A DNA stretch of 64,000 nt from Pseudomonadota bacterium (lineage in GTDB: Bacteria; Pseudomonadota; Alphaproteobacteria; Sneathiellales; Sneathiellaceae): NCBI GenBank assembly GCA_024743055.1, contig JANSXH010000002.1, forward strand, positions 124,001 to 188,000, written 5' to 3'. The translations under genes were made by a program, and so were the position numbers. The notes below the pieces were generated by a model. The model searched no databases and was not told the DNA's origin. It saw nothing but the letters and a program-made list of their open reading frames with translations. How positions within the stretch are numbered: position 1 is the stretch's first letter; each line of letters starts with the position of its first letter. Positions 1 to 64,000 of the stretch are shown here, one piece after another.

Positions 1-84
1 TCGGACCCGTTAGTAACCTTTTGTATACGATGTGCTTATAGAATGTCTTACCAACTGTAGGTAAATAGGTATGTAGGCTTTCAA

Positions 85-1077
85 ATGAGTACTGCGGAGA
101 TACAAACGACAGAGGCAGATGACGCCAATTCAGCCCCCTCAGGGGAGAAGCTGGATCCGAGTGTCTATTTCTCCTTTGAGCACAAGATCTTTACGGTTGA
201 GGGCGCGTTCTTCCAGCTAGCTCATGACAATAAGGAACCCTGCTTTTACGTCAATCTCGGAGAGATGACGGGAGCCATCCCAACGAAATCGCTCTGCAAG
301 GAGTTTGGCATTGAAGATGGTAGTTCTGATGCCACTCTGCTAAAGACAATCGGCAGCGCCCTTAAATATGTAAAAGAAATTCGACCAAATGATTCCATTC
401 CGCGGGAACTGCTAGATGGATCTGCCTCTTGGTCCATCGAAGAATCTCATAAGGATATTGCTCGTGGCCGGATCACTGTACAATTGGTTTCATGGTTGAG
501 CGGAAACGAAGAAATCGTCCTTAACCATCGGGAACTCGAAGGTATTTCCAGTGACCCATCAACCAAGGAGAAGGTTCAGGACGCCTTTCGGGAGATTAGT
601 GAGAAACTTGGTATCACCAAAGAAGATGTCGTCTCAAAAATTGACGATATCATTCGTGAGCTCGCCTATATAGAAGCCCTCCGGGATTATTATTCAGGGA
701 TTAAGAAAATCAGCACAAACCTGACCCGTTTGGCCTCGATCTATAAGCGGGACCGTGGAACGTCTGAGGATATCAATAGGATGCAAATCCTGATTGACCC
801 GGTCATCAAGAAGTTCGACCGCATATTCACAGAAATCGACGCCCAAACTTGCGAGGTTCTGGTCATTCTCAAGAATTTCGACCCGACTATTCAGACCATT
901 CGCGATACCCGGGACGACCTGCATCAGCGGTTTATGATCTGGGGTGAAATGGTCGACGGTTGGAAAGGCCTGATCATGGAAGAAGATTCAACCGTCGAAA
1001 GGCAGTTGAAGGTTACGTATCAGTTCCTGGCCCGAAATTTCATGCAATCACAATCATGGCGCCTAGGAAATCTGTAG
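85..1077 (+). CDS. conserved hypothetical protein, helical, unknown function
   Basis: A 330-residue soluble protein with no signal peptide or membrane segment. The N-terminal third has mixed alpha/beta character, with short conserved-looking stretches such as FEHKIFTVEGAFF and YVNLGEMTGAIP. From about residue 155 onward it is strongly helical and charged, probably with coiled-coil or helical-bundle packing. I do not recognise the family and give no function. The ATG at 85 is the first in frame and is followed by continuous coding sequence. The stop lies 8 bases from the stop of the convergent gene on the other strand, so it ends a transcription unit here. Its upstream neighbours are outside the window. 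Confidence 0.75.
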   Translation: MSTAEIQTTEADDANSAPSGEKLDPSVYFSFEHKIFTVEGAFFQLAHDNKEPCFYVNLGEMTGAIPTKSLCKEFGIEDGSSDATLLKTIGSALKYVKEIRPNDSIPRELLDGSASWSIEESHKDIARGRITVQLVSWLSGNEEIVLNHRELEGISSDPSTKEKVQDAFREISEKLGITKEDVVSKIDDIIRELAYIEALRDYYSGIKKISTNLTRLASIYKRDRGTSEDINRMQILIDPVIKKFDRIFTEIDAQTCEVLVILKNFDPTIQTIRDTRDDLHQRFMIWGEMVDGWKGLIMEEDSTVERQLKVTYQFLARNFMQSQSWRLGNL

Positions 1078-1085
1078 GTTTCCAC

Positions 1086-1931
1086 TTAACCCCGCCACAA
1101 CGCCCAGATTTTTCGAACTTTACCAACCGCGACCTTCGGCGATGCCGGATCCATTCCGCCTGACTTGATCCGCTTCAAATACAAGCCCGTCAGAGCATTT
1201 AACCTGAAGGCGGACCTCTCTTCTGATGGCCTTGATCGACATAATACCAAAGCTTCCTGATATTGCTTTTCGCAAACGGAATACAAATCGGAAACTGCCC
1301 CAAAAAATGCCTGTCGATTTTCACTCAGGAAGACGGTCTCTTCGGTCAAGCCCTGTGCTTCAAGAATTTCCCTTGGAATGAGTAAAAGATCCTGACGAAC
1401 ATGATAAGGGATCGCACGGATAATACCGGTCAGTGCAAAGGCGGTGCCCATCTTTAAGGCGGCAGCCCGCCCCATATCATCATTAAGGCCAAGCAGGGTG
1501 TATATTTGAGAGCTTAATAAGCCCCCTGTCCCTTCTGCATAGGATATAAGAGCCTCGACAGTATCAAAAGGCGCGGGATCGAGATCATTAGCCCTGGCAT
1601 CAATCATCTGCACTAAAAGATCCAGGTCCAAACTGTTTCGTACATTCGCCCGACCCAGTGCTTTGACAACCGGGTGATCCAGCACCTTCTCAGTCTTCAA
1701 CCCAGCGATTGCATCTCGCCACCATTGCAGGCGGATATCTCCAAGCAAAACCTCAGAAACAGTTTCCCGCACCCGAGCAATTTCCGAATTAAAAGCCAAA
1801 ACTGCGATGACATCTTCACGGGAGTCCGTTGGCATCAGAAGTGCAGAAAGCCAGCGATCATAGTCATATTCCCGCACTTCACCGGATATATAGTCTGCCT
1901 GATTGCCTTCTGCCACGAACGGTCTCACCAT
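1086..1931 (-). CDS. squalene/phytoene synthase-fold protein, NDUFAF6-like
   Basis: A 281-residue member of the trans-isoprenyl diphosphate synthase fold family (COG1562). The motif RLQWWRDAI near residue 68 is the hallmark of the alphaproteobacterial and mitochondrial NDUFAF6-like branch. The aspartate-rich substrate motifs of true squalene and phytoene synthases are degenerate: only a DARANDLD-like stretch is visible. By homology with human NDUFAF6 it may help assemble respiratory complex I rather than make isoprenoids; that is inference. The start ATG at 1931 opens the conserved N terminus. The divergent sodB lies about 160 bases away, so this intergenic region should hold both promoters. 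An alternative reading is a genuine but divergent prenyl synthase. Confidence 0.8.
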   Translation of the reverse strand: MVRPFVAEGNQADYISGEVREYDYDRWLSALLMPTDSREDVIAVLAFNSEIARVRETVSEVLLGDIRLQWWRDAIAGLKTEKVLDHPVVKALGRANVRNSLDLDLLVQMIDARANDLDPAPFDTVEALISYAEGTGGLLSSQIYTLLGLNDDMGRAAALKMGTAFALTGIIRAIPYHVRQDLLLIPREILEAQGLTEETVFLSENRQAFFGAVSDLYSVCEKQYQEALVLCRSRPSEERSAFRLNALTGLYLKRIKSGGMDPASPKVAVGKVRKIWALWRG

Positions 1932-2089
1932 TGATTGGAATTATTCAAAAAAGAGCTGGAAGCCTGTTACAATTGCTATATATCTGTAGGGACAAGAAAT
2001 GGCGAGTTCTTTCCCCTTTTCGGGGAGGGATATTTTCCAAAAATTTTTGCAACAATCGTAATGACCTGAAAATTGGCAAGAGGATTACT

Positions 2090-2680
2090 ATGGCATTTGA
2101 ACTACCTGCCCTGCCCTATGCGAAAGACGCTTTGGCACCGCATATCTCTGAAAACACGCTGGATTTCCATCATGGTAAGCACCACAATTCCTATGTGGTC
2201 AACCTGAACAATCTTCTGGGCGATGACAGCCGCTCTCTCGAAGATATCATGAAAGAAACAGCAGGAGATGCCGCAAAGGCCGGTGTCTTTAATAATGCCG
2301 CGCAGATTTGGAATCACACCTTCTATTGGCATTCAATGGCGCCAAATGGTGGTGGTGCTCCTACCGGCGCCATCGCTGCCAAAATCACGGAAGATTTCGG
2401 ATCCTATGACAAATTCGTCGAAGAATTCAAAGCAGCCGGAGCAACACAATTCGGTAGCGGCTGGGCCTGGTTGGTTCTTGACGGCGGTAAACTGAAAGTC
2501 ACCAAAACCGGAAATGCCGGCTGCCCACTGACAGACGGTGCAACGCCGCTGCTCACCATGGATGTCTGGGAACATGCTTACTATCTGGATTTCCAGAACC
2601 GGCGTCCCGACTATATCGCTACATTCCTGGAAAGCCTCGTAAACTGGGACTTTGCCAACGAAAATCTTGCTAATGCCTAA
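2090..2680 (+). CDS. sodB: superoxide dismutase, Fe/Mn type
   Basis: A 196-residue iron/manganese superoxide dismutase that converts superoxide to hydrogen peroxide and oxygen in the cytoplasm. The metal ligands are visible: H26 in the TLDFHHGKHH region, a second histidine in WNHTFYWHSM, and the DVWEHAYYLDF motif carrying the last Asp and His. The AQIWNHTFYW and TQFGSGWAWL signatures fit the iron-type (SodB) subgroup. The open frame extends upstream to 1829, but the family's usual start is the ATG at 2090, giving MAFELPALPY and normal length. A strong hairpin terminator follows directly. The gene sits alone between a convergent membrane-protein gene and a divergent NDUFAF6-like gene. Confidence 0.97.
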   Translation: MAFELPALPYAKDALAPHISENTLDFHHGKHHNSYVVNLNNLLGDDSRSLEDIMKETAGDAAKAGVFNNAAQIWNHTFYWHSMAPNGGGAPTGAIAAKITEDFGSYDKFVEEFKAAGATQFGSGWAWLVLDGGKLKVTKTGNAGCPLTDGATPLLTMDVWEHAYYLDFQNRRPDYIATFLESLVNWDFANENLANA

Positions 2681-2681
2681 G

Positions 2682-2717
2682 AAAAAAGGCGCTCAGATAA
2701 ACTGAGCGCCTTTTTTT
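2682..2717 (+). terminator. intrinsic terminator of sodB, probably bidirectional
   Basis: A perfect 9-bp stem (ggcgctcag at 2688-2696, ctgagcgcc at 2702-2710) with a 5-base loop. Six A residues precede it and seven T residues follow it. The A-run and T-run let it work for sodB and for the convergent gene ending at 2730. Confidence 0.93.
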
Positions 2718-2729
2718 CTCTCTAAAGAA

Positions 2730-3341
2730 TTAATAGAGATTTTGTGCTGACACCATTGCGTAAAGCATGGGTATAGACAGCATGGTGTTGGTACGGGAGA
2801 ACAGCATCGCTGTTCTAGCAGACGCCGCCTTCGTGGCCGCATCCGCATCCACAATACCAAGGGCTTTTTTCTGGTTTGGCCAGATAACAAACCAGACATT
2901 GAACCACATGATAATGCCGAGCCACATACCTATGCCGATAGCAAGGCTCTTATCCACAGCAAATCCATCCATTGCGCCCAAGGTAAGCGCATCGCCCAGG
3001 TAACCACTCATCCAAGCCAGCAATAGGCCTGTTACAATCGTTGCCATGGCAGCCCAGCGGAACCACCAGAGTGCCGCCGGCGCGATCACTTTACCGATGG
3101 CAGGCTTTTGCTCATCTGGTATATTTGGCATGTTCGGGATTTGGACGAAGTTGAAATAATACAACAATCCAATCCACATTACCCCGCTTAACACATGCAG
3201 CCAACGCATGATAAACGCGCCATAAGCATGGCCAAATGCCATGCCATCTCCGGATACGGAAATGACAATAACAGCCATAACAATTGTGAGAACGATCCCC
3301 GCGATCACGGTATTTCTCAGATTTGAAAGAATACTCGACAT
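2730..3341 (-). CDS. PuuD-like (urate oxidase N-terminal family) membrane protein
   Basis: A 203-residue integral membrane protein with about four hydrophobic helices. The motif RWLHVLSGVMWIGLLYYFNFVQIP and a later ALWWFRWAAMATIVTG segment match the membrane domain named after the urate hydroxylase PuuD (PF06181). Histidines inside the helices may bind haem. True PuuD carries an extra C-terminal cytochrome c domain, which is absent here: there is no CxxCH. Calling it a urate oxidase is therefore unsafe, and it may be a redox membrane protein of unknown substrate. It shares the hairpin downstream of sodB as its likely terminator and stands alone in its transcription unit. Confidence 0.75.
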   Translation of the reverse strand: MSSILSNLRNTVIAGIVLTIVMAVIVISVSGDGMAFGHAYGAFIMRWLHVLSGVMWIGLLYYFNFVQIPNMPNIPDEQKPAIGKVIAPAALWWFRWAAMATIVTGLLLAWMSGYLGDALTLGAMDGFAVDKSLAIGIGMWLGIIMWFNVWFVIWPNQKKALGIVDADAATKAASARTAMLFSRTNTMLSIPMLYAMVSAQNLY

Positions 3342-3476
3342 GAACTTTCCCCTTCATTCAAATGACAGACATCCGGGCTTTTTCGTGTTTTTGTTTTGCC
3401 CACGACGTCTTCCGCGCCAGATCATACGATCAGGTACCTGCATATGTAAAGTCAGTAATATAAGTGGGGAAATCCT

Positions 3477-3854
3477 TTAGACGGCGATTAAAGCCGCGGC
3501 CACATGTCGACCTTCAAGTAGCAATACATTGTAGGTGCGAACGGCTGCTCCTGTATCCATGGCGTCTATAACAATGCCGCTTTGCTTTAGTTCCGCCCGT
3601 AAATCTTCTTCAATAAAAGCCATACTGGTACCGCAGCCGATAAGGAGAATTTCAATACTCTTGTCGGTTTCTGTCACCACACGAAGGCTATCTGCGGTCA
3701 GGTCATTCATATGATCGACCTGCCATTGAACTGTTTCTTCCGGCAAAATGACAACGGAACCTTCGTATTTAGTCCCGCTAACGCGGAAACCTCCGTCGCC
3801 ATAGCTGTTGATCAGCTGCTGACCAGCTTCTGGAAGGCCTGAAATATCCTGCAT
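3477..3854 (-). CDS. Mth938-like domain protein (NDUFAF3 homolog)
   Basis: A 125-residue single-domain protein of the Mth938/DUF498 family. The pattern SYGDGGFRVSG at the start, then IEILLIGCGTSM and the late VRTYNVLLLEGRHVAAALI segment, is characteristic. Human NDUFAF3, a complex I assembly factor, belongs to this family; a similar role in bacteria is inference. It lies 34 bases downstream of secF in the same direction, the usual place for this gene in Alphaproteobacteria, so it is probably the last gene of the yajC-secD-secF operon. Confidence 0.88.
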   Translation of the reverse strand: MQDISGLPEAGQQLINSYGDGGFRVSGTKYEGSVVILPEETVQWQVDHMNDLTADSLRVVTETDKSIEILLIGCGTSMAFIEEDLRAELKQSGIVIDAMDTGAAVRTYNVLLLEGRHVAAALIAV

Positions 3855-3888
3855 TATGCCTCTCCGTCACAAACCCGATTAAAACAGG

Positions 3889-4851
3889 TCAGTCGGCTTC
3901 GGCCTCTCCCTGCTTTTCTGCACCTTTAAAGCCATCTTCCTCTTCATTCCGATGGGTAAGGCCGATCTGCAAAAGAACCGGTGCGGCGACAAAAATAGAA
4001 GAATAGGTACCAACAATAACACCAAAAATCATGGCCATGGCAAATCCGCGTATCACCTCTCCACCAAAGATGTAGAGGGCCAACAAAGCCAGCAATGTTG
4101 TCAAAGACGTCATTGTTGTCCGGGACAAAGTCTCATTGATAGAGAAATTAATCAGCTCCGCTACCGGCATTTTCTTGAACCGTCGGAAATTCTCCCGTAT
4201 CCGGTCATAGACCACCACTGTATCATTGATGGAATAACCGACAATCGTCAGGATCGCCGCAACAGAGGCCAGATTAAACTCAATGCCGGTCACGGCAAAC
4301 ATGCCAATGGTCAGGATCACATCATGGACAAGCGCAATGATGGCGCCAACAGAGTAATGCCATTCAAAGCGAAACCAAATATAGACAAGGATAGCAAACA
4401 CCGCGACAGTGACCGCTTCGATGGCGGCCATGACCAGTTCCTCAGAGACAGTCGGCCCGACAAATTCCACACGCCGATAGGAAATTTCCGTCCCATGGTC
4501 ACTTTCCAGCTGGCTCTTGACCAAAGTAACGGCTTCTTCCTGCGCTTTTGCGGCTCCAGGCTGCCTTTGAACCCGGATCAGGATGTCGTCGTCCGCACCG
4601 AAAGTTTGCAGGGCAACCCCGCCTAAGCCCAGGCCACCCAGAGAGTCTCTCATATCTCCCAAATCTGGTGCTTCCGGAAATTGCACTTCAATCAGAATAC
4701 CGCCTTCAAAATCGATGCCCTTGTTTAAGCCAGGACCGAAAAACATGATGGCAGAACCAACAATGAGCAAGGCCGACAGGGCAAATGCCATGAAGCGGTA
4801 TTTAAGGAACGGAATTTTCGTGTTCGCAGGAACGAGTTTAATTTTATACAT
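3889..4851 (-). CDS. secF: protein translocase subunit SecF
   Basis: A 320-residue inner-membrane protein of the RND-type SecDF complex, which uses the proton gradient to help pull proteins through SecYEG. There is one N-terminal membrane helix, a periplasmic P1-like domain beginning with FEGGILIEVQFP, and a five-helix bundle. GYSINDTVVVYDRIREN is the SecF signature of the fourth helix region. The C terminus is an acidic tail. The start ATG at 4851 is 11 bases after the secD stop, so the two are co-transcribed and probably translationally coupled. Length is normal for the family. Confidence 0.97.
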   Translation of the reverse strand: MYKIKLVPANTKIPFLKYRFMAFALSALLIVGSAIMFFGPGLNKGIDFEGGILIEVQFPEAPDLGDMRDSLGGLGLGGVALQTFGADDDILIRVQRQPGAAKAQEEAVTLVKSQLESDHGTEISYRRVEFVGPTVSEELVMAAIEAVTVAVFAILVYIWFRFEWHYSVGAIIALVHDVILTIGMFAVTGIEFNLASVAAILTIVGYSINDTVVVYDRIRENFRRFKKMPVAELINFSINETLSRTTMTSLTTLLALLALYIFGGEVIRGFAMAMIFGVIVGTYSSIFVAAPVLLQIGLTHRNEEEDGFKGAEKQGEAEAD

Positions 4852-4862
4852 TTTCCGCGCCC

Positions 4863-6446
4863 CTACACTTCCATTGTCTTCGGCCGCTTACGCAGCATCC
4901 ACCAGGTGATCAGCATTCTCGACAACATGATTGCCGTAAACATTGAACTGATAATCCCGATGAGCAGGGTCACGGCAAATCCTTTAACAGGTCCCGATCC
5001 CATGACGAACAGGATCACTGCGGCAATACCAGTGGTAACATTGGCATCAATGATGGTTGTAAAGGCCCGACTAAATCCGGACTCAACTGCATTGAACGGG
5101 GTTTTCCCGGTTCGGAGTTCTTCGCGTATTCGCTCAAAAATAAGAACGTTCGCATCGACCGCCATACCGATGGTAAGAACGATCCCGGCAATACCCGGCA
5201 AGGTCAGTGTTGCGCCGAGCAAAGACAATACGGCCATAATCAGGAACATATTCATCGCCAATGCCACATTGGCGACAACCCCAAACAATCCGTAGCTCGC
5301 GATCATGAACACGGCAACGGCAATGATGCCGATGATCCCGGCTACTTTACCGGCAGCAATAGAATCTGCCCCCAAGTCCGGACCGACTGAGCGTTCTTCA
5401 AGAATATCGAGAGGAGCCGGTAAAGCCCCTGCCCTCAATAGCAAGGCAAGATCCTGAGCGCCCTGAACATTAAATCCGCCACTAATTACCGCGGATCCGC
5501 CAAGAATTGGTTCATTAATACGCGGGGCACTGACCACTTCATTATCAAGAACAATAGCGAAAGGGCGACCGACATTATCTGTAGTTGCCCGGCCGAACTG
5601 CTTCGCCCCCAATCCGTCAAAACGAATAGAGACAACCGGTTGGCCTTGCTGGAAAGTCGCCTGGGCATCCTCGAGATTTTCACCAGAGACCATCACGCGG
5701 TTTTTAATAACGTAGCTGAGGCCTTCTTCGTCAATGGATGGCAGTCGCTTAGATCCTGGCGGCACACGATCTCCCGGCGCGCTGCTGGCAGCAATATCCA
5801 CAAGATGGAAGGTCATCTGCGCAGTTTCACCGAGCAGACGCTTGATACGATCAGGATCGTCAACGCCTGGAAGCTGAACCAGAATTCGGTCCGTGCCCTG
5901 TCGTTGAATTGAAGGTTCATTGACGCCGGTTTCATCGATCCGGCGACGGACAATCTCAATTGACTGATCAACAGCAGAACTAAGCCGAGCTGCCATGGAC
6001 TGATCGCTTGGGGTCAGTGTAACCACACCATCACCGCCAAAACTTATCACCGTATCCCGTTGTCCGTTCGGCATAATATTGGAAAGGACTGATAAGCGCT
6101 CCCGCGCCTGTTCCTCATCTGCCAGTTCGCGCAAAGTGAAGGAGACGACATTGTCCTCATGCTTAAGGTCCCGGTAACCGATGTTGTCACCTTGCTGGCG
6201 CAAGCTATCCCGCACAGCGTCCACAAGGCTATCCATCATTTTCAGGGTAACGGCCTCGCTATCCACCTGCAGCAACAGATGAGAGCCGCCCTGCAGGTCC
6301 AGACCGAGATTAACCTGCTTTGTTGGCAGCCATTCCGGCAGGCCTTCAAGCGAACTTTTGCTGACAAAATTCGGAAGGGTATATAAAACGCCGAATGCAC
6401 AGACCAGCAGTACGACGACAATCTTCCACGTCGGGAAGCTAATCAT
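4863..6446 (-). CDS. secD: protein translocase subunit SecD
   Basis: A 527-residue partner of SecF. The N-terminal helix is followed by LGLDLQGGSHLLLQV, the conserved D1 motif of SecD. Then come a large periplasmic domain (about residues 60-350) with the RRRIDETGVNEPSIQRQG segment and a C-terminal six-helix bundle containing GMAVDANVLIFERIREE. The two subunits work as one unit at the inner membrane. The gene sits 12 bases downstream of yajC and 11 bases upstream of secF, which fits a single yajC-secD-secF operon. No truncation or missing motif is seen. Confidence 0.97.
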   Translation of the reverse strand: MISFPTWKIVVVLLVCAFGVLYTLPNFVSKSSLEGLPEWLPTKQVNLGLDLQGGSHLLLQVDSEAVTLKMMDSLVDAVRDSLRQQGDNIGYRDLKHEDNVVSFTLRELADEEQARERLSVLSNIMPNGQRDTVISFGGDGVVTLTPSDQSMAARLSSAVDQSIEIVRRRIDETGVNEPSIQRQGTDRILVQLPGVDDPDRIKRLLGETAQMTFHLVDIAASSAPGDRVPPGSKRLPSIDEEGLSYVIKNRVMVSGENLEDAQATFQQGQPVVSIRFDGLGAKQFGRATTDNVGRPFAIVLDNEVVSAPRINEPILGGSAVISGGFNVQGAQDLALLLRAGALPAPLDILEERSVGPDLGADSIAAGKVAGIIGIIAVAVFMIASYGLFGVVANVALAMNMFLIMAVLSLLGATLTLPGIAGIVLTIGMAVDANVLIFERIREELRTGKTPFNAVESGFSRAFTTIIDANVTTGIAAVILFVMGSGPVKGFAVTLLIGIISSMFTAIMLSRMLITWWMLRKRPKTMEV

Positions 6447-6458
6447 GGGCAGAAACCG

Positions 6459-6809
6459 TTATTTCTTGAACAATTTCGAGATCGGGTTACCACCGTCGGA
6501 ATTCCCGTCTTTGTTTTCCGTTGATGCCGCCGGGGCAGGTTCCGTCTTACTCCGGACCTCAGACAGGGTAGACTTTACAACGTCAACCTTGACATCCGGT
6601 GCCAACTCAACCTGGACAACATTATCTTCACGAACCTTAACGACTTTACCCATCAAGCCGCCTGCGGTTACCACAGAATCTCCGCGGCGAACGGCTTCCA
6701 CCATGGCTTTATGGTCCTTAACCCGCTTTTGCTGCGGGCGGATGAGAAGAAAGTAAAATACGACGCCGATCAGTATCAGCGGCATAATCTGCATAAATCC
6801 TTGGTCCAT
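6459..6809 (-). CDS. yajC: preprotein translocase accessory subunit YajC
   Basis: A 116-residue small membrane protein with one N-terminal helix (about residues 5-24) ending in the conserved FYFLLIRPQQKR motif. The cytoplasmic domain, with GDSVVTAGGLMGKVVKV, is typical. The C-terminal tail is extended and rich in Ala, Glu, Asn and Gly, longer than in Escherichia coli. YajC associates with SecDF. It is the first gene of the operon; the promoter must lie in the 135 bases separating it from the divergent ATPase gene. Confidence 0.95.
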   Translation of the reverse strand: MDQGFMQIMPLILIGVVFYFLLIRPQQKRVKDHKAMVEAVRRGDSVVTAGGLMGKVVKVREDNVVQVELAPDVKVDVVKSTLSEVRSKTEPAPAASTENKDGNSDGGNPISKLFKK

Positions 6810-7047
6810 TATTCAGGTCCTTTGGTCCGGTCAAAAATGAGAGGCGCCATCAAAGGCCTCCCTCAGTGAATTCTAGAACGACTTTTATAGTGGTCTTGGG
6901 CCGCATTGCAAGCCGCAATCCACTGTTTGCCATCAAATCAACTTGACCCTAACACAGACGGAAAGCTTGAACATTCCTGCCCCAACTGGCATTTATGGGT
7001 CTAGCCCAGTAATTTGGGAATTCCATCGTCAATTTCAATTGGTCCCC

Positions 7048-7905
7048 ATGAGTAAAGAAAAAATAGTAGAGCAGCTCAGACGCATTGCCGATAGCCTGGA
7101 GCGGATAGCCCCGCCGAAACCGGATAATCCTGATATTACTTCGGGGGAAGCATTTGTCTGGCAAGCAGAGACCAACGACCTACGGCTGATCCCGAAGGTC
7201 AACCATGTCGATATGTCCATGCTGCATGGGATTGACCGGGTTAAAGATATCCTTCTCGATAATACAATGCGGTTTGCCAAAGGGTTACCAGCCAATAATG
7301 CGCTGCTTTGGGGCGCCCGTGGAATGGGGAAAAGCTCCCTCGTCAAGGCAGCCCATGCCTTGGTCAACCGGGAGCTGGAAAATTCGCTGGTTCTTGTGGA
7401 GATCCATCGGGAAGACATCCCCTCACTGCCCGCTCTCATGCAGCTGTTACAGAAAACCGATCGCCGCTGCGTCCTGTTCTGTGATGATCTCTCATTTGAC
7501 AGCGACGATTCCACCTACAAATCCTTGAAAACTGTCCTCGATGGTGGACTAGAAGGCCGGCCGGCGAATGTTATTTTTTACGCGACTTCGAACCGCCGTC
7601 ATATGATGCGCCGGGATATGATCGAAAATGAGCGCTCCACGGCTATCATGCCCTCTGAAGCTATTGAAGAAAAGGTGTCCCTATCCGATCGTTTTGGCTT
7701 GTGGCTCGGTTTTCATAGCTGTTCCCAGGACGAATATCTGGAAATGATTCGGCGTTACCTCGCCCACTATAAGATACCAATTTCCGAAGAGGATTTTACG
7801 GCCGAAGCGATTGAATGGACCCGAACGCGTGGCTCTCGTTCGGGGCGCGTCGCCTGGCAATACATTCAGGACATTGCCGGACGCACAGGAACTCAAATTG
7901 AATAG
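7048..7905 (+). CDS. DUF815-family P-loop ATPase
   Basis: A 285-residue AAA-type ATPase of the DUF815 family. It has a Walker A motif GARGMGKSSL near residue 90 and an acidic Walker B-like stretch RCVLFCDDLSFD. A sensor region, VIFYATSNRRHMM, follows. The frame is open from a TTG at 6943, but the ATG at 7048 begins the conserved MSKEKIVEQLRRIADSLERI helix and gives the usual family length. The function in bacteria is unsettled. Its position upstream of the Sec accessory genes on the other strand is common in Alphaproteobacteria. Confidence 0.9.
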   Translation: MSKEKIVEQLRRIADSLERIAPPKPDNPDITSGEAFVWQAETNDLRLIPKVNHVDMSMLHGIDRVKDILLDNTMRFAKGLPANNALLWGARGMGKSSLVKAAHALVNRELENSLVLVEIHREDIPSLPALMQLLQKTDRRCVLFCDDLSFDSDDSTYKSLKTVLDGGLEGRPANVIFYATSNRRHMMRRDMIENERSTAIMPSEAIEEKVSLSDRFGLWLGFHSCSQDEYLEMIRRYLAHYKIPISEEDFTAEAIEWTRTRGSRSGRVAWQYIQDIAGRTGTQIE

Positions 7906-7995
7906 AAACCAGAGTCGTAAATTTTACCTATGAGGTAATTGTCGGATTTCCCACAGAGGTTAGGTTTACCCAAAAAATACAAAGGAATCCTGCTT

Positions 7996-8406
7996 ATGGC
8001 CGATAAAAACCTCACCGACAATATTCGTGAAAAAATGCCGCTTTGTGCAACCCTTGGTATCGAGGTCGAAAAGCTGACGCCCCAAGAAGCTATTTTTAAA
8101 CTGCAATGGGCACCAGGACTTTGCACAAGTAACGGGATGATCCATGGCGGGACCGTTATGGCATTGGCTGATTCCGCGGGCGGTGCTACGGCCATGGTCA
8201 ATCTCCCTAAAGGAGCGGTCGGTACATCAACCATTGAATCCAAAACAAATTTTCTTGGCGCCATACGCGATGGCGAGCTCAAAGCCACGTCCCGCCCCCT
8301 CCATGTAGGCTCGACGACGATTGTGATAGAAACAGAGCTTCACAACAATGGAAAGCTGGTTGCCAAAGTTACACAGACTCAGGCGGTCTTGCGTCCTCGC
8401 AATTGA
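7996..8406 (+). CDS. PaaI-type hotdog thioesterase
   Basis: A 136-residue hotdog-fold protein of the PaaI/YdiI group, expected to hydrolyse small or aromatic acyl-CoA thioesters. The signature is visible as SNGMIHGGTVMALADSAGG, with the catalytic Asp in the central helix. Later strands include IESKTNFLGAIRDGEL. The frame continues upstream to a TTG at 7939, but the ATG at 7996 follows a purine-rich stretch (aaaggaa) and gives normal length. Substrate cannot be told from the sequence. It is convergent with the LysM/M23 gene, with 7 bases between the stops. Confidence 0.9.
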   Translation: MADKNLTDNIREKMPLCATLGIEVEKLTPQEAIFKLQWAPGLCTSNGMIHGGTVMALADSAGGATAMVNLPKGAVGTSTIESKTNFLGAIRDGELKATSRPLHVGSTTIVIETELHNNGKLVAKVTQTQAVLRPRN

Positions 8407-8413
8407 AGGGAAT

Positions 8414-9613
8414 TTATTTCAGGAGGGGAACCGGATTAAGGGCTTTGCCCTTTTTACGAATTTCAAAATGCAGCTGGCTCTTGCTTACATTTCCTGAGGA
8501 GCCTGCATAGGCAATGATATCGCCCTTTTTGACGGCATCTCCCTTCGATACCGCGGCCTTATCCGTATGGCCATAGGCGGTGACATAGCCGCCGGAATGG
8601 GAGACTAACAGCAGGTTCCCGAAGGAGCGCATCTCATTCCCAACATAGGAAACCACGCCATTCTCCGCTGCACGTATAGGCGTACCTTTCTTGACCTGTA
8701 TATTTACCCCGTCATTATGATACCCGCTGCTTTTCTTTCCATAGCCGGATATAACCTTTCCCTTTACGGGCCAACCGAATGTCTTGCCACTGCGCGCAGG
8801 CGGTTCCTTGATGCTATATCTGCGTTTCGGTACCGGTGGGATATCCAGCTTGGCCGTCTGGAACGATTTGTCGGATTTAGCAGGTGGGACCGCTACTTTT
8901 ACAACTTTGGGAGAGGCAGCTACCGGCTGTACGGTCTTTTTAGCAACAGTCGCCTTCACTTCCGATTTAGGGACTGCAACCACCTGCGGCAATGAATTGA
9001 CAACAATGGTTTTGACAGGCGTCGTCGGGGATTTAGCGACAGCAGGCTGCGCCTGTGGCCACTCAGTATTCTGTGCCGATGCTATTCTGATTTCTTCCCT
9101 GTTTTTCAATGGGATCTGCAAACTGGTCCCGGGCATCAGGGTATACGGCGACGATAGAAAATTGTAATGTGCCACCTCAGCAATCTGCACATTATACACC
9201 CGCGAGATAGCATACAGCGTTTCCCCGGGCTTTACCGAATGGGTATGAAATGCCGGTATTTTTAGCTGTTGCCCCGGATGAATTGTGTAGGGTGATTGTA
9301 GACGGTTCAATGTAAGGACGGATTTCAGCGGAACATTGTTTCTGGCTGCGACCCGAGATACCGTATCTCCGGCTCTAACCGTGACATACTGATAGGAAAG
9401 ATCCTGGTATTGCGGCGTATAGCTGGCCGGGATAACAAGGGATTGCCCTGTCGTGACCCGTTTAGGAGGCGGGACTTCATAGTTTCGGGATTGTTTGATG
9501 CGCGGCAGGTAGCTGTCATACACACAGCCCGCCAAAAGCGACATCATAACGCTACCGATGGCAACTCGAATAATTTGCTGATTCCACGCCGTCATGCGAC
9601 CGATATTAAGCAT
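8414..9613 (-). CDS. LysM/degenerate M23 lipoprotein, NlpD-like amidase activator
   Basis: A 399-residue lipoprotein. A signal peptide ends in the lipobox LLAGC near residue 30, followed by two LysM peptidoglycan-binding modules (about 75-120 and 126-170), a Pro/Lys/Val-rich linker, and a C-terminal LytM (M23) domain (about 290-399). The metal-binding HxGxD is replaced by NDGVN, and the final HxH is QLH. The zinc site is therefore destroyed, as in E. coli NlpD, which activates an N-acetylmuramoyl-L-alanine amidase at the septum rather than cutting itself. The start is either the ATG at 9613 or one at 9595; both leave the lipobox intact. It lies downstream of serS-surE-pcm, its usual place. 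Confidence 0.9.
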   Translation of the reverse strand: MLNIGRMTAWNQQIIRVAIGSVMMSLLAGCVYDSYLPRIKQSRNYEVPPPKRVTTGQSLVIPASYTPQYQDLSYQYVTVRAGDTVSRVAARNNVPLKSVLTLNRLQSPYTIHPGQQLKIPAFHTHSVKPGETLYAISRVYNVQIAEVAHYNFLSSPYTLMPGTSLQIPLKNREEIRIASAQNTEWPQAQPAVAKSPTTPVKTIVVNSLPQVVAVPKSEVKATVAKKTVQPVAASPKVVKVAVPPAKSDKSFQTAKLDIPPVPKRRYSIKEPPARSGKTFGWPVKGKVISGYGKKSSGYHNDGVNIQVKKGTPIRAAENGVVSYVGNEMRSFGNLLLVSHSGGYVTAYGHTDKAAVSKGDAVKKGDIIAYAGSSGNVSKSQLHFEIRKKGKALNPVPLLK

Positions 9614-9665
9614 AATTGTAAAGGAATCACAACTAAATTAACGTAATACTAGATATTGCGGTTTA

Positions 9666-10313
9666 TTAAGTTTCTTCCGCAACCCCTTGAACCATTGGTA
9701 CGAATCGAACGGGTAATAACTGCTCTTCCGTTACCTCGCCTTTACCATCCTTGGTAACCTTAACAATATGTTGGTTAGCAGGATCAGCCCCGACCGGCAG
9801 GATCATAATCCCGTCATTGGCTAGCTGTGTCACAAGGTTTTCGGGGATTTCTTCCGCTGCAGCCGTTACAAGGATGCGATCGAACGGTGCCTGCTCCTTC
9901 CATCCCTTGTGGCCATCGCCTACTTTGGTGGTGATATTGGTGATTTTCAGCGCCTTGAAGGCTTCTTCTGCGCTCTGCAGGAGATTTCGGTATCGCTCAA
10001 TGGAATAAACGCGTCGACATAGCTTGGCCAGAATTGCGGTTTGATACCCGGATCCGGTTCCAATCTCCAAAACCTTGCGCATCTTGTCCAGCTCCAACAT
10101 CTGGGTCATATAGGCGACGACATAGGGCTGACTGATGGTCTGACCACTGGCGATTGGCAGGGCTATGTTCTCATAAGCGCGGTCTTGAAATGTTGGTGGG
10201 ACAAAAACCTCCCGCGGAACCCTCTCAATCGCCGACAACACTTCGGTATTGCTAATGCCCTGACGACGCAGCTCCATAATCAGCCGTATCTTGAGCGCCG
10301 GATTTTCGTTCAC
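9666..10313 (-). CDS. pcm: protein-L-isoaspartate O-methyltransferase
   Basis: A 215-residue SAM-dependent methyltransferase that repairs isoaspartyl residues in damaged proteins. The substrate-side motif ASGQTISQPYVVAYM is complete, and the SAM motif LEIGTGSGYQTAILA is present. The start ATG overlaps the surE stop by 4 bases (ATGA), so the two are translationally coupled. This is the canonical surE-pcm pair linked to stationary-phase survival. A second, divergent paralog lies at 42670-43326. Confidence 0.96.
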   Translation of the reverse strand: MNENPALKIRLIMELRRQGISNTEVLSAIERVPREVFVPPTFQDRAYENIALPIASGQTISQPYVVAYMTQMLELDKMRKVLEIGTGSGYQTAILAKLCRRVYSIERYRNLLQSAEEAFKALKITNITTKVGDGHKGWKEQAPFDRILVTAAAEEIPENLVTQLANDGIMILPVGADPANQHIVKVTKDGKGEVTEEQLLPVRFVPMVQGVAEET

Positions 10314-11065
10314 TCGAATGCTCCGGATAGCCGGGACGCCAGGTCCTGATGAGTAAGATTGAGACTGAGGGGTGTAACAGAGACAGATCCATCAACAACT
10401 GTACGCAGATCTGTCCCTACGGCGGGATTACCGAAAGAAGGCCGATATCCAAGCCAGAAATAGTCCCGCCCTCGCGCGTCCACCCTATCGTCAATTGTCA
10501 GGTTCGACAGATCCCGCTTCCCTTGTGACGTGATTTCGACTCCGATGACATCTTTGATTTCTACGGCCGGGAAATTGATGTTCATCAAAACATCATCATG
10601 CCAGTCTGATTCCAGCAGTTTTCTGATGATATCGGGCGCCATATAAGCCGCTGTATCCCAGTGGATCCGATCTGCGTCCAAGATGCACTGGCTCAAGGCT
10701 ACTGAGCGCACACCCAGCAAGGTTCCTTCACTGGCTGCAGCAACTGTCCCGGAATAAAGAACATCTTCTCCCAGGTTACCACCACGATTAACACCAGATA
10801 GAACCAGGTCAGGTCGTTTGTCCTTGAACAAATAGTTCATGGCCATCATGACGCAATCCGTCGGTGTTCCTTCCACAGAGTATTCTCTGTCAGAAAATTT
10901 ATTGAGCCGGATCGGGTCATGTAGGGTCAAGGAACGGGATGCCCCGCTTTGTTCTTTGGCCGGAGCGACAACATAGATGTCATCCGTCAGGGCTTCTGCA
11001 ATCCGCCTTAGGGTTTCCATCCCCGGGGCATCAAATCCATCATCATTACTCAATAATATTCGCAA
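10310..11065 (-). CDS. surE: 5'/3'-nucleotidase SurE
   Basis: A 251-residue metal-dependent nucleotidase that dephosphorylates nucleoside monophosphates. The N terminus MRILLSNDDGFDAPGM carries the paired metal-binding aspartates. The SGVNRGGNLGEDVLYSGTVAAASEG region supplies the conserved Asn and Ser of the active site. The length is typical of the family. The gene lies between serS (15 bases upstream) and pcm (4-base overlap), so all three form one operon. Confidence 0.97.
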   Translation of the reverse strand: MRILLSNDDGFDAPGMETLRRIAEALTDDIYVVAPAKEQSGASRSLTLHDPIRLNKFSDREYSVEGTPTDCVMMAMNYLFKDKRPDLVLSGVNRGGNLGEDVLYSGTVAAASEGTLLGVRSVALSQCILDADRIHWDTAAYMAPDIIRKLLESDWHDDVLMNINFPAVEIKDVIGVEITSQGKRDLSNLTIDDRVDARGRDYFWLGYRPSFGNPAVGTDLRTVVDGSVSVTPLSLNLTHQDLASRLSGAFE

Positions 11066-11080
11066 AGGTTCATCCTTTAT

Positions 11081-12358
11081 CTATTGTTTTCCGCCGATCT
11101 GTTCGATCCCGCCCATATAGGGCACAAGCGCTTGCGGAATACTGATTGATCCATCTTCTCGCTGATAGTTTTCCATGACCGCGATCAAGGTTCGGCCAAC
11201 AGCCAGGCCAGACCCATTTAGGGTATGAACAAAGTGATTGCCCTTACCTTCTTTAAGCCGATATCGAGCTTTCATCCTCCGGGCCTGAAAATCCCCACAG
11301 TTGGAGCAACTGGAAATCTCACGATAAGTGCCCTGCCCCGGCAGCCAGACTTCCAGGTCATAGGTTTTACGGGCACCAAAACCGGTATCCCCACTGCAGA
11401 GGACGACAACACGGTAAGCCAGGCCTAAACGCTGCAGGATGTCCTCGGCGCAAGCTGTCATGCGTTCATGCTCATCAGCAGACTGCTCCGGTGTTGTGAT
11501 AGACACCATCTCAACCTTCGCAAACTGATGCTGACGTAACATGCCAGCCGTATCCTTACCGGCAGAACCCGCTTCAGAGCGAAAACATAAGGTATGGGCA
11601 GCAAATCGCTTCGGCAGTTCGGCTTCCTCAAGAATACTCTCACGCACAAGATTGCTGAGAGGCACTTCAGCTGTCGGGATCATATATTGATCTTCTCCGG
11701 TCTTGTACAAATCCTCTTCAAACTTCGGCAACTGGCCCGTACCAAAGAGGGCATTTCCGCGAACCATGACGGGCGGGGAAACTTCGAGATAGTCTTTTTC
11801 CAGTGTATGGACGTCAATCATGAACGCGGACAGTGCCCGTTCCAGACGGGCGATCTCTCCACTGGTCACCACAAAGCGTGAGCCTGACATTTTCGCGGCA
11901 GTTTCAAAATCCATAAGACCGAGATCGGCACCAAGTTGATAATGTTCCTTGGGATCAAAATCAAAGCTCGGGATTTCGCCCACTTTGCGCAGCTCCACGT
12001 TATGCGCTTCGTCCTCTCCATCAGGAACACCGTCATCCAGGATGTTAGGTAATCCGGCAAGCTGTGTTTCAATTTGCTCAGCCAGTTCACGCTCTCGCCC
12101 TTCCATATCCTGTACAGAAGATTTCAAGTCCGCGACTTCCCGGATCAACTCATCGGCATTCTCGCCAGAGGATTTAGCCTTACCGATAGCCTTGGCCGCC
12201 TCATTACGGCGCGCCTGCATTTCCTGGAGGTCTGTTTGGACTTTCCGGTGTTCTGCGTCTTGGGCAACCAACTCAGATGCTATGGCTGGTGCTTTTCTAC
12301 GAGCCAATGCCGCATCCAGGGCGTCGGGATTTTCCCTGATCCATTTTAAGTCGAGCAT
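11081..12358 (-). CDS. serS: serine--tRNA ligase
   Basis: A 425-residue class II aminoacyl-tRNA synthetase that charges tRNA-Ser and tRNA-Sec. The N-terminal long antiparallel coiled coil (about residues 30-105) binds the tRNA's long variable arm. The catalytic core follows, with motif 2 around [21 protein letters not shown] and motif 3 ending in [20 protein letters not shown]. The length is normal. It is the first gene of the serS-surE-pcm operon; tatC lies 135 bases upstream in the same direction. Confidence 0.98.
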
Positions 12359-12493
12359 ACTGGTGTCATTTCGATTTCTAGAAGATGGAATCCCTGTTGT
12401 ATAAGCCCCCCTCCGCCTGCCGTCCAGAGGGCTTTCTCACCGAAATCCAATTTATGTTAAAAATGTGGTGACTACCCCACAATTGACAGGGGA

Positions 12494-13369
12494 TCAATCG
12501 TCCTCATCTTCGAGTGCTTCACGCGCCTCACGCTTCTTTTCAACCATGCGAACACTGACTATCGAAATGCCATAGAGGCAGACGATCGGGATCGCCAGGG
12601 TGATCTGACTCAGCGGGTCCGGTGGTGTCAGGATGGCTGCAGCAATAAAGGCGAAAACGATAGAATATTTAAATTTGGCTTTCAAACCGGCCGACGAAAC
12701 AATCCCGACCCGGCCCAACAAGGTCAGCAGAACCGGCAGCTGGAAACACAAACCAAAGGCAAATATCAGCTTCATGGAGAGGCTGAGATATTCACTGACC
12801 CGGGTTTCCGACTGGATCGGCAAGGACATAGGTTCCGCCGGAGTCGGTAGGAAATTCGCCATTTTTGGAAATTCATGAACAATGGCGGTAAAGGCCCGCG
12901 AATAAAGCGTCGCATCGCCGTTACTTTCAAAGCTGAGAAGGAACTTCCAGGCAAGCGGCATAACGATTTCATAGGCAAGCGCACCGCCCATGAAAAACAG
13001 GATCGGAGTGACGATCAAAAACGGAAGAAACGCCTTTTTTTCGTTCTTGTAGAGACCCGGTGCCACAAATATCCAAAGCTGGGAGGCAATGATCGGGAAG
13101 GAAATAAACAGTGCGCAGAAAAACGCGATCTTGATATAGGTGAAAAAGGCTTCATGCAATCCGGTAAAGATCATACGCCGGCCTTCGACGTTATCTCCCA
13201 TTGCTTCAACCAAAGGCTCAACAAGGAAGGCAAACAGATCTTCCGCGACCACATAGCACAGGATAAAGGCAATGATCAGCGCAATCACGGAATAGACGAG
13301 CCGGTTCCGAAACTCGATCAGATGCTCCATCAAGGGTGCTTTGGAGCTATCTACCTCTGAATCACTCAC
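12494..13369 (-). CDS. tatC: Sec-independent translocase subunit TatC
   Basis: A 291-residue polytopic protein that recognises twin-arginine signal peptides. The N terminus MEHLIEFRNRL is the conserved TatC opening, and six membrane helices follow. FISFPIIASQLWIFVAPGLYKNE and LTPPDPLSQ are strong family marks. It is longer than the usual 240-260 residues because of an insert of roughly 28 residues (about 148-176) in the second periplasmic loop, before the expected LPIQ-VSEYLSL segment. Its start overlaps the tatB stop by 4 bases. Together with tatA and tatB it forms the complete Tat system. Confidence 0.97.
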   Translation of the reverse strand: MSDSEVDSSKAPLMEHLIEFRNRLVYSVIALIIAFILCYVVAEDLFAFLVEPLVEAMGDNVEGRRMIFTGLHEAFFTYIKIAFFCALFISFPIIASQLWIFVAPGLYKNEKKAFLPFLIVTPILFFMGGALAYEIVMPLAWKFLLSFESNGDATLYSRAFTAIVHEFPKMANFLPTPAEPMSLPIQSETRVSEYLSLSMKLIFAFGLCFQLPVLLTLLGRVGIVSSAGLKAKFKYSIVFAFIAAAILTPPDPLSQITLAIPIVCLYGISIVSVRMVEKKREAREALEDEDD

Positions 13370-13833
13370 GATACTTTAGTTTCCGGTTTGGCATCCGGGG
13401 CTGGCTTGATGTCACCGGCGATATTGTTCTCAGCGACGTTTGGAGCTGCTTCATCACTCTTGGCGACTTCCGTCGGTGTAATGTTGTCCTCGCTCGCAGG
13501 CTTTGAATAATTATTTTCACTCAATCGAGGATCCCGGATTTCCGGTTTAACGTCATCGAACATTTTCTCAAAACTACCCGTAGGATCAACTGCGTCTTCG
13601 ACCTGTTTCTTCAAATTGAAATCGGTTGTCTGCTGAAGATCTTTCTTGATGTCATCAAGTTCGGTCTCTTTTGCCAGATCATCGATGCCGGATTGAAAGT
13701 CTCGAGCCATAGCCCGTGCTTTGCGGACGTATTTCCCAATGGTGGCGATCGCGCGTGGCAAATCCTTCGGGCCGATGACCAGCACCGCCACAATGACCAC
13801 AAACATCATTTCTGCCCAGCCAATATCAAACAT
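13366..13833 (-). CDS. tatB: Sec-independent translocase protein TatB
   Basis: A 155-residue protein with one N-terminal helix, MFDIGWAEMMFVVIVAVLVIGPKDLPRAI, the TatB hallmark including the GP hinge. An amphipathic helix and a long acidic tail follow. TatB forms the receptor with TatC for folded Tat substrates. It lies 55 bases downstream of tatA and overlaps tatC by 4 bases. Confidence 0.95.
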   Translation of the reverse strand: MFDIGWAEMMFVVIVAVLVIGPKDLPRAIATIGKYVRKARAMARDFQSGIDDLAKETELDDIKKDLQQTTDFNLKKQVEDAVDPTGSFEKMFDDVKPEIRDPRLSENNYSKPASEDNITPTEVAKSDEAAPNVAENNIAGDIKPAPDAKPETKVS

Positions 13834-13888
13834 GGCTTACCACTCAATCGCGATTGAAAGAATTATCGAACCTAAAGGCACCGGAGCA

Positions 13889-14143
13889 TCAGCCCTGGGC
13901 AGCCTTGTCCTTTTCCTCTGTCTTTTCACTGACATTGGCGGCTGGTTCCAGCGCTTCTGTCTTGGCATCGGCTTCTTTAGCCTGCTCTTCTTCGTTCATT
14001 CCCTTTTTGAAGTTCTTGATGCCCTTTGCCAAATCTCCGGCGACACGGGGCAACTTACCTGCTCCAAAAATGATGAGCACGATGACAAGAATTAAAATAA
14101 TCTGCCACGGACCAATACTCATAACCTCAGCTCCTGTTCTCAC
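13889..14143 (-). CDS. tatA: Sec-independent translocase protein TatA
   Basis: An 84-residue protein with a short N-terminal membrane helix (IGPWQIILILVIVLIIFGAGKLP) followed by an amphipathic helix beginning RVAGDLAKGIKNFKKGM. The FGAGKLP hinge is typical. TatA oligomerises to form the translocation path. The frame could start earlier (MRTGAEVMS), but the second ATG at 14122 gives the conserved MSIGPWQ start and is my preferred initiation site. It is the first gene of tatABC. Confidence 0.93.
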   Translation of the reverse strand: MRTGAEVMSIGPWQIILILVIVLIIFGAGKLPRVAGDLAKGIKNFKKGMNEEEQAKEADAKTEALEPAANVSEKTEEKDKAAQG

Positions 14144-14284
14144 TTCCGAGAAAAATAATTTTTCGCAAATTTACCATCTGCCGGAAATACTGCCTTTTAT
14201 AAGGCTGGTTTTGTCCATTTCCAGCGGCCATTCAAGCCATTATATAGCGGTGTATGGGAGTTTATACGACAATTTATTTCAGAA

Positions 14285-15358
14285 TCACACGGGTTTATCT
14301 GTTTTTTCGCCGTTTGAGGTAGCCGGAAAAACGAATACCTGCGTGAGATTGAGGGAAAGAGAGCATTTTGTACCCACTTCGGGCTGATTGACGGTTGCTA
14401 CCCGCGCTGTGACCCTAAACCCGCTTGGAAGCTGGACATCGACCAGGCAAAAAGCCCCAAGATTCCTTGATAAAACAACCTCCCCCGTCGGCTGCGTTGT
14501 GTCTATGACGGGTAAAAAGCGGATGGCTTCCGGTCTGACGAGGATTTCAGACACAATTCTGTCATCAAGTCCGGCCGGGATTGGCGCCGTTCCAAGTTCG
14601 GTTTTCAGTCCATTGTCTGTCTTTTCTGCTGGCACTCGATTAACGTCGCCAAGAAATGACGCGACAAACTCATTGACCGGATTTGTATAAAGCTCTCCCG
14701 CCGTCCCTTGCTGGATGACCTGTCCGTTTTGCATCAGAACGATTTCATCGGCCATACGCATGGCTTCTTCCGGGTCATGGGTTACCATTAGCACCGTTGT
14801 TCCCATCTCCTTGAGCAAAGCCTGGGTCTCATCACGAACACGGTTTCGCAAGACAACGTCAAGCCCCGAAAATGGCTCATCCATCAGGATCAATCGTGGA
14901 TTAGGCGCCAGAGCCCGCGCCAGAGCCACCCTTTGTTGCTCCCCTCCGGACAGCATATGGGGGTATTTATCCGCCGCATCTTTCATGCCAACAGTATCGA
15001 GGATTTGCAGTGCCCGTGCCTTTGCCTCGGATCCAGAAAGATGCGTGAGACCAAAAGACACATTATTGCGGACGGTCAAATGGGGGAACAGGGCGTAATC
15101 CTGAAAGACCAGCCCAACCCTGCGGTCTTCTGGGCCGACAAAGATATCATCATTGGCCATGACTTCGCCATTGATAAGAATCTCGCCTTCCATAGGGCTT
15201 TCAAGACCTGCCGCCAGACGCAAGGTTGTGGATTTGCCACAACCGGATGGACCCAATAGACAGACCAGCTTTCCCGACCCAACTTCAAGATAGTCAATAT
15301 CGACAGAATAGGCCCGACTGTAGCTATGTCGTACATTCTTGAAGACGAGATTACTCAT
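14285..15358 (-). CDS. fbpC: Fe(3+) ABC transporter ATP-binding protein, FbpC-like
   Basis: A 357-residue nucleotide-binding subunit. Walker A is GPSGCGKSTTLR, the signature is LSGGEQQRVALARAL, Walker B is LILMDEPFSGLD, and the switch His is in VTHDPEEAM. A C-terminal TOBE-like regulatory domain (about 240-350) is typical of FbpC/PotA-type proteins. The start overlaps the permease stop by 4 bases, so it is the second gene of a two-gene transporter operon. Iron as the substrate is inferred from permease type and from a Fur-like box upstream. No binding-protein gene lies in this operon. Confidence 0.9.
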   Translation of the reverse strand: MSNLVFKNVRHSYSRAYSVDIDYLEVGSGKLVCLLGPSGCGKSTTLRLAAGLESPMEGEILINGEVMANDDIFVGPEDRRVGLVFQDYALFPHLTVRNNVSFGLTHLSGSEAKARALQILDTVGMKDAADKYPHMLSGGEQQRVALARALAPNPRLILMDEPFSGLDVVLRNRVRDETQALLKEMGTTVLMVTHDPEEAMRMADEIVLMQNGQVIQQGTAGELYTNPVNEFVASFLGDVNRVPAEKTDNGLKTELGTAPIPAGLDDRIVSEILVRPEAIRFLPVIDTTQPTGEVVLSRNLGAFCLVDVQLPSGFRVTARVATVNQPEVGTKCSLSLNLTQVFVFPATSNGEKTDKPV

Positions 15359-17109
15359 AACGGGTCTTTATTTCTTTCGGCAGTATATCCTGGCCGAGAT
15401 TTAGCAATGGCACGGCTCAGGATGATCACTGGAAGGATACCAACAACAACGATGGCCAATGACGGGGCAGCCGCAGCGGCTAACTGTTCATCGGTGGCCA
15501 TTTCATAAGCCCGAACCGCCAAGGTGTCAAATCCGAAAGGTCGTAAAACTAGGGTCGCCGGGAGTTCTTTCATAACATCGACAAATACAAGAATTGCCGC
15601 TGTCATGAGGCTGCCGGAAATGATCGGTATGTGAACCCGGAAAAGTGCTTTCAAACCAGTCACGCCCATGGTCTTGGCGGCCCGATCCATGTTTGGCGTA
15701 ATGGTTTCCACGCTGGCTTCAACTGTGTTCAAAGCCACGGCAAGAAAGCGAACCACATAGGCAAAAAGCAAAGCCACGAGGGTTCCGCTTAAGATCAGAC
15801 CGGTCGAGACATTAAATGTCTCCCGCATCCAGTGATCGATACTGTTATCAATAAATCCAAAGGGTAACAGGATACCAACAGCTAGCACTGGTCCCGGAAT
15901 GGCATACCCCATAGAGGCAACGCGAACAGAAAACAGTTTGGCCTTTTGCGGTGTATGTCCATCCTGACGCAAGCCATAAATCAGCATAAGTGCAATACAG
16001 AGAGACAGGATAGCCGCCAGTGCGGCAACCGATACACTACTCAGGACAAGAACGGGGAAATGGCGATCAAAAGCCTGTTCAATATCAGAAAAACTCTCTT
16101 TGATCAGCCACCCCGTCGGCAGCAAAAAACCGAACAGCACCGGAAACAGGCATCCGAGAAAAGCCAATGCCTTCTGACCAGGTGCAAGAGAGTATCGGGT
16201 GATCTGTTGATATCGACCGGTGGTATGATGATATTTTTTCGACCCCCTATTCATGCGCTCCAACAAAATCAGTATAAAGACAAACACCATCAATATTGCC
16301 GCCAATTGAGCGGCAGCCGCCGGCTCCACCAGTCCAAACCAGGTCCGATAAATGCCGGTTGTGAAGGTATCCACAGCAAAATACTGGACGGTCCCGAAAT
16401 CACTCAATGTTTCCATTAAGGCCAGCGCCAGGCCAGTCACAATCGCGGGTCGGGCGAGTGGCAGGGCAACCGAGAAAAACACCCGCCAGGGTCCACGGCC
16501 CAAGGTCCGCCCCACTTCCAATGCACAGATGGATTGCTCCAGAAAGGCTGCGCGGCTGACCAAGTATACATATGGATACAAGACCAACCCGAGCATGCTG
16601 ATCGCCCCGCCAAGGCTTCGGATAGGAGGAAACCAATAGTCCTGACGCGTCCAGTCAAAGGTATCCCGTAAAAATGTTTGAATCGGCCCCGCATATTCGA
16701 GCATGCCTGTATAGGTGTAGGCAATAATATAAGCCGGCATGGCGAGCGGCAGAAACAGAGCCCAAGTAAAGATCCGGCGTCCCGGAAAATTACACATGGT
16801 AACCAGCCAGGCGCTCCCTACTCCCATCATCAGAACCAATACGGAAACACCGAGGCCCAAAAGCAGGGTATTTGTCAAATAGACAGGTAGAACCGTGCTG
16901 GCAAGATGGGACCAGATATCACCTGTAGGCACAAAAATGAAACCGAAAATCACAAGGACAGGCAGGGCAATGACCGCAGCGACGACAAAACTAAGGGCCG
17001 TCGACAATGTTAATTTGCCACGCTTGTCTGACGGTCTGTATTTCAGACCGGTCCTGTAGATTTGCACAACTGCCAATGCAGCATCCCTTCCCATTTCTGC
17101 AACAGCCAT
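15355..17109 (-). CDS. fbpB: Fe(3+) ABC transporter permease, fused two-module FbpB type
   Basis: A 584-residue permease with about twelve membrane helices arranged as two homologous halves, each with an EAA-like loop (ALEVGRTLGRGPWRVFFSVALPLARP in the first; AKTMGVTGLKALFRVHIPI in the second). This is the SfuB/FbpB architecture of ferric-ion importers. The frame opens with TTG at 17112, but the ATG at 17109 is adjacent and preferred. A Fur-like box sits 24-42 bases upstream of the start, so repression by iron is likely. The substrate-binding partner (FbpA) is not adjacent and must be encoded elsewhere. Confidence 0.9.
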   Translation of the reverse strand: MAVAEMGRDAALAVVQIYRTGLKYRPSDKRGKLTLSTALSFVVAAVIALPVLVIFGFIFVPTGDIWSHLASTVLPVYLTNTLLLGLGVSVLVLMMGVGSAWLVTMCNFPGRRIFTWALFLPLAMPAYIIAYTYTGMLEYAGPIQTFLRDTFDWTRQDYWFPPIRSLGGAISMLGLVLYPYVYLVSRAAFLEQSICALEVGRTLGRGPWRVFFSVALPLARPAIVTGLALALMETLSDFGTVQYFAVDTFTTGIYRTWFGLVEPAAAAQLAAILMVFVFILILLERMNRGSKKYHHTTGRYQQITRYSLAPGQKALAFLGCLFPVLFGFLLPTGWLIKESFSDIEQAFDRHFPVLVLSSVSVAALAAILSLCIALMLIYGLRQDGHTPQKAKLFSVRVASMGYAIPGPVLAVGILLPFGFIDNSIDHWMRETFNVSTGLILSGTLVALLFAYVVRFLAVALNTVEASVETITPNMDRAAKTMGVTGLKALFRVHIPIISGSLMTAAILVFVDVMKELPATLVLRPFGFDTLAVRAYEMATDEQLAAAAAPSLAIVVVGILPVIILSRAIAKSRPGYTAERNKDPL

Positions 17110-17132
17110 CAATAGGCTTGTTGGAACTGCCT

Positions 17133-17151
17133 GTAAATAATAATCATTCTC
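17133..17151 (-). promoter_or_regulatory. putative Fur box upstream of fbpB
   Basis: On the plus strand, gtaaataataatcattctc matches 15 of 19 positions of the classical Fur consensus (GATAATGATAATCATTATC). It lies just upstream of the iron-type permease start, where a repressor would block transcription. The factor could be Fur or a related iron regulator; no footprint data are available. Confidence 0.6.
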
Positions 17152-17206
17152 ATTGGCGTAAGAAAGTCAGTCCCTTAATCCCTATCAGTCTTCAAACTGC
17201 CTGACT

Positions 17207-17220
17207 TTGATTCATATCAA
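17207..17220. promoter_or_regulatory. perfect FNR/FixK-type palindrome
   Basis: TTGAT-TCAT-ATCAA matches the consensus TTGAT-N4-ATCAA at all ten defined bases. It lies about 140 bases upstream of the kinase start and about 60 bases from the Fur-like box, between two divergent genes. It could activate the kinase gene or affect the transporter in response to oxygen through a CRP/FNR-family regulator. Confidence 0.6.
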
Positions 17221-17354
17221 GTCGCAACTCCGCCAGGATTCGACCTAAAAACCGCCAAAATGACGGGTTATAGACAGTTTATTAATACATATGACCTAAG
17301 TTGCCACCTGAAGAGCTTGGATACAGCGGTAGGTGTTTTTTGCGGAAGTACGTT

Positions 17355-20300
17355 ATGGGAGCACGTTTTCTAAAAGTGGTTAGCTTGGCATTTATGATGT
17401 CCATGCTGCTAGTGCCCCCCTCTACCCTGGCTCAGGAAGTCTCTCTTTCTTCAGAACAGCGCGAATGGCTTGCAGCCCATCCGGAGATCAAGATCGGTCC
17501 GGATCCCACTTTTGCCCCTATCGAATATTTTGATGATAACGGTGAGTTCAGCGGTATTGCCGCAGATTACCTTCGTCTCCTAGAGAAGAAGCTCGGGATC
17601 ACTTTTAAGGTAGAACGCCTGAAAGACTGGAACACTTCCGTCGAAATGGCGAAAAATCACCAGATTGATGTCTGGACGGCAGCTGTCGAAACGCCGTCGA
17701 GATCCGACTATATGAGCTTCACGGCGCCCTATCTTAAAGTCCCGGCCGTTATTATGGTCCGCAGCGGCAGTAACGTCCCGGAAAGCCTCACTCTCGAAGC
17801 ACTAGATGGCTTGAGGGTTGGTGTTGTCGGGCGCTATGCGGTTCACGAATATATTACGGAGACACATCCGGATTTACCGCTCATCATTATGCCAAATGTT
17901 GAAACCGGATTGCAAAAGCTCTCCTTCGACGAAATAGACGTCTTCATCGGTAATATCGCGACAGCAGTTCGCTATGCAAAGTCTGCTGGTATTGGAAATA
18001 TCTCCGTTGCCGGAGAGAGTGGCTTTACCTATGAATGGTCCTTGGCAAACCGCAAAGACTGGCCGATCCTGGCAGGAATATTACAGGCAGGTCTCAATGC
18101 CATCACAGCTGAAGAAGCCAAAGCTATTACAGATCGCTGGATCAGCTTGCGTAAACCAGAACCTATCTGGACCCCGGAACTGATCTTCGGGCTCATTGCC
18201 CTTGCCTGTATTATATTTGTAATTGGCCTTCTACTTTGGACTAGATCTCTTAGACGGCTGGTCGATCAGAGGACTAAAACTCTTGAGCAAGAACTGGTAG
18301 CACGGCGCAAATATGAACAGGAAATCAAGCAAAAGAAGAAGCTTCTGGATGAAGTCGGATCCTTAGGCACTATTGGCGGCTGGGAGCTTGATATCCGCTC
18401 CAACAAGCTGACCTGGACGAAAACAACATACGATATTCATGATCGGCCACGGGATTTTGAACCTAACGTTGAGGCCGTTGCCAATGCCTATCCGCCAGAA
18501 GCGCGCGAAATACTTCTTGGTGCCGTAAAGCAATGTAAGGAATCAGGCACGCCCTATGATCTTGAACTTCCTTTTATTTCTTCAAAGGGTCGTCACAAAT
18601 GGGTACGGACGCGCGGGATATGCTACAAGGAAGACGGCGTAATTGTTCGTGTTTATGGCGCACTACAAGACGTTACATACCGCCGGGAAGTCCAAATGGA
18701 CCTTCAGCGCAGCAAGGAAGAACTCGCTGCCCAGCTGCATGAGGCTGAATTTTCACATAGAGAGTTGGAAAAACAGGCTGCTGCGTTGGTGGAACTGGCC
18801 GATCAGCAAAAAATCCTGACGGACAAAGCGGAATCAGGAGAGCGAAGCAAGTCGGAATTCCTGGCTACCATGAGCCATGAAATCAGAACCCCGATGACCG
18901 GCATCCTGGGAATGGCTGATCTGTTGTTAATGGGGGATCTCTCTAAGGAGCAGCGCAAGAAAGCGCAGACCATCAAAAATTCAGGCGAAATGCTGCTCAC
19001 TATCTTGAATGACATCCTTGATCAGTCGAAACTTGATTCCGGGAAATTTGAGCTGAGCAACGAAGATGTTTGCCTGCCAGATCTGATCCAGGGCACCCTG
19101 GACTTGCTCGGTGACAAGGCAACCGAGAAAGGTCTGACCCTGGGCTTTGAGCCGCCGGAAGATCTTCCCGTCGGAATTAACATTGATTCTGTCCGGTTGC
19201 GTCAGATCCTGACAAATCTGATCTCCAACGCTGTCAAGTTTACCGAAAGCGGTGAAGTCACCCTGGGTGTCTCCATCGAAACGGTCGAAGATCAACAGAG
19301 CTTACGTTTTACGGTGGCTGACCGGGGTATCGGTATCTCCGAGGAGCACCAAAAACGTCTGTTCCAGAGATTTGAGCAGGCAGACGCTGCAACCGCAAGG
19401 AAATATGGCGGATCCGGGTTGGGTCTGTCCATCTGTAAGCAACTGGTTGAGCTTATGGGCGGCGAGATTGGTGTCGACAGTACCCTGGACGAAGGTAGTG
19501 AATTCTGGTTTACCGTCCCGCTTGTGCCATCGGCCGAGGAAATGAGATCGGAATATCTGACAACCCCCGTTCCCCTTCCCGCCCAAGGCAATCCGTTAAA
19601 TATCTTGTTGGCTGAGGACAATGCCATCAATCAGGCACTGATCAGCGCGCTTCTCGAGCGGGCGGGCCACACGGTTGAGATCGTCGATGACGGCCAAAAA
19701 GCCGTCGATGCAGCCTTGTCCGGTAATTTTGATCTGCTGCTGATGGATGTGCGGATGCCGGTGCTAGAGGGGCCGGAAGCAACACGGCTGATCCGAGCCA
19801 GCGGGCTTCCCAACGCCAATATTCCGATCATTGCTATCACTGCCGATGCCATGAAGGAAAATGTTCAAGGTTTCCTGGATGCCGGCATGAACGCCGTCGA
19901 GACCAAGCCGGTCAATCTGCCGAAACTTCTGAGAACCATCAATACCGTTATGGCTTCCGTGGCGGGCAATAATATGACATCAGATATGTCGCCGAAGAAA
20001 GAAACTGAAGTTCTCCCCTATGGCGATGAAGGCAAGATGACAGAGCTGCGAGAGCTCCTCGATGATGAAACCATGAAAGAACTTCTAGAGCAGGCCCCTG
20101 AAACCTTGGCGGCCAGTCTCAAAGATCTCAAAGCTGGTCTGACAGCTGAATCAGAAGCCGGAATTCGATCCGCGGCCCATGCCATTAAAGGGATGAGCAT
20201 TTCTCTCTGTGCTCCGCGTCTGTCCGATGAAGCCTCAGTCATTGAAGGGATGGCGAAATCCCCGGCAATGATTGCGCGTAGGATACCCGAATTTGAAAAG

Positions 20301-20378
20301 ACCATTGAGCGGACTGTGGCCTGGTGGCAGCAGCACGCCAAATCAAACGTTGTGCCGTTGCGGAAGAAATCGCTCTAA
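17355..20378 (+). CDS. BvgS-like hybrid histidine kinase with periplasmic solute-binding domain
   Basis: A 1007-residue multidomain sensor. Order: signal peptide (1-27); one periplasmic SBP_bac_3-type domain (about 30-265) with [18 protein letters not shown]; a membrane helix (275-297); a PAS-like region (about 335-445); a coiled coil; a HisKA domain with phosphorylated H508 in MSHEIRTPM; a HATPase domain with [22 protein letters not shown]; a receiver domain with phospho-acceptor D798 in LLLMDVRMP; and a C-terminal Hpt domain with H942 in AHAIKGMS. It thus holds a whole H-D-H phosphorelay. No partner response regulator is adjacent. The open frame begins at 17301, but the ATG at 17355 gives a clean signal peptide. 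The ligand is unknown, possibly an amino acid or other small solute. Confidence 0.92.
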
Positions 20379-20385
20379 GGGCGGC

Positions 20386-21012
20386 TCAGGCTTCTTCCTC
20401 TTCAGGATCAAAACGGTCCTCGCCGTCTTCCTCATCCTCGTCCTCACCGTCATTTCCGGATAAATCCCGAAAGATACCACTTGGCTCAGTATCGAGTAGA
20501 CCCGCAGCTTTGAGCTCATCAAATCCAGGCAGATCCTTGATATCGTCGAGCCCGAAATGAATCAGAAATTCTTCCGTAATGCCGTAGGTGACCGGCCGGC
20601 CCGGTGTCCGACGACGACCGCGCGGTCGGATCCAGCCGGCATCGAAAAGGACATCCATGGTTCCGCGACTGAGGCCAACTCCGCGTGTTTCTTCAATCTC
20701 GGCCCGGGTGACCGGTTGGTGATAAGCGATTATCGCCAGGGTCTCGAGCGCGGCACGGCTCAGGCGTCGTGTCGTTTCCCGTTCCTCTTCCAGCATCCAG
20801 GCCAAATCCGGTGCGGTTAGAAAAGTCCATTTCCCAGCCAGGCGCGTAAGATTGACCCCTTTATGACGATATTGCTCTTCTAGAGTTTCAAGCACGGCAT
20901 CAATGTCGGCGCCGTCGGGCAGACGAGCGGCCAGGGTTGCAGCATCCAGCGGCTCGCTCGCGGCGAACAGCAGAGCCTCGGCCATACGGACATGTTCGGG
21001 ATCGACTGTCAT
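20386..21012 (-). CDS. scpB: segregation and condensation protein B
   Basis: A 208-residue kleisin-associated winged-helix protein that works with ScpA and SMC in chromosome condensation. The family marks AEALLFAASEPL at the start and LETLAIIAYHQPVTRAEIEETRGV in the middle are clear. The C-terminal tail is very acidic (runs of Asp and Glu), a common but variable extension. Its start overlaps the scpA stop by 4 bases, indicating translational coupling. Confidence 0.96.
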   Translation of the reverse strand: MTVDPEHVRMAEALLFAASEPLDAATLAARLPDGADIDAVLETLEEQYRHKGVNLTRLAGKWTFLTAPDLAWMLEEERETTRRLSRAALETLAIIAYHQPVTRAEIEETRGVGLSRGTMDVLFDAGWIRPRGRRRTPGRPVTYGITEEFLIHFGLDDIKDLPGFDELKAAGLLDTEPSGIFRDLSGNDGEDEDEEDGEDRFDPEEEEA

Positions 21013-21803
21013 TTCCCGTCTTTCCTTTTCTTGACTTCAATCGGGGCGAAGGTCGCGGACTGGCGCAATTCCAGCTGCCCTTCCTTGGCCATTTGCAAAC
21101 TGGCTAGCAATGTCGAGGCTTGCGCCGAGCGCTGGCTGAATGGATCAGTGAGGTTTTCCGGTAAGTAAGACATCAGATCCGTCCATTCCGGCAGCTGACC
21201 AAGCATTTTCTCCAGCCGGTCCAGCGCCGCCTCTACCGAATAAACCGCTTCACGCATCAGGCGCAGTGGATTGGTGTTGCCCTTTCGCGTTTTCTGGTCC
21301 GCATAGGCCTGGAGCAAATCACGAAGACTGCATTCATATTTGGAATGACGGATGATCCGCACCCCTTCGGGCCGTCCCCGCTGCAGCTGATCACGGCCAA
21401 CAACCGTTCCATTTAACAGCTTCTCGGAGGCAGCGCGCATGGCTTCCAGTTTGCGCAATTGAAAGGCCAGTCGGTCAGCCAACTCTTCTCCGGTGGGTCC
21501 ATCATCTTCCTGCGCTGGTAACAGCAATCTCGATTTGAGATAGGCAAGCCAGGCTGCCATCACTAGATAATCCGCTGCGATTTCAAGCCGCAGCTTCTGG
21601 ACCTCCTCGACGAAGCTCAAATACTGTTCCGCCAGATCGAGAATCGAGATTTTCAGGAGGTCAACCTTCTGGTCCCGGGCGAGCACCAGCAGCACATCCA
21701 GCGGTCCCTCATAGCCATCCAGGTCAACGACGAGCGAGCTTGTCGGCAAAGGAATGACATCCGGATTTTCCCGCCCCGCTTTGTCAAATGACCCTGTGTC
21801 CAC
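21009..21803 (-). CDS. scpA: segregation and condensation protein A
   Basis: A 264-residue kleisin. The N-terminal region VDLDGYEGPLDVLLVLARDQKVDLLKISILDLAEQYL binds the SMC neck; the C-terminal part binds the SMC head. The length is typical. It precedes scpB with a 4-base overlap and follows an M50 protease gene by about 48 bases. In most Alphaproteobacteria nagZ directly precedes scpA; here the protease is inserted between them. Confidence 0.96.
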   Translation of the reverse strand: MDTGSFDKAGRENPDVIPLPTSSLVVDLDGYEGPLDVLLVLARDQKVDLLKISILDLAEQYLSFVEEVQKLRLEIAADYLVMAAWLAYLKSRLLLPAQEDDGPTGEELADRLAFQLRKLEAMRAASEKLLNGTVVGRDQLQRGRPEGVRIIRHSKYECSLRDLLQAYADQKTRKGNTNPLRLMREAVYSVEAALDRLEKMLGQLPEWTDLMSYLPENLTDPFSQRSAQASTLLASLQMAKEGQLELRQSATFAPIEVKKRKDGK

Positions 21804-21851
21804 TATGCCTCGCCTGACTTACGTTTCATGCTGTCTACGCTCAAAAAAAGG

Positions 21852-22538
21852 TTACGTCAAACCGGCCAGATTGGCAATGAGATTGACCACAAAGCTGATG
21901 GGTCCGGTCATCAACCAGGTGATGGGATCGATCTCCGCCCCGAGCTGACGGCTGATCATCGGCACGAAAAAAATTGCCCCGATCAGGATCAGAAAACCAA
22001 ACCGCTCCAGCCGGGCCAACGGGATCGCGAGACTGTCAGGTAGCAACCCAACCGCGACACGCCCTCCGTCCAGCGGCGGTAAAGGCAGCAGGTTGAAAAC
22101 GCCGAGGATGACATTGAGCAATATCCCGTTGCGGAAATTCTGGGCGAACCAGGTCACCGTGTCATCCGGCACGAAATGCAGAAGGTGAAATCCCAGAGCG
22201 AACAGAAAGGCGAGCAGGAAATTCATGGCCGGCCCCGCAAGGGCGACCCAAACCATATCCCGCCGCGGATTATTAAGGCGTCCGAAATGCACTGGAACGG
22301 GCTTGGCATAGCCAAACAGGAAGGGCGCTTTAAGCAGCAATAGCATACCCGGGATGAGAACTGTCCCGACGGGATCGATATGCTTGAACGGATTGAGGGT
22401 CACCCGTCCTTGCCTGTAGGCCGTATCGTCGCCGAGCCTGAGGGCCGCATAGCCATGGGCGGCCTCATGCAGGGTTATGGCCAGTAGCGCCGGAATGATC
22501 CAGACGGAAACTGTATAAAGAATACTTGTGATGTCCAA
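21852..22538 (-). CDS. site-2 protease family (M50) membrane metallopeptidase
   Basis: A 228-residue polytopic protease. The zinc-binding HEAAHG motif lies near residue 24, and the third ligand region FNLLPLPPLDGGRV lies near residue 165. There are about five or six membrane helices and no PDZ domain, which places it in the minimal rhomboid-like S2P group. The substrate is unknown. It lies 9 bases downstream of nagZ and is probably co-transcribed with it and with scpAB. Confidence 0.93.
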   Translation of the reverse strand: MDITSILYTVSVWIIPALLAITLHEAAHGYAALRLGDDTAYRQGRVTLNPFKHIDPVGTVLIPGMLLLLKAPFLFGYAKPVPVHFGRLNNPRRDMVWVALAGPAMNFLLAFLFALGFHLLHFVPDDTVTWFAQNFRNGILLNVILGVFNLLPLPPLDGGRVAVGLLPDSLAIPLARLERFGFLILIGAIFFVPMISRQLGAEIDPITWLMTGPISFVVNLIANLAGLT

Positions 22539-22547
22539 AATGGGCCC

Positions 22548-23585
22548 CTATTCCGCCGAGGCGAGAAGGTCGTTGAGTTGGGCAAGATCCCCGTCCCTGT
22601 CGAGCAGAGAAGTGGGATTGGCCATGAATTTTTCACCGCCGCGAATGCGACCGATGGCGGCGTCAGTAAGCGGCGGGCAGAGGGGCGCTACTTCCTCCAT
22701 TTCCGGCATCTTGCCGGAGCAATGAAGCACGATATCCACCCCGGCTTGCAGGGCGCGCTCCGCCCGCATGGCCAGGCTGCCTTTAAGGGCATTCATATTG
22801 AGATCATCGGTCAACAGCAGCCCGTCAAATCCGATTTCACCCCGGATAATGTCTTTGATGACGGTGGGAGACTGGGTCGCTGGCCATTTCGGATCAACCT
22901 GCTCAAACACAATATGGCTGGTCATGCCCCAGGGCAGATGGGAGAGCGCCTGAAACGGAACCAGGTCCGTCTGCTTCAGTTTTTCCAGGGAAACGGATAC
23001 CCTGGGTAACTCATGATGGCTATCGACGGTCGCCCGGCCATGTCCCGGCATATGTTTGATCACCGGCAGAACGCCGGCACCACGCATTTCCTCAGCCACC
23101 AGTTCTCCAAGCTCAATGATCACCTCAGGATCCGGGGCAAAGGCCCGATCGCCGATGGCATCGACGGTTTCCGGCAGGCGTAAATCCAGACAGGGCGTAC
23201 AATTGACGGAGATTCCGAGATCGACCAGATCCGTCGCAATCAGCCGCGACGTCAGGGCGAGAGCCTCCCGCGCACGATCCCGGTCTTCTTTGTAGAGGCG
23301 GCCAAAAAATCCGAAAGGCCGCGCATCAAACCAATGGGGGCTGCGTATCCGCTGTACCCGGCCACCTTCCTGATCGATCAGGACCGGCGCGTCATCCCGA
23401 CCGACCGACGCGCGAAGATCCCGCACCAGGGTTCTCACCTGATCTGGCGTTTCCATATTGCGAGCAAACAGAATGAAGCCGTATGGCTGTTGTTCAGCGA
23501 AAAACGCCTTCTCAGACGCACTCAGAACCGGTCCCAGGCATCCCAGGATTAGCGACCGGCAGCCGGTCAGATCACTTTGAGACAA
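22548..23585 (-). CDS. nagZ: beta-N-acetylhexosaminidase NagZ
   Basis: A 345-residue glycoside hydrolase family 3 enzyme that removes N-acetylglucosamine from muropeptides during cell-wall recycling. The active-site region VIKHMPGHGRATVDSHHELP holds the catalytic His-Asp pair. The nucleophile Asp is in DGLLLTDDLNMNAL. The length is normal. Its start overlaps the SPOR gene stop by 14 bases, so the two genes are coupled. Confidence 0.95.
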   Translation of the reverse strand: MSQSDLTGCRSLILGCLGPVLSASEKAFFAEQQPYGFILFARNMETPDQVRTLVRDLRASVGRDDAPVLIDQEGGRVQRIRSPHWFDARPFGFFGRLYKEDRDRAREALALTSRLIATDLVDLGISVNCTPCLDLRLPETVDAIGDRAFAPDPEVIIELGELVAEEMRGAGVLPVIKHMPGHGRATVDSHHELPRVSVSLEKLKQTDLVPFQALSHLPWGMTSHIVFEQVDPKWPATQSPTVIKDIIRGEIGFDGLLLTDDLNMNALKGSLAMRAERALQAGVDIVLHCSGKMPEMEEVAPLCPPLTDAAIGRIRGGEKFMANPTSLLDRDGDLAQLNDLLASAE

Positions 23586-24420
23586 CGAGGCAATCCTGCT
23601 TCTTGGCTTTCAGGGCGTCACAGAGCTTGTTGGCACCGGTCCGGTTGTCATAGGCCCCGGCCTGCAGACGATGGAAAGTCCCTTTTCCTTGTACGGTAAC
23701 ATCCTCCACCCGGTAGCTTACATTGCTCAGCAGCGCGCCAAATTTACTGTTGAGTATTTTCCATTGATTCTCCGCCGCATCGCTTGACCGGAACGATCCG
23801 AGCTGGACCCGATAACGGGTGCCGCTGGTGGCGGCAGGTTTGGCCTTGGGTTTTGGCGCCGGTTTGGGGGCCACAACAGCCACTTTTTCCTCAGCCTTTG
23901 GTTCCGTCGTTGTGGCTGGGGCCGCTTCTTTGACCGCGCTCTCAACAGTCTTTGTGGTCTCCTTGGCTTCCTGCTCCACCTTCTCAATGGTCTTGCCAAT
24001 CAGATCTTCTTTCGGCGCTTCTTCCGAACCTTCATTCGTTGCAGCGCTTGCCGTTGTGTTTTCTGCCGTCGCCGCAGGGGCATCATCGGTGGCTTCTTCC
24101 GGCGGCTGCATCAGTTTTTCAACGACAACCGTCTCCCCATCGGACTTCAGCACCCCGAACACCTGCTTGTCCTGATGGGGGATCTCCATCCCGCCCGGAT
24201 CTTCAGGCTTTTCCTTCACGGGTGTTGTGTCGGCACTGATGATCGGCGGCGCCAGTTGAACGCCTTTCTTGACCCCCTGATCATAGGCATACCAGATGCC
24301 CGTCCCGAAGCCAGCGACAATCAGCACGGCCAAGACGGCCATAATCAGCTTTCCCCGGCTCATGCGCGGCTCATCATCGCTATCATAGAAATCGTCATCG
24401 GGAAAATCGTTGCCAGACAC
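23572..24420 (-). CDS. SPOR-domain inner-membrane protein
   Basis: A 282-residue bitopic protein. A short acidic cytoplasmic part is followed by one membrane helix (about residues 25-48), then a long low-complexity Ala/Glu/Thr/Lys-rich periplasmic linker and a C-terminal SPOR domain (about 203-282, starting YRVQLGSFRSSDAAENQWKI). SPOR domains bind denuded peptidoglycan at the division septum. The stop overlaps nagZ and the start abuts the ArgRS-like gene stop (1-base overlap), consistent with an operon. Partner proteins are unknown. Confidence 0.92.
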   Translation of the reverse strand: MSGNDFPDDDFYDSDDEPRMSRGKLIMAVLAVLIVAGFGTGIWYAYDQGVKKGVQLAPPIISADTTPVKEKPEDPGGMEIPHQDKQVFGVLKSDGETVVVEKLMQPPEEATDDAPAATAENTTASAATNEGSEEAPKEDLIGKTIEKVEQEAKETTKTVESAVKEAAPATTTEPKAEEKVAVVAPKPAPKPKAKPAATSGTRYRVQLGSFRSSDAAENQWKILNSKFGALLSNVSYRVEDVTVQGKGTFHRLQAGAYDNRTGANKLCDALKAKKQDCLVVSK

Positions 24421-25448
24421 TACTCAAACTCCTTCTTTGCGGGGATCCCGAGAATATCAAGGGCCCCGGTCAATACGGTATCCACAGACTTCAGCAAGTA
24501 AAGACGTGCCGCACTTTTGCCGTGCTCATGCAAATAGTCCGAGGATACGGGGCGCACGGCCTCAACCAGTTGGAAAAATAGCAAGGATATGTCCTGCAGG
24601 AAAGACGTCAGATAAAAAACATCCTGCTTTTCAAGGCTCCGCTCCACGGCCAACGGCCAATGACAGAGCAGTTTCGTCAATTTCAGCTCCACTGTCCCCT
24701 CCAGGACCGATAAATCGGGAGCCTGTCCCTCACCCTCACCGGCATCAACTCCAGCCGTCAATTTGCGCGTCATCTGTCTCGCATAAGGTATGCAGAAAAC
24801 AGGATTATCATAGGATTTGTCTATGGCCAAATTAAGGCTGAAAGCCTTGGTAAAGGCTGGCGGATTGGCAATCAGGGCAAAGCGGGTATTGTATTTTCCG
24901 CATTTGGCAACCACCGGCTCAAGCGCCATGGTTTCCGCTTCATGGGGCGGTCCCGGCTCCTTCCGAAACTGCCAACCCGCAATTACAGCTAGCTGTTCCA
25001 GAATTTCACCATTGGCCTGTCGTCGGGCCTCGACCAGGTCCTGAACCTTGTCCGGGACCTCGATCAGAACGTCCCTCTTCTGCGCAGACACTTTTTCAAA
25101 GCCGAAATTCGACATCTCATGACAGAGCCGCGGCAGACTTTCCTGCCAGTAAGACGGCGCATAGCGCAGGTTGAGATAGCCATTTGACGAAACAGTAACC
25201 GACTGCATCTGATCCAGTTTTTGAAACGCCTGAAGGATCGGCTTTGCGGCCTCTTCAAAGGATATATTTTTCTCTTTTTTCAACAAGATAGGAGCATTTG
25301 TACAGAGATCACCCCAACTTTGTTCTTTTGGGGGTCGCAAAAACAGGCTTTCCTCAAAATCCGCGCGCGCCGCTTCATCTCTGAATTCAAGGCCTTGAAC
25401 CGCTGAATTCAGGGCTTTTTTGGCATATTCGAGGTAATTCAGGGACAT
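24420..25448 (-). CDS. arginyl-tRNA synthetase-like protein lacking the catalytic core
   Basis: A 342-residue protein in the position where argS normally stands. Residues 1-100 match the ArgRS N-terminal domain (SWGDLCTNAPILLKK, then GYLNLRYAPSYWQESL). Residues 186-342 match the end of the core plus the DALR anticodon-binding domain (RFALIANPPAF, NLAIDKSYDNPVF, and DILGIPAKKEFE at the end). ArgRS is usually about 580 residues. Here the Rossmann core is reduced to about 60 residues and both HIGH and KMSK are absent, although DVLIEV still aligns with the strand before HIGH. The frame is intact with no stop or frameshift, so it is a stable short form. It cannot charge tRNA by itself; tRNA binding or a regulatory role is inference. 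A functional argS must be elsewhere. Confidence 0.85.
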   Translation of the reverse strand: MSLNYLEYAKKALNSAVQGLEFRDEAARADFEESLFLRPPKEQSWGDLCTNAPILLKKEKNISFEEAAKPILQAFQKLDQMQSVTVSSNGYLNLRYAPSYWQESLPRLCHEMSNFGFEKVSAQKRDVLIEVPDKVQDLVEARRQANGEILEQLAVIAGWQFRKEPGPPHEAETMALEPVVAKCGKYNTRFALIANPPAFTKAFSLNLAIDKSYDNPVFCIPYARQMTRKLTAGVDAGEGEGQAPDLSVLEGTVELKLTKLLCHWPLAVERSLEKQDVFYLTSFLQDISLLFFQLVEAVRPVSSDYLHEHGKSAARLYLLKSVDTVLTGALDILGIPAKKEFE

Positions 25449-25568
25449 GGAGGCGATAACTTTTTTGAGGGTCGCAAATTGACAAAGACTGCTAGGGTTA
25501 ATACATCATTGAGTATATACTGTGTAAAATATTGGCACATGTTCTTTATTTTCAGGAATTAGGGCAAA

Positions 25569-25919
25569 ATGTTTGCAACGGACACCATGGAGCCGCCGGT
25601 CAAACTCTCAGAATCGGCTGCGGACAGAATCAACGTGATTGTCGAGGAAATGAAATCCGACAAGAAGATGCTGCGCGTGGCTGTCAATGGCGGTGGCTGC
25701 TCCGGTTTCCAGTACAGCTTCGACCTTGAAGATACCCAGAACCCGGACGATGTGGCCGTGGTCAACAAAGGCGCCACCTTGCTGGTCGACCAGATTTCGC
25801 TGATGTATCTTGCCGGATCGGAAATCGACTATGTGAATGACCTGATCGGGGCCTCCTTTCAGATAAAAAATCCCAATGCGACGGCTTCCTGTTCCTGCGG
25901 ATCCTCATTTGCCGTTTAA
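25569..25919 (+). CDS. erpA: iron-sulfur cluster insertion protein ErpA
   Basis: A 116-residue A-type carrier that delivers Fe-S clusters to apoproteins. The three cluster cysteines are visible: one in NGGGCSGFQYSF and two in the C-terminal SCSCGSSF. The start ATG at 25569 begins the usual short variable N terminus. It is divergent from the ArgRS-like gene with 120 bases between, and is followed by a hairpin terminator and then xth. Confidence 0.95.
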   Translation: MFATDTMEPPVKLSESAADRINVIVEEMKSDKKMLRVAVNGGGCSGFQYSFDLEDTQNPDDVAVVNKGATLLVDQISLMYLAGSEIDYVNDLIGASFQIKNPNATASCSCGSSFAV

Positions 25920-25945
25920 CCCTACTCGCAAAGATGTTAGAAAAT

Positions 25946-25971
25946 AGCCCGAGTATTTCTCGGGCTTTTTT
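25946..25971 (+). terminator. intrinsic terminator after erpA
   Basis: An 8-bp perfect stem (agcccgag at 25946-25953, ctcgggct at 25959-25966) with a 5-base loop followed by a run of six T. It separates erpA from xth, which starts 15 bases later and may therefore depend on readthrough or a promoter overlapping this site. Confidence 0.88.
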
Positions 25972-25985
25972 ATTGGGACATCGAC

Positions 25986-26756
25986 ATGAAGATCGCAAGC
26001 TGGAACGTCAATTCCGTCAAGGCACGCCTGCCAAGGCTGCTCGATTATCTGAAAGACGCCAGCCCGGATGTCCTTTGCCTGCAGGAACTGAAAGTGGTCG
26101 ATGAGGCCTTTCCCCGCCAGGAAGTGGAGGATATGGGCTATAATGTCGAGACCCATGGCCAGAAAACCTATAACGGCGTCGCCCTTCTTTCGAAATACCC
26201 CATTGAGGATGTCATGCGCCGCCTTCCCGGCAATGATGAGGATGAACAGGCCCGATATATTGAAGGGACCGTCAATAACGTCCGCATCGCCTCCATCTAT
26301 CTGCCCAACGGCAATCCGGTCGATACCGAAAAATTCCCTTACAAGCTCGGCTGGATGGACCGACTGATCGAGCGGGCAAAATATCTGTTGACCCTGGAGG
26401 AGCCAACCGTGCTCGCCGGCGACTATAATGTCATCCCCCAGGATGAGGATTGCTATGATGCCAAAGCCTGGGAGGGCGATGCCCTCACCCAGCCGGACAG
26501 CCGCAACCGGTTTCGTCAGATGCTCAATATGGGCTATGCCGATGCCTATCGCACCTTCACGCCGGAGGTCAATTACACCTATTGGGACTATCAGCGCGGG
26601 GCCTGGCAAAAGGATCATGGCATTCGCATCGATCATCTGCTGCTCTCTCCGCAAGCCACGGACCGCCTGGAGAATGTCGGGATCGACAAAGGCCCGCGCG
26701 GACAGGAACGTCCCTCCGATCACACCCCGATCTGGGTTCAGTTGCAGGACACATAA
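25986..26756 (+). CDS. xth: exodeoxyribonuclease III
   Basis: A 256-residue exonuclease/AP endonuclease of the EEP fold, acting in base-excision repair. Catalytic marks: WNVNSVKARLPRL at the start, LQELKVVDEAFP with the metal-binding Glu, LAGDYNVIPQDED with Asp and Asn, RIDHLLLSPQA, and the final SDHTPIWV with the Asp-His pair. The length is typical. It follows erpA in the same direction, separated by that gene's terminator. Confidence 0.96.
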   Translation: MKIASWNVNSVKARLPRLLDYLKDASPDVLCLQELKVVDEAFPRQEVEDMGYNVETHGQKTYNGVALLSKYPIEDVMRRLPGNDEDEQARYIEGTVNNVRIASIYLPNGNPVDTEKFPYKLGWMDRLIERAKYLLTLEEPTVLAGDYNVIPQDEDCYDAKAWEGDALTQPDSRNRFRQMLNMGYADAYRTFTPEVNYTYWDYQRGAWQKDHGIRIDHLLLSPQATDRLENVGIDKGPRGQERPSDHTPIWVQLQDT

Positions 26757-26819
26757 GTTTTTTAACATTTTCCCCCTATCCTGACGGCCTCTGATCACGA
26801 GACCCTCGGAGGAGGAAAA

Positions 26820-27731
26820 ATGGGCCGATATGGCGATATCGCCTTTCTGAAAGGCAACGACGTCCCGACGGAAGAAGTACTGCTGCGCTCTAAAATGTCC
26901 GGCATTGGCCATGGCATTGCCGGCGTTCTGTTGCTCGGCTGGAGTATCGGCTTTCCCTATTTCCTGTTTGCCAATGGCCTTGTTCACTTTAGCAGCTCTC
27001 TCTTTGATATCCTGTTCTCGCTCTTCATTGTTACTTTCTGTGGCCTCGCCGTCCTGATCAGCTTTCTTGCCGGCCTGATGTTTCTTTCCTCCGCCCTCGC
27101 CGCTGCCCGGCCCAGCAACTGGACGCTGGTGGCAACGGAACAAGGGTTGTATGTCAATTTGCGGTCCTACACGGATTGGCGATTACCGGCAGACGATGCC
27201 GTCATTGCCTTTATCCCGAAACGGGAAATTCGCCGCTTCCGCTTTGTCCATCGGAAAAACCGGGTTATCGGGGATAAGGACAATCCGACGGATACTGCAC
27301 TTACAAAGGATGCCTATCTTGAGATCCATCTCCATGGCCAAGATCTCACTGCCATCGACGACTGCCTGACGGCAGAAAGACGAAAATCGGTTCCAACCTG
27401 GATCAAAGGTGTGACGGCCAAGGCCAAAGGCGCCGCAATTCAGATCGGCGACAATAACGGTGTCTTGCGGATTGACTGGTCCACCCGAAAAACCCGCTTA
27501 ACGCCGAAACTCGATAAAACAGAGGCCCTTCTTTCCGGACTGTATCAGACGACCGCTCACCAGGAACCGGACGAAGCCCCCATCGACAGCCTTTCACCGG
27601 AGGATCAGGAAGCCCGCCTCCTCGATATGGTCCACCGCGGCGACAAAATCGACGCCACCATTCTCGCCCGCAGCCTCTATGGCTTGAGCCTGACAGAAGC
27701 AAACAGGTTTTTGGACGACTTGCAGGCGTGA
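26820..27731 (+). CDS. membrane protein with L7/L12-like C-terminal motif, unknown function
   Basis: A 303-residue protein preceded by a good Shine-Dalgarno (ggaggagg, 26809-26816). Residues about 33-95 hold two membrane helices. The middle part (about 96-235) looks like a PH-like or similar beta domain, with WTLVATEQGLYVNLRSYTDW followed by VIAFIPKREIRRFRFV. The last 40 residues (EARLLDMVHRGDKIDATILARSLYGLSLTEANRFLDDL) resemble the C-terminal helix-turn-helix of ribosomal protein L7/L12. I do not recognise a named family. The architecture suggests a membrane sensor or adaptor; that is speculation. Confidence 0.75.
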   Translation: MGRYGDIAFLKGNDVPTEEVLLRSKMSGIGHGIAGVLLLGWSIGFPYFLFANGLVHFSSSLFDILFSLFIVTFCGLAVLISFLAGLMFLSSALAAARPSNWTLVATEQGLYVNLRSYTDWRLPADDAVIAFIPKREIRRFRFVHRKNRVIGDKDNPTDTALTKDAYLEIHLHGQDLTAIDDCLTAERRKSVPTWIKGVTAKAKGAAIQIGDNNGVLRIDWSTRKTRLTPKLDKTEALLSGLYQTTAHQEPDEAPIDSLSPEDQEARLLDMVHRGDKIDATILARSLYGLSLTEANRFLDDLQA

Positions 27732-27737
27732 AGACAT

Positions 27738-28202
27738 CTAGTCATAGATATGAATTTCCTGTCCCCTAAGTGAGAAATCTTTCTCCATGAGGCTCCGACT
27801 ATAGGGGATGGTTGTAGTCACACAATTTGCCAACGGTCGATCCCCTTCCTCAACGCCATTAATAAAACGCGTGGAAACTATTTCAGTATCACCGAGAAAA
27901 ATCTTGGCCTGCTCAATCCAGGTTGCCGTAAGACGTTCTTCACTTCCACTCGACTTAATATAGTATCCACAGACTGCTACCTTTCCTTCCTTATTGTATC
28001 CCTTGAAAAACAACTTTGTCTTTGACCCTTGAAACGTGCCGGACCAGGTAATCGTATAATTAAGGTAATTCTCTTTTGCCAGTTCCTGAGTTACAGGACC
28101 AACCACACTCGTTGACTGACACGCGGTCAGAACCCCAAGTGTAAATATGGAACAAATAAAAAGGGCCCGAAAAGGCCCCATTTCCAATAGTGCTTTAATC
28201 AA
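27738..28202 (-). CDS. putative lipoprotein, unknown function
   Basis: A 154-residue protein with an N-terminal hydrophobic segment ending in the lipobox LTAC near residue 28, so lipid anchoring is expected. The mature part includes LNYTITWSGTFQGSKTKLFFKGY, suggesting a beta-rich fold, and has three cysteines. I do not recognise a family. The start could be internal (MGPFRALFICS at residue 8). It is convergent with the preceding gene, with 6 bases between the stops. Confidence 0.65.
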   Translation of the reverse strand: MIKALLEMGPFRALFICSIFTLGVLTACQSTSVVGPVTQELAKENYLNYTITWSGTFQGSKTKLFFKGYNKEGKVAVCGYYIKSSGSEERLTATWIEQAKIFLGDTEIVSTRFINGVEEGDRPLANCVTTTIPYSRSLMEKDFSLRGQEIHIYD

Positions 28203-28389
28203 AAAATCACCCTCCGACCCAGAACCTGTGCCCTACAGCCCGTGCCGGGAACAATCTTTATACACGTTTTAGCGATGATACTATACTAGTGTAGTTTCCT
28301 GTTCCTGTCAAGAAATATGTGTCGGGCTGGATCCTTCAAGGTATTTCAATTTCACCTTGGGAGAGTAGATCCTGTTCGAGGATATCCAC

Positions 28390-28419
28390 AAAAAAGGCCC
28401 GCAACCGAAGCTGCGGGCC
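28390..28419 (-). terminator. intrinsic terminator of ilvD
   Basis: An 8-bp perfect stem (ggcccgca 28396-28403, tgcgggcc 28412-28419) with an 8-base loop. Read on the minus strand it is followed by six T. It stands 22 bases after the ilvD stop. Confidence 0.9.
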
Positions 28420-28440
28420 TGGTGTAAAATCCTGGAAAAA

Positions 28441-30294
28441 CTAGTCGTGCAGCTGATCCACATCCCTCACCGCGCCGCGGGAGGCGCTGGTAGTGAGGGC
28501 AGCATAAGCGCGTAAAGCCGTGGTGATTTTGCGGGTGCGGACTTCGGTCGGCTTCCAGGCATCTTTGCCCTTGGCCATCATGCGGCCATGGCGATGGCCC
28601 ATTTCCTCATCCGTGATATCCAGATGAATAGTCCGGTTAGGAATATCGATCTGAATGGTATCCCCCTCTTCTACCAATCCGATGGCGCCGCCTTCTGCGG
28701 CCTCAGGGGAGACATGGCCAATAGAAAGACCGGAAGTCCCGCCGGAAAAGCGACCATCGGTGAGCAGAGCACAGGCCTTGCCCAACCCTTTGGACTTAAG
28801 GTAGGAGGTGGGATAGAGCATTTCCTGCATGCCTGGTCCACCCTTCGGACCTTCATACTGGATAACAACGACATCACCTTCGTTGATTTGATCCCCGAGA
28901 ATGGCTTCCACGGCTGAATCCTGGCTTTCGAAAATCCGCGCCGGGCCGGAGAAAACGAGAATGCTCTCATCCACACCGGCTGTTTTGACGATGCAGCCAT
29001 CAAGGGCGATGTTGCCATAGAGGACCGCAAGACCGCCATCCTGGGAATAGGCATGCTCTTTTGACCGGATGCAGCCATTCTCCCGATCGAGATCCAGATC
29101 AGGATAGCGTTTATCCTGGCTGAAAGCCTGGGTGGTGCGAACACCGCCGGGGCCGGCCCGATAGAAATCCTGCACCGTATTGCTGCGGGTAACAGCCACA
29201 TCCCAAAGCTCTATAGCTTCGGCAACTGAAGGTGAATGTACCATCGGCAGATCCGTATGCAGAAGATCGGCACGGGAGAGTTCCCCGAGCAGGGCCATAA
29301 TGCCGCCGGCCCGATGGACATCTTCCATATGATAGTTCTGAGTGCTCGGCGCCACCTTAGACAGATGCGGTACCTTGCGGCTCAACCGGTCAATGTCTTC
29401 CATGGTAAAACCAACTTCACCCTCACTTGCCGCTGCCAACAGATGCAGAACCGTATTGGTCGAACCGCCCATCGCGATATCGAGAGTCATGGCATTCTCA
29501 AATGCCTTGAAGGACGCAATATCACGGGGCAACAGGCCCGGTTCGTCCATTTCATAATGACGCCGCGTAATATCGACAACGGTGCGGGCGGCATCCAGGA
29601 ACAGCTGTTTGCGGTCCGCATGGGTCGCCAGCATGCTGCCATTCCCCGGCAGCGCCAAGCCAAGAGCCTCGGTCAGGCAGTTCATGGAATTGGCCGTAAA
29701 CATACCAGAGCAGGAACCGCAAGTCGGACAGGCGGACCGTTCAACCTCAGCCACTTCCGCGTCCGACACGTTTGGATCCGCTGCCTGGACCATGGCATCG
29801 ACCAGATCAAGACCGATTTCCTTGCCGTCAGCCATCCCCTTACCGGCCTCCATCGGGCCACCAGAGACAAAGACCGTCGGAATATTCAGCCGCATCGCCG
29901 CCATCAACATACCGGGTGTGATCTTGTCGCAGTTGGAGATGCACACGAGCGCATCGGCACAATGGCCATTGACCATATACTCGACCGCGTCGGCAATCAC
30001 CTCCCGTGAAGGCAGACTGTACAGCATGCCATCATGGCCCATGGCAATGCCATCATCCACAGCGATGGTATTGAATTCCTTGGCAACACCGCCGCATTTT
30101 TCAACTTCCCGAGCCACCATCTGGCCAAGATCTTTCAGATGCACATGACCCGGCACGAACTGGGTGAAGGAGTTGGAAATCGCGATAATGGGCTTGTTAA
30201 AATCATCATCGCCCATCCCTGTTGCCCGCCATAAAGCGCGGGCCCCTGCCATGTTTCGTCCATGGGTTGTTGTTCTTGATCTATATTCAGGCAT
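28441..30294 (-). CDS. ilvD: dihydroxy-acid dehydratase
   Basis: A 617-residue iron-sulfur enzyme of branched-chain amino-acid and pantothenate synthesis. It dehydrates 2,3-dihydroxy-isovalerate and its homolog to the keto acids. Cluster cysteines are seen in [10 protein letters not shown] and [19 protein letters not shown]. The C-terminal [19 protein letters not shown] motif is typical. The length matches the E. coli type. It is monocistronic, with its own terminator. No leader-peptide attenuator is evident upstream. Confidence 0.98.
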
Positions 30295-30485
30295 TCCAAT
30301 CCCTTTTATCTAGCAGTCTCCGTTGACTACCTAACTAGTCTCTTATGGCGGCTGGGACAAGCGAATGCGTCTGAAGATTGCGACTAAATCAAGTTTTTCG
30401 CATCTTTATACTACTTATACTTGTTTTAATATTGTCATTTACTATTTAAAATTTATCCAGCAGAGACAACAACTGAGGCGGAAAC

Positions 30486-32114
30486 ATGCAATGTGAAGGA
30501 ATTACCAGGTCCGGCCAGCGCTGCCGACGGAAAGCTCTTGAAGATGCGCTCTTTTGTAGCGTCCATCAGCGGGTCAACCAGACCTATAGTCTGGCTTTGC
30601 TCGCGCCGTTTCTAACGGTCCTGCTCCTTGGGTATTTCTTCCTCTATGGAATATTTTTCGACACGCTTGTATACGGTGTTTTTGATCTCAATTACCTCAA
30701 ATTTGCAGGTCTTTCGGATTTGTTCGTCAGCATGTTTCGTGTGGGCGGAATGCTAACGGTCATCGTCCTCAAACTCTGGTTTGTCTTTACTCTGACGGTA
30801 GCCCTCGGTTTCGCAGTCGCGCTGCTAATCAAATTAACGATTCTGACCTCAAAACTGCATCTCAAATTTGGTCGAAGAATACGCATCATCGGGTTGAGCC
30901 TTGGGATCTATCTACTCAATTTTATCTGTTTGTTTGTCTTCCTTTTACCGAAGGTCAACCAGAGCCGGCCGGGGCATCTGCTGATCGGCCGTGAGCATCT
31001 CGTTCGATCCCTGAACGCGGAAAAAAAGCGACATCTTCCGCCGATGCCAAGGAAAGTTCGAGAGAATACGGCGGACTATTTCAGACATTTTCAGATGGTT
31101 TCCAGTTTTAGAAATCACCGTTTTTTCGCGATCCTCTTCGTTCTCGCTGTTACGTCCATCCTATCCCTTTTTTATGCCGGGCATCAGGCAAGAGAGGCCC
31201 GCAACTGCGTGATAGGCGCGGTGGAAGAAAAGACCTCTTTTCCAACGCCAGCTACTCTTCTGCCTGGCATTAACATTGCGCCGCTTTGTCTGGCGGGCGC
31301 TGACCCTGATTATCGGAATATCAGTGTCACCGGTAAATTCTCGGAGAGCCTGAGCAGCTTCTTCGCCTTTCCTTCCATTGTCCTGACCTTCGGTACGGAG
31401 GAAGTTCCCCTGGTCTTTATCGGATCAACAAATCGGTTCGAGCTTTTTTTCAGTGGCATCACCCGCCTGCCCTTTATCTTGCCAAACCAGAATCTTGGCA
31501 TCATGTTCAACCCTTCACAGGATAGTTCAGCGAGAAAGATTTCTGATATTCAGAAAGAACTGTCGGCATTGGCGGATCAAGCTCAACAGACTGAACAGAG
31601 CGTCTCCGACCTTGCCAGCCAGTCGGATCAAAGCGCGCGCGAAGGCCTCATACAGACCCTCACCTCCAAAACCGGCCGCTCGCTAAAACATCTGGACCAG
31701 AAACTCAGTCTTCTTGAAAAAAACCTGCAACAGGACTTCAAGCGGCGGCAGCAACAAAATCTAAGCACCATACCGATTGACTGCTGGAATACGGCGCCTT
31801 TAGCGATCCTGAAATTTGCCACTGGCAGGACGCAGGTGACCAGAACAACGGCCCAGGAAATGATTGAGGCCTATGCTGTAAAATTCGTTGAAAGTGAACG
31901 TCATCACGTCATCGTTTCAGGATATGCGGATCCTAGCGGTCCCACCTATCGGAACAACCTGATTTCAGAAGACCGGGCAAATTCTGTACGGGATTTGCTG
32001 ATGGCCTCCGGCCTCGACCCAGTCCATGTGATTGCCATTGGTCACGGCGAGAGTACCAGTAACAGCCTTCCTCGCCGCCGGGTTGAGATTCGGGACTGCA
32101 CTGGTCTCCTTTGA
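30486..32114 (+). CDS. Cys/His-motif, multi-TM, OmpA-domain fusion protein
   Basis: A 542-residue protein of unusual make-up. Residues 1-30 carry a Cys/His knuckle (C3, C13, C23, H27) of the small family typified by TxxGxxCxR, seen in many phage and bacterial proteins of unknown role. Hydrophobic segments follow at about 33-58, 84-118 (long), 132-155 and 213-237. A soluble region with a Gln-rich coiled coil (about 352-430) leads to a C-terminal OmpA/MotB-type peptidoglycan-binding domain (about 438-540, with VSGYADPSGP and SEDRANSVRDLL). The ATG follows gaggcgg. It ends 6 bases from the convergent acyl-CoA ligase. Topology is uncertain: four helices would put the OmpA domain in the wrong compartment unless the long segment crosses twice. 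Confidence 0.8.
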   Translation: MQCEGITRSGQRCRRKALEDALFCSVHQRVNQTYSLALLAPFLTVLLLGYFFLYGIFFDTLVYGVFDLNYLKFAGLSDLFVSMFRVGGMLTVIVLKLWFVFTLTVALGFAVALLIKLTILTSKLHLKFGRRIRIIGLSLGIYLLNFICLFVFLLPKVNQSRPGHLLIGREHLVRSLNAEKKRHLPPMPRKVRENTADYFRHFQMVSSFRNHRFFAILFVLAVTSILSLFYAGHQAREARNCVIGAVEEKTSFPTPATLLPGINIAPLCLAGADPDYRNISVTGKFSESLSSFFAFPSIVLTFGTEEVPLVFIGSTNRFELFFSGITRLPFILPNQNLGIMFNPSQDSSARKISDIQKELSALADQAQQTEQSVSDLASQSDQSAREGLIQTLTSKTGRSLKHLDQKLSLLEKNLQQDFKRRQQQNLSTIPIDCWNTAPLAILKFATGRTQVTRTTAQEMIEAYAVKFVESERHHVIVSGYADPSGPTYRNNLISEDRANSVRDLLMASGLDPVHVIAIGHGESTSNSLPRRRVEIRDCTGLL

Positions 32115-32120
32115 CTTGGA

Positions 32121-33680
32121 TCAGCCGACCTGCTTGTCCTTGCCTTCCCAGAAAGGTTTCCTGAGCTCGGTTTTCAGGATTTTCCCGGCACCTGACAGGG
32201 GCAGAGGATCGGTAACGAAGGAGACACTTCGCGGGCATTTAAAACCGGCAATCAATGTATGACTATGGGCAATGATTTCTTCGTCGGTCGCCGTTTGTCC
32301 TTCATGCAAACGGACAACGGCATGAACCTCTTCTCCCCATTTTTCATGGGGGATGCCAATCACCGCACATTCGGCCACCGCCGCATGCTGATAAACCGCA
32401 TTCTCGACTTCTGCCGAATAAACATTTTCACCGCCGGAAATGATCATGTCCTTGACCCGGTCAACGATATAGACAAAGCCCTGCTCATCCATATAGCCAC
32501 CATCGCCCGTGTGCATCCAGCCACCGCGCAAAGCTTCTTCCGTTTGTTCAGGCTTGTTCCAATATCCTTTCATGACATTGGCGCCGCGAACGCAAACTTC
32601 CCCAACTGTGCCAAGGGGAACTTCCTCGTCATTCTCATCGAAGATTCTGACATCCACCGCGTAGGCGGCCCGGCCTGCTGACTTGAAACGGCCGGCGTTA
32701 GGGCCCTCCAGCACATGGAATTCCGGGCCCGTATAGGTGACGAGCGGCGCGCATTCGGTCTGCCCGTAAGCGTGGGTAAAGCCGCAATTTGGCAGCACTT
32801 CCAAGGCCTTAACAATGACAGCTTCCGGCATTGGTGATGCGCCATAGACAATGTCTTGGATGCTGGACAGGTCATAGTCCCCGATGGTCGGGTCATTGAC
32901 CACCATGTTGACCATGGTTGGCACCAGTAGCGTATTTGTCACCTTGTGATCCTGGATCGCCTGCATAGTGCCGGCAGGGGTAAACCCGGGAATAAAAACA
33001 TGGGTGCTCATACCCATGGTCGCGCCGAAGACGGCACAGCCATCGGCGATATGAAACATCGGTGCCGCATGCAGCCAACTGGACTGTTCGGTGAAGTTGA
33101 AAGCCGGCATGGCATTCAATGTATTGACGATAAAATTCTCATGGGTAAGCATCACGCCCTTTGAGACACCCGTCGTGCCCCCGGTATAGAATAAACCTGC
33201 GAGATCCTTGTTGCCGCGTCCGACATCTTCAATGGGATCGCTGGCTGCGACCAGCTCCTCATAATTCAACATACCGTCTGGCGTATCACCATCGCCGATA
33301 TAAATCACTTCACGGATACTGGCGACCCGCTCCCGAAGTTCCGGGACGACACCCATAAAAGCATCATCCACCAGCAGAATCTCTGAGCCGGAATCATCAA
33401 GCCAATAGGCAAATTCCGGTACGGCAAGCCTGGTATTGACCGGCACAAAGACCCCGCCGACCCAGGGAGTCGCATAATAGAATTCCAGATACCGATCAGA
33501 ATTATGGGCGAGGATCGCAACCCTCTCTCCGTCTCCAATACCGAGACCTTTGAGAGCTCCGGCAAATCTTTGGACCCTGTCGGCGAATTCCCTGTAGGTC
33601 CGCTCCCGCCCAGCGCAGATCGTAGCCGTCTTATCCTCGTTGGTTTGAACCGCCCGTGTCAGTAGTTGCGATATATACAT
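32121..33680 (-). CDS. AMP-forming acyl-CoA ligase
   Basis: A 519-residue member of the ANL adenylating superfamily, expected to activate a fatty or other carboxylic acid to its CoA thioester. The P-loop-like motif is FYTGGTTGVSKGVMLTHEN. The A8 region HTGDGGYMDEQGFVYIVDRVKDMIISGGENVYSAEVE and the catalytic Lys in GAGKILKTELRK are intact. The exact acyl substrate cannot be told; medium or long chain is likely from overall similarity. It stands alone, convergent with the OmpA-domain gene. Confidence 0.93.
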   Translation of the reverse strand: MYISQLLTRAVQTNEDKTATICAGRERTYREFADRVQRFAGALKGLGIGDGERVAILAHNSDRYLEFYYATPWVGGVFVPVNTRLAVPEFAYWLDDSGSEILLVDDAFMGVVPELRERVASIREVIYIGDGDTPDGMLNYEELVAASDPIEDVGRGNKDLAGLFYTGGTTGVSKGVMLTHENFIVNTLNAMPAFNFTEQSSWLHAAPMFHIADGCAVFGATMGMSTHVFIPGFTPAGTMQAIQDHKVTNTLLVPTMVNMVVNDPTIGDYDLSSIQDIVYGASPMPEAVIVKALEVLPNCGFTHAYGQTECAPLVTYTGPEFHVLEGPNAGRFKSAGRAAYAVDVRIFDENDEEVPLGTVGEVCVRGANVMKGYWNKPEQTEEALRGGWMHTGDGGYMDEQGFVYIVDRVKDMIISGGENVYSAEVENAVYQHAAVAECAVIGIPHEKWGEEVHAVVRLHEGQTATDEEIIAHSHTLIAGFKCPRSVSFVTDPLPLSGAGKILKTELRKPFWEGKDKQVG

Positions 33681-33760
33681 TCTTTACTCCCAGCTTATTT
33701 TGATAGCAGTATCAAAGAAACAGACCGCAAGGTAAAGGGCGGGATGGAGAATGACGGCAT

Positions 33761-33789
33761 AAAAAAACGGCGCTTCGAAAAGCGCCGTT
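33761..33789 (-). terminator. intrinsic terminator of VPLPA-CTERM gene 1
   Basis: A 10-bp stem (33766-33775 with 33780-33789) closed by a four-base loop, which reads TTCG on the minus strand. A run of A at 33761-33767 gives the T-tract. It is nearly the same as the terminator at 52912-52941. Confidence 0.92.
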
Positions 33790-33814
33790 CCTGTCTTTAA
33801 CTGAATTTCCGACC

Positions 33815-34495
33815 TTAGGCTTCAGCTGCGGCCTGTTTGCGCTTGCGGCGCCAGCCGATGAAGCCCATTGCTGCGAGACCTGCGCCATAAAGAGGCAGCG
33901 CTGCTGGCAGAGGCACAGCTGAGATCTGAACATTATCCAGATATCCGCCAAGTGTGTCTTCTTTACCTTTGGCCCAGAAGTTGATCGCAATTTCAGTCTT
34001 TTCATCCAATGAGAAGATATGACTGATGATTGTCCAGCCGTCCTTACGAACACCGGTAACCATGTCATTCAGGATACCGTTCATCAGGCTGTATCCGATG
34101 CCGTTTGAATTGGCATCTTTCGTCCGACCCAGATAAGCAAAGGAAAATTCGTAAGTACCAGCACCGAGTGTCAGCAGCTGCTGCATACCGGAGTTGCTGT
34201 TGTCGTTCTTGGAACCGCTTCCAGACAGGTTGTGGCTATCGAGCTCAACTTTCTGCAGCCCTTCATAAGGAGATGCACCACCGATGCCGTTGCCGCGCTG
34301 GATTTCAATGCCTCGGCCTGACGTTGTCGTCCAGCCCGGAATGCTATCGAAAACGTTCCATGAATTGTTGCCGAGACCAACATTGTCTTCAAAGCCACCA
34401 TTTACAACGAAGTTTGTTGCAGCCATACCCGGAGAAGCCAGAAATGCTGAAACTGTCAGAGCCGCCGCTGCAAATTTAATCTTCTTCAATAACAT
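33815..34495 (-). CDS. VPLPA-CTERM secreted protein, DUF642-like
   Basis: A 226-residue exported protein. The signal peptide MLLKKIKFAAAALTVSAF-LASPGMAA is followed by a beta-rich domain opening NFVVNGGFEDN, which resembles DUF642/galactose-binding-type domains. The C terminus has the exosortase-type tail: VPLPAALPLYGAG, a short membrane helix, and a RRKRK basic end. Such tails direct processing by an exosortase and surface or extracellular attachment. The frame runs up to 34537, but the ATG at 34495 follows a gaggag Shine-Dalgarno and begins the signal peptide. It is one of four CTERM proteins in the window. Confidence 0.88.
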   Translation of the reverse strand: MLLKKIKFAAAALTVSAFLASPGMAATNFVVNGGFEDNVGLGNNSWNVFDSIPGWTTTSGRGIEIQRGNGIGGASPYEGLQKVELDSHNLSGSGSKNDNSNSGMQQLLTLGAGTYEFSFAYLGRTKDANSNGIGYSLMNGILNDMVTGVRKDGWTIISHIFSLDEKTEIAINFWAKGKEDTLGGYLDNVQISAVPLPAALPLYGAGLAAMGFIGWRRKRKQAAAEA

Positions 34496-34877
34496 ACTGA
34501 ACTCCTCAAATTGCGTAACACGCGAATAAAATCTCATTCAAAAAACATTATGTGTACTTAATAAGAGGATTATTATCATAAAATTTTATCTAATAGCGAA
34601 AAAACTTATCAAACCGCCAAAATACATCTATTTCCATCTAAATAACTGATATTTATGCAACATTAACCATTTCTATTAAGGCTTTTTGATGGGATAAGGT
34701 TAACAAATCCCCTCTATTTCCCCCTACCAATACAAGAGTAGAAGAAGATTCTGAAGGTAGAATGCCTTATGAAACAACTCCCTTGCTTAAAGCATTAAAC
34801 GAAATAACCTTGATTTTACTGCTCAGTTATTCGCATTTTATAGTTCTGTCTTTGTCTAATCAGTAAGAAGAAAATCC
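34496..34877. other. AT-rich intergenic region between VPLPA gene 1 and a thioesterase gene
   Basis: About 380 bases without a supported gene. It is AT-rich and should hold the divergent promoters of the CTERM gene and the thioesterase gene. I found no clear repeats, terminator or RNA gene. Confidence 0.6.
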
Positions 34878-35291
34878 ATGCCAGAACTGACACAACAAGA
34901 AGCGGAAGAATTCTTCAGAAACAGCTTCGCCCCTTGGGTCCAGGACCTCAATATCAGCTTTCCAGTTATCGCGAAGGACGGTGTAACCCTCAGCATTCCC
35001 TCTTCCCCGCATTTGAACCGTCTCGGAAACAGTATGAGCGGACAGGCGATTATGGCCCTGGCGGACACAGCAATGGTCTTCGCCGTCGCCGCCTTTTCCG
35101 GCAGTTTCGTGCCGATGACGACAATTAACCTTCAAACATCTTTTCTAAGGCCAGTGATGGACGGAACCCTGTTCGCCGACGCCAGAATCATTAAGCCAGG
35201 TCGCAGCATTATGTATGGGGAAGTAAATTTACATGTGGGCGACAAAAACAAGCCCATAGGCCATGTCACCAGCAGTTATATGTTGCTTTAA
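34878..35291 (+). CDS. PaaI-type hotdog thioesterase
   Basis: A 137-residue hotdog-fold protein. The central helix region LGNSMSGQAIMALADTAMVF resembles the PaaI signature, but the usual HGG is replaced by MSG. The strand TTINLQTSFLRPVMDGTL is typical. Catalysis may still work through the Asp in LADT. The substrate is unknown. It is not closely similar to the other hotdog protein at 7996. Confidence 0.85.
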   Translation: MPELTQQEAEEFFRNSFAPWVQDLNISFPVIAKDGVTLSIPSSPHLNRLGNSMSGQAIMALADTAMVFAVAAFSGSFVPMTTINLQTSFLRPVMDGTLFADARIIKPGRSIMYGEVNLHVGDKNKPIGHVTSSYMLL

Positions 35292-35315
35292 TCAGAATGA
35301 GTTTCAAACGAAAGC

Positions 35316-35747
35316 CTATGGTTTTCGCGGAATCGGGGTGTGATCATGATCGTCGATGAGATGCTCCGACAATTCCGGTGAGGCCAATGTAATACTTCCA
35401 CGTCGCCCTTCCAACTCTGGCGAGCTATGTAGTGTGTCGAGATTGTCGTTGAGACCATTATCAAGCCCGGAAACATTGTGCGCCACATTCCCGAATTGAT
35501 GTCCGGTTGGTAAAAAGCCCTGGCTCAACAGTGAATGGTAGTGCCAGGCATTATAGACAAAGGCAAAGACCAGAGCGGAAAGCCCGAGAGTGCCAATATT
35601 GACCAGTGTCATGCCAATAAAACCGAAAATATGTTTTCTATATAGGGCAGGAAACGGGCCGAAAAACAGGCATGTCCAGGACACGCCCGTATATCCTATC
35701 GTGCGCTTTCGCGTTGTCGGCTGTATCATCGGTATGGCGTAGGCCAT
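35316..35747 (-). CDS. small DUF2628-like membrane protein
   Basis: A 143-residue protein with a strong Shine-Dalgarno (aggagg just upstream). The first 75 residues hold one re-entrant segment and one membrane helix (WTCLFFGPFPALYR, then IGMTLVNIGTLGLSALVF), similar to DUF2628-type domains. The rest is hydrophilic, Leu/Ser/His-rich and probably disordered. The function is unknown. It lies convergent with the thioesterase gene, with 24 bases between. Confidence 0.65.
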   Translation of the reverse strand: MAYAIPMIQPTTRKRTIGYTGVSWTCLFFGPFPALYRKHIFGFIGMTLVNIGTLGLSALVFAFVYNAWHYHSLLSQGFLPTGHQFGNVAHNVSGLDNGLNDNLDTLHSSPELEGRRGSITLASPELSEHLIDDHDHTPIPRKP

Positions 35748-35970
35748 TGTTACCTCCTGGACAGACTACGAACGGCTTCAGCGGGACCCCACCCTCAGGT
35801 AACAGGGCGGCAGGGTTATCTGAAAAACCTTTCCATCTTGGGTAACAGCAAATCGTAAACAAAAACTTTCGTTTAACATTCAGTTTTACAAAATTTTTAC
35901 CAATTCATGCTTGTAAAGTACAAAAAAGTACTTGAAATTCCGGTGGTTATCAGGAATCGGGGAAAACCGT

Positions 35971-37425
35971 CTATTTGTAGGCAGGCGGCGGCGTAAAGCT
36001 TAAGAATTGTTCTTCAATGAGCTGACACAGGGCAAGCGAGGTCTTGTCCTCACCATAAGCCGCCACAGCCTGTAAACCTACTGGAAGTCCTGCTTTGGTT
36101 ATCCCGGCCGGCACAACTGTCGACGGCAGATCTACCATATTCGAATACCCGGCCCAGAACATTTGATCCGTACTCGGTTGCTGCCTGTCATTCACATCAA
36201 TCATGCGATCCTGACGCTCACCCTGCTGATTCTGCGGGAAGGCCGGGCCTGCCGCTGCAGGACAGAGAAGAATATCCCAGTCTTTAAAAAACGCATGCCA
36301 TTTCAGGGCAATATGATGCCGATCGTTATTGATACGGAGCCAATCCTTGTGCGACAACGTTCCCGCCCGCGCCATCAGGGTGAGATAGTTTTTTTCTTCC
36401 TGGTTGGCATTGGCAACAATACCCCGGAATCGCTCCAGCTGCTCCTCTGTAAGGGCACCGGATGTCGCGGCTCTTAATAACAGAATATAAGTTTCAAAAG
36501 CATGGGCTGCATCCACCTCCGGCCGAGCTGTCCGACTGACGGTCGCACCGGCCTGTTCAAGTTTGTCAGCAATACTATTGAGACAGGCTTGATACTCGTC
36601 ATCCACATCAAATCCAGGGGCGGAGGTCATGACTGCCACTCGGAAGTCCGATAGGCGGCGATGGCGGGAGGGCTTGAACCCAAGATGCCAGGCAGCGTTT
36701 TGCGGTTGCCCAGCTCCGGCCATAATATCGAGAGCGATCTCAAGATCGATGGCTGAGCGCGCGAGGGGGCCAAGCACGGCAATATCACTGTCGGCGACAA
36801 TTCCGGGCGGCTTTTGACCATGGCCGGGAATAACGCCATAAGTCGGCTTATGGCCGCTGACACCACAATAATGGGCAGGATTGCGAATGGACGCCCCAAT
36901 ATCTGATCCAATTTCAAGCCCGCTGAGACCGGCCGCAAGGGCGGCCGCTGATCCACCAGACGACCCTCCCGGTGTCCGCGTCAAGTCCCAGGGATTGTTA
37001 GTCGTGCCGTAGATATCATTAAAGCTTTGCCAGTCCGCAAGCATGAAAGGTACGTTCGTTTTGCCAAATATATTTGCCCCGGCATCCAGCAATCTCTGAA
37101 CACTCAGAGCATTGCGCTCTGGGAAATGATCCTTCCAGGCCGGATTGCCCCAGGTCGAAGGGCTGCCCATTAGGTTATAGGATTCCTTGATTGTCATGGG
37201 CACCCCATGCAAGGGACCTAGACTATCGCCGCGTGCCCGAGCCTTGTCCGCCGAACGTGCCCGCGCCTTCGCCCCTTCAACATCCATCCAGATCACTGCA
37301 TTGAGGTCGCCGTTATACTTGTCGACGCGGTCAAGATAGTGGTCCAGTAGCTCCTCCGCCCCAATTTCCCCCGACGCAAGAAGTTCTGCCTGTTTATATG
37401 CTGGTTGAAAATGGATATCAGTCAT
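35971..37425 (-). CDS. amidase, amidase-signature family
   Basis: A 484-residue amidase with the Ser-cisSer-Lys triad: the Lys in PMTIKESYN, the cis-Ser in PGGSSGGSAAALAAG, and the Ser in SDIGASIRNPAHYCGVSG. The open frame extends to 37494, but the ATG at 37425 (MTDIHFQPAYKQAELL) gives a normal family start. The substrate cannot be told; the architecture resembles general aliphatic or aryl amidases rather than GatA (no tRNA-linked context). Confidence 0.92.
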   Translation of the reverse strand: MTDIHFQPAYKQAELLASGEIGAEELLDHYLDRVDKYNGDLNAVIWMDVEGAKARARSADKARARGDSLGPLHGVPMTIKESYNLMGSPSTWGNPAWKDHFPERNALSVQRLLDAGANIFGKTNVPFMLADWQSFNDIYGTTNNPWDLTRTPGGSSGGSAAALAAGLSGLEIGSDIGASIRNPAHYCGVSGHKPTYGVIPGHGQKPPGIVADSDIAVLGPLARSAIDLEIALDIMAGAGQPQNAAWHLGFKPSRHRRLSDFRVAVMTSAPGFDVDDEYQACLNSIADKLEQAGATVSRTARPEVDAAHAFETYILLLRAATSGALTEEQLERFRGIVANANQEEKNYLTLMARAGTLSHKDWLRINNDRHHIALKWHAFFKDWDILLCPAAAGPAFPQNQQGERQDRMIDVNDRQQPSTDQMFWAGYSNMVDLPSTVVPAGITKAGLPVGLQAVAAYGEDKTSLALCQLIEEQFLSFTPPPAYK

Positions 37426-37524
37426 CGCTGGGTCCTTTTGTTGTTGAGCAGCCTGGCGCCCGCTTTTCTTTTTTGGATATAGGTGACTAACCAAGCTTAA
37501 GGCTAGAACACCGGGACAGACAAC

Positions 37525-37551
37525 AAAAAAGCGGCCCCGGAGAGCCGCTTT
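37525..37551 (-). terminator. intrinsic terminator of valS
   Basis: An 8-bp stem (aaagcggc 37528-37535, gccgcttt 37544-37551) with an A-run on its left that becomes the T-tract on the minus strand. It stands 23 bases after the valS stop. Confidence 0.88.
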
Positions 37552-37574
37552 TTATCGTTCGGATTGTGAATGAC

Positions 37575-40226
37575 CTACAGTTCCGCTAACCGCGCCGCTG
37601 CATCATTGAGTTTTGCAAGCTGGATCTCAGCATCAGTGAGTTTTGCCTTTTCCGCATCAACCACATGGGCTGGCGCATTGGCGACAAACTTCTCATTGCC
37701 GAGCTTCTTGTTCAGTCCGGTCATGTAACCGTTAAGCTTACCAATTTCCTTGGCCAGACGGGCTTTTTCCGCATCAATATCCATCGCCCCCGCCAGCGGC
37801 AGTGCAACTGTTGCACCCTTATGGACGAACTGCAACGAGCCTTTTGGCAAAGGAACATCCACGTCGCGACCCTCCAATCGGGCCATACGGGCAATAATAT
37901 CCCAATGCTGCTCAAGCCACTCTTTATCCCGCTCACTTCCATCATTGAACACAAGTGGGACCTTAGCGCCGGCCGGAACGTTCATTTCATTGCGAACCCC
38001 CCGAATACCAGTAATCAGACCCTGAACCCACTCCATTTCCTCTGCCGCAGCGGCATCAATGGATGCGGCCGCGTAGTCCGGCCAATCGGCAACAATGAGA
38101 TCTGTTTGCCGCTCAGCACCGAGGGAACCCCAAAGCTCTTCAGTGACAAAAGGCATAAACGGATGAAGGATCTTGAGAATCTGATCAAGAACCCATGCTG
38201 CCGTCGCCTGGGTTTCCGCTTTGTCATTCCCTTGAAAGGGCAATTTGGCGAATTCCAGATACCAGTCACAGAAAATATTCCAGGTAAAAGCATAAATGGC
38301 ATTGGATGCGTCGTTGAAGCGATAACCGTCGCGCTTGCCTTCCAAAGCTTCGCGCACGGTGGCTTCGCATTTGACTGTCTCACCGACGATCCATTTGTTG
38401 ATGACTTCCTTGACGGCAAAGGGATCAAAGCCCTCAGGTACCGTACACTCGTTCATCTCGCAGAAGCGGGCCGCGTTCCAAAGCTTTGTCGTAAAGTTAC
38501 GATATCCCTCGACCCGTTGCTCGGACAATCGGACATCGCGCCCTTGCGCAGCACTGACGGAAAGGAAAAAGCGAAGGGCATCGGCGCCATAACTGTCCAT
38601 AAGATCCAGCGGATCAACGACGTTACCCTTTGACTTCGACATTTTAGCCCCATGTTCATCGCGAACAAGCGCATGGATATAGACCGTATGGAATGGTGCC
38701 TCATCCATGAAATGAAGCCCCATCATCATCATGCGGGCAACCCAGAAGAAGATAATGTCAAATCCGGTAACCAGAACATCCGTCTGATAGTATTTTTCAA
38801 GCGCTGGCGTCTGTTCTGGCCAGCCCAGGGTCGAGAACGGCCATAGCGCCGATGAGAACCAGGTATCCAACACGTCGTTATCCTGGTTTAGATCAACACT
38901 CTTGCCGTAATGGGCTTCTGCGGCGGCAAAGGCCGCTTCCTCAGTTTCCTCAACAAAAATCATCCCATCCGGGCCAAACCAAGCCGGAATACGATGCCCC
39001 CACCAAAGCTGCCGCGAAATACACCAGGGCTGGATATTACGCATCCAGTCATAATAGGTGTTGGTCCATTTTGACGGAACAAACCTGGTGCTGCCATTTT
39101 CCACCGCCCGAATGGCCGGTTGCGCCAAAGTAGCGGCATCAGCGAACCACTGATCCGTCAATAAAGGCTCAATAACAACGCCAGAGCGATCGCCATAGGG
39201 AACCGTATGAGGGTTATCTTCAATCTTCTCCAAAAGCCCCAGACTCTCGATTTCCGCAACAACTTTTTTACGGGCTTCGAACCGCTCCAGACCCCGATAT
39301 TCCTCAGGAACCATGTCATTGAGACAGGCACTCTCGTCCATGATGTTAATAACCTCAAGATTAGCGCGCTTGCCAACCTCGAAATCGTTGAAATCATGGG
39401 CTGGTGTGATCTTAACGGCACCGGAACCCTGTTCCGGATCCGCATAATCATCAGCGACTATAGGGATGCGGCGTCCAACAATCGGTAATATGGCAAACTT
39501 GCCGACCAGATCTGAATATCGCTCGTCTTCGGGATGAACCGCAATGCCCGTATCACCAAGCATGGTTTCCGGGCGTGTCGTCGCAACAGTAATGAAACGC
39601 CCCTCTTCTCCTTCAACCGGATATTTGAAATGCCACATATGGCCGTTGACTTCACGCTGTTCGACTTCAAGATCGGAAATCGCAGTATGAAATTTCGGAT
39701 CCCAGTTAACCAGGCGCTTATCCCGGTAGATTAGGCCCTCTTTATAGAGCTGAACAAAGACCTTGCGAACAGCCTTGGACAGCCCTTCATCCATGGTGAA
39801 GCGTTCCCGGCTCCAGTCACAGGTAGCGCCAAGTCGTTTGAGCTGCTCAAAGATCAGACCGCCGGATTCGCCTTTCCAATCCCAAACCTTGTCAACAAAG
39901 GCTTCCCGGCCAAGATCATGACGGGAAATGCCCTGTTCAGCGAGTTGCCGCTCAACCACCATCTGGGTGGCGATGCCCGCATGGTCCATTCCGGGTTGCC
40001 ACAATACATCCTTGCCCCGCATTCTTTCAAAGCGGATCAGGATATCCTGCAACGTATTGTTGAGGGCATGGCCCATATGCAGGCTACCCGTCACATTTGG
40101 CGGCGGGATAACAATGGTAAAAGCATCATCGGATTTGGAACGTCCACATTCAAACGCCCCTTGCTCCATCCATTTGGAATAGAGCTTTCCTTCGACCTCC
40201 TGCGGTCGATAAGATTTGTCCAGCAT
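37575..40226 (-). CDS. valS: valine--tRNA ligase
   Basis: An 883-residue class I synthetase. The HIGH-type motif is PPNVTGSLHMGHALNNT, and the KMSKS motif is GAKMSKSKGNVVDP. An editing (CP1) domain lies between (about 190-350). The C-terminal end is the valine-type tRNA-binding coiled coil (about 815-883). The length matches the shorter bacterial ValRS. It follows popZ by 79 bases in the same direction, the usual alphaproteobacterial order. Confidence 0.98.
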   Translation of the reverse strand: MLDKSYRPQEVEGKLYSKWMEQGAFECGRSKSDDAFTIVIPPPNVTGSLHMGHALNNTLQDILIRFERMRGKDVLWQPGMDHAGIATQMVVERQLAEQGISRHDLGREAFVDKVWDWKGESGGLIFEQLKRLGATCDWSRERFTMDEGLSKAVRKVFVQLYKEGLIYRDKRLVNWDPKFHTAISDLEVEQREVNGHMWHFKYPVEGEEGRFITVATTRPETMLGDTGIAVHPEDERYSDLVGKFAILPIVGRRIPIVADDYADPEQGSGAVKITPAHDFNDFEVGKRANLEVINIMDESACLNDMVPEEYRGLERFEARKKVVAEIESLGLLEKIEDNPHTVPYGDRSGVVIEPLLTDQWFADAATLAQPAIRAVENGSTRFVPSKWTNTYYDWMRNIQPWCISRQLWWGHRIPAWFGPDGMIFVEETEEAAFAAAEAHYGKSVDLNQDNDVLDTWFSSALWPFSTLGWPEQTPALEKYYQTDVLVTGFDIIFFWVARMMMMGLHFMDEAPFHTVYIHALVRDEHGAKMSKSKGNVVDPLDLMDSYGADALRFFLSVSAAQGRDVRLSEQRVEGYRNFTTKLWNAARFCEMNECTVPEGFDPFAVKEVINKWIVGETVKCEATVREALEGKRDGYRFNDASNAIYAFTWNIFCDWYLEFAKLPFQGNDKAETQATAAWVLDQILKILHPFMPFVTEELWGSLGAERQTDLIVADWPDYAAASIDAAAAEEMEWVQGLITGIRGVRNEMNVPAGAKVPLVFNDGSERDKEWLEQHWDIIARMARLEGRDVDVPLPKGSLQFVHKGATVALPLAGAMDIDAEKARLAKEIGKLNGYMTGLNKKLGNEKFVANAPAHVVDAEKAKLTDAEIQLAKLNDAAARLAEL

Positions 40227-40305
40227 CGCTGAACCTTTCTTTATTTAAAGTCTGGCAAAAATTTCGGGAGTAATATAGTCGGCTCACTGCCCGGGAGGAA
40301 AGACT

Positions 40306-40971
40306 TTATTCGTCTTCGTCTGCCCGATCAGCAAGCTTACTCACCTCGCGCTCGACAATGCGCTGTACGATCTGCGGAAGATTCTGGTCCAACCAATCTT
40401 TCAGGATTGGCCGAAGCATATCTTTAACAAGATCTTCTAATGTAGAATTGTTACCCATCTGCATTCCTCGCGATGACGCTACTGCACCGGCCAAATTCGC
40501 AAAAGCCGTTGTTGTGGCTGCAATTGTCGGATCAGCCAAAAGACTGTTCGTGGTAGGTGTATCTGCCGCTTCCAAATCTGGTTCAACTTCTGGTTCCGGC
40601 TCAGGCTCAGGCTCGGCTTCAGCCTCGGCTTCCGCTACAGCGGCGGCGGCCTTGTCAATTTCCTCTTCAATGATCTCATCCGTCAATTCGAGAACATCTT
40701 CTTCAACCTCGGCTTCAGCTTCCACTACAGGTTCTTCTTCCATTTCGGGCTCCGGCTCTGGTTCAGGTTCTGGTTCCGGCTCAGGCTCTGGTTCTTCAGC
40801 AGCTGCCTCAGCGACCTCTTCTACTTCCGGAGCAGCAGCTTCTTCTTCCTCAGCCGGCGCAGCGGCAGCGTCTTGCTCCTCGCCTTCTTCTCCGTCTTCA
40901 GAAATAATGCGCCGAATGGAAGCCAGAATCTCTTCCATGGTTGGTTCTTGTTCTGTATTTGGATCGCTCAT
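40306..40971 (-). CDS. popZ: polar organizing protein PopZ (DUF2497)
   Basis: A 221-residue polar scaffold. The N-terminal helix TMEEILASIRRIISEDG, which binds client proteins, and the C-terminal oligomerisation region (LEDLVKDMLRPILKDWLDQNLPQIVQRIVEREV) are both clear. The middle is a long acidic, proline-rich disordered linker with two Glu-Pro repeat tracts. Caulobacter PopZ has 177 residues, so this linker is longer. PopZ gathers chromosome-segregation and signalling proteins at the cell pole. Position upstream of valS supports the call. Confidence 0.95.
   Translation of the reverse strand: MSDPNTEQEPTMEEILASIRRIISEDGEEGEEQDAAAAPAEEEEAAAPEVEEVAEAAAEEPEPEPEPEPEPEPEPEMEEEPVVEAEAEVEEDVLELTDEIIEEEIDKAAAAVAEAEAEAEPEPEPEPEVEPDLEAADTPTTNSLLADPTIAATTTAFANLAGAVASSRGMQMGNNSTLEDLVKDMLRPILKDWLDQNLPQIVQRIVEREVSKLADRADEDE
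40579..40617 (-). repeat. second Glu-Pro tract within popZ
   Basis: Alternating Glu-Ala/Glu-Pro codons at about residues 119-131 of PopZ. A low-complexity coding repeat, part of the disordered linker. Confidence 0.75.
40741..40797 (-). repeat. main Glu-Pro tract within popZ
   Basis: A run of about nine Glu-Pro pairs at residues 59-77, coded by a near-tandem hexamer-based DNA repeat. Such tracts can vary in length by slippage. Confidence 0.8.
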
Positions 40972-41078
40972 ATTAAATTCACCACCGAAACAAAGGGTCC
41001 TGATATGTGAAAGCCACTCCAGGTAACCCTAATACTCAGATTACTCTCCCAATATGGCCTATCTGATTTAAAGAACCC

Positions 41079-42443
41079 TTAATTCAGACCGCCATCCGTT
41101 CCAAACCATTTGTCGCGAACCCTATCATAGTTGCTGGCTGGATCGTAATATTCAACATCGAGGTTCAGATCACGGGCGTTCAATTTGCCGATAGCTGCCA
41201 AGACATTGTAAATTGCTACATATTGATCACGCCGGGACGTAACAAGACTGACCTTCGAAGCCAGTAGTTCTTGTTCTGCATCCAGAACATCCAAGGTGGT
41301 TCTGGAGCCAACTTGTGCCTCCTGCTCAACCCCTTCCAAGGCGATAACATTGGCACGAACAGATTCTTCGTCGGCCCCAATCCGCGATCTGGCTGTTTCA
41401 AGCTGTTCCCAGGACTGGACAACGGCTTCGCGAATTTCACGGACCGCTTCTTCAATTTCCTGAAGGCGTTGGCTATTGATTTGACGGGCTTGACGGACCT
41501 GACTGTAAACAGCCCCGGACTGATAAAGCGGGACAGAAAGAACAGCGCTAATACTGGCCGTATTCGCCCAGGTCCCATTTCCAGTAACTTCGTTTCCATG
41601 AGAAAGCGTGCCATCTACCGACAGGCTTGGCAGCAACTGCCCGGAGGTCGAGCGGATGGTATAGCGAGAGCTTTCTTCGTTAAATTTCGCTGTCTTGATA
41701 TCTGGATGATTTTCAAGCGCTATTGCAAGGGCAGCTCCTTCTGATTCCGGAAACATTTCCGGGATAGCCGGATCCTCAAGGTTTTCAGGTGCCCGTCCGA
41801 CAATGCGTTCATAATTTGCCCGGGTTGATCGAAGGTTTCCTTCCGCCTGAATCTGGTTGGAAATTGAATCTGCAAGCCGGGCTTCCGCTTGGGCAACGTC
41901 CGTACGAGTGATTTCCCCAACTTCAAAGCGGTCCCTGGCAGCCTCTAACTGACGCCGTAGCACCGTTGTGTTGTTTCTATTCAAATCGACAACCGCCGCG
42001 TCACGAAGGACATTCATATAAGCAGCGACAGCTGACTGAAAAATCGTTTGCTCTGTTGAGATCAATCCTGACCGTGCCGCTTCAACCGCCGCTTCCGCGG
42101 ATTTTGTGGAGGCAACCGTCTGGCCGCCCGTATAAATCGGCTGAGAAACTGTTAGTGCTGCACTTGTCGGATTGGTATTCTTACCAACTCCGGCATTGTT
42201 TGTAATGTTTGTATTACTGTGCTGGGCACCCGCTTCACCAGTCGCAAAAACCTGTGGCCGCCATCCGGCTAAGGCCTGAGGTACATTTTCGTCAACACCC
42301 CGAACATTGGCCCGCTGAGCCAAGAGAGATGGGTTATTTTCGTAGGTTGATGACAGAGCATCCTGAAGCGTTTCCGCATTGGCATTCGACAGAAACATCG
42401 TCATTGCAATTACTGATGCAACAGATAAGGCCACTTTCTTCAT
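41079..42443 (-). CDS. tolC: TolC family outer-membrane efflux protein
   Basis: A 454-residue trimeric outer-membrane channel. The signal peptide MKKVALSVASVIAMTMFLSNANA is followed by two tandem halves of the TolC fold, with ETLQDALSSTYENNPSLLAQRA at the start of the first. The long helices forming the periplasmic tunnel are evident. The frame opens at 42467, but the ATG at 42443 gives a clean signal peptide. TolC works with type I secretion and RND pumps; no pump gene is adjacent. The PCMT paralog upstream is the usual neighbour. Confidence 0.95.
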   Translation of the reverse strand: MKKVALSVASVIAMTMFLSNANAETLQDALSSTYENNPSLLAQRANVRGVDENVPQALAGWRPQVFATGEAGAQHSNTNITNNAGVGKNTNPTSAALTVSQPIYTGGQTVASTKSAEAAVEAARSGLISTEQTIFQSAVAAYMNVLRDAAVVDLNRNNTTVLRRQLEAARDRFEVGEITRTDVAQAEARLADSISNQIQAEGNLRSTRANYERIVGRAPENLEDPAIPEMFPESEGAALAIALENHPDIKTAKFNEESSRYTIRSTSGQLLPSLSVDGTLSHGNEVTGNGTWANTASISAVLSVPLYQSGAVYSQVRQARQINSQRLQEIEEAVREIREAVVQSWEQLETARSRIGADEESVRANVIALEGVEQEAQVGSRTTLDVLDAEQELLASKVSLVTSRRDQYVAIYNVLAAIGKLNARDLNLDVEYYDPASNYDRVRDKWFGTDGGLN

Positions 42444-42669
42444 TTTGTACTCGCCCCTCAAGCCCAATAATGGGCCGCCAAGATATTAACCATAAAAGAA
42501 TTTAGTCCCGTAAGGCAAAATGATCAACTATTATAAATAGCCGATTTACTCGCTTTGGGATCATAAACTCTCAATTAACCATTATTCACAGAAATTATGA
42601 TCGAATTATTAACTACCGCAATCCCTTCCTGAATTAACCTGTACAGAAAGTGATCGCCATCATGATCTT

Positions 42670-43326
42670 CTAAAACTGGAAGGGTTCCGGCTCTTTTAGA
42701 TCTTTCAATTCAGGGACCGACGCGTCAAAGGCAGCGCGTGGGAAGAAATTTGAGCCAGTACGCCTGTAAATGGTTGCAACACCTGGGCCAGAACCAATCA
42801 CACAAACCAAGCGCCCACCGTCCGACAATTGATCCAGCAATGATTGCGGGACTGTCTTGATAGACCCGTTTATGTGAATAACATCATAGGGTCCCTGCTT
42901 TTTATTACCTTCGGCCAGAGGGCCTTCAACAACGGCGACATTGTCACACTCAAGGCGGGTCAATGTCTCTGTCGCCTTTGCTACGAGTTCCGGATCGGTT
43001 TCAATGGCAACAACTGCCTGCGCCATAAATCCAAGGACAGCAGAAGAGTAGCCAGTGCCACATCCAATATCGAGGACAACTTCGTCATGTCTAATTTCCG
43101 CTTCCTGGAGCAGTCTGGCAAACACTCTTGGCTCAACGACAAACCGACCCGGGGCAACTTCCAAATCTTCATCCAGATAGGCAACTGATCGTAGCTCCTG
43201 GGGAACAAATTCCTCTCGCGGCACTGTATCCATTGCCTCGGCAACGGAATCGCTGGTGACCTGGTTCGGTCTCAACTGGCTAAGCACCATATGGTGCCGT
43301 GCTTCGGCAAAAATTTCAGTATTCAT
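42670..43326 (-). CDS. divergent protein-L-isoaspartate methyltransferase paralog
   Basis: A 218-residue SAM-dependent methyltransferase-fold protein. The SAM motif VLDIGCGTGYSSAVLGFM is intact. The substrate motif (SGQTISQP in true Pcm) is replaced by APGRFVVEP, so isoaspartate recognition is doubtful. The N-terminal PREEFVPQELRSVAYLDE region still follows the Pcm pattern. It lies upstream of tolC in the same direction, as is common in Alphaproteobacteria. Its function may be other than repair. Confidence 0.88.
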   Translation of the reverse strand: MNTEIFAEARHHMVLSQLRPNQVTSDSVAEAMDTVPREEFVPQELRSVAYLDEDLEVAPGRFVVEPRVFARLLQEAEIRHDEVVLDIGCGTGYSSAVLGFMAQAVVAIETDPELVAKATETLTRLECDNVAVVEGPLAEGNKKQGPYDVIHINGSIKTVPQSLLDQLSDGGRLVCVIGSGPGVATIYRRTGSNFFPRAAFDASVPELKDLKEPEPFQF

Positions 43327-43436
43327 AACGCTCCTGACAGGCCTCGTGTTTTGCTCTCGCGTTTATACTTAAAAAACCGCCATCGACGCAAGGCTTAAGG
43401 TCATTCATCAATGCTAGCCATAGATAACCGTAATGA

Positions 43437-43450
43437 TTGATTTAAATCAT
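43437..43450. promoter_or_regulatory. FNR/FixK-like site, one mismatch
   Basis: TTGAT-TTAA-ATCAT matches the FNR consensus at 9 of 10 bases and lies about 68 bases upstream of the next CTERM gene. The sequence is AT-rich, so a chance match is possible. Confidence 0.35.
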
Positions 43451-43511
43451 TTTATTGCCCTACTAAAGAGCTAAACTATAAACCTTTTCAGCTCCAAAGG
43501 AGGGATAGACC

Positions 43512-44084
43512 ATGCTTAAGGTTTTTACATTTTTGCTATGTCTGGTACCTGCTAGTGCGTTGGCCAACGTAATGACGTTCAAAGATCTAATGACGACTTT
43601 TCCTCAGTCAACAGGCGAGGCAGGCGCCTACAGTGAGGACGGGATCACCACGCCAAATGCAAATTTCTATCTCGGAGAATCTGCCCACCTTGATCCGCCC
43701 AGCGATGGACATTTTCCTCCGATGATATCTTTTACAATGGAAAAACGCTTTAACGCGATATCCTTTGATATCAATGGTACATTCTTGGGGCGAGATCCTT
43801 TTAAGAATGTTCGAGTCGATGGTATCCGCGACGGTGGTATAGTCGTCTCAAATTTGTTTAGTACTGCAGATATTTCCACCTATTTTTTCAACAGCCTCTT
43901 TATTGCTCTGGATGAGGTAAAAGTATCGGCACTCGACGGATTCTACGAAAACTGCCCTGAATGCGGTCATTTCGACATCGACAATGTTGAACTCTCACCC
44001 GTCCCCCTTCCCGCAGCCCTCCCATTGTTCGGAGTAGCGCTGATTGGGCTGGGCTTGATGAGAAAATTCAAACAGAAGCCCTAG
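43512..44084 (+). CDS. VPLPA-CTERM secreted protein 2
   Basis: A 190-residue exported protein with signal peptide MLKVFTFLLCLVPASALA, preceded by aaaggaggg as a strong Shine-Dalgarno. The mature part is a beta-rich single domain, with SFTMEKRFNAISFDINGTFLGRDPF and a late DIDNVEL strand, of a type common in CTERM proteins. The tail is VPLPAALPLFGVA, a membrane helix and RKFKQKP. The function is unknown; exosortase-dependent export is expected from the tail. Confidence 0.88.
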   Translation: MLKVFTFLLCLVPASALANVMTFKDLMTTFPQSTGEAGAYSEDGITTPNANFYLGESAHLDPPSDGHFPPMISFTMEKRFNAISFDINGTFLGRDPFKNVRVDGIRDGGIVVSNLFSTADISTYFFNSLFIALDEVKVSALDGFYENCPECGHFDIDNVELSPVPLPAALPLFGVALIGLGLMRKFKQKP

Positions 44085-44164
44085 CTTTTCGGAAAAGAAA
44101 GACAGGGATCAGAAAAACGATAGAAACTTTTTAGCGGGTAATATTCCATTGCTAAACTTTGATC

Positions 44165-45472
44165 ATGGAGGCATTGTTTGCCCCCATGACCGCTTATTCT
44201 TCCCCTGCCCAAGAAAATCAAACCATTTCTGCCAGGACTGTGATTGCCTGTACAACAGGAAATGTTCTCGAATGGTATGACTTCATTATTTACGGATTTC
44301 TTGCAGCCCTGATCGGGAAGCAGTTTTTTCCCTCGACTGATCATATAGCATCCCTTTTGTCAGCGTTCGCTGTTCTTGCGGTGGGCTACGGGGTTCGGCC
44401 TATCGGTAGTCTGATTTTTGGTCATTTTGGGGATCGCATTGGGCGTAAGCCGGCGATGATGGCTTCCATTTATATAATGGGAACAGCGACCTTTTTGATT
44501 GGATGCCTACCGACTTATGAGCAAATCGGCATCTGGGCAGCAGTACTGCTCGTGTTGCTGCGTATTTTTCAAGGTATTGCTGTGGCCGGGGAATATTCCT
44601 CTTCCGCCGTATTGCTGGTTGAAAAAGCCCCGGCCGTGAGGAGAGGTTATGTTGGCAGTTGGATTGCGGCAGCGTGCTTTGGCGGTGTCCTTCTCGGCTC
44701 AGGCGTCACGGCTTTGATAAGCAATTTGTTGGGCGATGACGTGATGCAAAGCTGGGGCTGGCGCCTCCCCTTTCTCATCGGTGGCGGAATCGCAGTAATT
44801 GGCATATTTCTGCGTCGTCACTTGACCGAATCGATTGCTCTGGCCTCGGACGATGAAGATATGTCCTCTCCAATCTTCCAATCTGTTAAGGACCATTGGC
44901 GGCAGATGCTGACGATCATCGGTATCAACATGCCGGTCTCCATCGGATATTTCATTCTATTCGTGTATGCAGTTTCCTACTTTACAACGGAAATGCATTT
45001 TTCCACGGCGAAGGCCATGAATATCAATACCTTTAGCTTGCTGCTAATAACGGTCTTGATACCCGTGGTTGGATACGTGTCAGACCTTACTGGTCGTCGG
45101 CCTGCCCTGTTTCTGGCACAAGGGGCCGTCCTCCTGTTTGGCTGGCCGCTCTGGTATCTGATGCATGAGCAATCTGCTGCTTTGGTTCTCATTGGACAGT
45201 CTTTACTGGCCGTATTCAACGGTGTTGGCTGGGCATTGACGATCCCAGTCATGGTTGAAACTTTTCCGGCTAAAGTCCGCTGCACTGCGGCAGGCTTCAG
45301 CTATAATCTGTGTCTCGGCCTCTTCGGAGGGACCACACCCTGGATCGCGACCTATCTGGTCAGCCGAACCTCTGATGACTTTGCCCCGCTTTATTATCTT
45401 CTGGCCGCAACAGCGATTTCCTGCATAGCCATTTACTTCCTTAAAGAGATGGCCCGCAAGCCATTGAACTGA
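44165..45472 (+). CDS. MFS transporter, metabolite:H+ symporter (MHS) family
   Basis: A 435-residue twelve-helix transporter. TTGNVLEWYDFIIYGFLAALIG near the start and the GHFGDRIGRKPAMM loop are MHS marks, as in ProP and KgtP. A substrate such as an organic acid or betaine is likely but not determinable. The frame begins with TTG at 44159; the ATG at 44165 or one at 44186 are both possible starts, and neither has a convincing Shine-Dalgarno. Confidence 0.9.
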   Translation: MEALFAPMTAYSSPAQENQTISARTVIACTTGNVLEWYDFIIYGFLAALIGKQFFPSTDHIASLLSAFAVLAVGYGVRPIGSLIFGHFGDRIGRKPAMMASIYIMGTATFLIGCLPTYEQIGIWAAVLLVLLRIFQGIAVAGEYSSSAVLLVEKAPAVRRGYVGSWIAAACFGGVLLGSGVTALISNLLGDDVMQSWGWRLPFLIGGGIAVIGIFLRRHLTESIALASDDEDMSSPIFQSVKDHWRQMLTIIGINMPVSIGYFILFVYAVSYFTTEMHFSTAKAMNINTFSLLLITVLIPVVGYVSDLTGRRPALFLAQGAVLLFGWPLWYLMHEQSAALVLIGQSLLAVFNGVGWALTIPVMVETFPAKVRCTAAGFSYNLCLGLFGGTTPWIATYLVSRTSDDFAPLYYLLAATAISCIAIYFLKEMARKPLN

Positions 45473-45574
45473 TCCTTTTTGATGCTTTCGTGGATCACGC
45501 AATCTCGTCTTGACAGCCTTCCCCCCAAGTCCTAAAACCCCAAAGCTTTTTCAAGCACACACCACAAGTTTCGA

Positions 45575-45648
45575 GGCCTGGTGGCGGAGTGGTGACGCAG
45601 CGGATTGCAAATCCGTGTACACCGGTTCGATTCCGGTCCAGGCCTCCA
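45575..45648 (+). tRNA. tRNA-Cys (GCA)
   Basis: A full cloverleaf: 7-bp acceptor ggcctgg/ccaggcc, D-arm, anticodon stem gcgga/tccgt with loop ttgcaaa (anticodon GCA), T-arm accgg-ttcgatt-ccggt, discriminator T, and encoded CCA at 45646-45648. Confidence 0.97.
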
Positions 45649-45773
45649 ATATCCGCGATTCAAACTACTCCACTTGTTTTTTATTTGAATGCCTATACCT
45701 GTATAATCAGGCATTTGCCAAACACGGCAACAATGACTAATCTGCTTTTAGTTTGTTTGTGGGGGAGTGAGAT

Positions 45774-45968
45774 ATGATTAGACTTATACTTGCACTATTA
45801 ATTCCGTTTTTTGTTTTCTTTACTATTGGCAAGCCAATACAAGGTATTATTTGCCTGCTTTTGCAGCTGACTCTGATTGGTTGGGTTCCAGCTGCTATCT
45901 GGGCCGTTTATGCCCTGAGCCAATACAATACGGATAAGAAAATCGCTGAAGCACAGGGTCAGAACTGA
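45774..45968 (+). CDS. YqaE/Pmp3 family small membrane protein
   Basis: A 64-residue protein with two membrane helices. The pattern GKPIQGIICLLLQLTLIGWVPAAIWAVYAL matches the Pmp3/UPF0057 family of stress-related proteolipids. It has a Shine-Dalgarno (gggggag at 45761-45767). Stands alone between two tRNA genes. Function in bacteria is not well established. Confidence 0.88.
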   Translation: MIRLILALLIPFFVFFTIGKPIQGIICLLLQLTLIGWVPAAIWAVYALSQYNTDKKIAEAQGQN

Positions 45969-46088
45969 GCCGTCGCCGACAGATACGGAATCTCCGTGCA
46001 TTTTTTTCGGTATTTTGCAAAAACAAGGCTTGGCAGCCTAAAGCGCAATTGCTATAAGCCGCCATCCCGAATTTGTTCGGGAGCCTGA

Positions 46089-46164
46089 TCCCCGATAGCT
46101 CAGTTGGTAGAGCAGCTGACTGTTAATCAGCCTGTCGCAGGTTCGAGTCCTGCTCGGGGAGCCA
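46089..46164 (+). tRNA. tRNA-Asn (GTT)
   Basis: Cloverleaf with acceptor tccccga/tcgggga, anticodon stem gctga/tcagc with loop ctgttaa (anticodon GTT), T-arm with ttcgagt loop, discriminator G and encoded CCA. A strong terminator follows. Confidence 0.97.
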
Positions 46165-46170
46165 ATTCAA

Positions 46171-46203
46171 AAACCTCTGAAGCTTGCTTCAGAGGTTTTT
46201 TTA
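46171..46203 (+). terminator. intrinsic terminator after tRNA-Asn
   Basis: A long GC-containing hairpin (46171-46183 with 46186-46198) with a tiny loop and a run of T after it. Confidence 0.92.
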
Positions 46204-46296
46204 TGCCTTGAAAAATTGGCAGCCAAGCTGATTGACCCTTGCATGATGCCATCCTATGGTTGCTGTCCCCACCCCATCTATCTAGGGAACAATTCA

Positions 46297-47142
46297 ATGA
46301 CATCACTGCCGAAGCTGGATCACGCCGTTATCAATGTCGGATATGAAATGGATCAGGCGGCGGAGTTGTTCGCAGCTCTGGGATTTCAACTGACCAAACG
46401 AGGATATCATAGTCTCGGTTCCATCAATCATCTAATGATGTTCGGATCCGATTATCTGGAGCTGATCGGTCTGCCCTCCGAGACCGCTGACAAGCCGGCC
46501 GGACGCCCGGATATCGCCAAGGCCCCTGCCGGGTTGAACGGATTGGTCTTTAAGACAGAAGATGCGACTGCAACCCATGCGCATCTGGATAGGCTCGGCA
46601 TGACGAAAGCGCCGCCTAAATCATTCACCCGACCCGTGGAAATCGATGGCGGAGAAGTCGACGCCAGTTTCACCACAGCCCATTTGACTGGGGGGCTGGT
46701 TCCCGGCGGTCGGGTTTATTTCTGTGAGCATCATACGCCGGATGTCGTTTGGCGAGAGGAATGGCAACAGCATGACAACGGTGCCAAGGCAATCACAGAG
46801 TTTGTCATTGCAACGGAACAACCTGATGTCGAGTCAGAAACACTGGGGCGTATTCTTAACACGGACGCACTCCCCGAGGGCAATGGAGCAAGCATTCCTT
46901 TGCAAGCTGCAAAAATTTCAGTGATGGCAGTTGGCGACTATCAGGAGAGATATGGATCTCTCGCCTGCCCCATGGGAGATCGGCAGTCAATTTTCGGCGC
47001 GTTACAGATCCAAACAGACGATCTCAACAAGATACGCCGCATTCTCAATGCCATGAAAATTCAGGCTCCTTTCGATGACCAGGGGGACCGGCTTTTAGTC
47101 CGCGAATCTAATTTCAATTCCCTGTTCGAATTCATCGAATAG
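46297..47142 (+). CDS. VOC-superfamily (glyoxalase-like) protein
   Basis: A 281-residue protein of the glyoxalase-like VOC group (PF13468 type). LDHAVINVGYEMDQAAELFAALGFQL and the SDYLELIGLP strand are typical, and a second module follows in the C-terminal half (EHHTPDVVW, then VMAVGDYQERYG). The frame opens at 46216, but the ATG at 46297 gives the VOC start. The reaction is unknown. The next gene, a class II aldolase, may be related in function. Confidence 0.85.
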   Translation: MTSLPKLDHAVINVGYEMDQAAELFAALGFQLTKRGYHSLGSINHLMMFGSDYLELIGLPSETADKPAGRPDIAKAPAGLNGLVFKTEDATATHAHLDRLGMTKAPPKSFTRPVEIDGGEVDASFTTAHLTGGLVPGGRVYFCEHHTPDVVWREEWQQHDNGAKAITEFVIATEQPDVESETLGRILNTDALPEGNGASIPLQAAKISVMAVGDYQERYGSLACPMGDRQSIFGALQIQTDDLNKIRRILNAMKIQAPFDDQGDRLLVRESNFNSLFEFIE

Positions 47143-47199
47143 TCACAATTGATATCTTATATGTCGGATAAGAAATAACCAAAGATCAGGAGGCCAAAA

Positions 47200-47961
47200 A
47201 TGGGAAGTTTAGAGGCAATTAGAAGACCAAGCATGACGGTAGAAGAGTGGCAAACCCGTGTGGATCTTGCGGCCTGTTACCGACTGATTGCCCATTTTGG
47301 AATGGATGACCTGATTTACACCCATATTTCCGCGAGAGTGCCCGGCCCGGAAGAGCATTTCCTGCTCAATCCCTTCGGTTTGCTGTATGAGGAAATCACG
47401 GCGTCCAATCTGGTCAAGGTCGATATCGAAGGCAATATCATTGATCATGTGGAGGATTCGATCAATCCGGCAGGTTATATCATCCATTCCTGCGTGCATG
47501 CAGAAAAGCCGGAAATGGCCTGCGTGATTCACACCCATACCACAGCCGGTGTCGGTGTCTCCGCCCAGACCGAAGGATTGCTACCGTTAAGCCAGACTTC
47601 CATGCTCTATACAGGCCTGATTGCCTATCACGATTATGAAGGGATCGCGCTCAATCCGGATGAGCAGAAGCGTCTGCTTGCGGACCTAGGCGACAAGCAG
47701 ATACTGATCCTGCGCAACCACGGTCTGCTAACCTGCGGCCGCAGTATCGCAGAAGCCTTCATCATGATGTATTACATGGAACAGGCCTGTAAGATCCAGA
47801 TTGCCGCGCAAGCCAGTGGGAATGTAAACCTACCGCCGAAAGAGGTTCAGGATCTGGTCCATAAGCAGGCTATGACCGGCTTTGGTGCCGCCATCGGTTC
47901 CCGCGAATTTGCCGCCCTTAAAAGACGGCTCGATCGATTGGGTGCTGACTACGCACGCTAA
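47200..47961 (+). CDS. class II aldolase/adducin family protein
   Basis: A 253-residue zinc-dependent aldolase-fold protein. Zinc ligands are seen in VIHTHTTAGVGVS and RNHGLLTCG. HFGMDDLIYTHISARVPG is the family start. Members include sugar-phosphate aldolases and non-enzymatic adducin-like proteins; here the substrate is unknown. A Shine-Dalgarno (aggagg) lies upstream. It overlaps the convergent MFS gene by 4 bases. Confidence 0.9.
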   Translation: MGSLEAIRRPSMTVEEWQTRVDLAACYRLIAHFGMDDLIYTHISARVPGPEEHFLLNPFGLLYEEITASNLVKVDIEGNIIDHVEDSINPAGYIIHSCVHAEKPEMACVIHTHTTAGVGVSAQTEGLLPLSQTSMLYTGLIAYHDYEGIALNPDEQKRLLADLGDKQILILRNHGLLTCGRSIAEAFIMMYYMEQACKIQIAAQASGNVNLPPKEVQDLVHKQAMTGFGAAIGSREFAALKRRLDRLGADYAR

Positions 47962-49166
47962 CTCGGCGCCACGGATTTGATTTCTTTGCGGTCCAGCTTG
48001 AGGACATAAAGGCTGGCAATCAGCGACGTTGCCGTACAGGCAAGCATCACGAAAAGAAGTCCATAAGCGCCGTTTTCCTCGGTGACAACAAGACCTGTTG
48101 TCGTTGTCAGAACGGCGCCAAAACTAATGGCAAGAGCGCCGGCCAAACCGGCTGCACTGCCGGCCAACGAGGGTCGAACAGACAGAATTCCGGCATTGCA
48201 ACTGGGCATGGTCAAGCCATTGCCGAGCCCGACAAGCACAAGCGGACCGAAAAGCGCCACGACATGGGAATTTCCGACCGCAAAAAGCAACAGAGATATG
48301 AGAATGCCGAGATTGCCAACAACGCGTCCGGAAATAATCATCGAGGTGAGCTGAAACCTTTGCGCATAGCGGCCCGAAAGGAAGCTCCCCAACATATAGC
48401 CCGATGTAATTGTTCCCATATAAAAGCCAAGCTCTGCGGGACTCATCCCCAGTAAAGTGACCGCAACAAGGGGGGCACCCGTCAAAAATACGTAGAATGT
48501 GCCTGTTGCCGTGGCACCGCAAACGGCATACCCCCAGAAGCGGCGGGAGCGAAACAGCTCAGGATAGGCTCGGAACTGCTTGGAAAAGGTCTCCGACGGT
48601 GAGGTGTTTGTCTCCCCCAGATCAATCCAGCAGAGGACAAAGGCAAAGACGCCCAAAGCGGCATAGGCAACGAAATTTGCCCGCCAACCAAAAAATTCAT
48701 CCAGCAGCCCGCCAAACATGGGCCCAAGCATTGGCGCAACAGCCATTGCCATGGTCACATAGCCGATTTTGCTGGCGGCTTCCTGCGGCGGATACTGGTC
48801 CCGAATGCAAGCCAATGAAATCGCCCAGCCGGAGACAATCGCTCCCTGGCAGACGCGAAAGGCAAGAAATACCCAGATGTCGGTGGTGAAGACGCACACC
48901 AGCGAAGCCAGGGTAAAAATCGTGACACCGCCAAGCAGAACCGGCCGACGACCAAATCGATCAGACATCGGCCCGGCAATCAGCATCAATATCCCCGTAA
49001 TACCAAGATATCCGGCTATCGCAAGGGCGACGATGGAATAGTCAGTCTCAAAGTCCACCGCCATGTTTGATAAGGATGGCAGAAACATGTTGAGGGACAA
49101 GACAGACATGCCTGTCAACAGAACCAGCGTTCCCAATCTCGGCGGTGTGCGCGCAGCGTACAACAA
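47958..49166 (-). CDS. Bcr/CflA-type multidrug MFS efflux transporter
   Basis: A 402-residue twelve-helix drug:H+ antiporter. LSLNMFLPSLSNMAVDF at the first helix and AGPMSDRFGRRPVLLGG in the first cytoplasmic loop are Bcr/CflA marks. The drug specificity is unknown. It overlaps the convergent aldolase gene end by 4 bases. Confidence 0.9.
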   Translation of the reverse strand: MLYAARTPPRLGTLVLLTGMSVLSLNMFLPSLSNMAVDFETDYSIVALAIAGYLGITGILMLIAGPMSDRFGRRPVLLGGVTIFTLASLVCVFTTDIWVFLAFRVCQGAIVSGWAISLACIRDQYPPQEAASKIGYVTMAMAVAPMLGPMFGGLLDEFFGWRANFVAYAALGVFAFVLCWIDLGETNTSPSETFSKQFRAYPELFRSRRFWGYAVCGATATGTFYVFLTGAPLVAVTLLGMSPAELGFYMGTITSGYMLGSFLSGRYAQRFQLTSMIISGRVVGNLGILISLLLFAVGNSHVVALFGPLVLVGLGNGLTMPSCNAGILSVRPSLAGSAAGLAGALAISFGAVLTTTTGLVVTEENGAYGLLFVMLACTATSLIASLYVLKLDRKEIKSVAPS

Positions 49167-49211
49167 ACTATCCTTTCAACCGACCAATCAGGCACGGTTC
49201 GAGACAGGCAC

Positions 49212-49236
49212 AAAAAAGCCCCCGAAAATCGAGGGC
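49212..49236 (-). terminator. probable terminator downstream of the RES-domain gene
   Basis: Stem gcccccga (49218-49225) with tcgagggc (49229-49236), one mismatch, and a run of six A on its left forming the T-tract on the minus strand. It is 125 bases from the RES gene stop. Confidence 0.55.
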
Positions 49237-49361
49237 GCATGGACAGGGGATCAGCTAACCGTTACCGGCCCATGCGCAAATTTCCCACGATCACCACGAC
49301 AAATGACATTTCATGCCTCATTAAAATTCTGACGAAAAGCTAGCGGCAATCCGGTCTTTCG

Positions 49362-49871
49362 TCAATCGGTTACAGGTTTGGGTGCGATGGAGATCGGCAC
49401 CGGCTTGCCGATCTGGCGAACTTTTGGTGCACCCGGTTCGTTCCAGCGCAGCAAGGTGATATGCCACAAGCCGGGTTGCTGGCGAGACGGATCAATCAGG
49501 CCGACATGACCCAAATTCCGGATCAGATCCGCTGCCTCCCAAGAGGGTGGCGCCTCCCCGCGGGCAAAGGGCGGGCGCCAGCTTTGGCGGGCAAGCTCGT
49601 AAATATCCGCTGCCTCAGGAAGACGCAGATCGAGGAGAGTACAAGCATCAACCTCATAGCTTAACAATACCCGAGGTGGATCCCCTTCCTGCACATATTC
49701 GCCGATGGCCACCCGCGCACTTGCTTCATCGGGGCTGAGATAAAGCGCATCCTGACCCGGACGGTTAAAGCGGGCGGCAGGGCGCTTTGGATGCCCACGC
49801 AAAAGCGGCACCTCAACCGCATCGGCAAAGGCGATCTTGACAAAATTTCCCGACACTTCCGTCAGCACCAA
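49362..49871 (-). CDS. RES-domain protein (putative NAD+-targeting toxin family), solitary
   Basis: A 169-residue RES-domain protein. The three name-giving residues seem present: the Arg in PAARFNRPGQDALYLSP, the Glu in VAIGEYVQ, and the Ser in GLIDPSRQQPG. RES toxins such as MbcT degrade NAD+ and are usually paired with a DUF2384 (Xre/MbcA-type) antitoxin. No antitoxin gene is adjacent here. It may be a non-toxin branch or an orphan. The start is divergent from the next gene, with only a short gap. Confidence 0.78.
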   Translation of the reverse strand: MVLTEVSGNFVKIAFADAVEVPLLRGHPKRPAARFNRPGQDALYLSPDEASARVAIGEYVQEGDPPRVLLSYEVDACTLLDLRLPEAADIYELARQSWRPPFARGEAPPSWEAADLIRNLGHVGLIDPSRQQPGLWHITLLRWNEPGAPKVRQIGKPVPISIAPKPVTD

Positions 49872-50009
49872 AACTCTCCTTAGGTCCGTTTTTAAACAGG
49901 CCCGTTGCTAAATGACCCAATTGCTTACAAACTGGCCCTTGAAAATTCTTCGGCAGATATAGCCAATCTTATCGATAACGAAAAGGGCCCAAGCCCAGGG
50001 AAAAAGACA

Positions 50010-50624
50010 ATGGTATATTATCACGACGGCATGCGCGAGTTACAGGATCGCTACGAAGGACGCACGGTCGCCGACCGCCTCAAAGCCAATCGTATGCGTA
50101 AAGCTTTCAACGAGGTGGATCGGGAATTCATCGAAAGCTCCGAGTTCTTTTTCCTGTCCACGGCGTCAGAAGAAAGCGTTGACTGTTCTTTCAAGGGCGG
50201 CGCACCGGGCTTTATAAAAGTGACCGGAGAAAACACCTTGGCCTGGCCCGATTATGACGGTAACCGGATGTATCGCAGCCTTGGCAATATCACAAAAAAC
50301 TCTCGTGTTGGCCTTCTATTCATCAGTTTTGACGGCAAGCTTTATAACAATGCAGGACGTCTGCGGATCAGTGGCCATGCAGAGATTGATGAAAGCCCGG
50401 AAGCGATTGAGGGCTTACCCGGGGCCAAGCGGCTGATCCGGGTCACGGCAGAATATATCTTTAGCAATTGCCCTCGCTACATTCCCAATATGGCCAAAAA
50501 TGAACCGTCAATCCATGTCCCGGATGAGGGCTACAGCCCACCGGACCCCGCCTGGAAGTCCATGTCTTTCGTTAAAGATGTGTTCGAGGCTGAGAAGACG
50601 GAAAAGGACGGCGCAGAAGACTAG
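50010..50624 (+). CDS. pyridoxamine 5'-phosphate oxidase family protein
   Basis: A 204-residue flavin-binding split-barrel protein. YHDGMRELQDRYEGRTVADRL at the start, SSEFFFLSTASEESVDCSFKGG, and LAWPDYDGNRMYRSLGNITKNSRVGLLFI are the marks of a group of PNPOx-like proteins distinct from PdxH. The frame opens at a TTG at 49905, but the ATG at 50010 has an upstream aggg and matches the family. The exact reaction is unknown. It overlaps the convergent panE-type gene by 4 bases. Confidence 0.88.
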   Translation: MVYYHDGMRELQDRYEGRTVADRLKANRMRKAFNEVDREFIESSEFFFLSTASEESVDCSFKGGAPGFIKVTGENTLAWPDYDGNRMYRSLGNITKNSRVGLLFISFDGKLYNNAGRLRISGHAEIDESPEAIEGLPGAKRLIRVTAEYIFSNCPRYIPNMAKNEPSIHVPDEGYSPPDPAWKSMSFVKDVFEAEKTEKDGAED

Positions 50625-51547
50625 CTTTTGCCACCGTCCCGATACGGGGCGAGCAAGGCATAGCCTGTGTCATGGATCGGTGTCGGCACACCAAGCCGTT
50701 TGCCTTCCCGGCACAGCCAGCCGACGGTGGCATCGATTTCGAGCGGCTTCCCCCGCTCCAGATCTTCGAGCATTGACGCCCGCGTATCGGGGCTGGCGTC
50801 CGTCTTGCAAAATGCCACCTGTTTCTCGGCAATATCCGGCGTGATCGCCACCCCTTTCGCCATGCCCACCGCCATGACTTCCTTCATAGCTCGGAGAAAC
50901 AGATCCTCAGTCTCTGGGGAGGGAATCCAGCCGCCAAGAGGCATCCGGGTCAGACAACCAATGACATGAAACGGGGTGAGAACAACAAATTTTTCCCAGA
51001 TTTCTGGCATTGGCTCCGCCCGGGCATGGATATCCATTCCAACTTTAGTGAGGTCATCAGCGAGCTGTTGATGCAGACTGAAATCCCGCGTTGTATACGG
51101 CCCAAACAGAGAGCGGGTCAAAGGACCGGTATGGCGGACAAGGCCAGGCTTATCGACAACGGCGGGGATATAGGTAATGCCGGGGGAGACTTTGTCCGCG
51201 CCGTAAATCTCCGCCAAGTGCTCAATGCCGAAAAGACCGTTCTGAAAACTGATGATTTGCGTGTTCGGACCGATCATCGGCTTCATGTCTTCCGCCGCTT
51301 GAACCGAATCCTGACTTTTAACGATGAAGATTACCACATCCATGATGCCAATGGCCGCCGGATCCTCCTCAACGGCGGCAAACTTTACCGTCGCGTCGCC
51401 AGTGCTGGAGGTCAGGGTCATGCCCTTCTCTGCCAGAATTTCCCGATTGCGTCCCCGCGCCAGGACCGAGACATCATATCCCGCCTGCGTCAATCGCACG
51501 CCAAAAAATCCGCCAATGGCTCCTGCCCCGACAATTCCGATTTTCAT
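50621..51547 (-). CDS. panE: 2-dehydropantoate 2-reductase family protein
   Basis: A 308-residue NADPH-dependent reductase. MKIGIVGAGAIGGFFGVRLTQAGYDV is the Rossmann fold opening of the PanE/ApbA family. The catalytic Lys is in WEKFVVLTPF, followed by a helical C-terminal domain. The family acts in pantothenate synthesis, but many paralogs have other substrates, so the panE symbol is tentative. It is downstream of a GFA-family gene with 12 bases between. Confidence 0.85.
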   Translation of the reverse strand: MKIGIVGAGAIGGFFGVRLTQAGYDVSVLARGRNREILAEKGMTLTSSTGDATVKFAAVEEDPAAIGIMDVVIFIVKSQDSVQAAEDMKPMIGPNTQIISFQNGLFGIEHLAEIYGADKVSPGITYIPAVVDKPGLVRHTGPLTRSLFGPYTTRDFSLHQQLADDLTKVGMDIHARAEPMPEIWEKFVVLTPFHVIGCLTRMPLGGWIPSPETEDLFLRAMKEVMAVGMAKGVAITPDIAEKQVAFCKTDASPDTRASMLEDLERGKPLEIDATVGWLCREGKRLGVPTPIHDTGYALLAPYRDGGKS

Positions 51548-51559
51548 GATGATCGGCTC

Positions 51560-52027
51560 CTATGAATTGATCTGCTGCCAGCGCGCAAGGCTCTCGGCGG
51601 GCCAATGATCATTGCGATCATAATAAACGGGAAAGGACAAGGCGTCTTCCGGCAGGGTCACCCATGACATCTTCGAGCGGGTGAAGATATGCACATCCGG
51701 CGGCAACTGTGTCGGATCGTCGAGGGTCCCTACCCGAACGAAACGCAAGACATTGCGACTACCGTAATCACTCCAGACTGCGGTCTGACATGCTTCGCAG
51801 TGATAAATTCCATGAGGCCCGCCGCTATGGGTCGGAACCTGATAAGGCACCGGGTCACCAGAGAGAATCTCCAGATGCTCCCGCTCCAGAATCGCATTCA
51901 ACACAAAGGCACTGCCTGAATGGCGTTGACATTCCCGGCAATGGCAGCAATGCACAAACATTGGGGCTTTCTTTAGTCGATACCGCACCTCCCCGCAGGC
52001 ACAGCCGCCCTCTAATTCGTCACTCAT
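51560..52027 (-). CDS. GFA (glutathione-dependent formaldehyde-activating-like) family protein
   Basis: A 155-residue zinc-binding protein of the GFA/CENP-V family. Cysteines for two zinc sites are seen in EGGCACGEVRYRL, VHCCHCRECQRHSGSAF and YHCEACQTAVWSD. The family is named for glutathione-formaldehyde condensation, but that activity is doubtful in most members. It lies 12 bases upstream of the panE-type gene. Confidence 0.9.
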   Translation of the reverse strand: MSDELEGGCACGEVRYRLKKAPMFVHCCHCRECQRHSGSAFVLNAILEREHLEILSGDPVPYQVPTHSGGPHGIYHCEACQTAVWSDYGSRNVLRFVRVGTLDDPTQLPPDVHIFTRSKMSWVTLPEDALSFPVYYDRNDHWPAESLARWQQINS

Positions 52028-52108
52028 GCTTTTCGCCTTCAGAAAAAAATAAAACGGTAGGAAATTATCAGAAGACCAGCAAGGACGAATATCACATTTG
52101 GGAGTGTT

Positions 52109-52864
52109 TCAGGCTGTTTGCGGCGCCAGGCCGATCATATCCCGATACAGGAACGAGACAAAAGAAACAGAGACCGCAAGGACCAGAGGCATCACCAGAA
52201 AACTGGCCACCACTGAAACCAGAATTTCGGCAAAGGTCGTTCCCATCAGGATGGCCAGAAGGCCAAGGGGCAGGAATATCAGCAGATAGAGTCCAACGGC
52301 CGCGACAATCCCGAGCAACACAGTGCCCAGGAGCGGCAGGAAAATCTCAAAGATTCGCCGGGCGAAATAACCGGGACGCAATGGCTGATCCAGGGCAATA
52401 GCGGGGAACATCAGGATGATCGGCAGAAAGGCGAGCCCCAATGCAATTATAAATATCAGAATTGAGGAGGCCGAGCCTGTGCCCATAGCGGCCAGAAAGG
52501 CCGTCGCCAATACATACGTCACCAATACATAGAGCAGCATGACGGCGGCAAATTTGATTTCCCGGATGCCGAAATGCAGGCCGAAATCCGGGCTGAGACG
52601 ATCTTCCTCCAATAAGGTATAGCGATGCCAGTAAACAGCAAAAATCGCGTACAGGATTTCGTTCATGACCAGGGGGAAAAATTCCGTGCGGGCCAGGATA
52701 TTGGTTTCCAACCAGGCGATAAACCCGGTCATGATGACGATGGGCACTGCCCGGATCAGGCAGGGCCAGCGATGATCAATCACAAAGCGGAAGGCTTCCA
52801 GCAACGCTGCCGTGGGCCGGATATCAGCACGCATTTCCATCAGGAGACAATAGGTCCAAGTCAC
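52109..52864 (-). CDS. polytopic membrane protein, unknown function
   Basis: A 251-residue protein with about six membrane helices, starting with a short cytoplasmic part (about residues 1-40). I do not recognise a specific family. It lies upstream of the GFA-family gene in the same direction with 81 bases between. The start could be an internal ATG (MEMRADIRPTAALLEAF). Confidence 0.7.
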   Translation of the reverse strand: MTWTYCLLMEMRADIRPTAALLEAFRFVIDHRWPCLIRAVPIVIMTGFIAWLETNILARTEFFPLVMNEILYAIFAVYWHRYTLLEEDRLSPDFGLHFGIREIKFAAVMLLYVLVTYVLATAFLAAMGTGSASSILIFIIALGLAFLPIILMFPAIALDQPLRPGYFARRIFEIFLPLLGTVLLGIVAAVGLYLLIFLPLGLLAILMGTTFAEILVSVVASFLVMPLVLAVSVSFVSFLYRDMIGLAPQTA

Positions 52865-52911
52865 TAAGCAAAGATTAAGGGCTTGCCCTCATTCCGTTAA
52901 GCATAAAGCAT

Positions 52912-52941
52912 AAAAAAACGGCGGCTCGAAAGCCGCCGTTT
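52912..52941 (-). terminator. intrinsic terminator of VPLPA-CTERM gene 3
   Basis: An 11-bp stem (52916-52926 with 52931-52941) with a four-base loop reading TTCG on the minus strand, plus a T-tract from A 52912-52918. It is nearly the same as the terminator at 33761-33789. Confidence 0.93.
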
Positions 52942-52961
52942 GATCTTCTATGTCACTATAA

Positions 52962-53648
52962 TCAGGCTTCCATAGCTGCCTTTTTCTTTCGGCGGCGGGA
53001 CAGATACCCGATCCCGAGAAGAGCCGCGCCAAACATTGGCAGAGCTGCCGGCAATGGCACGGCAGATACCGTCTGATAAATACGGTAATTGCTGAGGCCC
53101 TTGCCAAATCCACTTCCCTGCCAGAAGAAGGGGTTATCCTCATCATAGAGCCAGGCCATGCTGAACCCGCCGACATGGATATAAAGGACGTTCCCGGGCA
53201 ACGCATTGGCTGTTGCTTCCCTTCCGGTGAGACTCCCATCGCCCACTAATGTCAGAGGCTGACCAAACCAGTCAGCACCTTCAAGAACAGTTTCCACATT
53301 CGCAGGGCTTTGATCACCAAAGGCTTTCTGGGTGGAGAACTGAGACGCCAGCAGATTGGTCGTGGTAAACTGGAAATCGGTCCAGTCGCCATCGGAACCG
53401 GCAGGTGGTCCGTCAAATGTCGTGAAGCGGGCTTCCCAGCCGCCATCACTGCGGAAATCACCAGCGGCATTGCCAGCTGTATCCAGCTCGTTCCAGCATT
53501 CGCCCTGCCCCGGCATTGGCGCCGCGACGGAACAAACGAAAGAAGCATCGGCGGTAGTTGCCGATCCGAGGAAGGCCATACCGCCCACCAGCGCCGCAAC
53601 GCCGAGGCCAAGAACCTTCAATTTTAGAGTAATAGTGTTAGCCGACAT
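52962..53648 (-). CDS. VPLPA-CTERM secreted protein 3
   Basis: A 228-residue exported protein. The signal peptide begins MSANTITLKLKVLGLGVAAL and runs to about residue 36. The mature part has two cysteines close to its start and no family I recognise. The tail is VPLPAALPMFGAA, a membrane helix and SRRRKKK. The frame runs up to 53786, but the ATG at 53648 follows aggg-aggcg as Shine-Dalgarno and starts the signal peptide. Exosortase-dependent sorting is expected. Confidence 0.88.
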   Translation of the reverse strand: MSANTITLKLKVLGLGVAALVGGMAFLGSATTADASFVCSVAAPMPGQGECWNELDTAGNAAGDFRSDGGWEARFTTFDGPPAGSDGDWTDFQFTTTNLLASQFSTQKAFGDQSPANVETVLEGADWFGQPLTLVGDGSLTGREATANALPGNVLYIHVGGFSMAWLYDEDNPFFWQGSGFGKGLSNYRIYQTVSAVPLPAALPMFGAALLGIGYLSRRRKKKAAMEA

Positions 53649-53966
53649 AAATATCGCCTCCCTTATCAACATAAACAAATAACCGGAACGAATTAATCTA
53701 CTTCCAACTTTATCAAAAGCGTCCTTCAACCCCTGAAGGTGATTCTTAAGATTTGCCTCATTTTTGCCTAAAATTTTACGATTCACCAGAAGTAATATTA
53801 GTTATGGTTAACGAGAGAAATGAAAAACCCCCAAAAACTGCAGATTGACCGACGAATTGCGAGTCATTACTAGTTTTGCATGGCACGAAAAGACCTTCTT
53901 AAGACTCAAATATAACCAGTGATTCTGAGGAAACCGGAAAACTAAGTCTCAAGAGTTTTTTGCAAC
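53649..53966. other. intergenic region between VPLPA gene 3 and the CigR-like gene
   Basis: About 318 bases. It is AT-rich and must contain the promoter of VPLPA gene 3. I saw no supported gene, RNA or clear terminator. Confidence 0.55.
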
Positions 53967-54377
53967 TTAGTTGAATACCTTTTCAAGTACTTTCGCGATG
54001 GTTTTGCTGCCGGTCGTCACCAGGATCAAATCGACCCCCACCTGCAGCCATTCATAGCCCTCATAATAAGGCAGCTCCTTGAGGATATTCGGCGCCAGGT
54101 TCTTTTTGGCAATACCGGGTGGCAGTGGTTTGCCCCGCGCCAGATTTTTGGCAATTCCCGGTGGCAACGGTTTAGTGTCCGGAAGTTGAAAGGCACTCAG
54201 GATTTGGCGGGCATCGGCGGCTGTCAGACCTGGACTGACGAGGGAACTGGTTTGCGCCGAACTAGACGCCCCGCCTTTTTTGCCACCCTTGGCCTTGTCA
54301 TTCTTGGCCTGAGCCATGGGCCCCGACAGAACCATCGCAGCCGCCAGAATAACGACATAAATCCTCTTCCCTAGCAT
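53967..54377 (-). CDS. CigR-like secreted protein
   Basis: A 136-residue exported protein with signal peptide MLGKRIYVVILAAAMVLSGPMAQA. A basic Lys/Gly/Ser-rich part is followed by two copies of the motif KPLPPGIAKNLA and then GYEWLQVGVDLILVTTGSKTIAKVLEKVF. This is the RcnB/CigR-type C-terminal signature; CigR is a Salmonella anti-virulence protein, but in this host the role is unknown. The stop lies in a region without another gene. Confidence 0.82.
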   Translation of the reverse strand: MLGKRIYVVILAAAMVLSGPMAQAKNDKAKGGKKGGASSSAQTSSLVSPGLTAADARQILSAFQLPDTKPLPPGIAKNLARGKPLPPGIAKKNLAPNILKELPYYEGYEWLQVGVDLILVTTGSKTIAKVLEKVFN

Positions 54378-54503
54378 ACCCGTACTCCTTATCTGACTTG
54401 AGCAAACAGGTTCTTCCAGAAATTCGAAGAGGTCAAGACGGGATGGTCGCCCGGAAGGTTCCAGGCGATCGCTGGAAATAAGAGTGAATTATCAGGCTCG
54501 TTA

Positions 54504-54890
54504 CTACTCGTCCTGGACCGGCTTTACCTTGCGCCGACGTCCCAGATAGATCATGCCAAGCATGGCTCCGCCGAAAAGTACAAGTGCCGGAGGCAGGGGA
54601 ACCATGGATGTTTTGGTTTTGGTCTCGGCCGGGGCCGCTGTTTCACCCGTGTATAGAATGCCGTGATCATAAGACTTCTGAAGGACACTGCCATACAAGA
54701 CAGCATCTGTCCTGACAGCTGCCTTGCTCTCAAGTGCTGAGCAGTCTGCCTTGTCCGCATATTCGCCAGAGCAGGCGACCGGAGCGGCGTTGCCTTCATG
54801 TGTGAGACCAAGGAGGGTGACCCCTCCCGCAAGAAGAACGGATACAATCCCGATAACCATCAAATTCAGTTTGACCGCGCCATAGGCCAT
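54504..54890 (-). CDS. CTERM-like small secreted protein 4
   Basis: A 128-residue protein. The N terminus has a membrane or signal segment (LNLMVIGIVSVLLAGGVTLLGL). The short central part has a Cys pair (CSGEYADKADC). The tail is VPLPPALVLFGGA, a helix and GRRRKVK, a variant of the VPLPA-CTERM signal. The function is unknown; the tail has PP rather than PA, so sorting is less certain than for the other three. Confidence 0.75.
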   Translation of the reverse strand: MAYGAVKLNLMVIGIVSVLLAGGVTLLGLTHEGNAAPVACSGEYADKADCSALESKAAVRTDAVLYGSVLQKSYDHGILYTGETAAPAETKTKTSMVPLPPALVLFGGAMLGMIYLGRRRKVKPVQDE

Positions 54891-55165
54891 AGGACATCTC
54901 TACCCTAATTAAAGTTTGCAAAAGTAATGGGACTGGTTCAGCTACAAACGAAACAGATTCTCAAAAATATATATCAATCATACATAAAATTGACTCAAAA
55001 CGCCAGCAAATTGTGATTTATGGTTAATAAAACCGCATTTTTCTGTGGAATTGTCACAAATAATTCACAAAACTCAACAGCTTGGCATCGCAAACAGGGG
55101 CTTTGAATTGAATCGGCTCGTTTCAACTCAATTGACCGCTCCTTCCTATATGCTACTTTGGGTGT

Positions 55166-55774
55166 ATGGAACAATTTTTACCACTGATCTTTGTTAGCCT
55201 CGGCCTTGTGGCTATTCCCGGCCCCAATGTTGCGCTCATTATCGCCAATTCCGTGCGCTATGGCTTTACCTATGGTCTCTGTTCGGTCGTCGGGACAACC
55301 ATCGGGGTTGGCCTGCAGCTGGTGTTGGTAGTCCTCGGTATCGGTGCGTTGTTGGAGTTGGTTGCGGACATCCTTTTCTGGATCAAATGGGCAGGTGTCG
55401 GCTATCTGATATATCTCGGCTATAAATCCTGGTCGGCACCGATTGAGGATCTCTCCGCGATTCATGCCGTGCGGGCCCCTCGTCTGAAACTTGTTTATCA
55501 TGGCATTCTTGTCGCGGTGATCAATCCAAAGACCCTGATTTTCAATGCTGCCCTCTTGCCGCAATTTGTCAGCGCAAACGGCAGTTATGTGGTGCAGCTC
55601 GGGCTGGTGGCGGCGGTCTTCCTGACCATCCTTACCCTCGGAGACGCGGTTTGGGCGGCGTTTGCCGGATCATTGCGCACAGTGATGCTGCGTTTCCAAC
55701 GTCTGCGCAATCGGATCACGGCAGGATTTTTCATCGCTGCCGGGATCGGCCTCGCCCTCAGCGACCGTAAATAA
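55166..55774 (+). CDS. LysE family translocator
   Basis: A 202-residue exporter with about six membrane helices. VAIPGPNVALIIANSVRYGFTYGL near the start is the LysE/RhtB mark, and INPKTLIFNAALLPQFV follows in the middle. It probably exports an amino acid; the specific one is unknown. It is convergent with the end of the tail gene cluster, with 9 bases between. Confidence 0.93.
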   Translation: MEQFLPLIFVSLGLVAIPGPNVALIIANSVRYGFTYGLCSVVGTTIGVGLQLVLVVLGIGALLELVADILFWIKWAGVGYLIYLGYKSWSAPIEDLSAIHAVRAPRLKLVYHGILVAVINPKTLIFNAALLPQFVSANGSYVVQLGLVAAVFLTILTLGDAVWAAFAGSLRTVMLRFQRLRNRITAGFFIAAGIGLALSDRK

Positions 55775-55783
55775 CCAAGCGTC

Positions 55784-56104
55784 CTAGCCCCAATCCTCAT
55801 CAAGAAAGCCACGGCGACGAGAACCTGATTCTGAGAAATCGAGTTCCTGCGGGTTCTCCGATCGCCGCTGCAGAGAGCCGAATTCCGCACCGTCCGGCCC
55901 ATCGCTTTGTCCTTGCAGGCTTTCTGAGTTCCGCCAGACTGTGCCCTGTACCACCTCGATCAGCCGTGCGTTATCATTGGCCCCCTCTTCCTCTGGCGGA
56001 GAATACAGAAGCGGCGCACTGTCTGCCAGATAGACGTCCAGGCCGCCCTCCTCTTCTCTGTCATGCTCCAAAGGGATTTGATCGCTATTGGCTGAAGATG
56101 TCAT
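55784..56104 (-). CDS. hypothetical protein at the end of the tail cluster
   Basis: A 106-residue acidic, Glu/Ser-rich protein with no membrane segment. The frame starts at 56176, but the ATG at 56104 follows aaggag and gives MTSSANSDQ. I do not recognise it. It follows the holin-like gene in the same direction and may be the last gene of the unit. Confidence 0.6.
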   Translation of the reverse strand: MTSSANSDQIPLEHDREEEGGLDVYLADSAPLLYSPPEEEGANDNARLIEVVQGTVWRNSESLQGQSDGPDGAEFGSLQRRSENPQELDFSESGSRRRGFLDEDWG

Positions 56105-56141
56105 GTTTGCTCCTTTGTATTTTGATGGGAAAGTCACAGGG

Positions 56142-56345
56142 CTACCGGTCATCTGCATTTCTGTTCTGACCGACATTTCCAGCGATGAGGTTCATGAACT
56201 GAAAAACCCGGTCAAGCATCCGGTTATCCCAGCGAGAGGGTGTGAGGGCGGTAATGACTGTCGCCACTGTGACCAGGATCGTGAGCATCTCAAAGGCAAG
56301 CAAAATGGCCTCTTCCAACGTGATAGGCATAAGATATGTCTGCAT
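56142..56345 (-). CDS. small holin-like membrane protein
   Basis: A 67-residue protein with an aaGAGGaac Shine-Dalgarno. It has one long hydrophobic stretch (EAILLAFEMLTILVTVATVITALTP) followed by a conserved-looking amphipathic tail, WDNRMLDRVFQFMNLIAGNVGQN. The layout resembles alphaproteobacterial phage holin-type proteins. Position after the coiled-coil/TM gene in a tail cluster supports a lysis role, but this is inference. Confidence 0.6.
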   Translation of the reverse strand: MQTYLMPITLEEAILLAFEMLTILVTVATVITALTPSRWDNRMLDRVFQFMNLIAGNVGQNRNADDR

Positions 56346-56362
56346 GATTGTTCCTCTTAAAG

Positions 56363-56587
56363 TTAAAGATTAAAGGGTTTGAATGCCTGCCCGATCCAGG
56401 CGGCGAAGGTCAGCAGGATGGCGGCAAGGCTGCCGATAATGCCGATCACCTTAAGCGCCCCGCGGCCCATGCTGACCTGCAGGCTGAGAAATTTGACATC
56501 ATCGCGCAGCTCCACCATGTCGAGATGCAGGTTCTCCACCCGCGCCCGCATGGCGCCAATTTCCTGTTCCAATCCATCCATAGCCAC
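56363..56587 (-). CDS. XhlA-like coiled-coil/transmembrane small protein
   Basis: A 74-residue protein with an N-terminal coiled coil (about residues 3-42) and one C-terminal membrane helix (ALKVIGIIGSLAAILLTFAAW). This layout matches XhlA/hemolysin-type phage lysis proteins. The stop of the C1q-like gene is directly adjacent. The role in lysis is inference. Confidence 0.62.
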   Translation of the reverse strand: MAMDGLEQEIGAMRARVENLHLDMVELRDDVKFLSLQVSMGRGALKVIGIIGSLAAILLTFAAWIGQAFKPFNL

Positions 56588-57406
56588 CTACCCGACAGCC
56601 TGAATGCAAAACCAGCTGGACACATGGCTTTCGATAGTGCGATCGGAACCGGAATTCTGATTGGCAAAAACCTCGAAATAGTCACCGGCAGTCACCGGCA
56701 GCACCGGGGAGAGGAAATGCTGCATGGTCCGCGCGGTCTGAGCCTCACTATGGGTAAAGGGGCGGCCGTCAAAGGCCGCCGAGCCGTTCTTATAGGCGAG
56801 GATCTCTCGTACCCCGGATGCGTTATTATCCCAGCGAACCTGGCAGCTGAGAATGATCTTGTTCACCCCGCTCGGGATGGTGAAACGTTCTGTACTGGAA
56901 CTGCTGTCATAGAACCCATCCGTGTCATAGCTCTCTGCCCCCCAGTCAAGCAAGACGTTGCTGGGACCGCTGGCAACGGTTTGATCGGACGCCAGTAAAA
57001 CGAGGGCGCCGGAATGAGACGCTGAGACACTGCTACCGCTGGTATCGCTCAACGCCGTGATGTTGACGCCATCGCTATAGAGAAGACGGGTTTCCGTATC
57101 CAGAACCGGAGTAGCAGCACCGCCTTCGATTTTTACCGTCACTGTCATGCCGCTCTGATTATCCATCAAAAAGGGGCGACTGACAGACGGCAGGATCAGA
57201 TCAAAGGCGGCGGCTGGGGATCCCTCCAGACGAAACCGCCAGGCCGTCTGAAACTGCTCTTCTGTGAGGGTGATATTTCCCGAAGACGGCACAGTTACGG
57301 CCAGGCTGTCGCATAAGGCTTTTTCAAGTCGAGCGTCCGCATCATTGGACGTGACATAAGCCAGGGCTTGGCTTTCGGCGATCTGGGGTAGGTTCAGTTC
57401 TGACAT
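56588..57406 (-). CDS. phage-tail-associated protein with C1q-like C-terminal domain
   Basis: A 272-residue protein. The N-terminal half includes GNITLTEEQFQTAWRFRL and is of unknown fold. The C-terminal 100 residues (from ERFTIPSGVNKIILSCQVRW to SSWFCIQAVG) look like a C1q/TNF-type jelly-roll, often used for trimeric receptor binding. A role as a tail fibre or cell-binding tip protein is likely. Its ATG overlaps the preceding gene's stop by 1 base (TAATG). Confidence 0.75.
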   Translation of the reverse strand: MSELNLPQIAESQALAYVTSNDADARLEKALCDSLAVTVPSSGNITLTEEQFQTAWRFRLEGSPAAAFDLILPSVSRPFLMDNQSGMTVTVKIEGGAATPVLDTETRLLYSDGVNITALSDTSGSSVSASHSGALVLLASDQTVASGPSNVLLDWGAESYDTDGFYDSSSSTERFTIPSGVNKIILSCQVRWDNNASGVREILAYKNGSAAFDGRPFTHSEAQTARTMQHFLSPVLPVTAGDYFEVFANQNSGSDRTIESHVSSWFCIQAVG

Positions 57407-60400
57407 TATAGAATCTCCGTTGCCGGGCTGCCCCGACCGATGGCCTCTGAAATCTGATAAAGAGTGAGGGTGAGGATGGGAATTTCGCTTTCCGACACGG
57501 CAAAATCGCTATTGAAGGTGGCGAGGTCATAATCAAACGCCGTCGCCTCGCGCACATATTTTGAGACGGATGCCCCGTTAAAGGTAAAGACCAGCTCATA
57601 GGTTTCGCTGGCTTCGGCGATGGGAAGTATTGAGGCCAGTCCGCTGCTGCCAATCCGGCTGCGTCGAACCCAGGACAGACTCACCAGTCCGGGCGAACGG
57701 AGAGCATCTAGATGGACCGGCGCGTAGGGCATCAGATCCCGTCCCGTCAGGGGAACAATCTGCTTGGCAACCTCCTCCAGGTTCCTGCCCGGGCTAACCG
57801 CCTTCCAGGAACGCGGGATATTGAGGTCTGCCAGAGACGCGATCCCGCTGCCAAAGTTATTCGCCTCCAGCAACACGGCCTTTTCACCGAGGCTGTGAGA
57901 GCCGGTGCTGGTTTCTGTACCACGCCGCCCCCGCAGCAGCGTTGAAAGCCGGTAACTTCCATCCACATTGAGACTGACATCGGCAAATTGAATAATCTCG
58001 GAGCCGATCAGCAAGACGTTGCCGCCCATTAGCAAGGCAGCCTCCGGAATGCTTTCAAGCTGCTCACCGCCATTGACGAAGCGTATATCAACAGTACTGG
58101 TGCGGTCAGTCTGCCACGGCTTGTCTACATCCGGCAAAGCATCATGAGTGACGCCCCAGGTCACATCGGAGCTGATCTCTCCTTCAACCTCAAAGGGGCC
58201 ATCTTCAGCGGCGCCATAAAGCACACTGCCACCGGCGCTGCCCTGATAGCCATCGAGGGCGAAGTAGAAGCGGCTGGCGACACCAGCGGTCGCGTCCTGA
58301 TCCTGCAGGAGTGGTAGATTGAGCAGGAACAACTCAGCCTCGGTGCCCCGCTGGATCAGAACCTGGGAATAACCGGACCCCGCTTCACCCGTGACCGACG
58401 CCTTATACCCATCTGTCGCGATCAGCGCGCCATTGGCCTGCAGACGCATATCCGCGCCAAAGGTCGACCCGGTCAAGCGAACGGGGCGAACTGCCCCGGC
58501 CAGATCAACCGTCACCACATCCGCAGGATCAAAAGCCAGATAGCGGATGGGCAAGGCCATTTCCAGGCTCTGGCGTTCTGTCCAGGCCGCGGACAGTGTT
58601 TTCTGGCATGTCTGCCGAGCTTGATCCGCTGTCAGGGCCATGGGCAGATCCCGAGTGATCTGGGAGGTGCCGAACATGGTGGCGACCGGATCAGCCATCC
58701 GCCGTTCCGATTGACTACCCACCTGAAAGCCGTTTTCCGACGCCAGATAATTGAGAGATATGGATGCCGGCAGCTCGCCTTCCTGCTGACGCCGAACTTG
58801 TGGCGGAGCTAACAGGTCTTGATCGGATATGCTAATTTCAGGATTATTATTCCGTGGAATATAGGAAATTTTTCCACTACATTCTACGGCATCAAAAAAG
58901 CCCACATGCATTAATGGCTGTAAGGCGTCTGAGACGGACATGGGCCGACTGACAACAAAGCCCGGAATCGACCCCGATAGCCCGCTGACATCAATCTGGC
59001 TCGGTATCAGTCCTGCGGCTGTAGAAAGATCAAAGACAATATCAGCAACGGCGGCATCCTGCCCGGCCTGACGACGCAAATATAGACGACGCGGCACCTG
59101 CCCATTCTGCAGGGCCAGGAAGCTGTCGCTATCTGCGTCATAGCAACCCTGAACCGTCGTGGTGATTCCTGCAAAGGATTGCAGATCCACCTGTTCTGTT
59201 TCCAGGAGAGTTTCGGCGCTCAGATAGGTGACATAGCGGCCATTTTTAAGATAAACGAGTTCACTGTCGTTATGGGTATTGAGGAGAGAGAGGGCACCGC
59301 CAAATCCAGCTCCGTCGCGGGTCACCGTAATGGTCTTGCTCTCCATTGACCATTTGAACAGGCGGTAGTCATTCTGGAAAACCAGCTCCCGGCTCTGCGG
59401 CAGATAGGCGACCAGATCCGTAATGGTATTGGTCTCATTCCCTGCCCCGCCGAGCGGTGTCAGGCTGCTGGATGGCAAGGTCGTTATCTCAAACTGCGCC
59501 TGGTGAGTGATGCCGCCCACGCCTTGACTTGCAGAGATTGAGACCGCAACGATATCGAGGTCACTGACAGCCGGCCCACTGGCCTGGCCGGAGAAAGCGA
59601 GCCAAGCCACTTCGTTCTCGTCTGTGAGCGCGCCGGTGCAGACTGGCGCCGTTGTTGACATTAGGCCTATGACCGCAAGATCAGAATCAAACACGACCGC
59701 CTGCGAAGATTGCTGTGATCCGGCGACCTGGAACCGCTCCCCGGTCATGGTCGAGACAATATCACTGGAGGCGGTTACGGCCCCGATGCCGGTTGGCAAA
59801 TCCGTTGAGCGGATAGGCGCCAGGCTGTCCCCATCGACCAGATGGATTTTTCGACCGGGGAGCAATCCATTGCCGCTGCCAATCCAGAACCGCCCAGCCC
59901 GATCCCGGGAAAAGCCCACAGAAGCCGAAGGGAGCCGGGGAAAGACCGTATCGATTTCCACCGCTCCCACCTCGTCCAGTGTCAGGGCATTGAATTTTCG
60001 GACCCGGTCGGGACTGCCCGCCACTTCATAGGTAAAGACCTGACCGCGAACAGGGTCATAGGCTATCGATCCTGGCGATCCAGTTGTTACGGTTCCGGAG
60101 GTTTCCGGATAAGTGTCCAACCCGGCGGTGGAGACCAGCACTTCAATATTAGGCAGGCGGTTGCCATAGGCCTGAAGCGGCAGCTCATCAAACACGACAT
60201 AACACAGACCCCGATAGGCGGGCACCTGCCCCGCGCCTTCCACCGCTTCCATAACACTGTCAGGGAGCTGCTCTACTGATCCGCTGTAAAAGCGCGCCCG
60301 CACATCGGATGCCAAAGCCTCCCCACTACTGCTGCGATCATATATGACCGTGCCATCGGCCCAGATCTTGAGAAGGGAACCAAGCTCCCCTTCCGCAATG

Positions 60401-60735
60401 GCGACGGCAAAGCTGACCGAATAGACACGGCTTTGTGTACTTGAAGAGGAACCGCCGCCTTTCCCGCCACCGCCACTGCTGACTGTCTCTGAAGTAAGTG
60501 GACCAGTCCAGATGACGTTCCCGGCGAGACGCATGCTGCCATAAACCTTCGGGATCATTGCCCCGTAACTGGCGCCAGTAATCTTCAGATCGCTGAGGCC
60601 GGATGCCGCCGATCCACCCGTCTCGGGAAAAAGAACCCGCCCCAAAGTCGTGCCGAGCGCCCAACCGGCTCCAGCCCCTACACCGGTTATAGAGCCAATA
60701 CCGGCGCCGACTACGCCCAATGCCAGGGTCGCCAT
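57406..60735 (-). CDS. GTA-type baseplate/host-specificity tail protein with propeller-like insert
   Basis: An 1109-residue tail protein related to the last large gene of gene transfer agents (g15). The N-terminal part (1-205) has a glycine-rich helix followed by SYGAMIPKVYGSMRLAGNVIWTGPL and RVYSVSFAVAIAEGELGSLLKIWADG, typical of lambda J/GTA g15-type proteins. Residues about 210-580 form a repeated beta region resembling a propeller (SIAYDPVRGQVFTYEVAG, then VAYLPQSRELVFQNDYRLFKW). The C-terminal half (about 590-1109) has the Phage-tail_3-like features SVSDALQPLMHVGFFDAVE and ALTADQARQTCQKTLSAAW. No TIM-barrel glycosidase domain is recognisable. The start overlaps the NlpC/P60 gene stop by one base. 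Confidence 0.85.
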   Translation of the reverse strand: MATLALGVVGAGIGSITGVGAGAGWALGTTLGRVLFPETGGSAASGLSDLKITGASYGAMIPKVYGSMRLAGNVIWTGPLTSETVSSGGGGKGGGSSSSTQSRVYSVSFAVAIAEGELGSLLKIWADGTVIYDRSSSGEALASDVRARFYSGSVEQLPDSVMEAVEGAGQVPAYRGLCYVVFDELPLQAYGNRLPNIEVLVSTAGLDTYPETSGTVTTGSPGSIAYDPVRGQVFTYEVAGSPDRVRKFNALTLDEVGAVEIDTVFPRLPSASVGFSRDRAGRFWIGSGNGLLPGRKIHLVDGDSLAPIRSTDLPTGIGAVTASSDIVSTMTGERFQVAGSQQSSQAVVFDSDLAVIGLMSTTAPVCTGALTDENEVAWLAFSGQASGPAVSDLDIVAVSISASQGVGGITHQAQFEITTLPSSSLTPLGGAGNETNTITDLVAYLPQSRELVFQNDYRLFKWSMESKTITVTRDGAGFGGALSLLNTHNDSELVYLKNGRYVTYLSAETLLETEQVDLQSFAGITTTVQGCYDADSDSFLALQNGQVPRRLYLRRQAGQDAAVADIVFDLSTAAGLIPSQIDVSGLSGSIPGFVVSRPMSVSDALQPLMHVGFFDAVECSGKISYIPRNNNPEISISDQDLLAPPQVRRQQEGELPASISLNYLASENGFQVGSQSERRMADPVATMFGTSQITRDLPMALTADQARQTCQKTLSAAWTERQSLEMALPIRYLAFDPADVVTVDLAGAVRPVRLTGSTFGADMRLQANGALIATDGYKASVTGEAGSGYSQVLIQRGTEAELFLLNLPLLQDQDATAGVASRFYFALDGYQGSAGGSVLYGAAEDGPFEVEGEISSDVTWGVTHDALPDVDKPWQTDRTSTVDIRFVNGGEQLESIPEAALLMGGNVLLIGSEIIQFADVSLNVDGSYRLSTLLRGRRGTETSTGSHSLGEKAVLLEANNFGSGIASLADLNIPRSWKAVSPGRNLEEVAKQIVPLTGRDLMPYAPVHLDALRSPGLVSLSWVRRSRIGSSGLASILPIAEASETYELVFTFNGASVSKYVREATAFDYDLATFNSDFAVSESEIPILTLTLYQISEAIGRGSPATEIL

Positions 60736-61151
60736 CAGTGCATCTCCCGAAAGCGAAAAGCGGCGATAGGCTGTCCGTAACCGATGAGGGATTCTTCGAT
60801 CACCTGACGGCGGCGAGCATGGGCATGGATAACAGTCGCTGCTCCTTCCTCAGGATTGAGAAAGCCCACATGGATCGGAAAACTGCTTTCCTTAAAAACA
60901 CCGATATCACCTTTTTTATAATGAGTTACAGAGGTTTTCTTAAATCTTTTATTAAGTTCTTTCATGAGCTGCAGGCCATTTGACTGACGCTGATATCCAT
61001 GTACATCTTCAAGGTCGAGCCCGAGAGATCTGGCGACCACAACGATCAGACCGACGCAATCCACCCCGCCCTGGCGGGACCGTCCCTGATGCTGCCATCG
61101 CACGCCGATCCAATCCCGAGCGGCGTCTAAAATCAGCGATCCATCAACCAT
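60735..61151 (-). CDS. GTA g14-type NlpC/P60 cell-wall peptidase
   Basis: A 138-residue NlpC/P60 peptidase, the tail-tip enzyme of GTAs and related phages. The catalytic Cys is in GGVDCVGLIV, and His appears in HVGFLN and VIHAHARR. The open frame extends upstream to 61367, but the ATG at 61151 (MVDGSLILDAARDWIGVRWQ) gives the family length and lies right after the DUF2163 gene. It overlaps that gene by 8 bases. Confidence 0.92.
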   Translation of the reverse strand: MVDGSLILDAARDWIGVRWQHQGRSRQGGVDCVGLIVVVARSLGLDLEDVHGYQRQSNGLQLMKELNKRFKKTSVTHYKKGDIGVFKESSFPIHVGFLNPEEGAATVIHAHARRRQVIEESLIGYGQPIAAFRFREMH

Positions 61152-61989
61152 TGCCACTCTCCAACAAGGCATCGGTGCCTGGAATATGAGGGAAGCCACG
61201 GAAATTGATCTGGTTGCCAAAGACATCGCGGCAGGTGGCAAAGCGCTTGTCACAGCCGGGATAAAAGCTGACGGAATCGCCAATGGTAAGATCGAACGGG
61301 AGGTCGAATAACAGGGTGACAGTCTTGGTGGACTGGTTCCAGCCCTTGATCTCAAGGGACCTGCCACTGTTCAGGCCGCTGGTCACCGTCAGCCCGCCGC
61401 TCGCTAGCACTTCCTCCGCTCCGTCATAACTGGTCAGGGTAAACTGACTGCGGCTGGTCACGGAGGCAATCACATCGGTCTCTTGCAGGGGGGAGAGGTC
61501 AATCCCGCAGGCCGTGCTGCCGAGGTCAACCCGACAGGTCGGCGTGTAAACCTCCCCAATTTCGGACAGAAACGCTTGCCCCAGGCCGCGCAGCTCGACA
61601 GTGAAGCGGCCCTCCACAAAGCTGATCTCTCCGAGCCAACCCGTTCGCAGCGGGATCTGGCCCATACTGAGATCCTGCCAGTTGACCATGAAGATCGTCA
61701 CCTCGGCAAAGTCATAGAGCCCGGCCATCAGATCCTGCGCGGTAATGGCGGCACTGTCGAGGCTGCCAATGATATCGAGGTTATCGACGGTGAGACCGTT
61801 GGTATTATCAATGGCGGTGCGGCTATAACCGGTCTCGGCCCTGTAGATATTTCCCTCCACCGTAAGGTCTTGATCGAAGTCCGTAAAGTACAAGGCGGTC
61901 CCATCCTGGCGGGTCAGCGACCAGCAGGTGGCCAGGCTCGTCACTTCCCCACCAATATGAGATTTCATGTTTGAACTCAATTGCTTCAC
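61144..61989 (-). CDS. DUF2163 tail hub protein (GTA g13)
   Basis: A 281-residue tail protein. Four cysteines in two pairs (PTCRVDLGSTACGIDL and PGCDKRFATC) are placed as for the iron-sulfur site of GTA g13 and lambda L-type proteins. The end RDVFGNQINFRGFPHIPGTD is a strong family mark. Forms the ring joining tail tube and baseplate. Overlaps the DUF2460 gene by 4 bases. Confidence 0.93.
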   Translation of the reverse strand: MKQLSSNMKSHIGGEVTSLATCWSLTRQDGTALYFTDFDQDLTVEGNIYRAETGYSRTAIDNTNGLTVDNLDIIGSLDSAAITAQDLMAGLYDFAEVTIFMVNWQDLSMGQIPLRTGWLGEISFVEGRFTVELRGLGQAFLSEIGEVYTPTCRVDLGSTACGIDLSPLQETDVIASVTSRSQFTLTSYDGAEEVLASGGLTVTSGLNSGRSLEIKGWNQSTKTVTLLFDLPFDLTIGDSVSFYPGCDKRFATCRDVFGNQINFRGFPHIPGTDALLESGNG

Positions 61990-62594
61990 AGTCTTACCTC
62001 AACCAGTTTGATACTCTGCCAGTGATGGATATCCGGCCCCGGAATGGCTGACTGCATCAGGTCGGTATCGAAGCGTACGGGCACATCAAATTCACATTCA
62101 ACGGCGATATCGACATCGGCTTCGGGCGCCGTATCGAAACTGACAATCCCCGTATCCACATCCACGGACCAGCCACCACTTTGCACGACACCGGCGAGAG
62201 AAACGGAGACAGTTCCTGCCACGATCTTCTTCAAAACCCGATCATAGGGCGGCGCATCGAGGGCAGCGTCCGTATAGCGCTTGTAGATCTGAAACTCGGA
62301 ACTGGTCCCATTACCGCTGCCGATACTTTGCTGCGGCAGAGTAAAATCAGAGAAATCCTTAAGGCGAAAGCCATAGGCCCGTCCCCAGCGGGCATGGAAG
62401 AAGTCCAGCACCGCCGTCCATTCCGCCCCGCGGCTTGGCCTGAGATCGACGGTAAATTCCCGCCGCGCCTGGGCCCAATTGATATTGCGCTGTTCGTGAC
62501 CGGAATTCATGATCTGTACCGTTGTTGAAAAGCGCGGGCCCCCAACGGCCCCATAGGAAACGGTTGTCGGAAATCTGACGTCGTGAAAACTCAT
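61986..62594 (-). CDS. DUF2460 distal tail protein (GTA g12)
   Basis: A 202-residue distal tail protein. FHDVRFPTTVSYGAVGGPRFSTTV at the start and FHARWGRAYGFRLKDFSDF in the middle are the DUF2460 marks. In GTAs it forms the first ring of the tail tip. It follows the tape-measure gene by 3 bases. Confidence 0.94.
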   Translation of the reverse strand: MSFHDVRFPTTVSYGAVGGPRFSTTVQIMNSGHEQRNINWAQARREFTVDLRPSRGAEWTAVLDFFHARWGRAYGFRLKDFSDFTLPQQSIGSGNGTSSEFQIYKRYTDAALDAPPYDRVLKKIVAGTVSVSLAGVVQSGGWSVDVDTGIVSFDTAPEADVDIAVECEFDVPVRFDTDLMQSAIPGPDIHHWQSIKLVEVRL

Positions 62595-62597
62595 GCT

Positions 62598-63287
62598 CTA
62601 TCCATTCCTCTGCAACTGACGTTGCGCCTGACGCAAGGCCTCGCCCTGGATTTGCGATTGGCTGCGCCGGAAGCTGTCGGCATCCGGGGTGGTGATATTG
62701 AAGGCCAGGGTGACATTGGCGGCGGGGCTCGCCTGTTGCGGCGATTGCCGCGCCTGGGCCGGGGTCTCGACAGTGACCTTTTCCCCGCGGGTCAGGCGCA
62801 GACCGACGAGATTGCGATCTACGCCGGCGGCACCGCCAACCGTAAAGCTGCCGCCGTTGGAGAAGCCCGGGAAAATTTGCGAGAGAAGCCCCTGCCCGGC
62901 GGATGCCAAACCACCGCCAAAGGCCTGGCCGCCTAGACTTAAAAGATCCGTCTCCAAAGAGGCGAGCACGGATTTAAAATCCTGGCCCTTCAGCATCAAT
63001 TTCTGAAACGCTCCACCAAAAGCGCTGCGAAGACTGGCGGCCGTCCGCTCGCCAATCCCGGTGAGAGACGCCAGCTCCTCCTGCATGTCTTTGACACCAC
63101 TTCCAAGCGCCTCAAACAAACCTGTGCCAGACCCGGCACCCGCCTTCAGGCCGAGATCAAGTTTGTCAAACTGGCGGGTTAGACCAGCGGCTTCCCGTTC
63201 TGCCTGACGAAAGTTATTTCGTAATAAATTCATATTATTGAGGATCTTTTCTAAAGTATCACTTTGCCTTGAATTCAAATCCGTCAC
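62598..63287 (-). CDS. short GTA-type tape measure protein (g11)
   Basis: A 229-residue tape-measure protein, close in length to the GTA g11 type (about 219 in Rhodobacter capsulatus) and much shorter than in most phages. The N terminus is a coiled coil (about 5-50). A mid region, FGGAFQKLMLKGQDFKSVLASLETDLLSLG, is typical, and the C terminus is Gln/Arg-rich. A short tail is expected. Its start overlaps the upstream small gene by 4 bases. Confidence 0.88.
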   Translation of the reverse strand: MTDLNSRQSDTLEKILNNMNLLRNNFRQAEREAAGLTRQFDKLDLGLKAGAGSGTGLFEALGSGVKDMQEELASLTGIGERTAASLRSAFGGAFQKLMLKGQDFKSVLASLETDLLSLGGQAFGGGLASAGQGLLSQIFPGFSNGGSFTVGGAAGVDRNLVGLRLTRGEKVTVETPAQARQSPQQASPAANVTLAFNITTPDADSFRRSQSQIQGEALRQAQRQLQRNG

Positions 63288-63589
63288 GTCTTGTTTTCCT
63301 CCATCTGGTGGTCCCGCCAGAGATCAATCATGTCCATCAGCACGGTCAGTTCCGAGGGCCGCGGCGGCAGACCAAAACGAGCCTGAATATCCGCCGCGAT
63401 CCGGGCCGGGGATCGGGTCTCCAAAGGGATCAACACCGCGATCCATTCCACGAGATGCCCGAGACAGGGCGGCGGCTCTAACGGAACCTTTGAGCTTGGC
63501 AACTTGCCTATTTGTTTTAGCGCCACCTCCCGGCTGATCCCCTGCCCGAGGTCCGCCTGCAGCCAGAGCTGATGACGGAACCAGTCCAT
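63284..63589 (-). CDS. second tail assembly chaperone (T-like, GTA g10.1 type)
   Basis: A 101-residue frame starting MDWFRHQLWLQADLG, immediately after the G-like chaperone gene. Its own start lacks a Shine-Dalgarno: the bases before ATG are gcggcggcgctg. The frame is open upstream of the ATG and is reached exactly by a -1 shift at the slippery heptamer at 63616-63610, so it is probably made mostly as a fusion with the first chaperone (about 128 + 108 residues). The position before the tape measure is that of phage tail chaperones. Confidence 0.75.
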   Translation of the reverse strand: MDWFRHQLWLQADLGQGISREVALKQIGKLPSSKVPLEPPPCLGHLVEWIAVLIPLETRSPARIAADIQARFGLPPRPSELTVLMDMIDLWRDHQMEENKT

Positions 63590-63603
63590 CAGCGCCGCCG
63601 CTT

Positions 63604-63993
63604 TCAGGGCAAAAAATTGGCCCGCTCCTCCACAAAGCGAGAAACTTGTTCTCGGATCCAGAGATGGCGCTGATAAATCTGGCGAGCTGCCTCCGTTGTG
63701 CAGGGCAGCGCCGCCCCGTCCTCAATCATGTTGTCCCAGCGCACCGTCAGGGCGGCCAGCCGCTCGATCAGCCGTTCTTCCAGGTCCGCTGCTTTCAGTT
63801 CGGCCTTGGGATCAGCGAGATGACGGTCAAGCTGTTGACGCAGCAGTGCCCGATAGCTGGCCGCATCTTCCCCCTGCAGCCAGATCCGCACCGACAGGGC
63901 CTCTTTTGTTTTTGGATGGCACAAGGTCAGGGGTGCCCCCGCCTCGGCCAGCGCCCCGAGATCAAAATCCGCGAGATCAAACTCAGTTTTCAT
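63604..63993 (-). CDS. first tail assembly chaperone (G-like, GTA g10 type)
   Basis: A 129-residue helical protein, MKTEFDLADFDLGALAEAGAPL at the start, with an all-helical C-terminal region (about 60-129). The length and order (between the major tail protein side and the tape measure) fit the phage tail chaperone G. Two codons before its stop it carries a TTTTTTG slippery heptamer. The window ends 7 bases upstream of its ATG. Confidence 0.8.
   Translation of the reverse strand: MKTEFDLADFDLGALAEAGAPLTLCHPKTKEALSVRIWLQGEDAASYRALLRQQLDRHLADPKAELKAADLEERLIERLAALTVRWDNMIEDGAALPCTTEAARQIYQRHLWIREQVSRFVEERANFLP
63610..63616 (-). other. predicted -1 programmed frameshift site, T_TTT_TTG
   Basis: On the minus strand the codons are AAT TTT TTG CCC TGA. 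Slipping back one base at T_TTT_TTG gives TTT TTT GCC CTG AAA, which reads in frame into the second chaperone with no stop. Confidence 0.65.
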
Positions 63994-64000
63994 GTGGCAC

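Follow-up and report, generated by a model that had tools for sequence, protein, structure and literature searches.

Why should a bacterium keep a gene that encodes both ends of an arginyl-tRNA synthetase (ArgRS) without its catalytic core? The question is raised by a reading frame in the 64,000 bp stretch of Sneathiella DNA analysed here (the window). The gene, referred to as cored argS, was delimited by its ORF, its Pfam matches and its orthologues and occupies positions 24420–25448 on the minus strand. It encodes 342 aa, starts with ATG, contains zero internal stops and ends with the stop codon at 24420–24422. An earlier note on this DNA had described a clean frame for an ArgRS relative lacking the core, a description to which the strand can now be added.

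Pfam searches identified the N-terminal D-loop-binding domain and the DALR anticodon-binding domain, both over the cut-off. The former, defined by the match to Arg_tRNA_synt_N (PF03485, residues 11–95, E 4.7e-7) and by the structure model, covers residues 1–110 (25119–25448, on the minus strand like all parts of the gene mentioned below), the latter covers residues 233–342 (24423–24752), where DALR_1 (PF05746) matched at 244–339 (E 9.3e-8). No match to the class I catalytic domain (tRNA-synt_1d, PF00750) was obtained for the cored protein of the window, and its score on the arginyl-tRNA synthetase model TIGR00456 was 63.6 bits, below the cut-off of 261.65. In the 22 aligned orthologues, which include one row truncated by a contig end (G002), DALR_1 was found 21 times and PF03485 17 times, while neither PF00750 nor any further family was detected at E up to 0.01. 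Alignment with the native ArgS of an outgroup locus (L106, a trimmed row of 585 residues) showed that approximately residues 166–408, that is, about 240 residues, are missing, and the KMSK motif (position 397) falls inside this deleted stretch. The former HIGH site (HVGH at 138 of the L106 row) now reads D137-L138-V139-E140 (25029–25040). According to the alignment and the secondary structure, the remnant of the core comprises its first strand and helix (residues 111–172, 24933–25118), in which D-L and R142 are conserved. The following residues 173–232 (24753–24932), which we take to be the stem-contact segment of ArgRS, form the best-conserved part of the protein in the alignment (at least 90% conservation in 14 of its 60 columns) and carry the native-type NPVF indel discussed below. 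In the structure models, both tRNA-facing end domains and their mutual arrangement are predicted to be retained as in ArgRS, and this tRNA-gripping fold was still predicted for a copy in the sister genus (G024) at 21% identity. The observation made in the earlier note was confirmed in this way, while its interpretation was partly supported, as described in the following.

The same coring was detected in 20 of the 23 other Sneathiella genomes and in the sister genus. Counting the window's own, 21 of the 24 Sneathiella genomes carry the gene, and the three that do not are assemblies of 56–66% completeness. The scan of named genomes yielded 14 loci, including those of S. litorea, S. chungangensis, S. 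chinensis, S. sedimenti and S. glossodoripedis, together with metagenome bins. A bin labelled Rhodobacteraceae (NORP251, locus L126) has a cored gene 52% identical to that of the window over residues 1–342 and is probably a mislabelled Sneathiella relative. The strongly diverged copy of the sister genus occupies the corresponding position, with the SPOR and Fe-S genes on either side; the locus gave it away, and both of its Pfam domains scored over the cut-off. Since a single-sequence search missed it, further diverged cored genes may have escaped detection. In the class-wide scan (385 genomes drawn), the near-full-length cored matches among the matches listed were five Sneathiella, and two short open frames, of 268 aa in G092 and 304 aa in G262, also matched. 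A full-length ArgS of 615 aa with all three domains is encoded on a different contig of the window's own assembly, which is 86% complete, and PF00750 was matched in 22 of the 24 Sneathiella genomes, the window's own included, G002 and G017 being the two without a match. Orthologues sharing the deletion and a complete argS elsewhere, both of which the earlier note had named as checks, were thus found, and together they ruled out an assembly artefact. A role in anti-phage defence was rejected after PADLOC gave no match for the cored protein at E up to 1, and so was viral spread, as none of the 13 stretches of viral contigs that fitted the search pattern encodes a relative of the gene.

Selection on the gene was estimated in the six closest species of the genus, a set from which the window's own was left out as too diverged. 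The median dN/dS of cored argS was 0.29 (range 0.22–0.38, 15 pairs), compared with 0.042 for ArgS and 0.03–0.13 for seven neighbour genes of the same species, therefore the gene is under purifying selection, yet constrained more loosely than its neighbours. The proposal that it is under selection rather than decaying agrees with these values. Synonymous divergence in the cored set is high (mean pS 0.72 over 210 pairs), and the frame is intact in 20 of the 21 copies clear of contig ends, that of the sister genus included. The exception is G009, where the cored copy shifts frame near its 5′-end and the full-length argS also has an in-frame TAG; these sites, which may be sequencing errors or real breaks, are at L052, L053 (G009:C12:832409–833487) and L072 near 7836. 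The contig-cut G002 was dropped from the tree, the profile and the dN/dS counts, while the 21 cored rows retain G009, its frame without the 5′-end.

In the window, cored argS is followed on the minus strand by the genes of a SPOR-domain protein (23572–24420, PF05036), whose start overlaps the cored stop by 1 nt, a glycosyl hydrolase family 3 protein (22548–23585, PF00933), presumably NagZ, an M50 peptidase (21852–22538, PF02163), ScpA (21009–21803, PF02616) and ScpB (20386–21012, PF04079). The divergent neighbour on the plus strand encodes an Fe-S biosynthesis protein (25569–25919, PF01521) and is taken here to be erpA. The intergenic region between the two divergent genes (25449–25568) contains two blocks, ATGATGTATTAA-like and TTTGTCAAT, which are nearly invariant in the alignment of 11 Sneathiella and probably represent a shared promoter or operator; a consensus search of 25300–25700 revealed no sigma-70 promoter.

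The alphaproteobacterial ArgS proteins sampled here belong to two types. Native ArgS proteins from the 18 loci besides L106 share 51–65% identity with the one encoded there, and the native gene adjoins SPOR, nagZ, scpA and scpB, with SPOR following argS in 18 of 19 outgroup loci, which were chosen for fetching because they matched. The second, E. coli-like type shows 35–40% identity to E. coli ArgS, and its gene is unlinked to the SPOR-nagZ-scpA-scpB cluster. The native rows share 23–28% with E. coli ArgS in 18 of 19 cases, the nineteenth being a 135-residue local match of 37%. E. coli-like ArgS was found in all 22 Sneathiella genomes that gave a PF00750 match, in G024 and in eight further genomes (G027, G028, G039, G061, G064, G070, G081 and G086). 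At L183 (5501–7348), the E. coli-like argS of Sneathiella sits between two genes that we presume, from their likeness, to be groEL and a class II aldolase gene.

The native slot of Sneathiella is occupied by cored argS: SPOR follows in 19 of 20 loci and the Fe-S gene precedes in 19 of 20, the exceptions being contig ends. The NPVF indel, a rare one consisting of two extra residues, was present in 21/21 cored and 19/19 native rows and in 0/18 E. coli-like rows, and an extra residue at KFEGR showed the mirror image of this pattern across the row groups. The native profile scored above the E. coli-like one for all 21 cored rows. An unrooted tree, which took eight of the 22 Sneathiella ArgS and omitted that of L119 (G054; 34% like the native ArgS of L106), separated cored (99/96), native (94/79) and E. 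coli-like (100/100) rows into three groups, and the cored rows joined the tree close to the native ones. Long branches lead to the cored and to the E. coli-like rows, three cored rows have odd composition and, being unrooted, the tree cannot by itself identify the sister of the cored group, thus the origin of the gene rests on the locus, the indel and the profile scores. On this evidence, cored argS is the native alphaproteobacterial argS, still at its own locus; acquisition by transfer and derivation from the E. coli-like ArgS of the same genome were both ruled out by these three lines. The same comparison removed the suggestion that the protein links tRNA state to the cell-wall and SMC genes downstream: the same gene order surrounds catalytic argS in the outgroups, where SPOR follows it in nearly every locus, so the neighbourhood is inherited and uninformative about a new role. 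A function deduced from the operon was rejected for this reason.

Loss of native argS in other lineages generally took another course. Fourteen loci fetched from other lineages gave no native-type match (L108–L110 and L141–L151, from G028, G064, G039, G188, G061, G163, G086, G027, G171, G114, G070, G159, G194 and G081), of which 13 are complete at the site and one is truncated by a contig end. In the complete loci, the gene that comes after SPOR is dgt (12 loci) or the Fe-S gene (one locus). The cored profile found zero matches in the 14 loci, and the native profile gave three weak ones (12.7 bits or less) in frames of 880–911 aa outside the SPOR-dgt or SPOR-Fe-S interval. Since the 13 complete loci hold no remnant, native argS loss mostly leaves nothing behind, and coring was seen in one family only, in Sneathiella and the sister genus. 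E. coli-like ArgS was confirmed for seven of the 13; the eight genomes typed among the argS-less lineages all carry an unlinked E. coli-like ArgS. The dgt gene, as we label the one in L106 from its sequence, is gone from its ancestral slot beside argS in Sneathiella (25449–25568 of the window), and a dGTPase-family gene is present elsewhere in 23 of the 24 Sneathiella genomes (e.g., G000:C21:54466–55716). At L155 (1575–1651, minus strand), next to tRNA-Asn, ARAGORN called a tRNA-like gene as tRNA-Ala with the anticodon AGC, which is unusual in a bacterium; the gene looks like a degenerate tRNA.

The pocket for A20 of the tRNA is formed in E. coli ArgRS by F36, Q40, A78, F82 and N84, and the account in PMC8975779 describes the roles of F82 and N84 in it. 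In the cored protein, Y91-L92-N93 (25170–25178) aligns with F82-I83-N84. N93 was found in 21/21 cored rows and is invariant in the 22-row alignment, whereas the F82 position is Tyr in 18 of 21 rows and Asp in three. The F36 position is aromatic in 17 of 21 rows, and Q40 and A78 are replaced in the 21-row alignment. D47 (25308–25310), the counterpart of D38 in the GDYQ motif of E. coli, is invariant across 22 cored rows. Binding of tRNA-Arg by the cored protein is plausible. Among the tRNA genes of the window's assembly (32 of 39 matches typed; assembly 86% complete), tRNA-Arg-ACG was not seen.

We regard it as fairly probable that the ancestral argS was displaced by an unlinked E. coli-like ArgS, cored and kept as a compact tRNA-Arg binder. 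Charging would have passed to the E. coli-like enzyme in the lineage that comprises Sneathiella and the sister genus, while the ancestral gene stayed in place. Freed from charging, as this scenario has it, the gene lost the core residues including KMSK, its HIGH motif was overwritten, and selection now keeps the shortened product. Its N domain, on the D-loop and A20 side of the tRNA, and its DALR domain, on the anticodon side, in the ArgRS-like mutual arrangement that the models predict, may clamp tRNA-Arg at the elbow and the anticodon and leave the acceptor end free. Such a protein would be unable to make arginyl-adenylate or to charge tRNA, and its task could be that of a tRNA-Arg-specific binder, which buffers or chaperones the tRNA or presents it to another enzyme.

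Other readings were weighed against this one. Rather unlikely, in our judgement, is the idea that tRNA binding was lost and the ArgRS fold serves as a chassis for a protein-binding scaffold or regulator, as HisZ does for HisG. It would suit a gene that evolves fast, retains its A20 pocket only in part (Q40 and A78 are replaced, as is F82 in three species) and has its top conservation in the stem-contact segment rather than in that pocket. The invariance of N93 and D47 over 22 rows argues against it, as do the two tRNA-facing end domains, which keep their arrangement in the models. A sharper version of the explanation preferred here, which we consider unlikely in this specific form, makes the protein an adaptor that brings particular tRNA-Arg isoacceptors to a modifying enzyme without specificity of its own. 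DALRD3, a DALR protein without a recognizable catalytic motif, targets tRNA-Arg-CCU/UCU in steering METTL2, according to the account in PMC7237682. The same logic could apply to the cored protein, where DALR was retained, the catalytic motifs lost and the core removed; however, no candidate enzyme is encoded by the seven neighbours scanned (SPOR, GH3, M50, ScpA, ScpB, Fe-S and exonuclease/phosphatase).

The earlier note had also suggested that the protein might assist the true synthetase; delivery of tRNA-Arg in trans to the E. coli-like ArgS would be one way. Coring and E. coli-like ArgS do co-occur in both genera of the family, but in seven genomes outside it, for which an E. coli-like ArgS was confirmed, the locus contains no remnant, so that enzyme type does not in general depend on a cored gene, and the full-length ArgS of the window's genome is complete in its three domains; the suggestion was weakened accordingly and seems very unlikely. 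As little room is left, or slightly less, for a frame that is needed just for the coupled translation of the cluster through the SPOR start. Cored stop and SPOR start are spaced by −4 to 0 nt in 20/20 relatives with an uncut junction, and the next long ORF begins within −4 to +5 nt of native argS in 14 of 19 loci, a count in which the next ORF is the first one of at least 180 aa past argS, whether SPOR or not. Coupling may have been an early reason for keeping a translated frame at the locus. It leaves the amino acids free, though, therefore it fails to explain the dN/dS of 0.29 or the fold predicted even in the diverged sister-genus copy, and 13 other loci do without argS before SPOR. That the gene is a decaying pseudogene or an assembly artefact is barely conceivable: its constraint is loose in comparison with the neighbours, and in the G009 assembly, whose full-length argS also has a TAG, the cored copy changes from one frame to another near the 5′-end, but the frame stayed intact in all other uncut copies despite the high synonymous divergence, and dN/dS is well below 1.

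Should the cored protein be a bacterial counterpart of DALRD3, a possibility taken up below, synthetases displaced by another type could repeatedly give rise to new tRNA-binding proteins. The origin of this dead synthetase can be read unusually clearly from its locus, the indel and the related lineages: native argS, charging by the other ArgS type, and then clean loss (13 loci) or coring (one family). They thereby offer a natural experiment on the use of an anticodon-reading domain after charging was handed over, and as Sneathiella includes cultured marine species, experiments should be practical.

The cored protein shares the locus, the indel, the N domain, the stem-contact segment and the DALR domain with native alphaproteobacterial ArgRS, which, in contrast to it, retains the catalytic domain with its HIGH and KMSK motifs. 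Synthetase relatives that are catalytically dead or have been diverted to other tasks are a kind already known. HisZ, PoxA/GenX, Glu-Q-RS/YadB and SLIMP likewise re-use a synthetase fold outside charging, although PoxA and Glu-Q-RS, unlike the protein proposed here, still activate an amino acid, and the aaRS-like proteins covered in the relevant part of PMC9437257 include no named ArgRS-derived bacterial example. In the open-licence literature, we found no report of this Sneathiella protein, nor of any bacterial ArgRS that lost its core inside its original operon in a genome where a different type of ArgS does the charging. Among named families, the closest is NrtL (NCBIfam NF045898, "ArgS-related anticodon-binding protein"), for which no papers were found. 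Its layout and size are shared, and its 327-position model aligned with the cored protein in one stretch (residues 28–337 of 342, model positions 24–323), therefore about the same core is missing in both. Membership was rejected, as the score was 57.5 bits against a cut-off of 340 and 0/24 Sneathiella genomes passed. The comparison used the NrtL model; a further difference is that the cored gene derives from the local argS. If synthetase displacement does open such a route, NrtL-like proteins may have been cored in the same way.

Of the proteins whose task is known, vertebrate DALRD3 comes closest. Like the cored protein, it has a DALR domain but no recognizable catalytic motif of a synthetase, and the account in PMC7237682 suggests a duplicated ArgRS gene as one possible origin. 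DALRD3 is eukaryotic and has METTL2, an m3C32 methyltransferase, as its partner, and the seven scanned neighbours of the cored gene include none. By analogy, and with low confidence, the Sneathiella protein could be a separately arisen bacterial counterpart of DALRD3. A hollowed native synthetase would then act as a specificity subunit that reads A20 and the anticodon of tRNA-Arg, leaves the acceptor end free and hands the tRNA to another enzyme.
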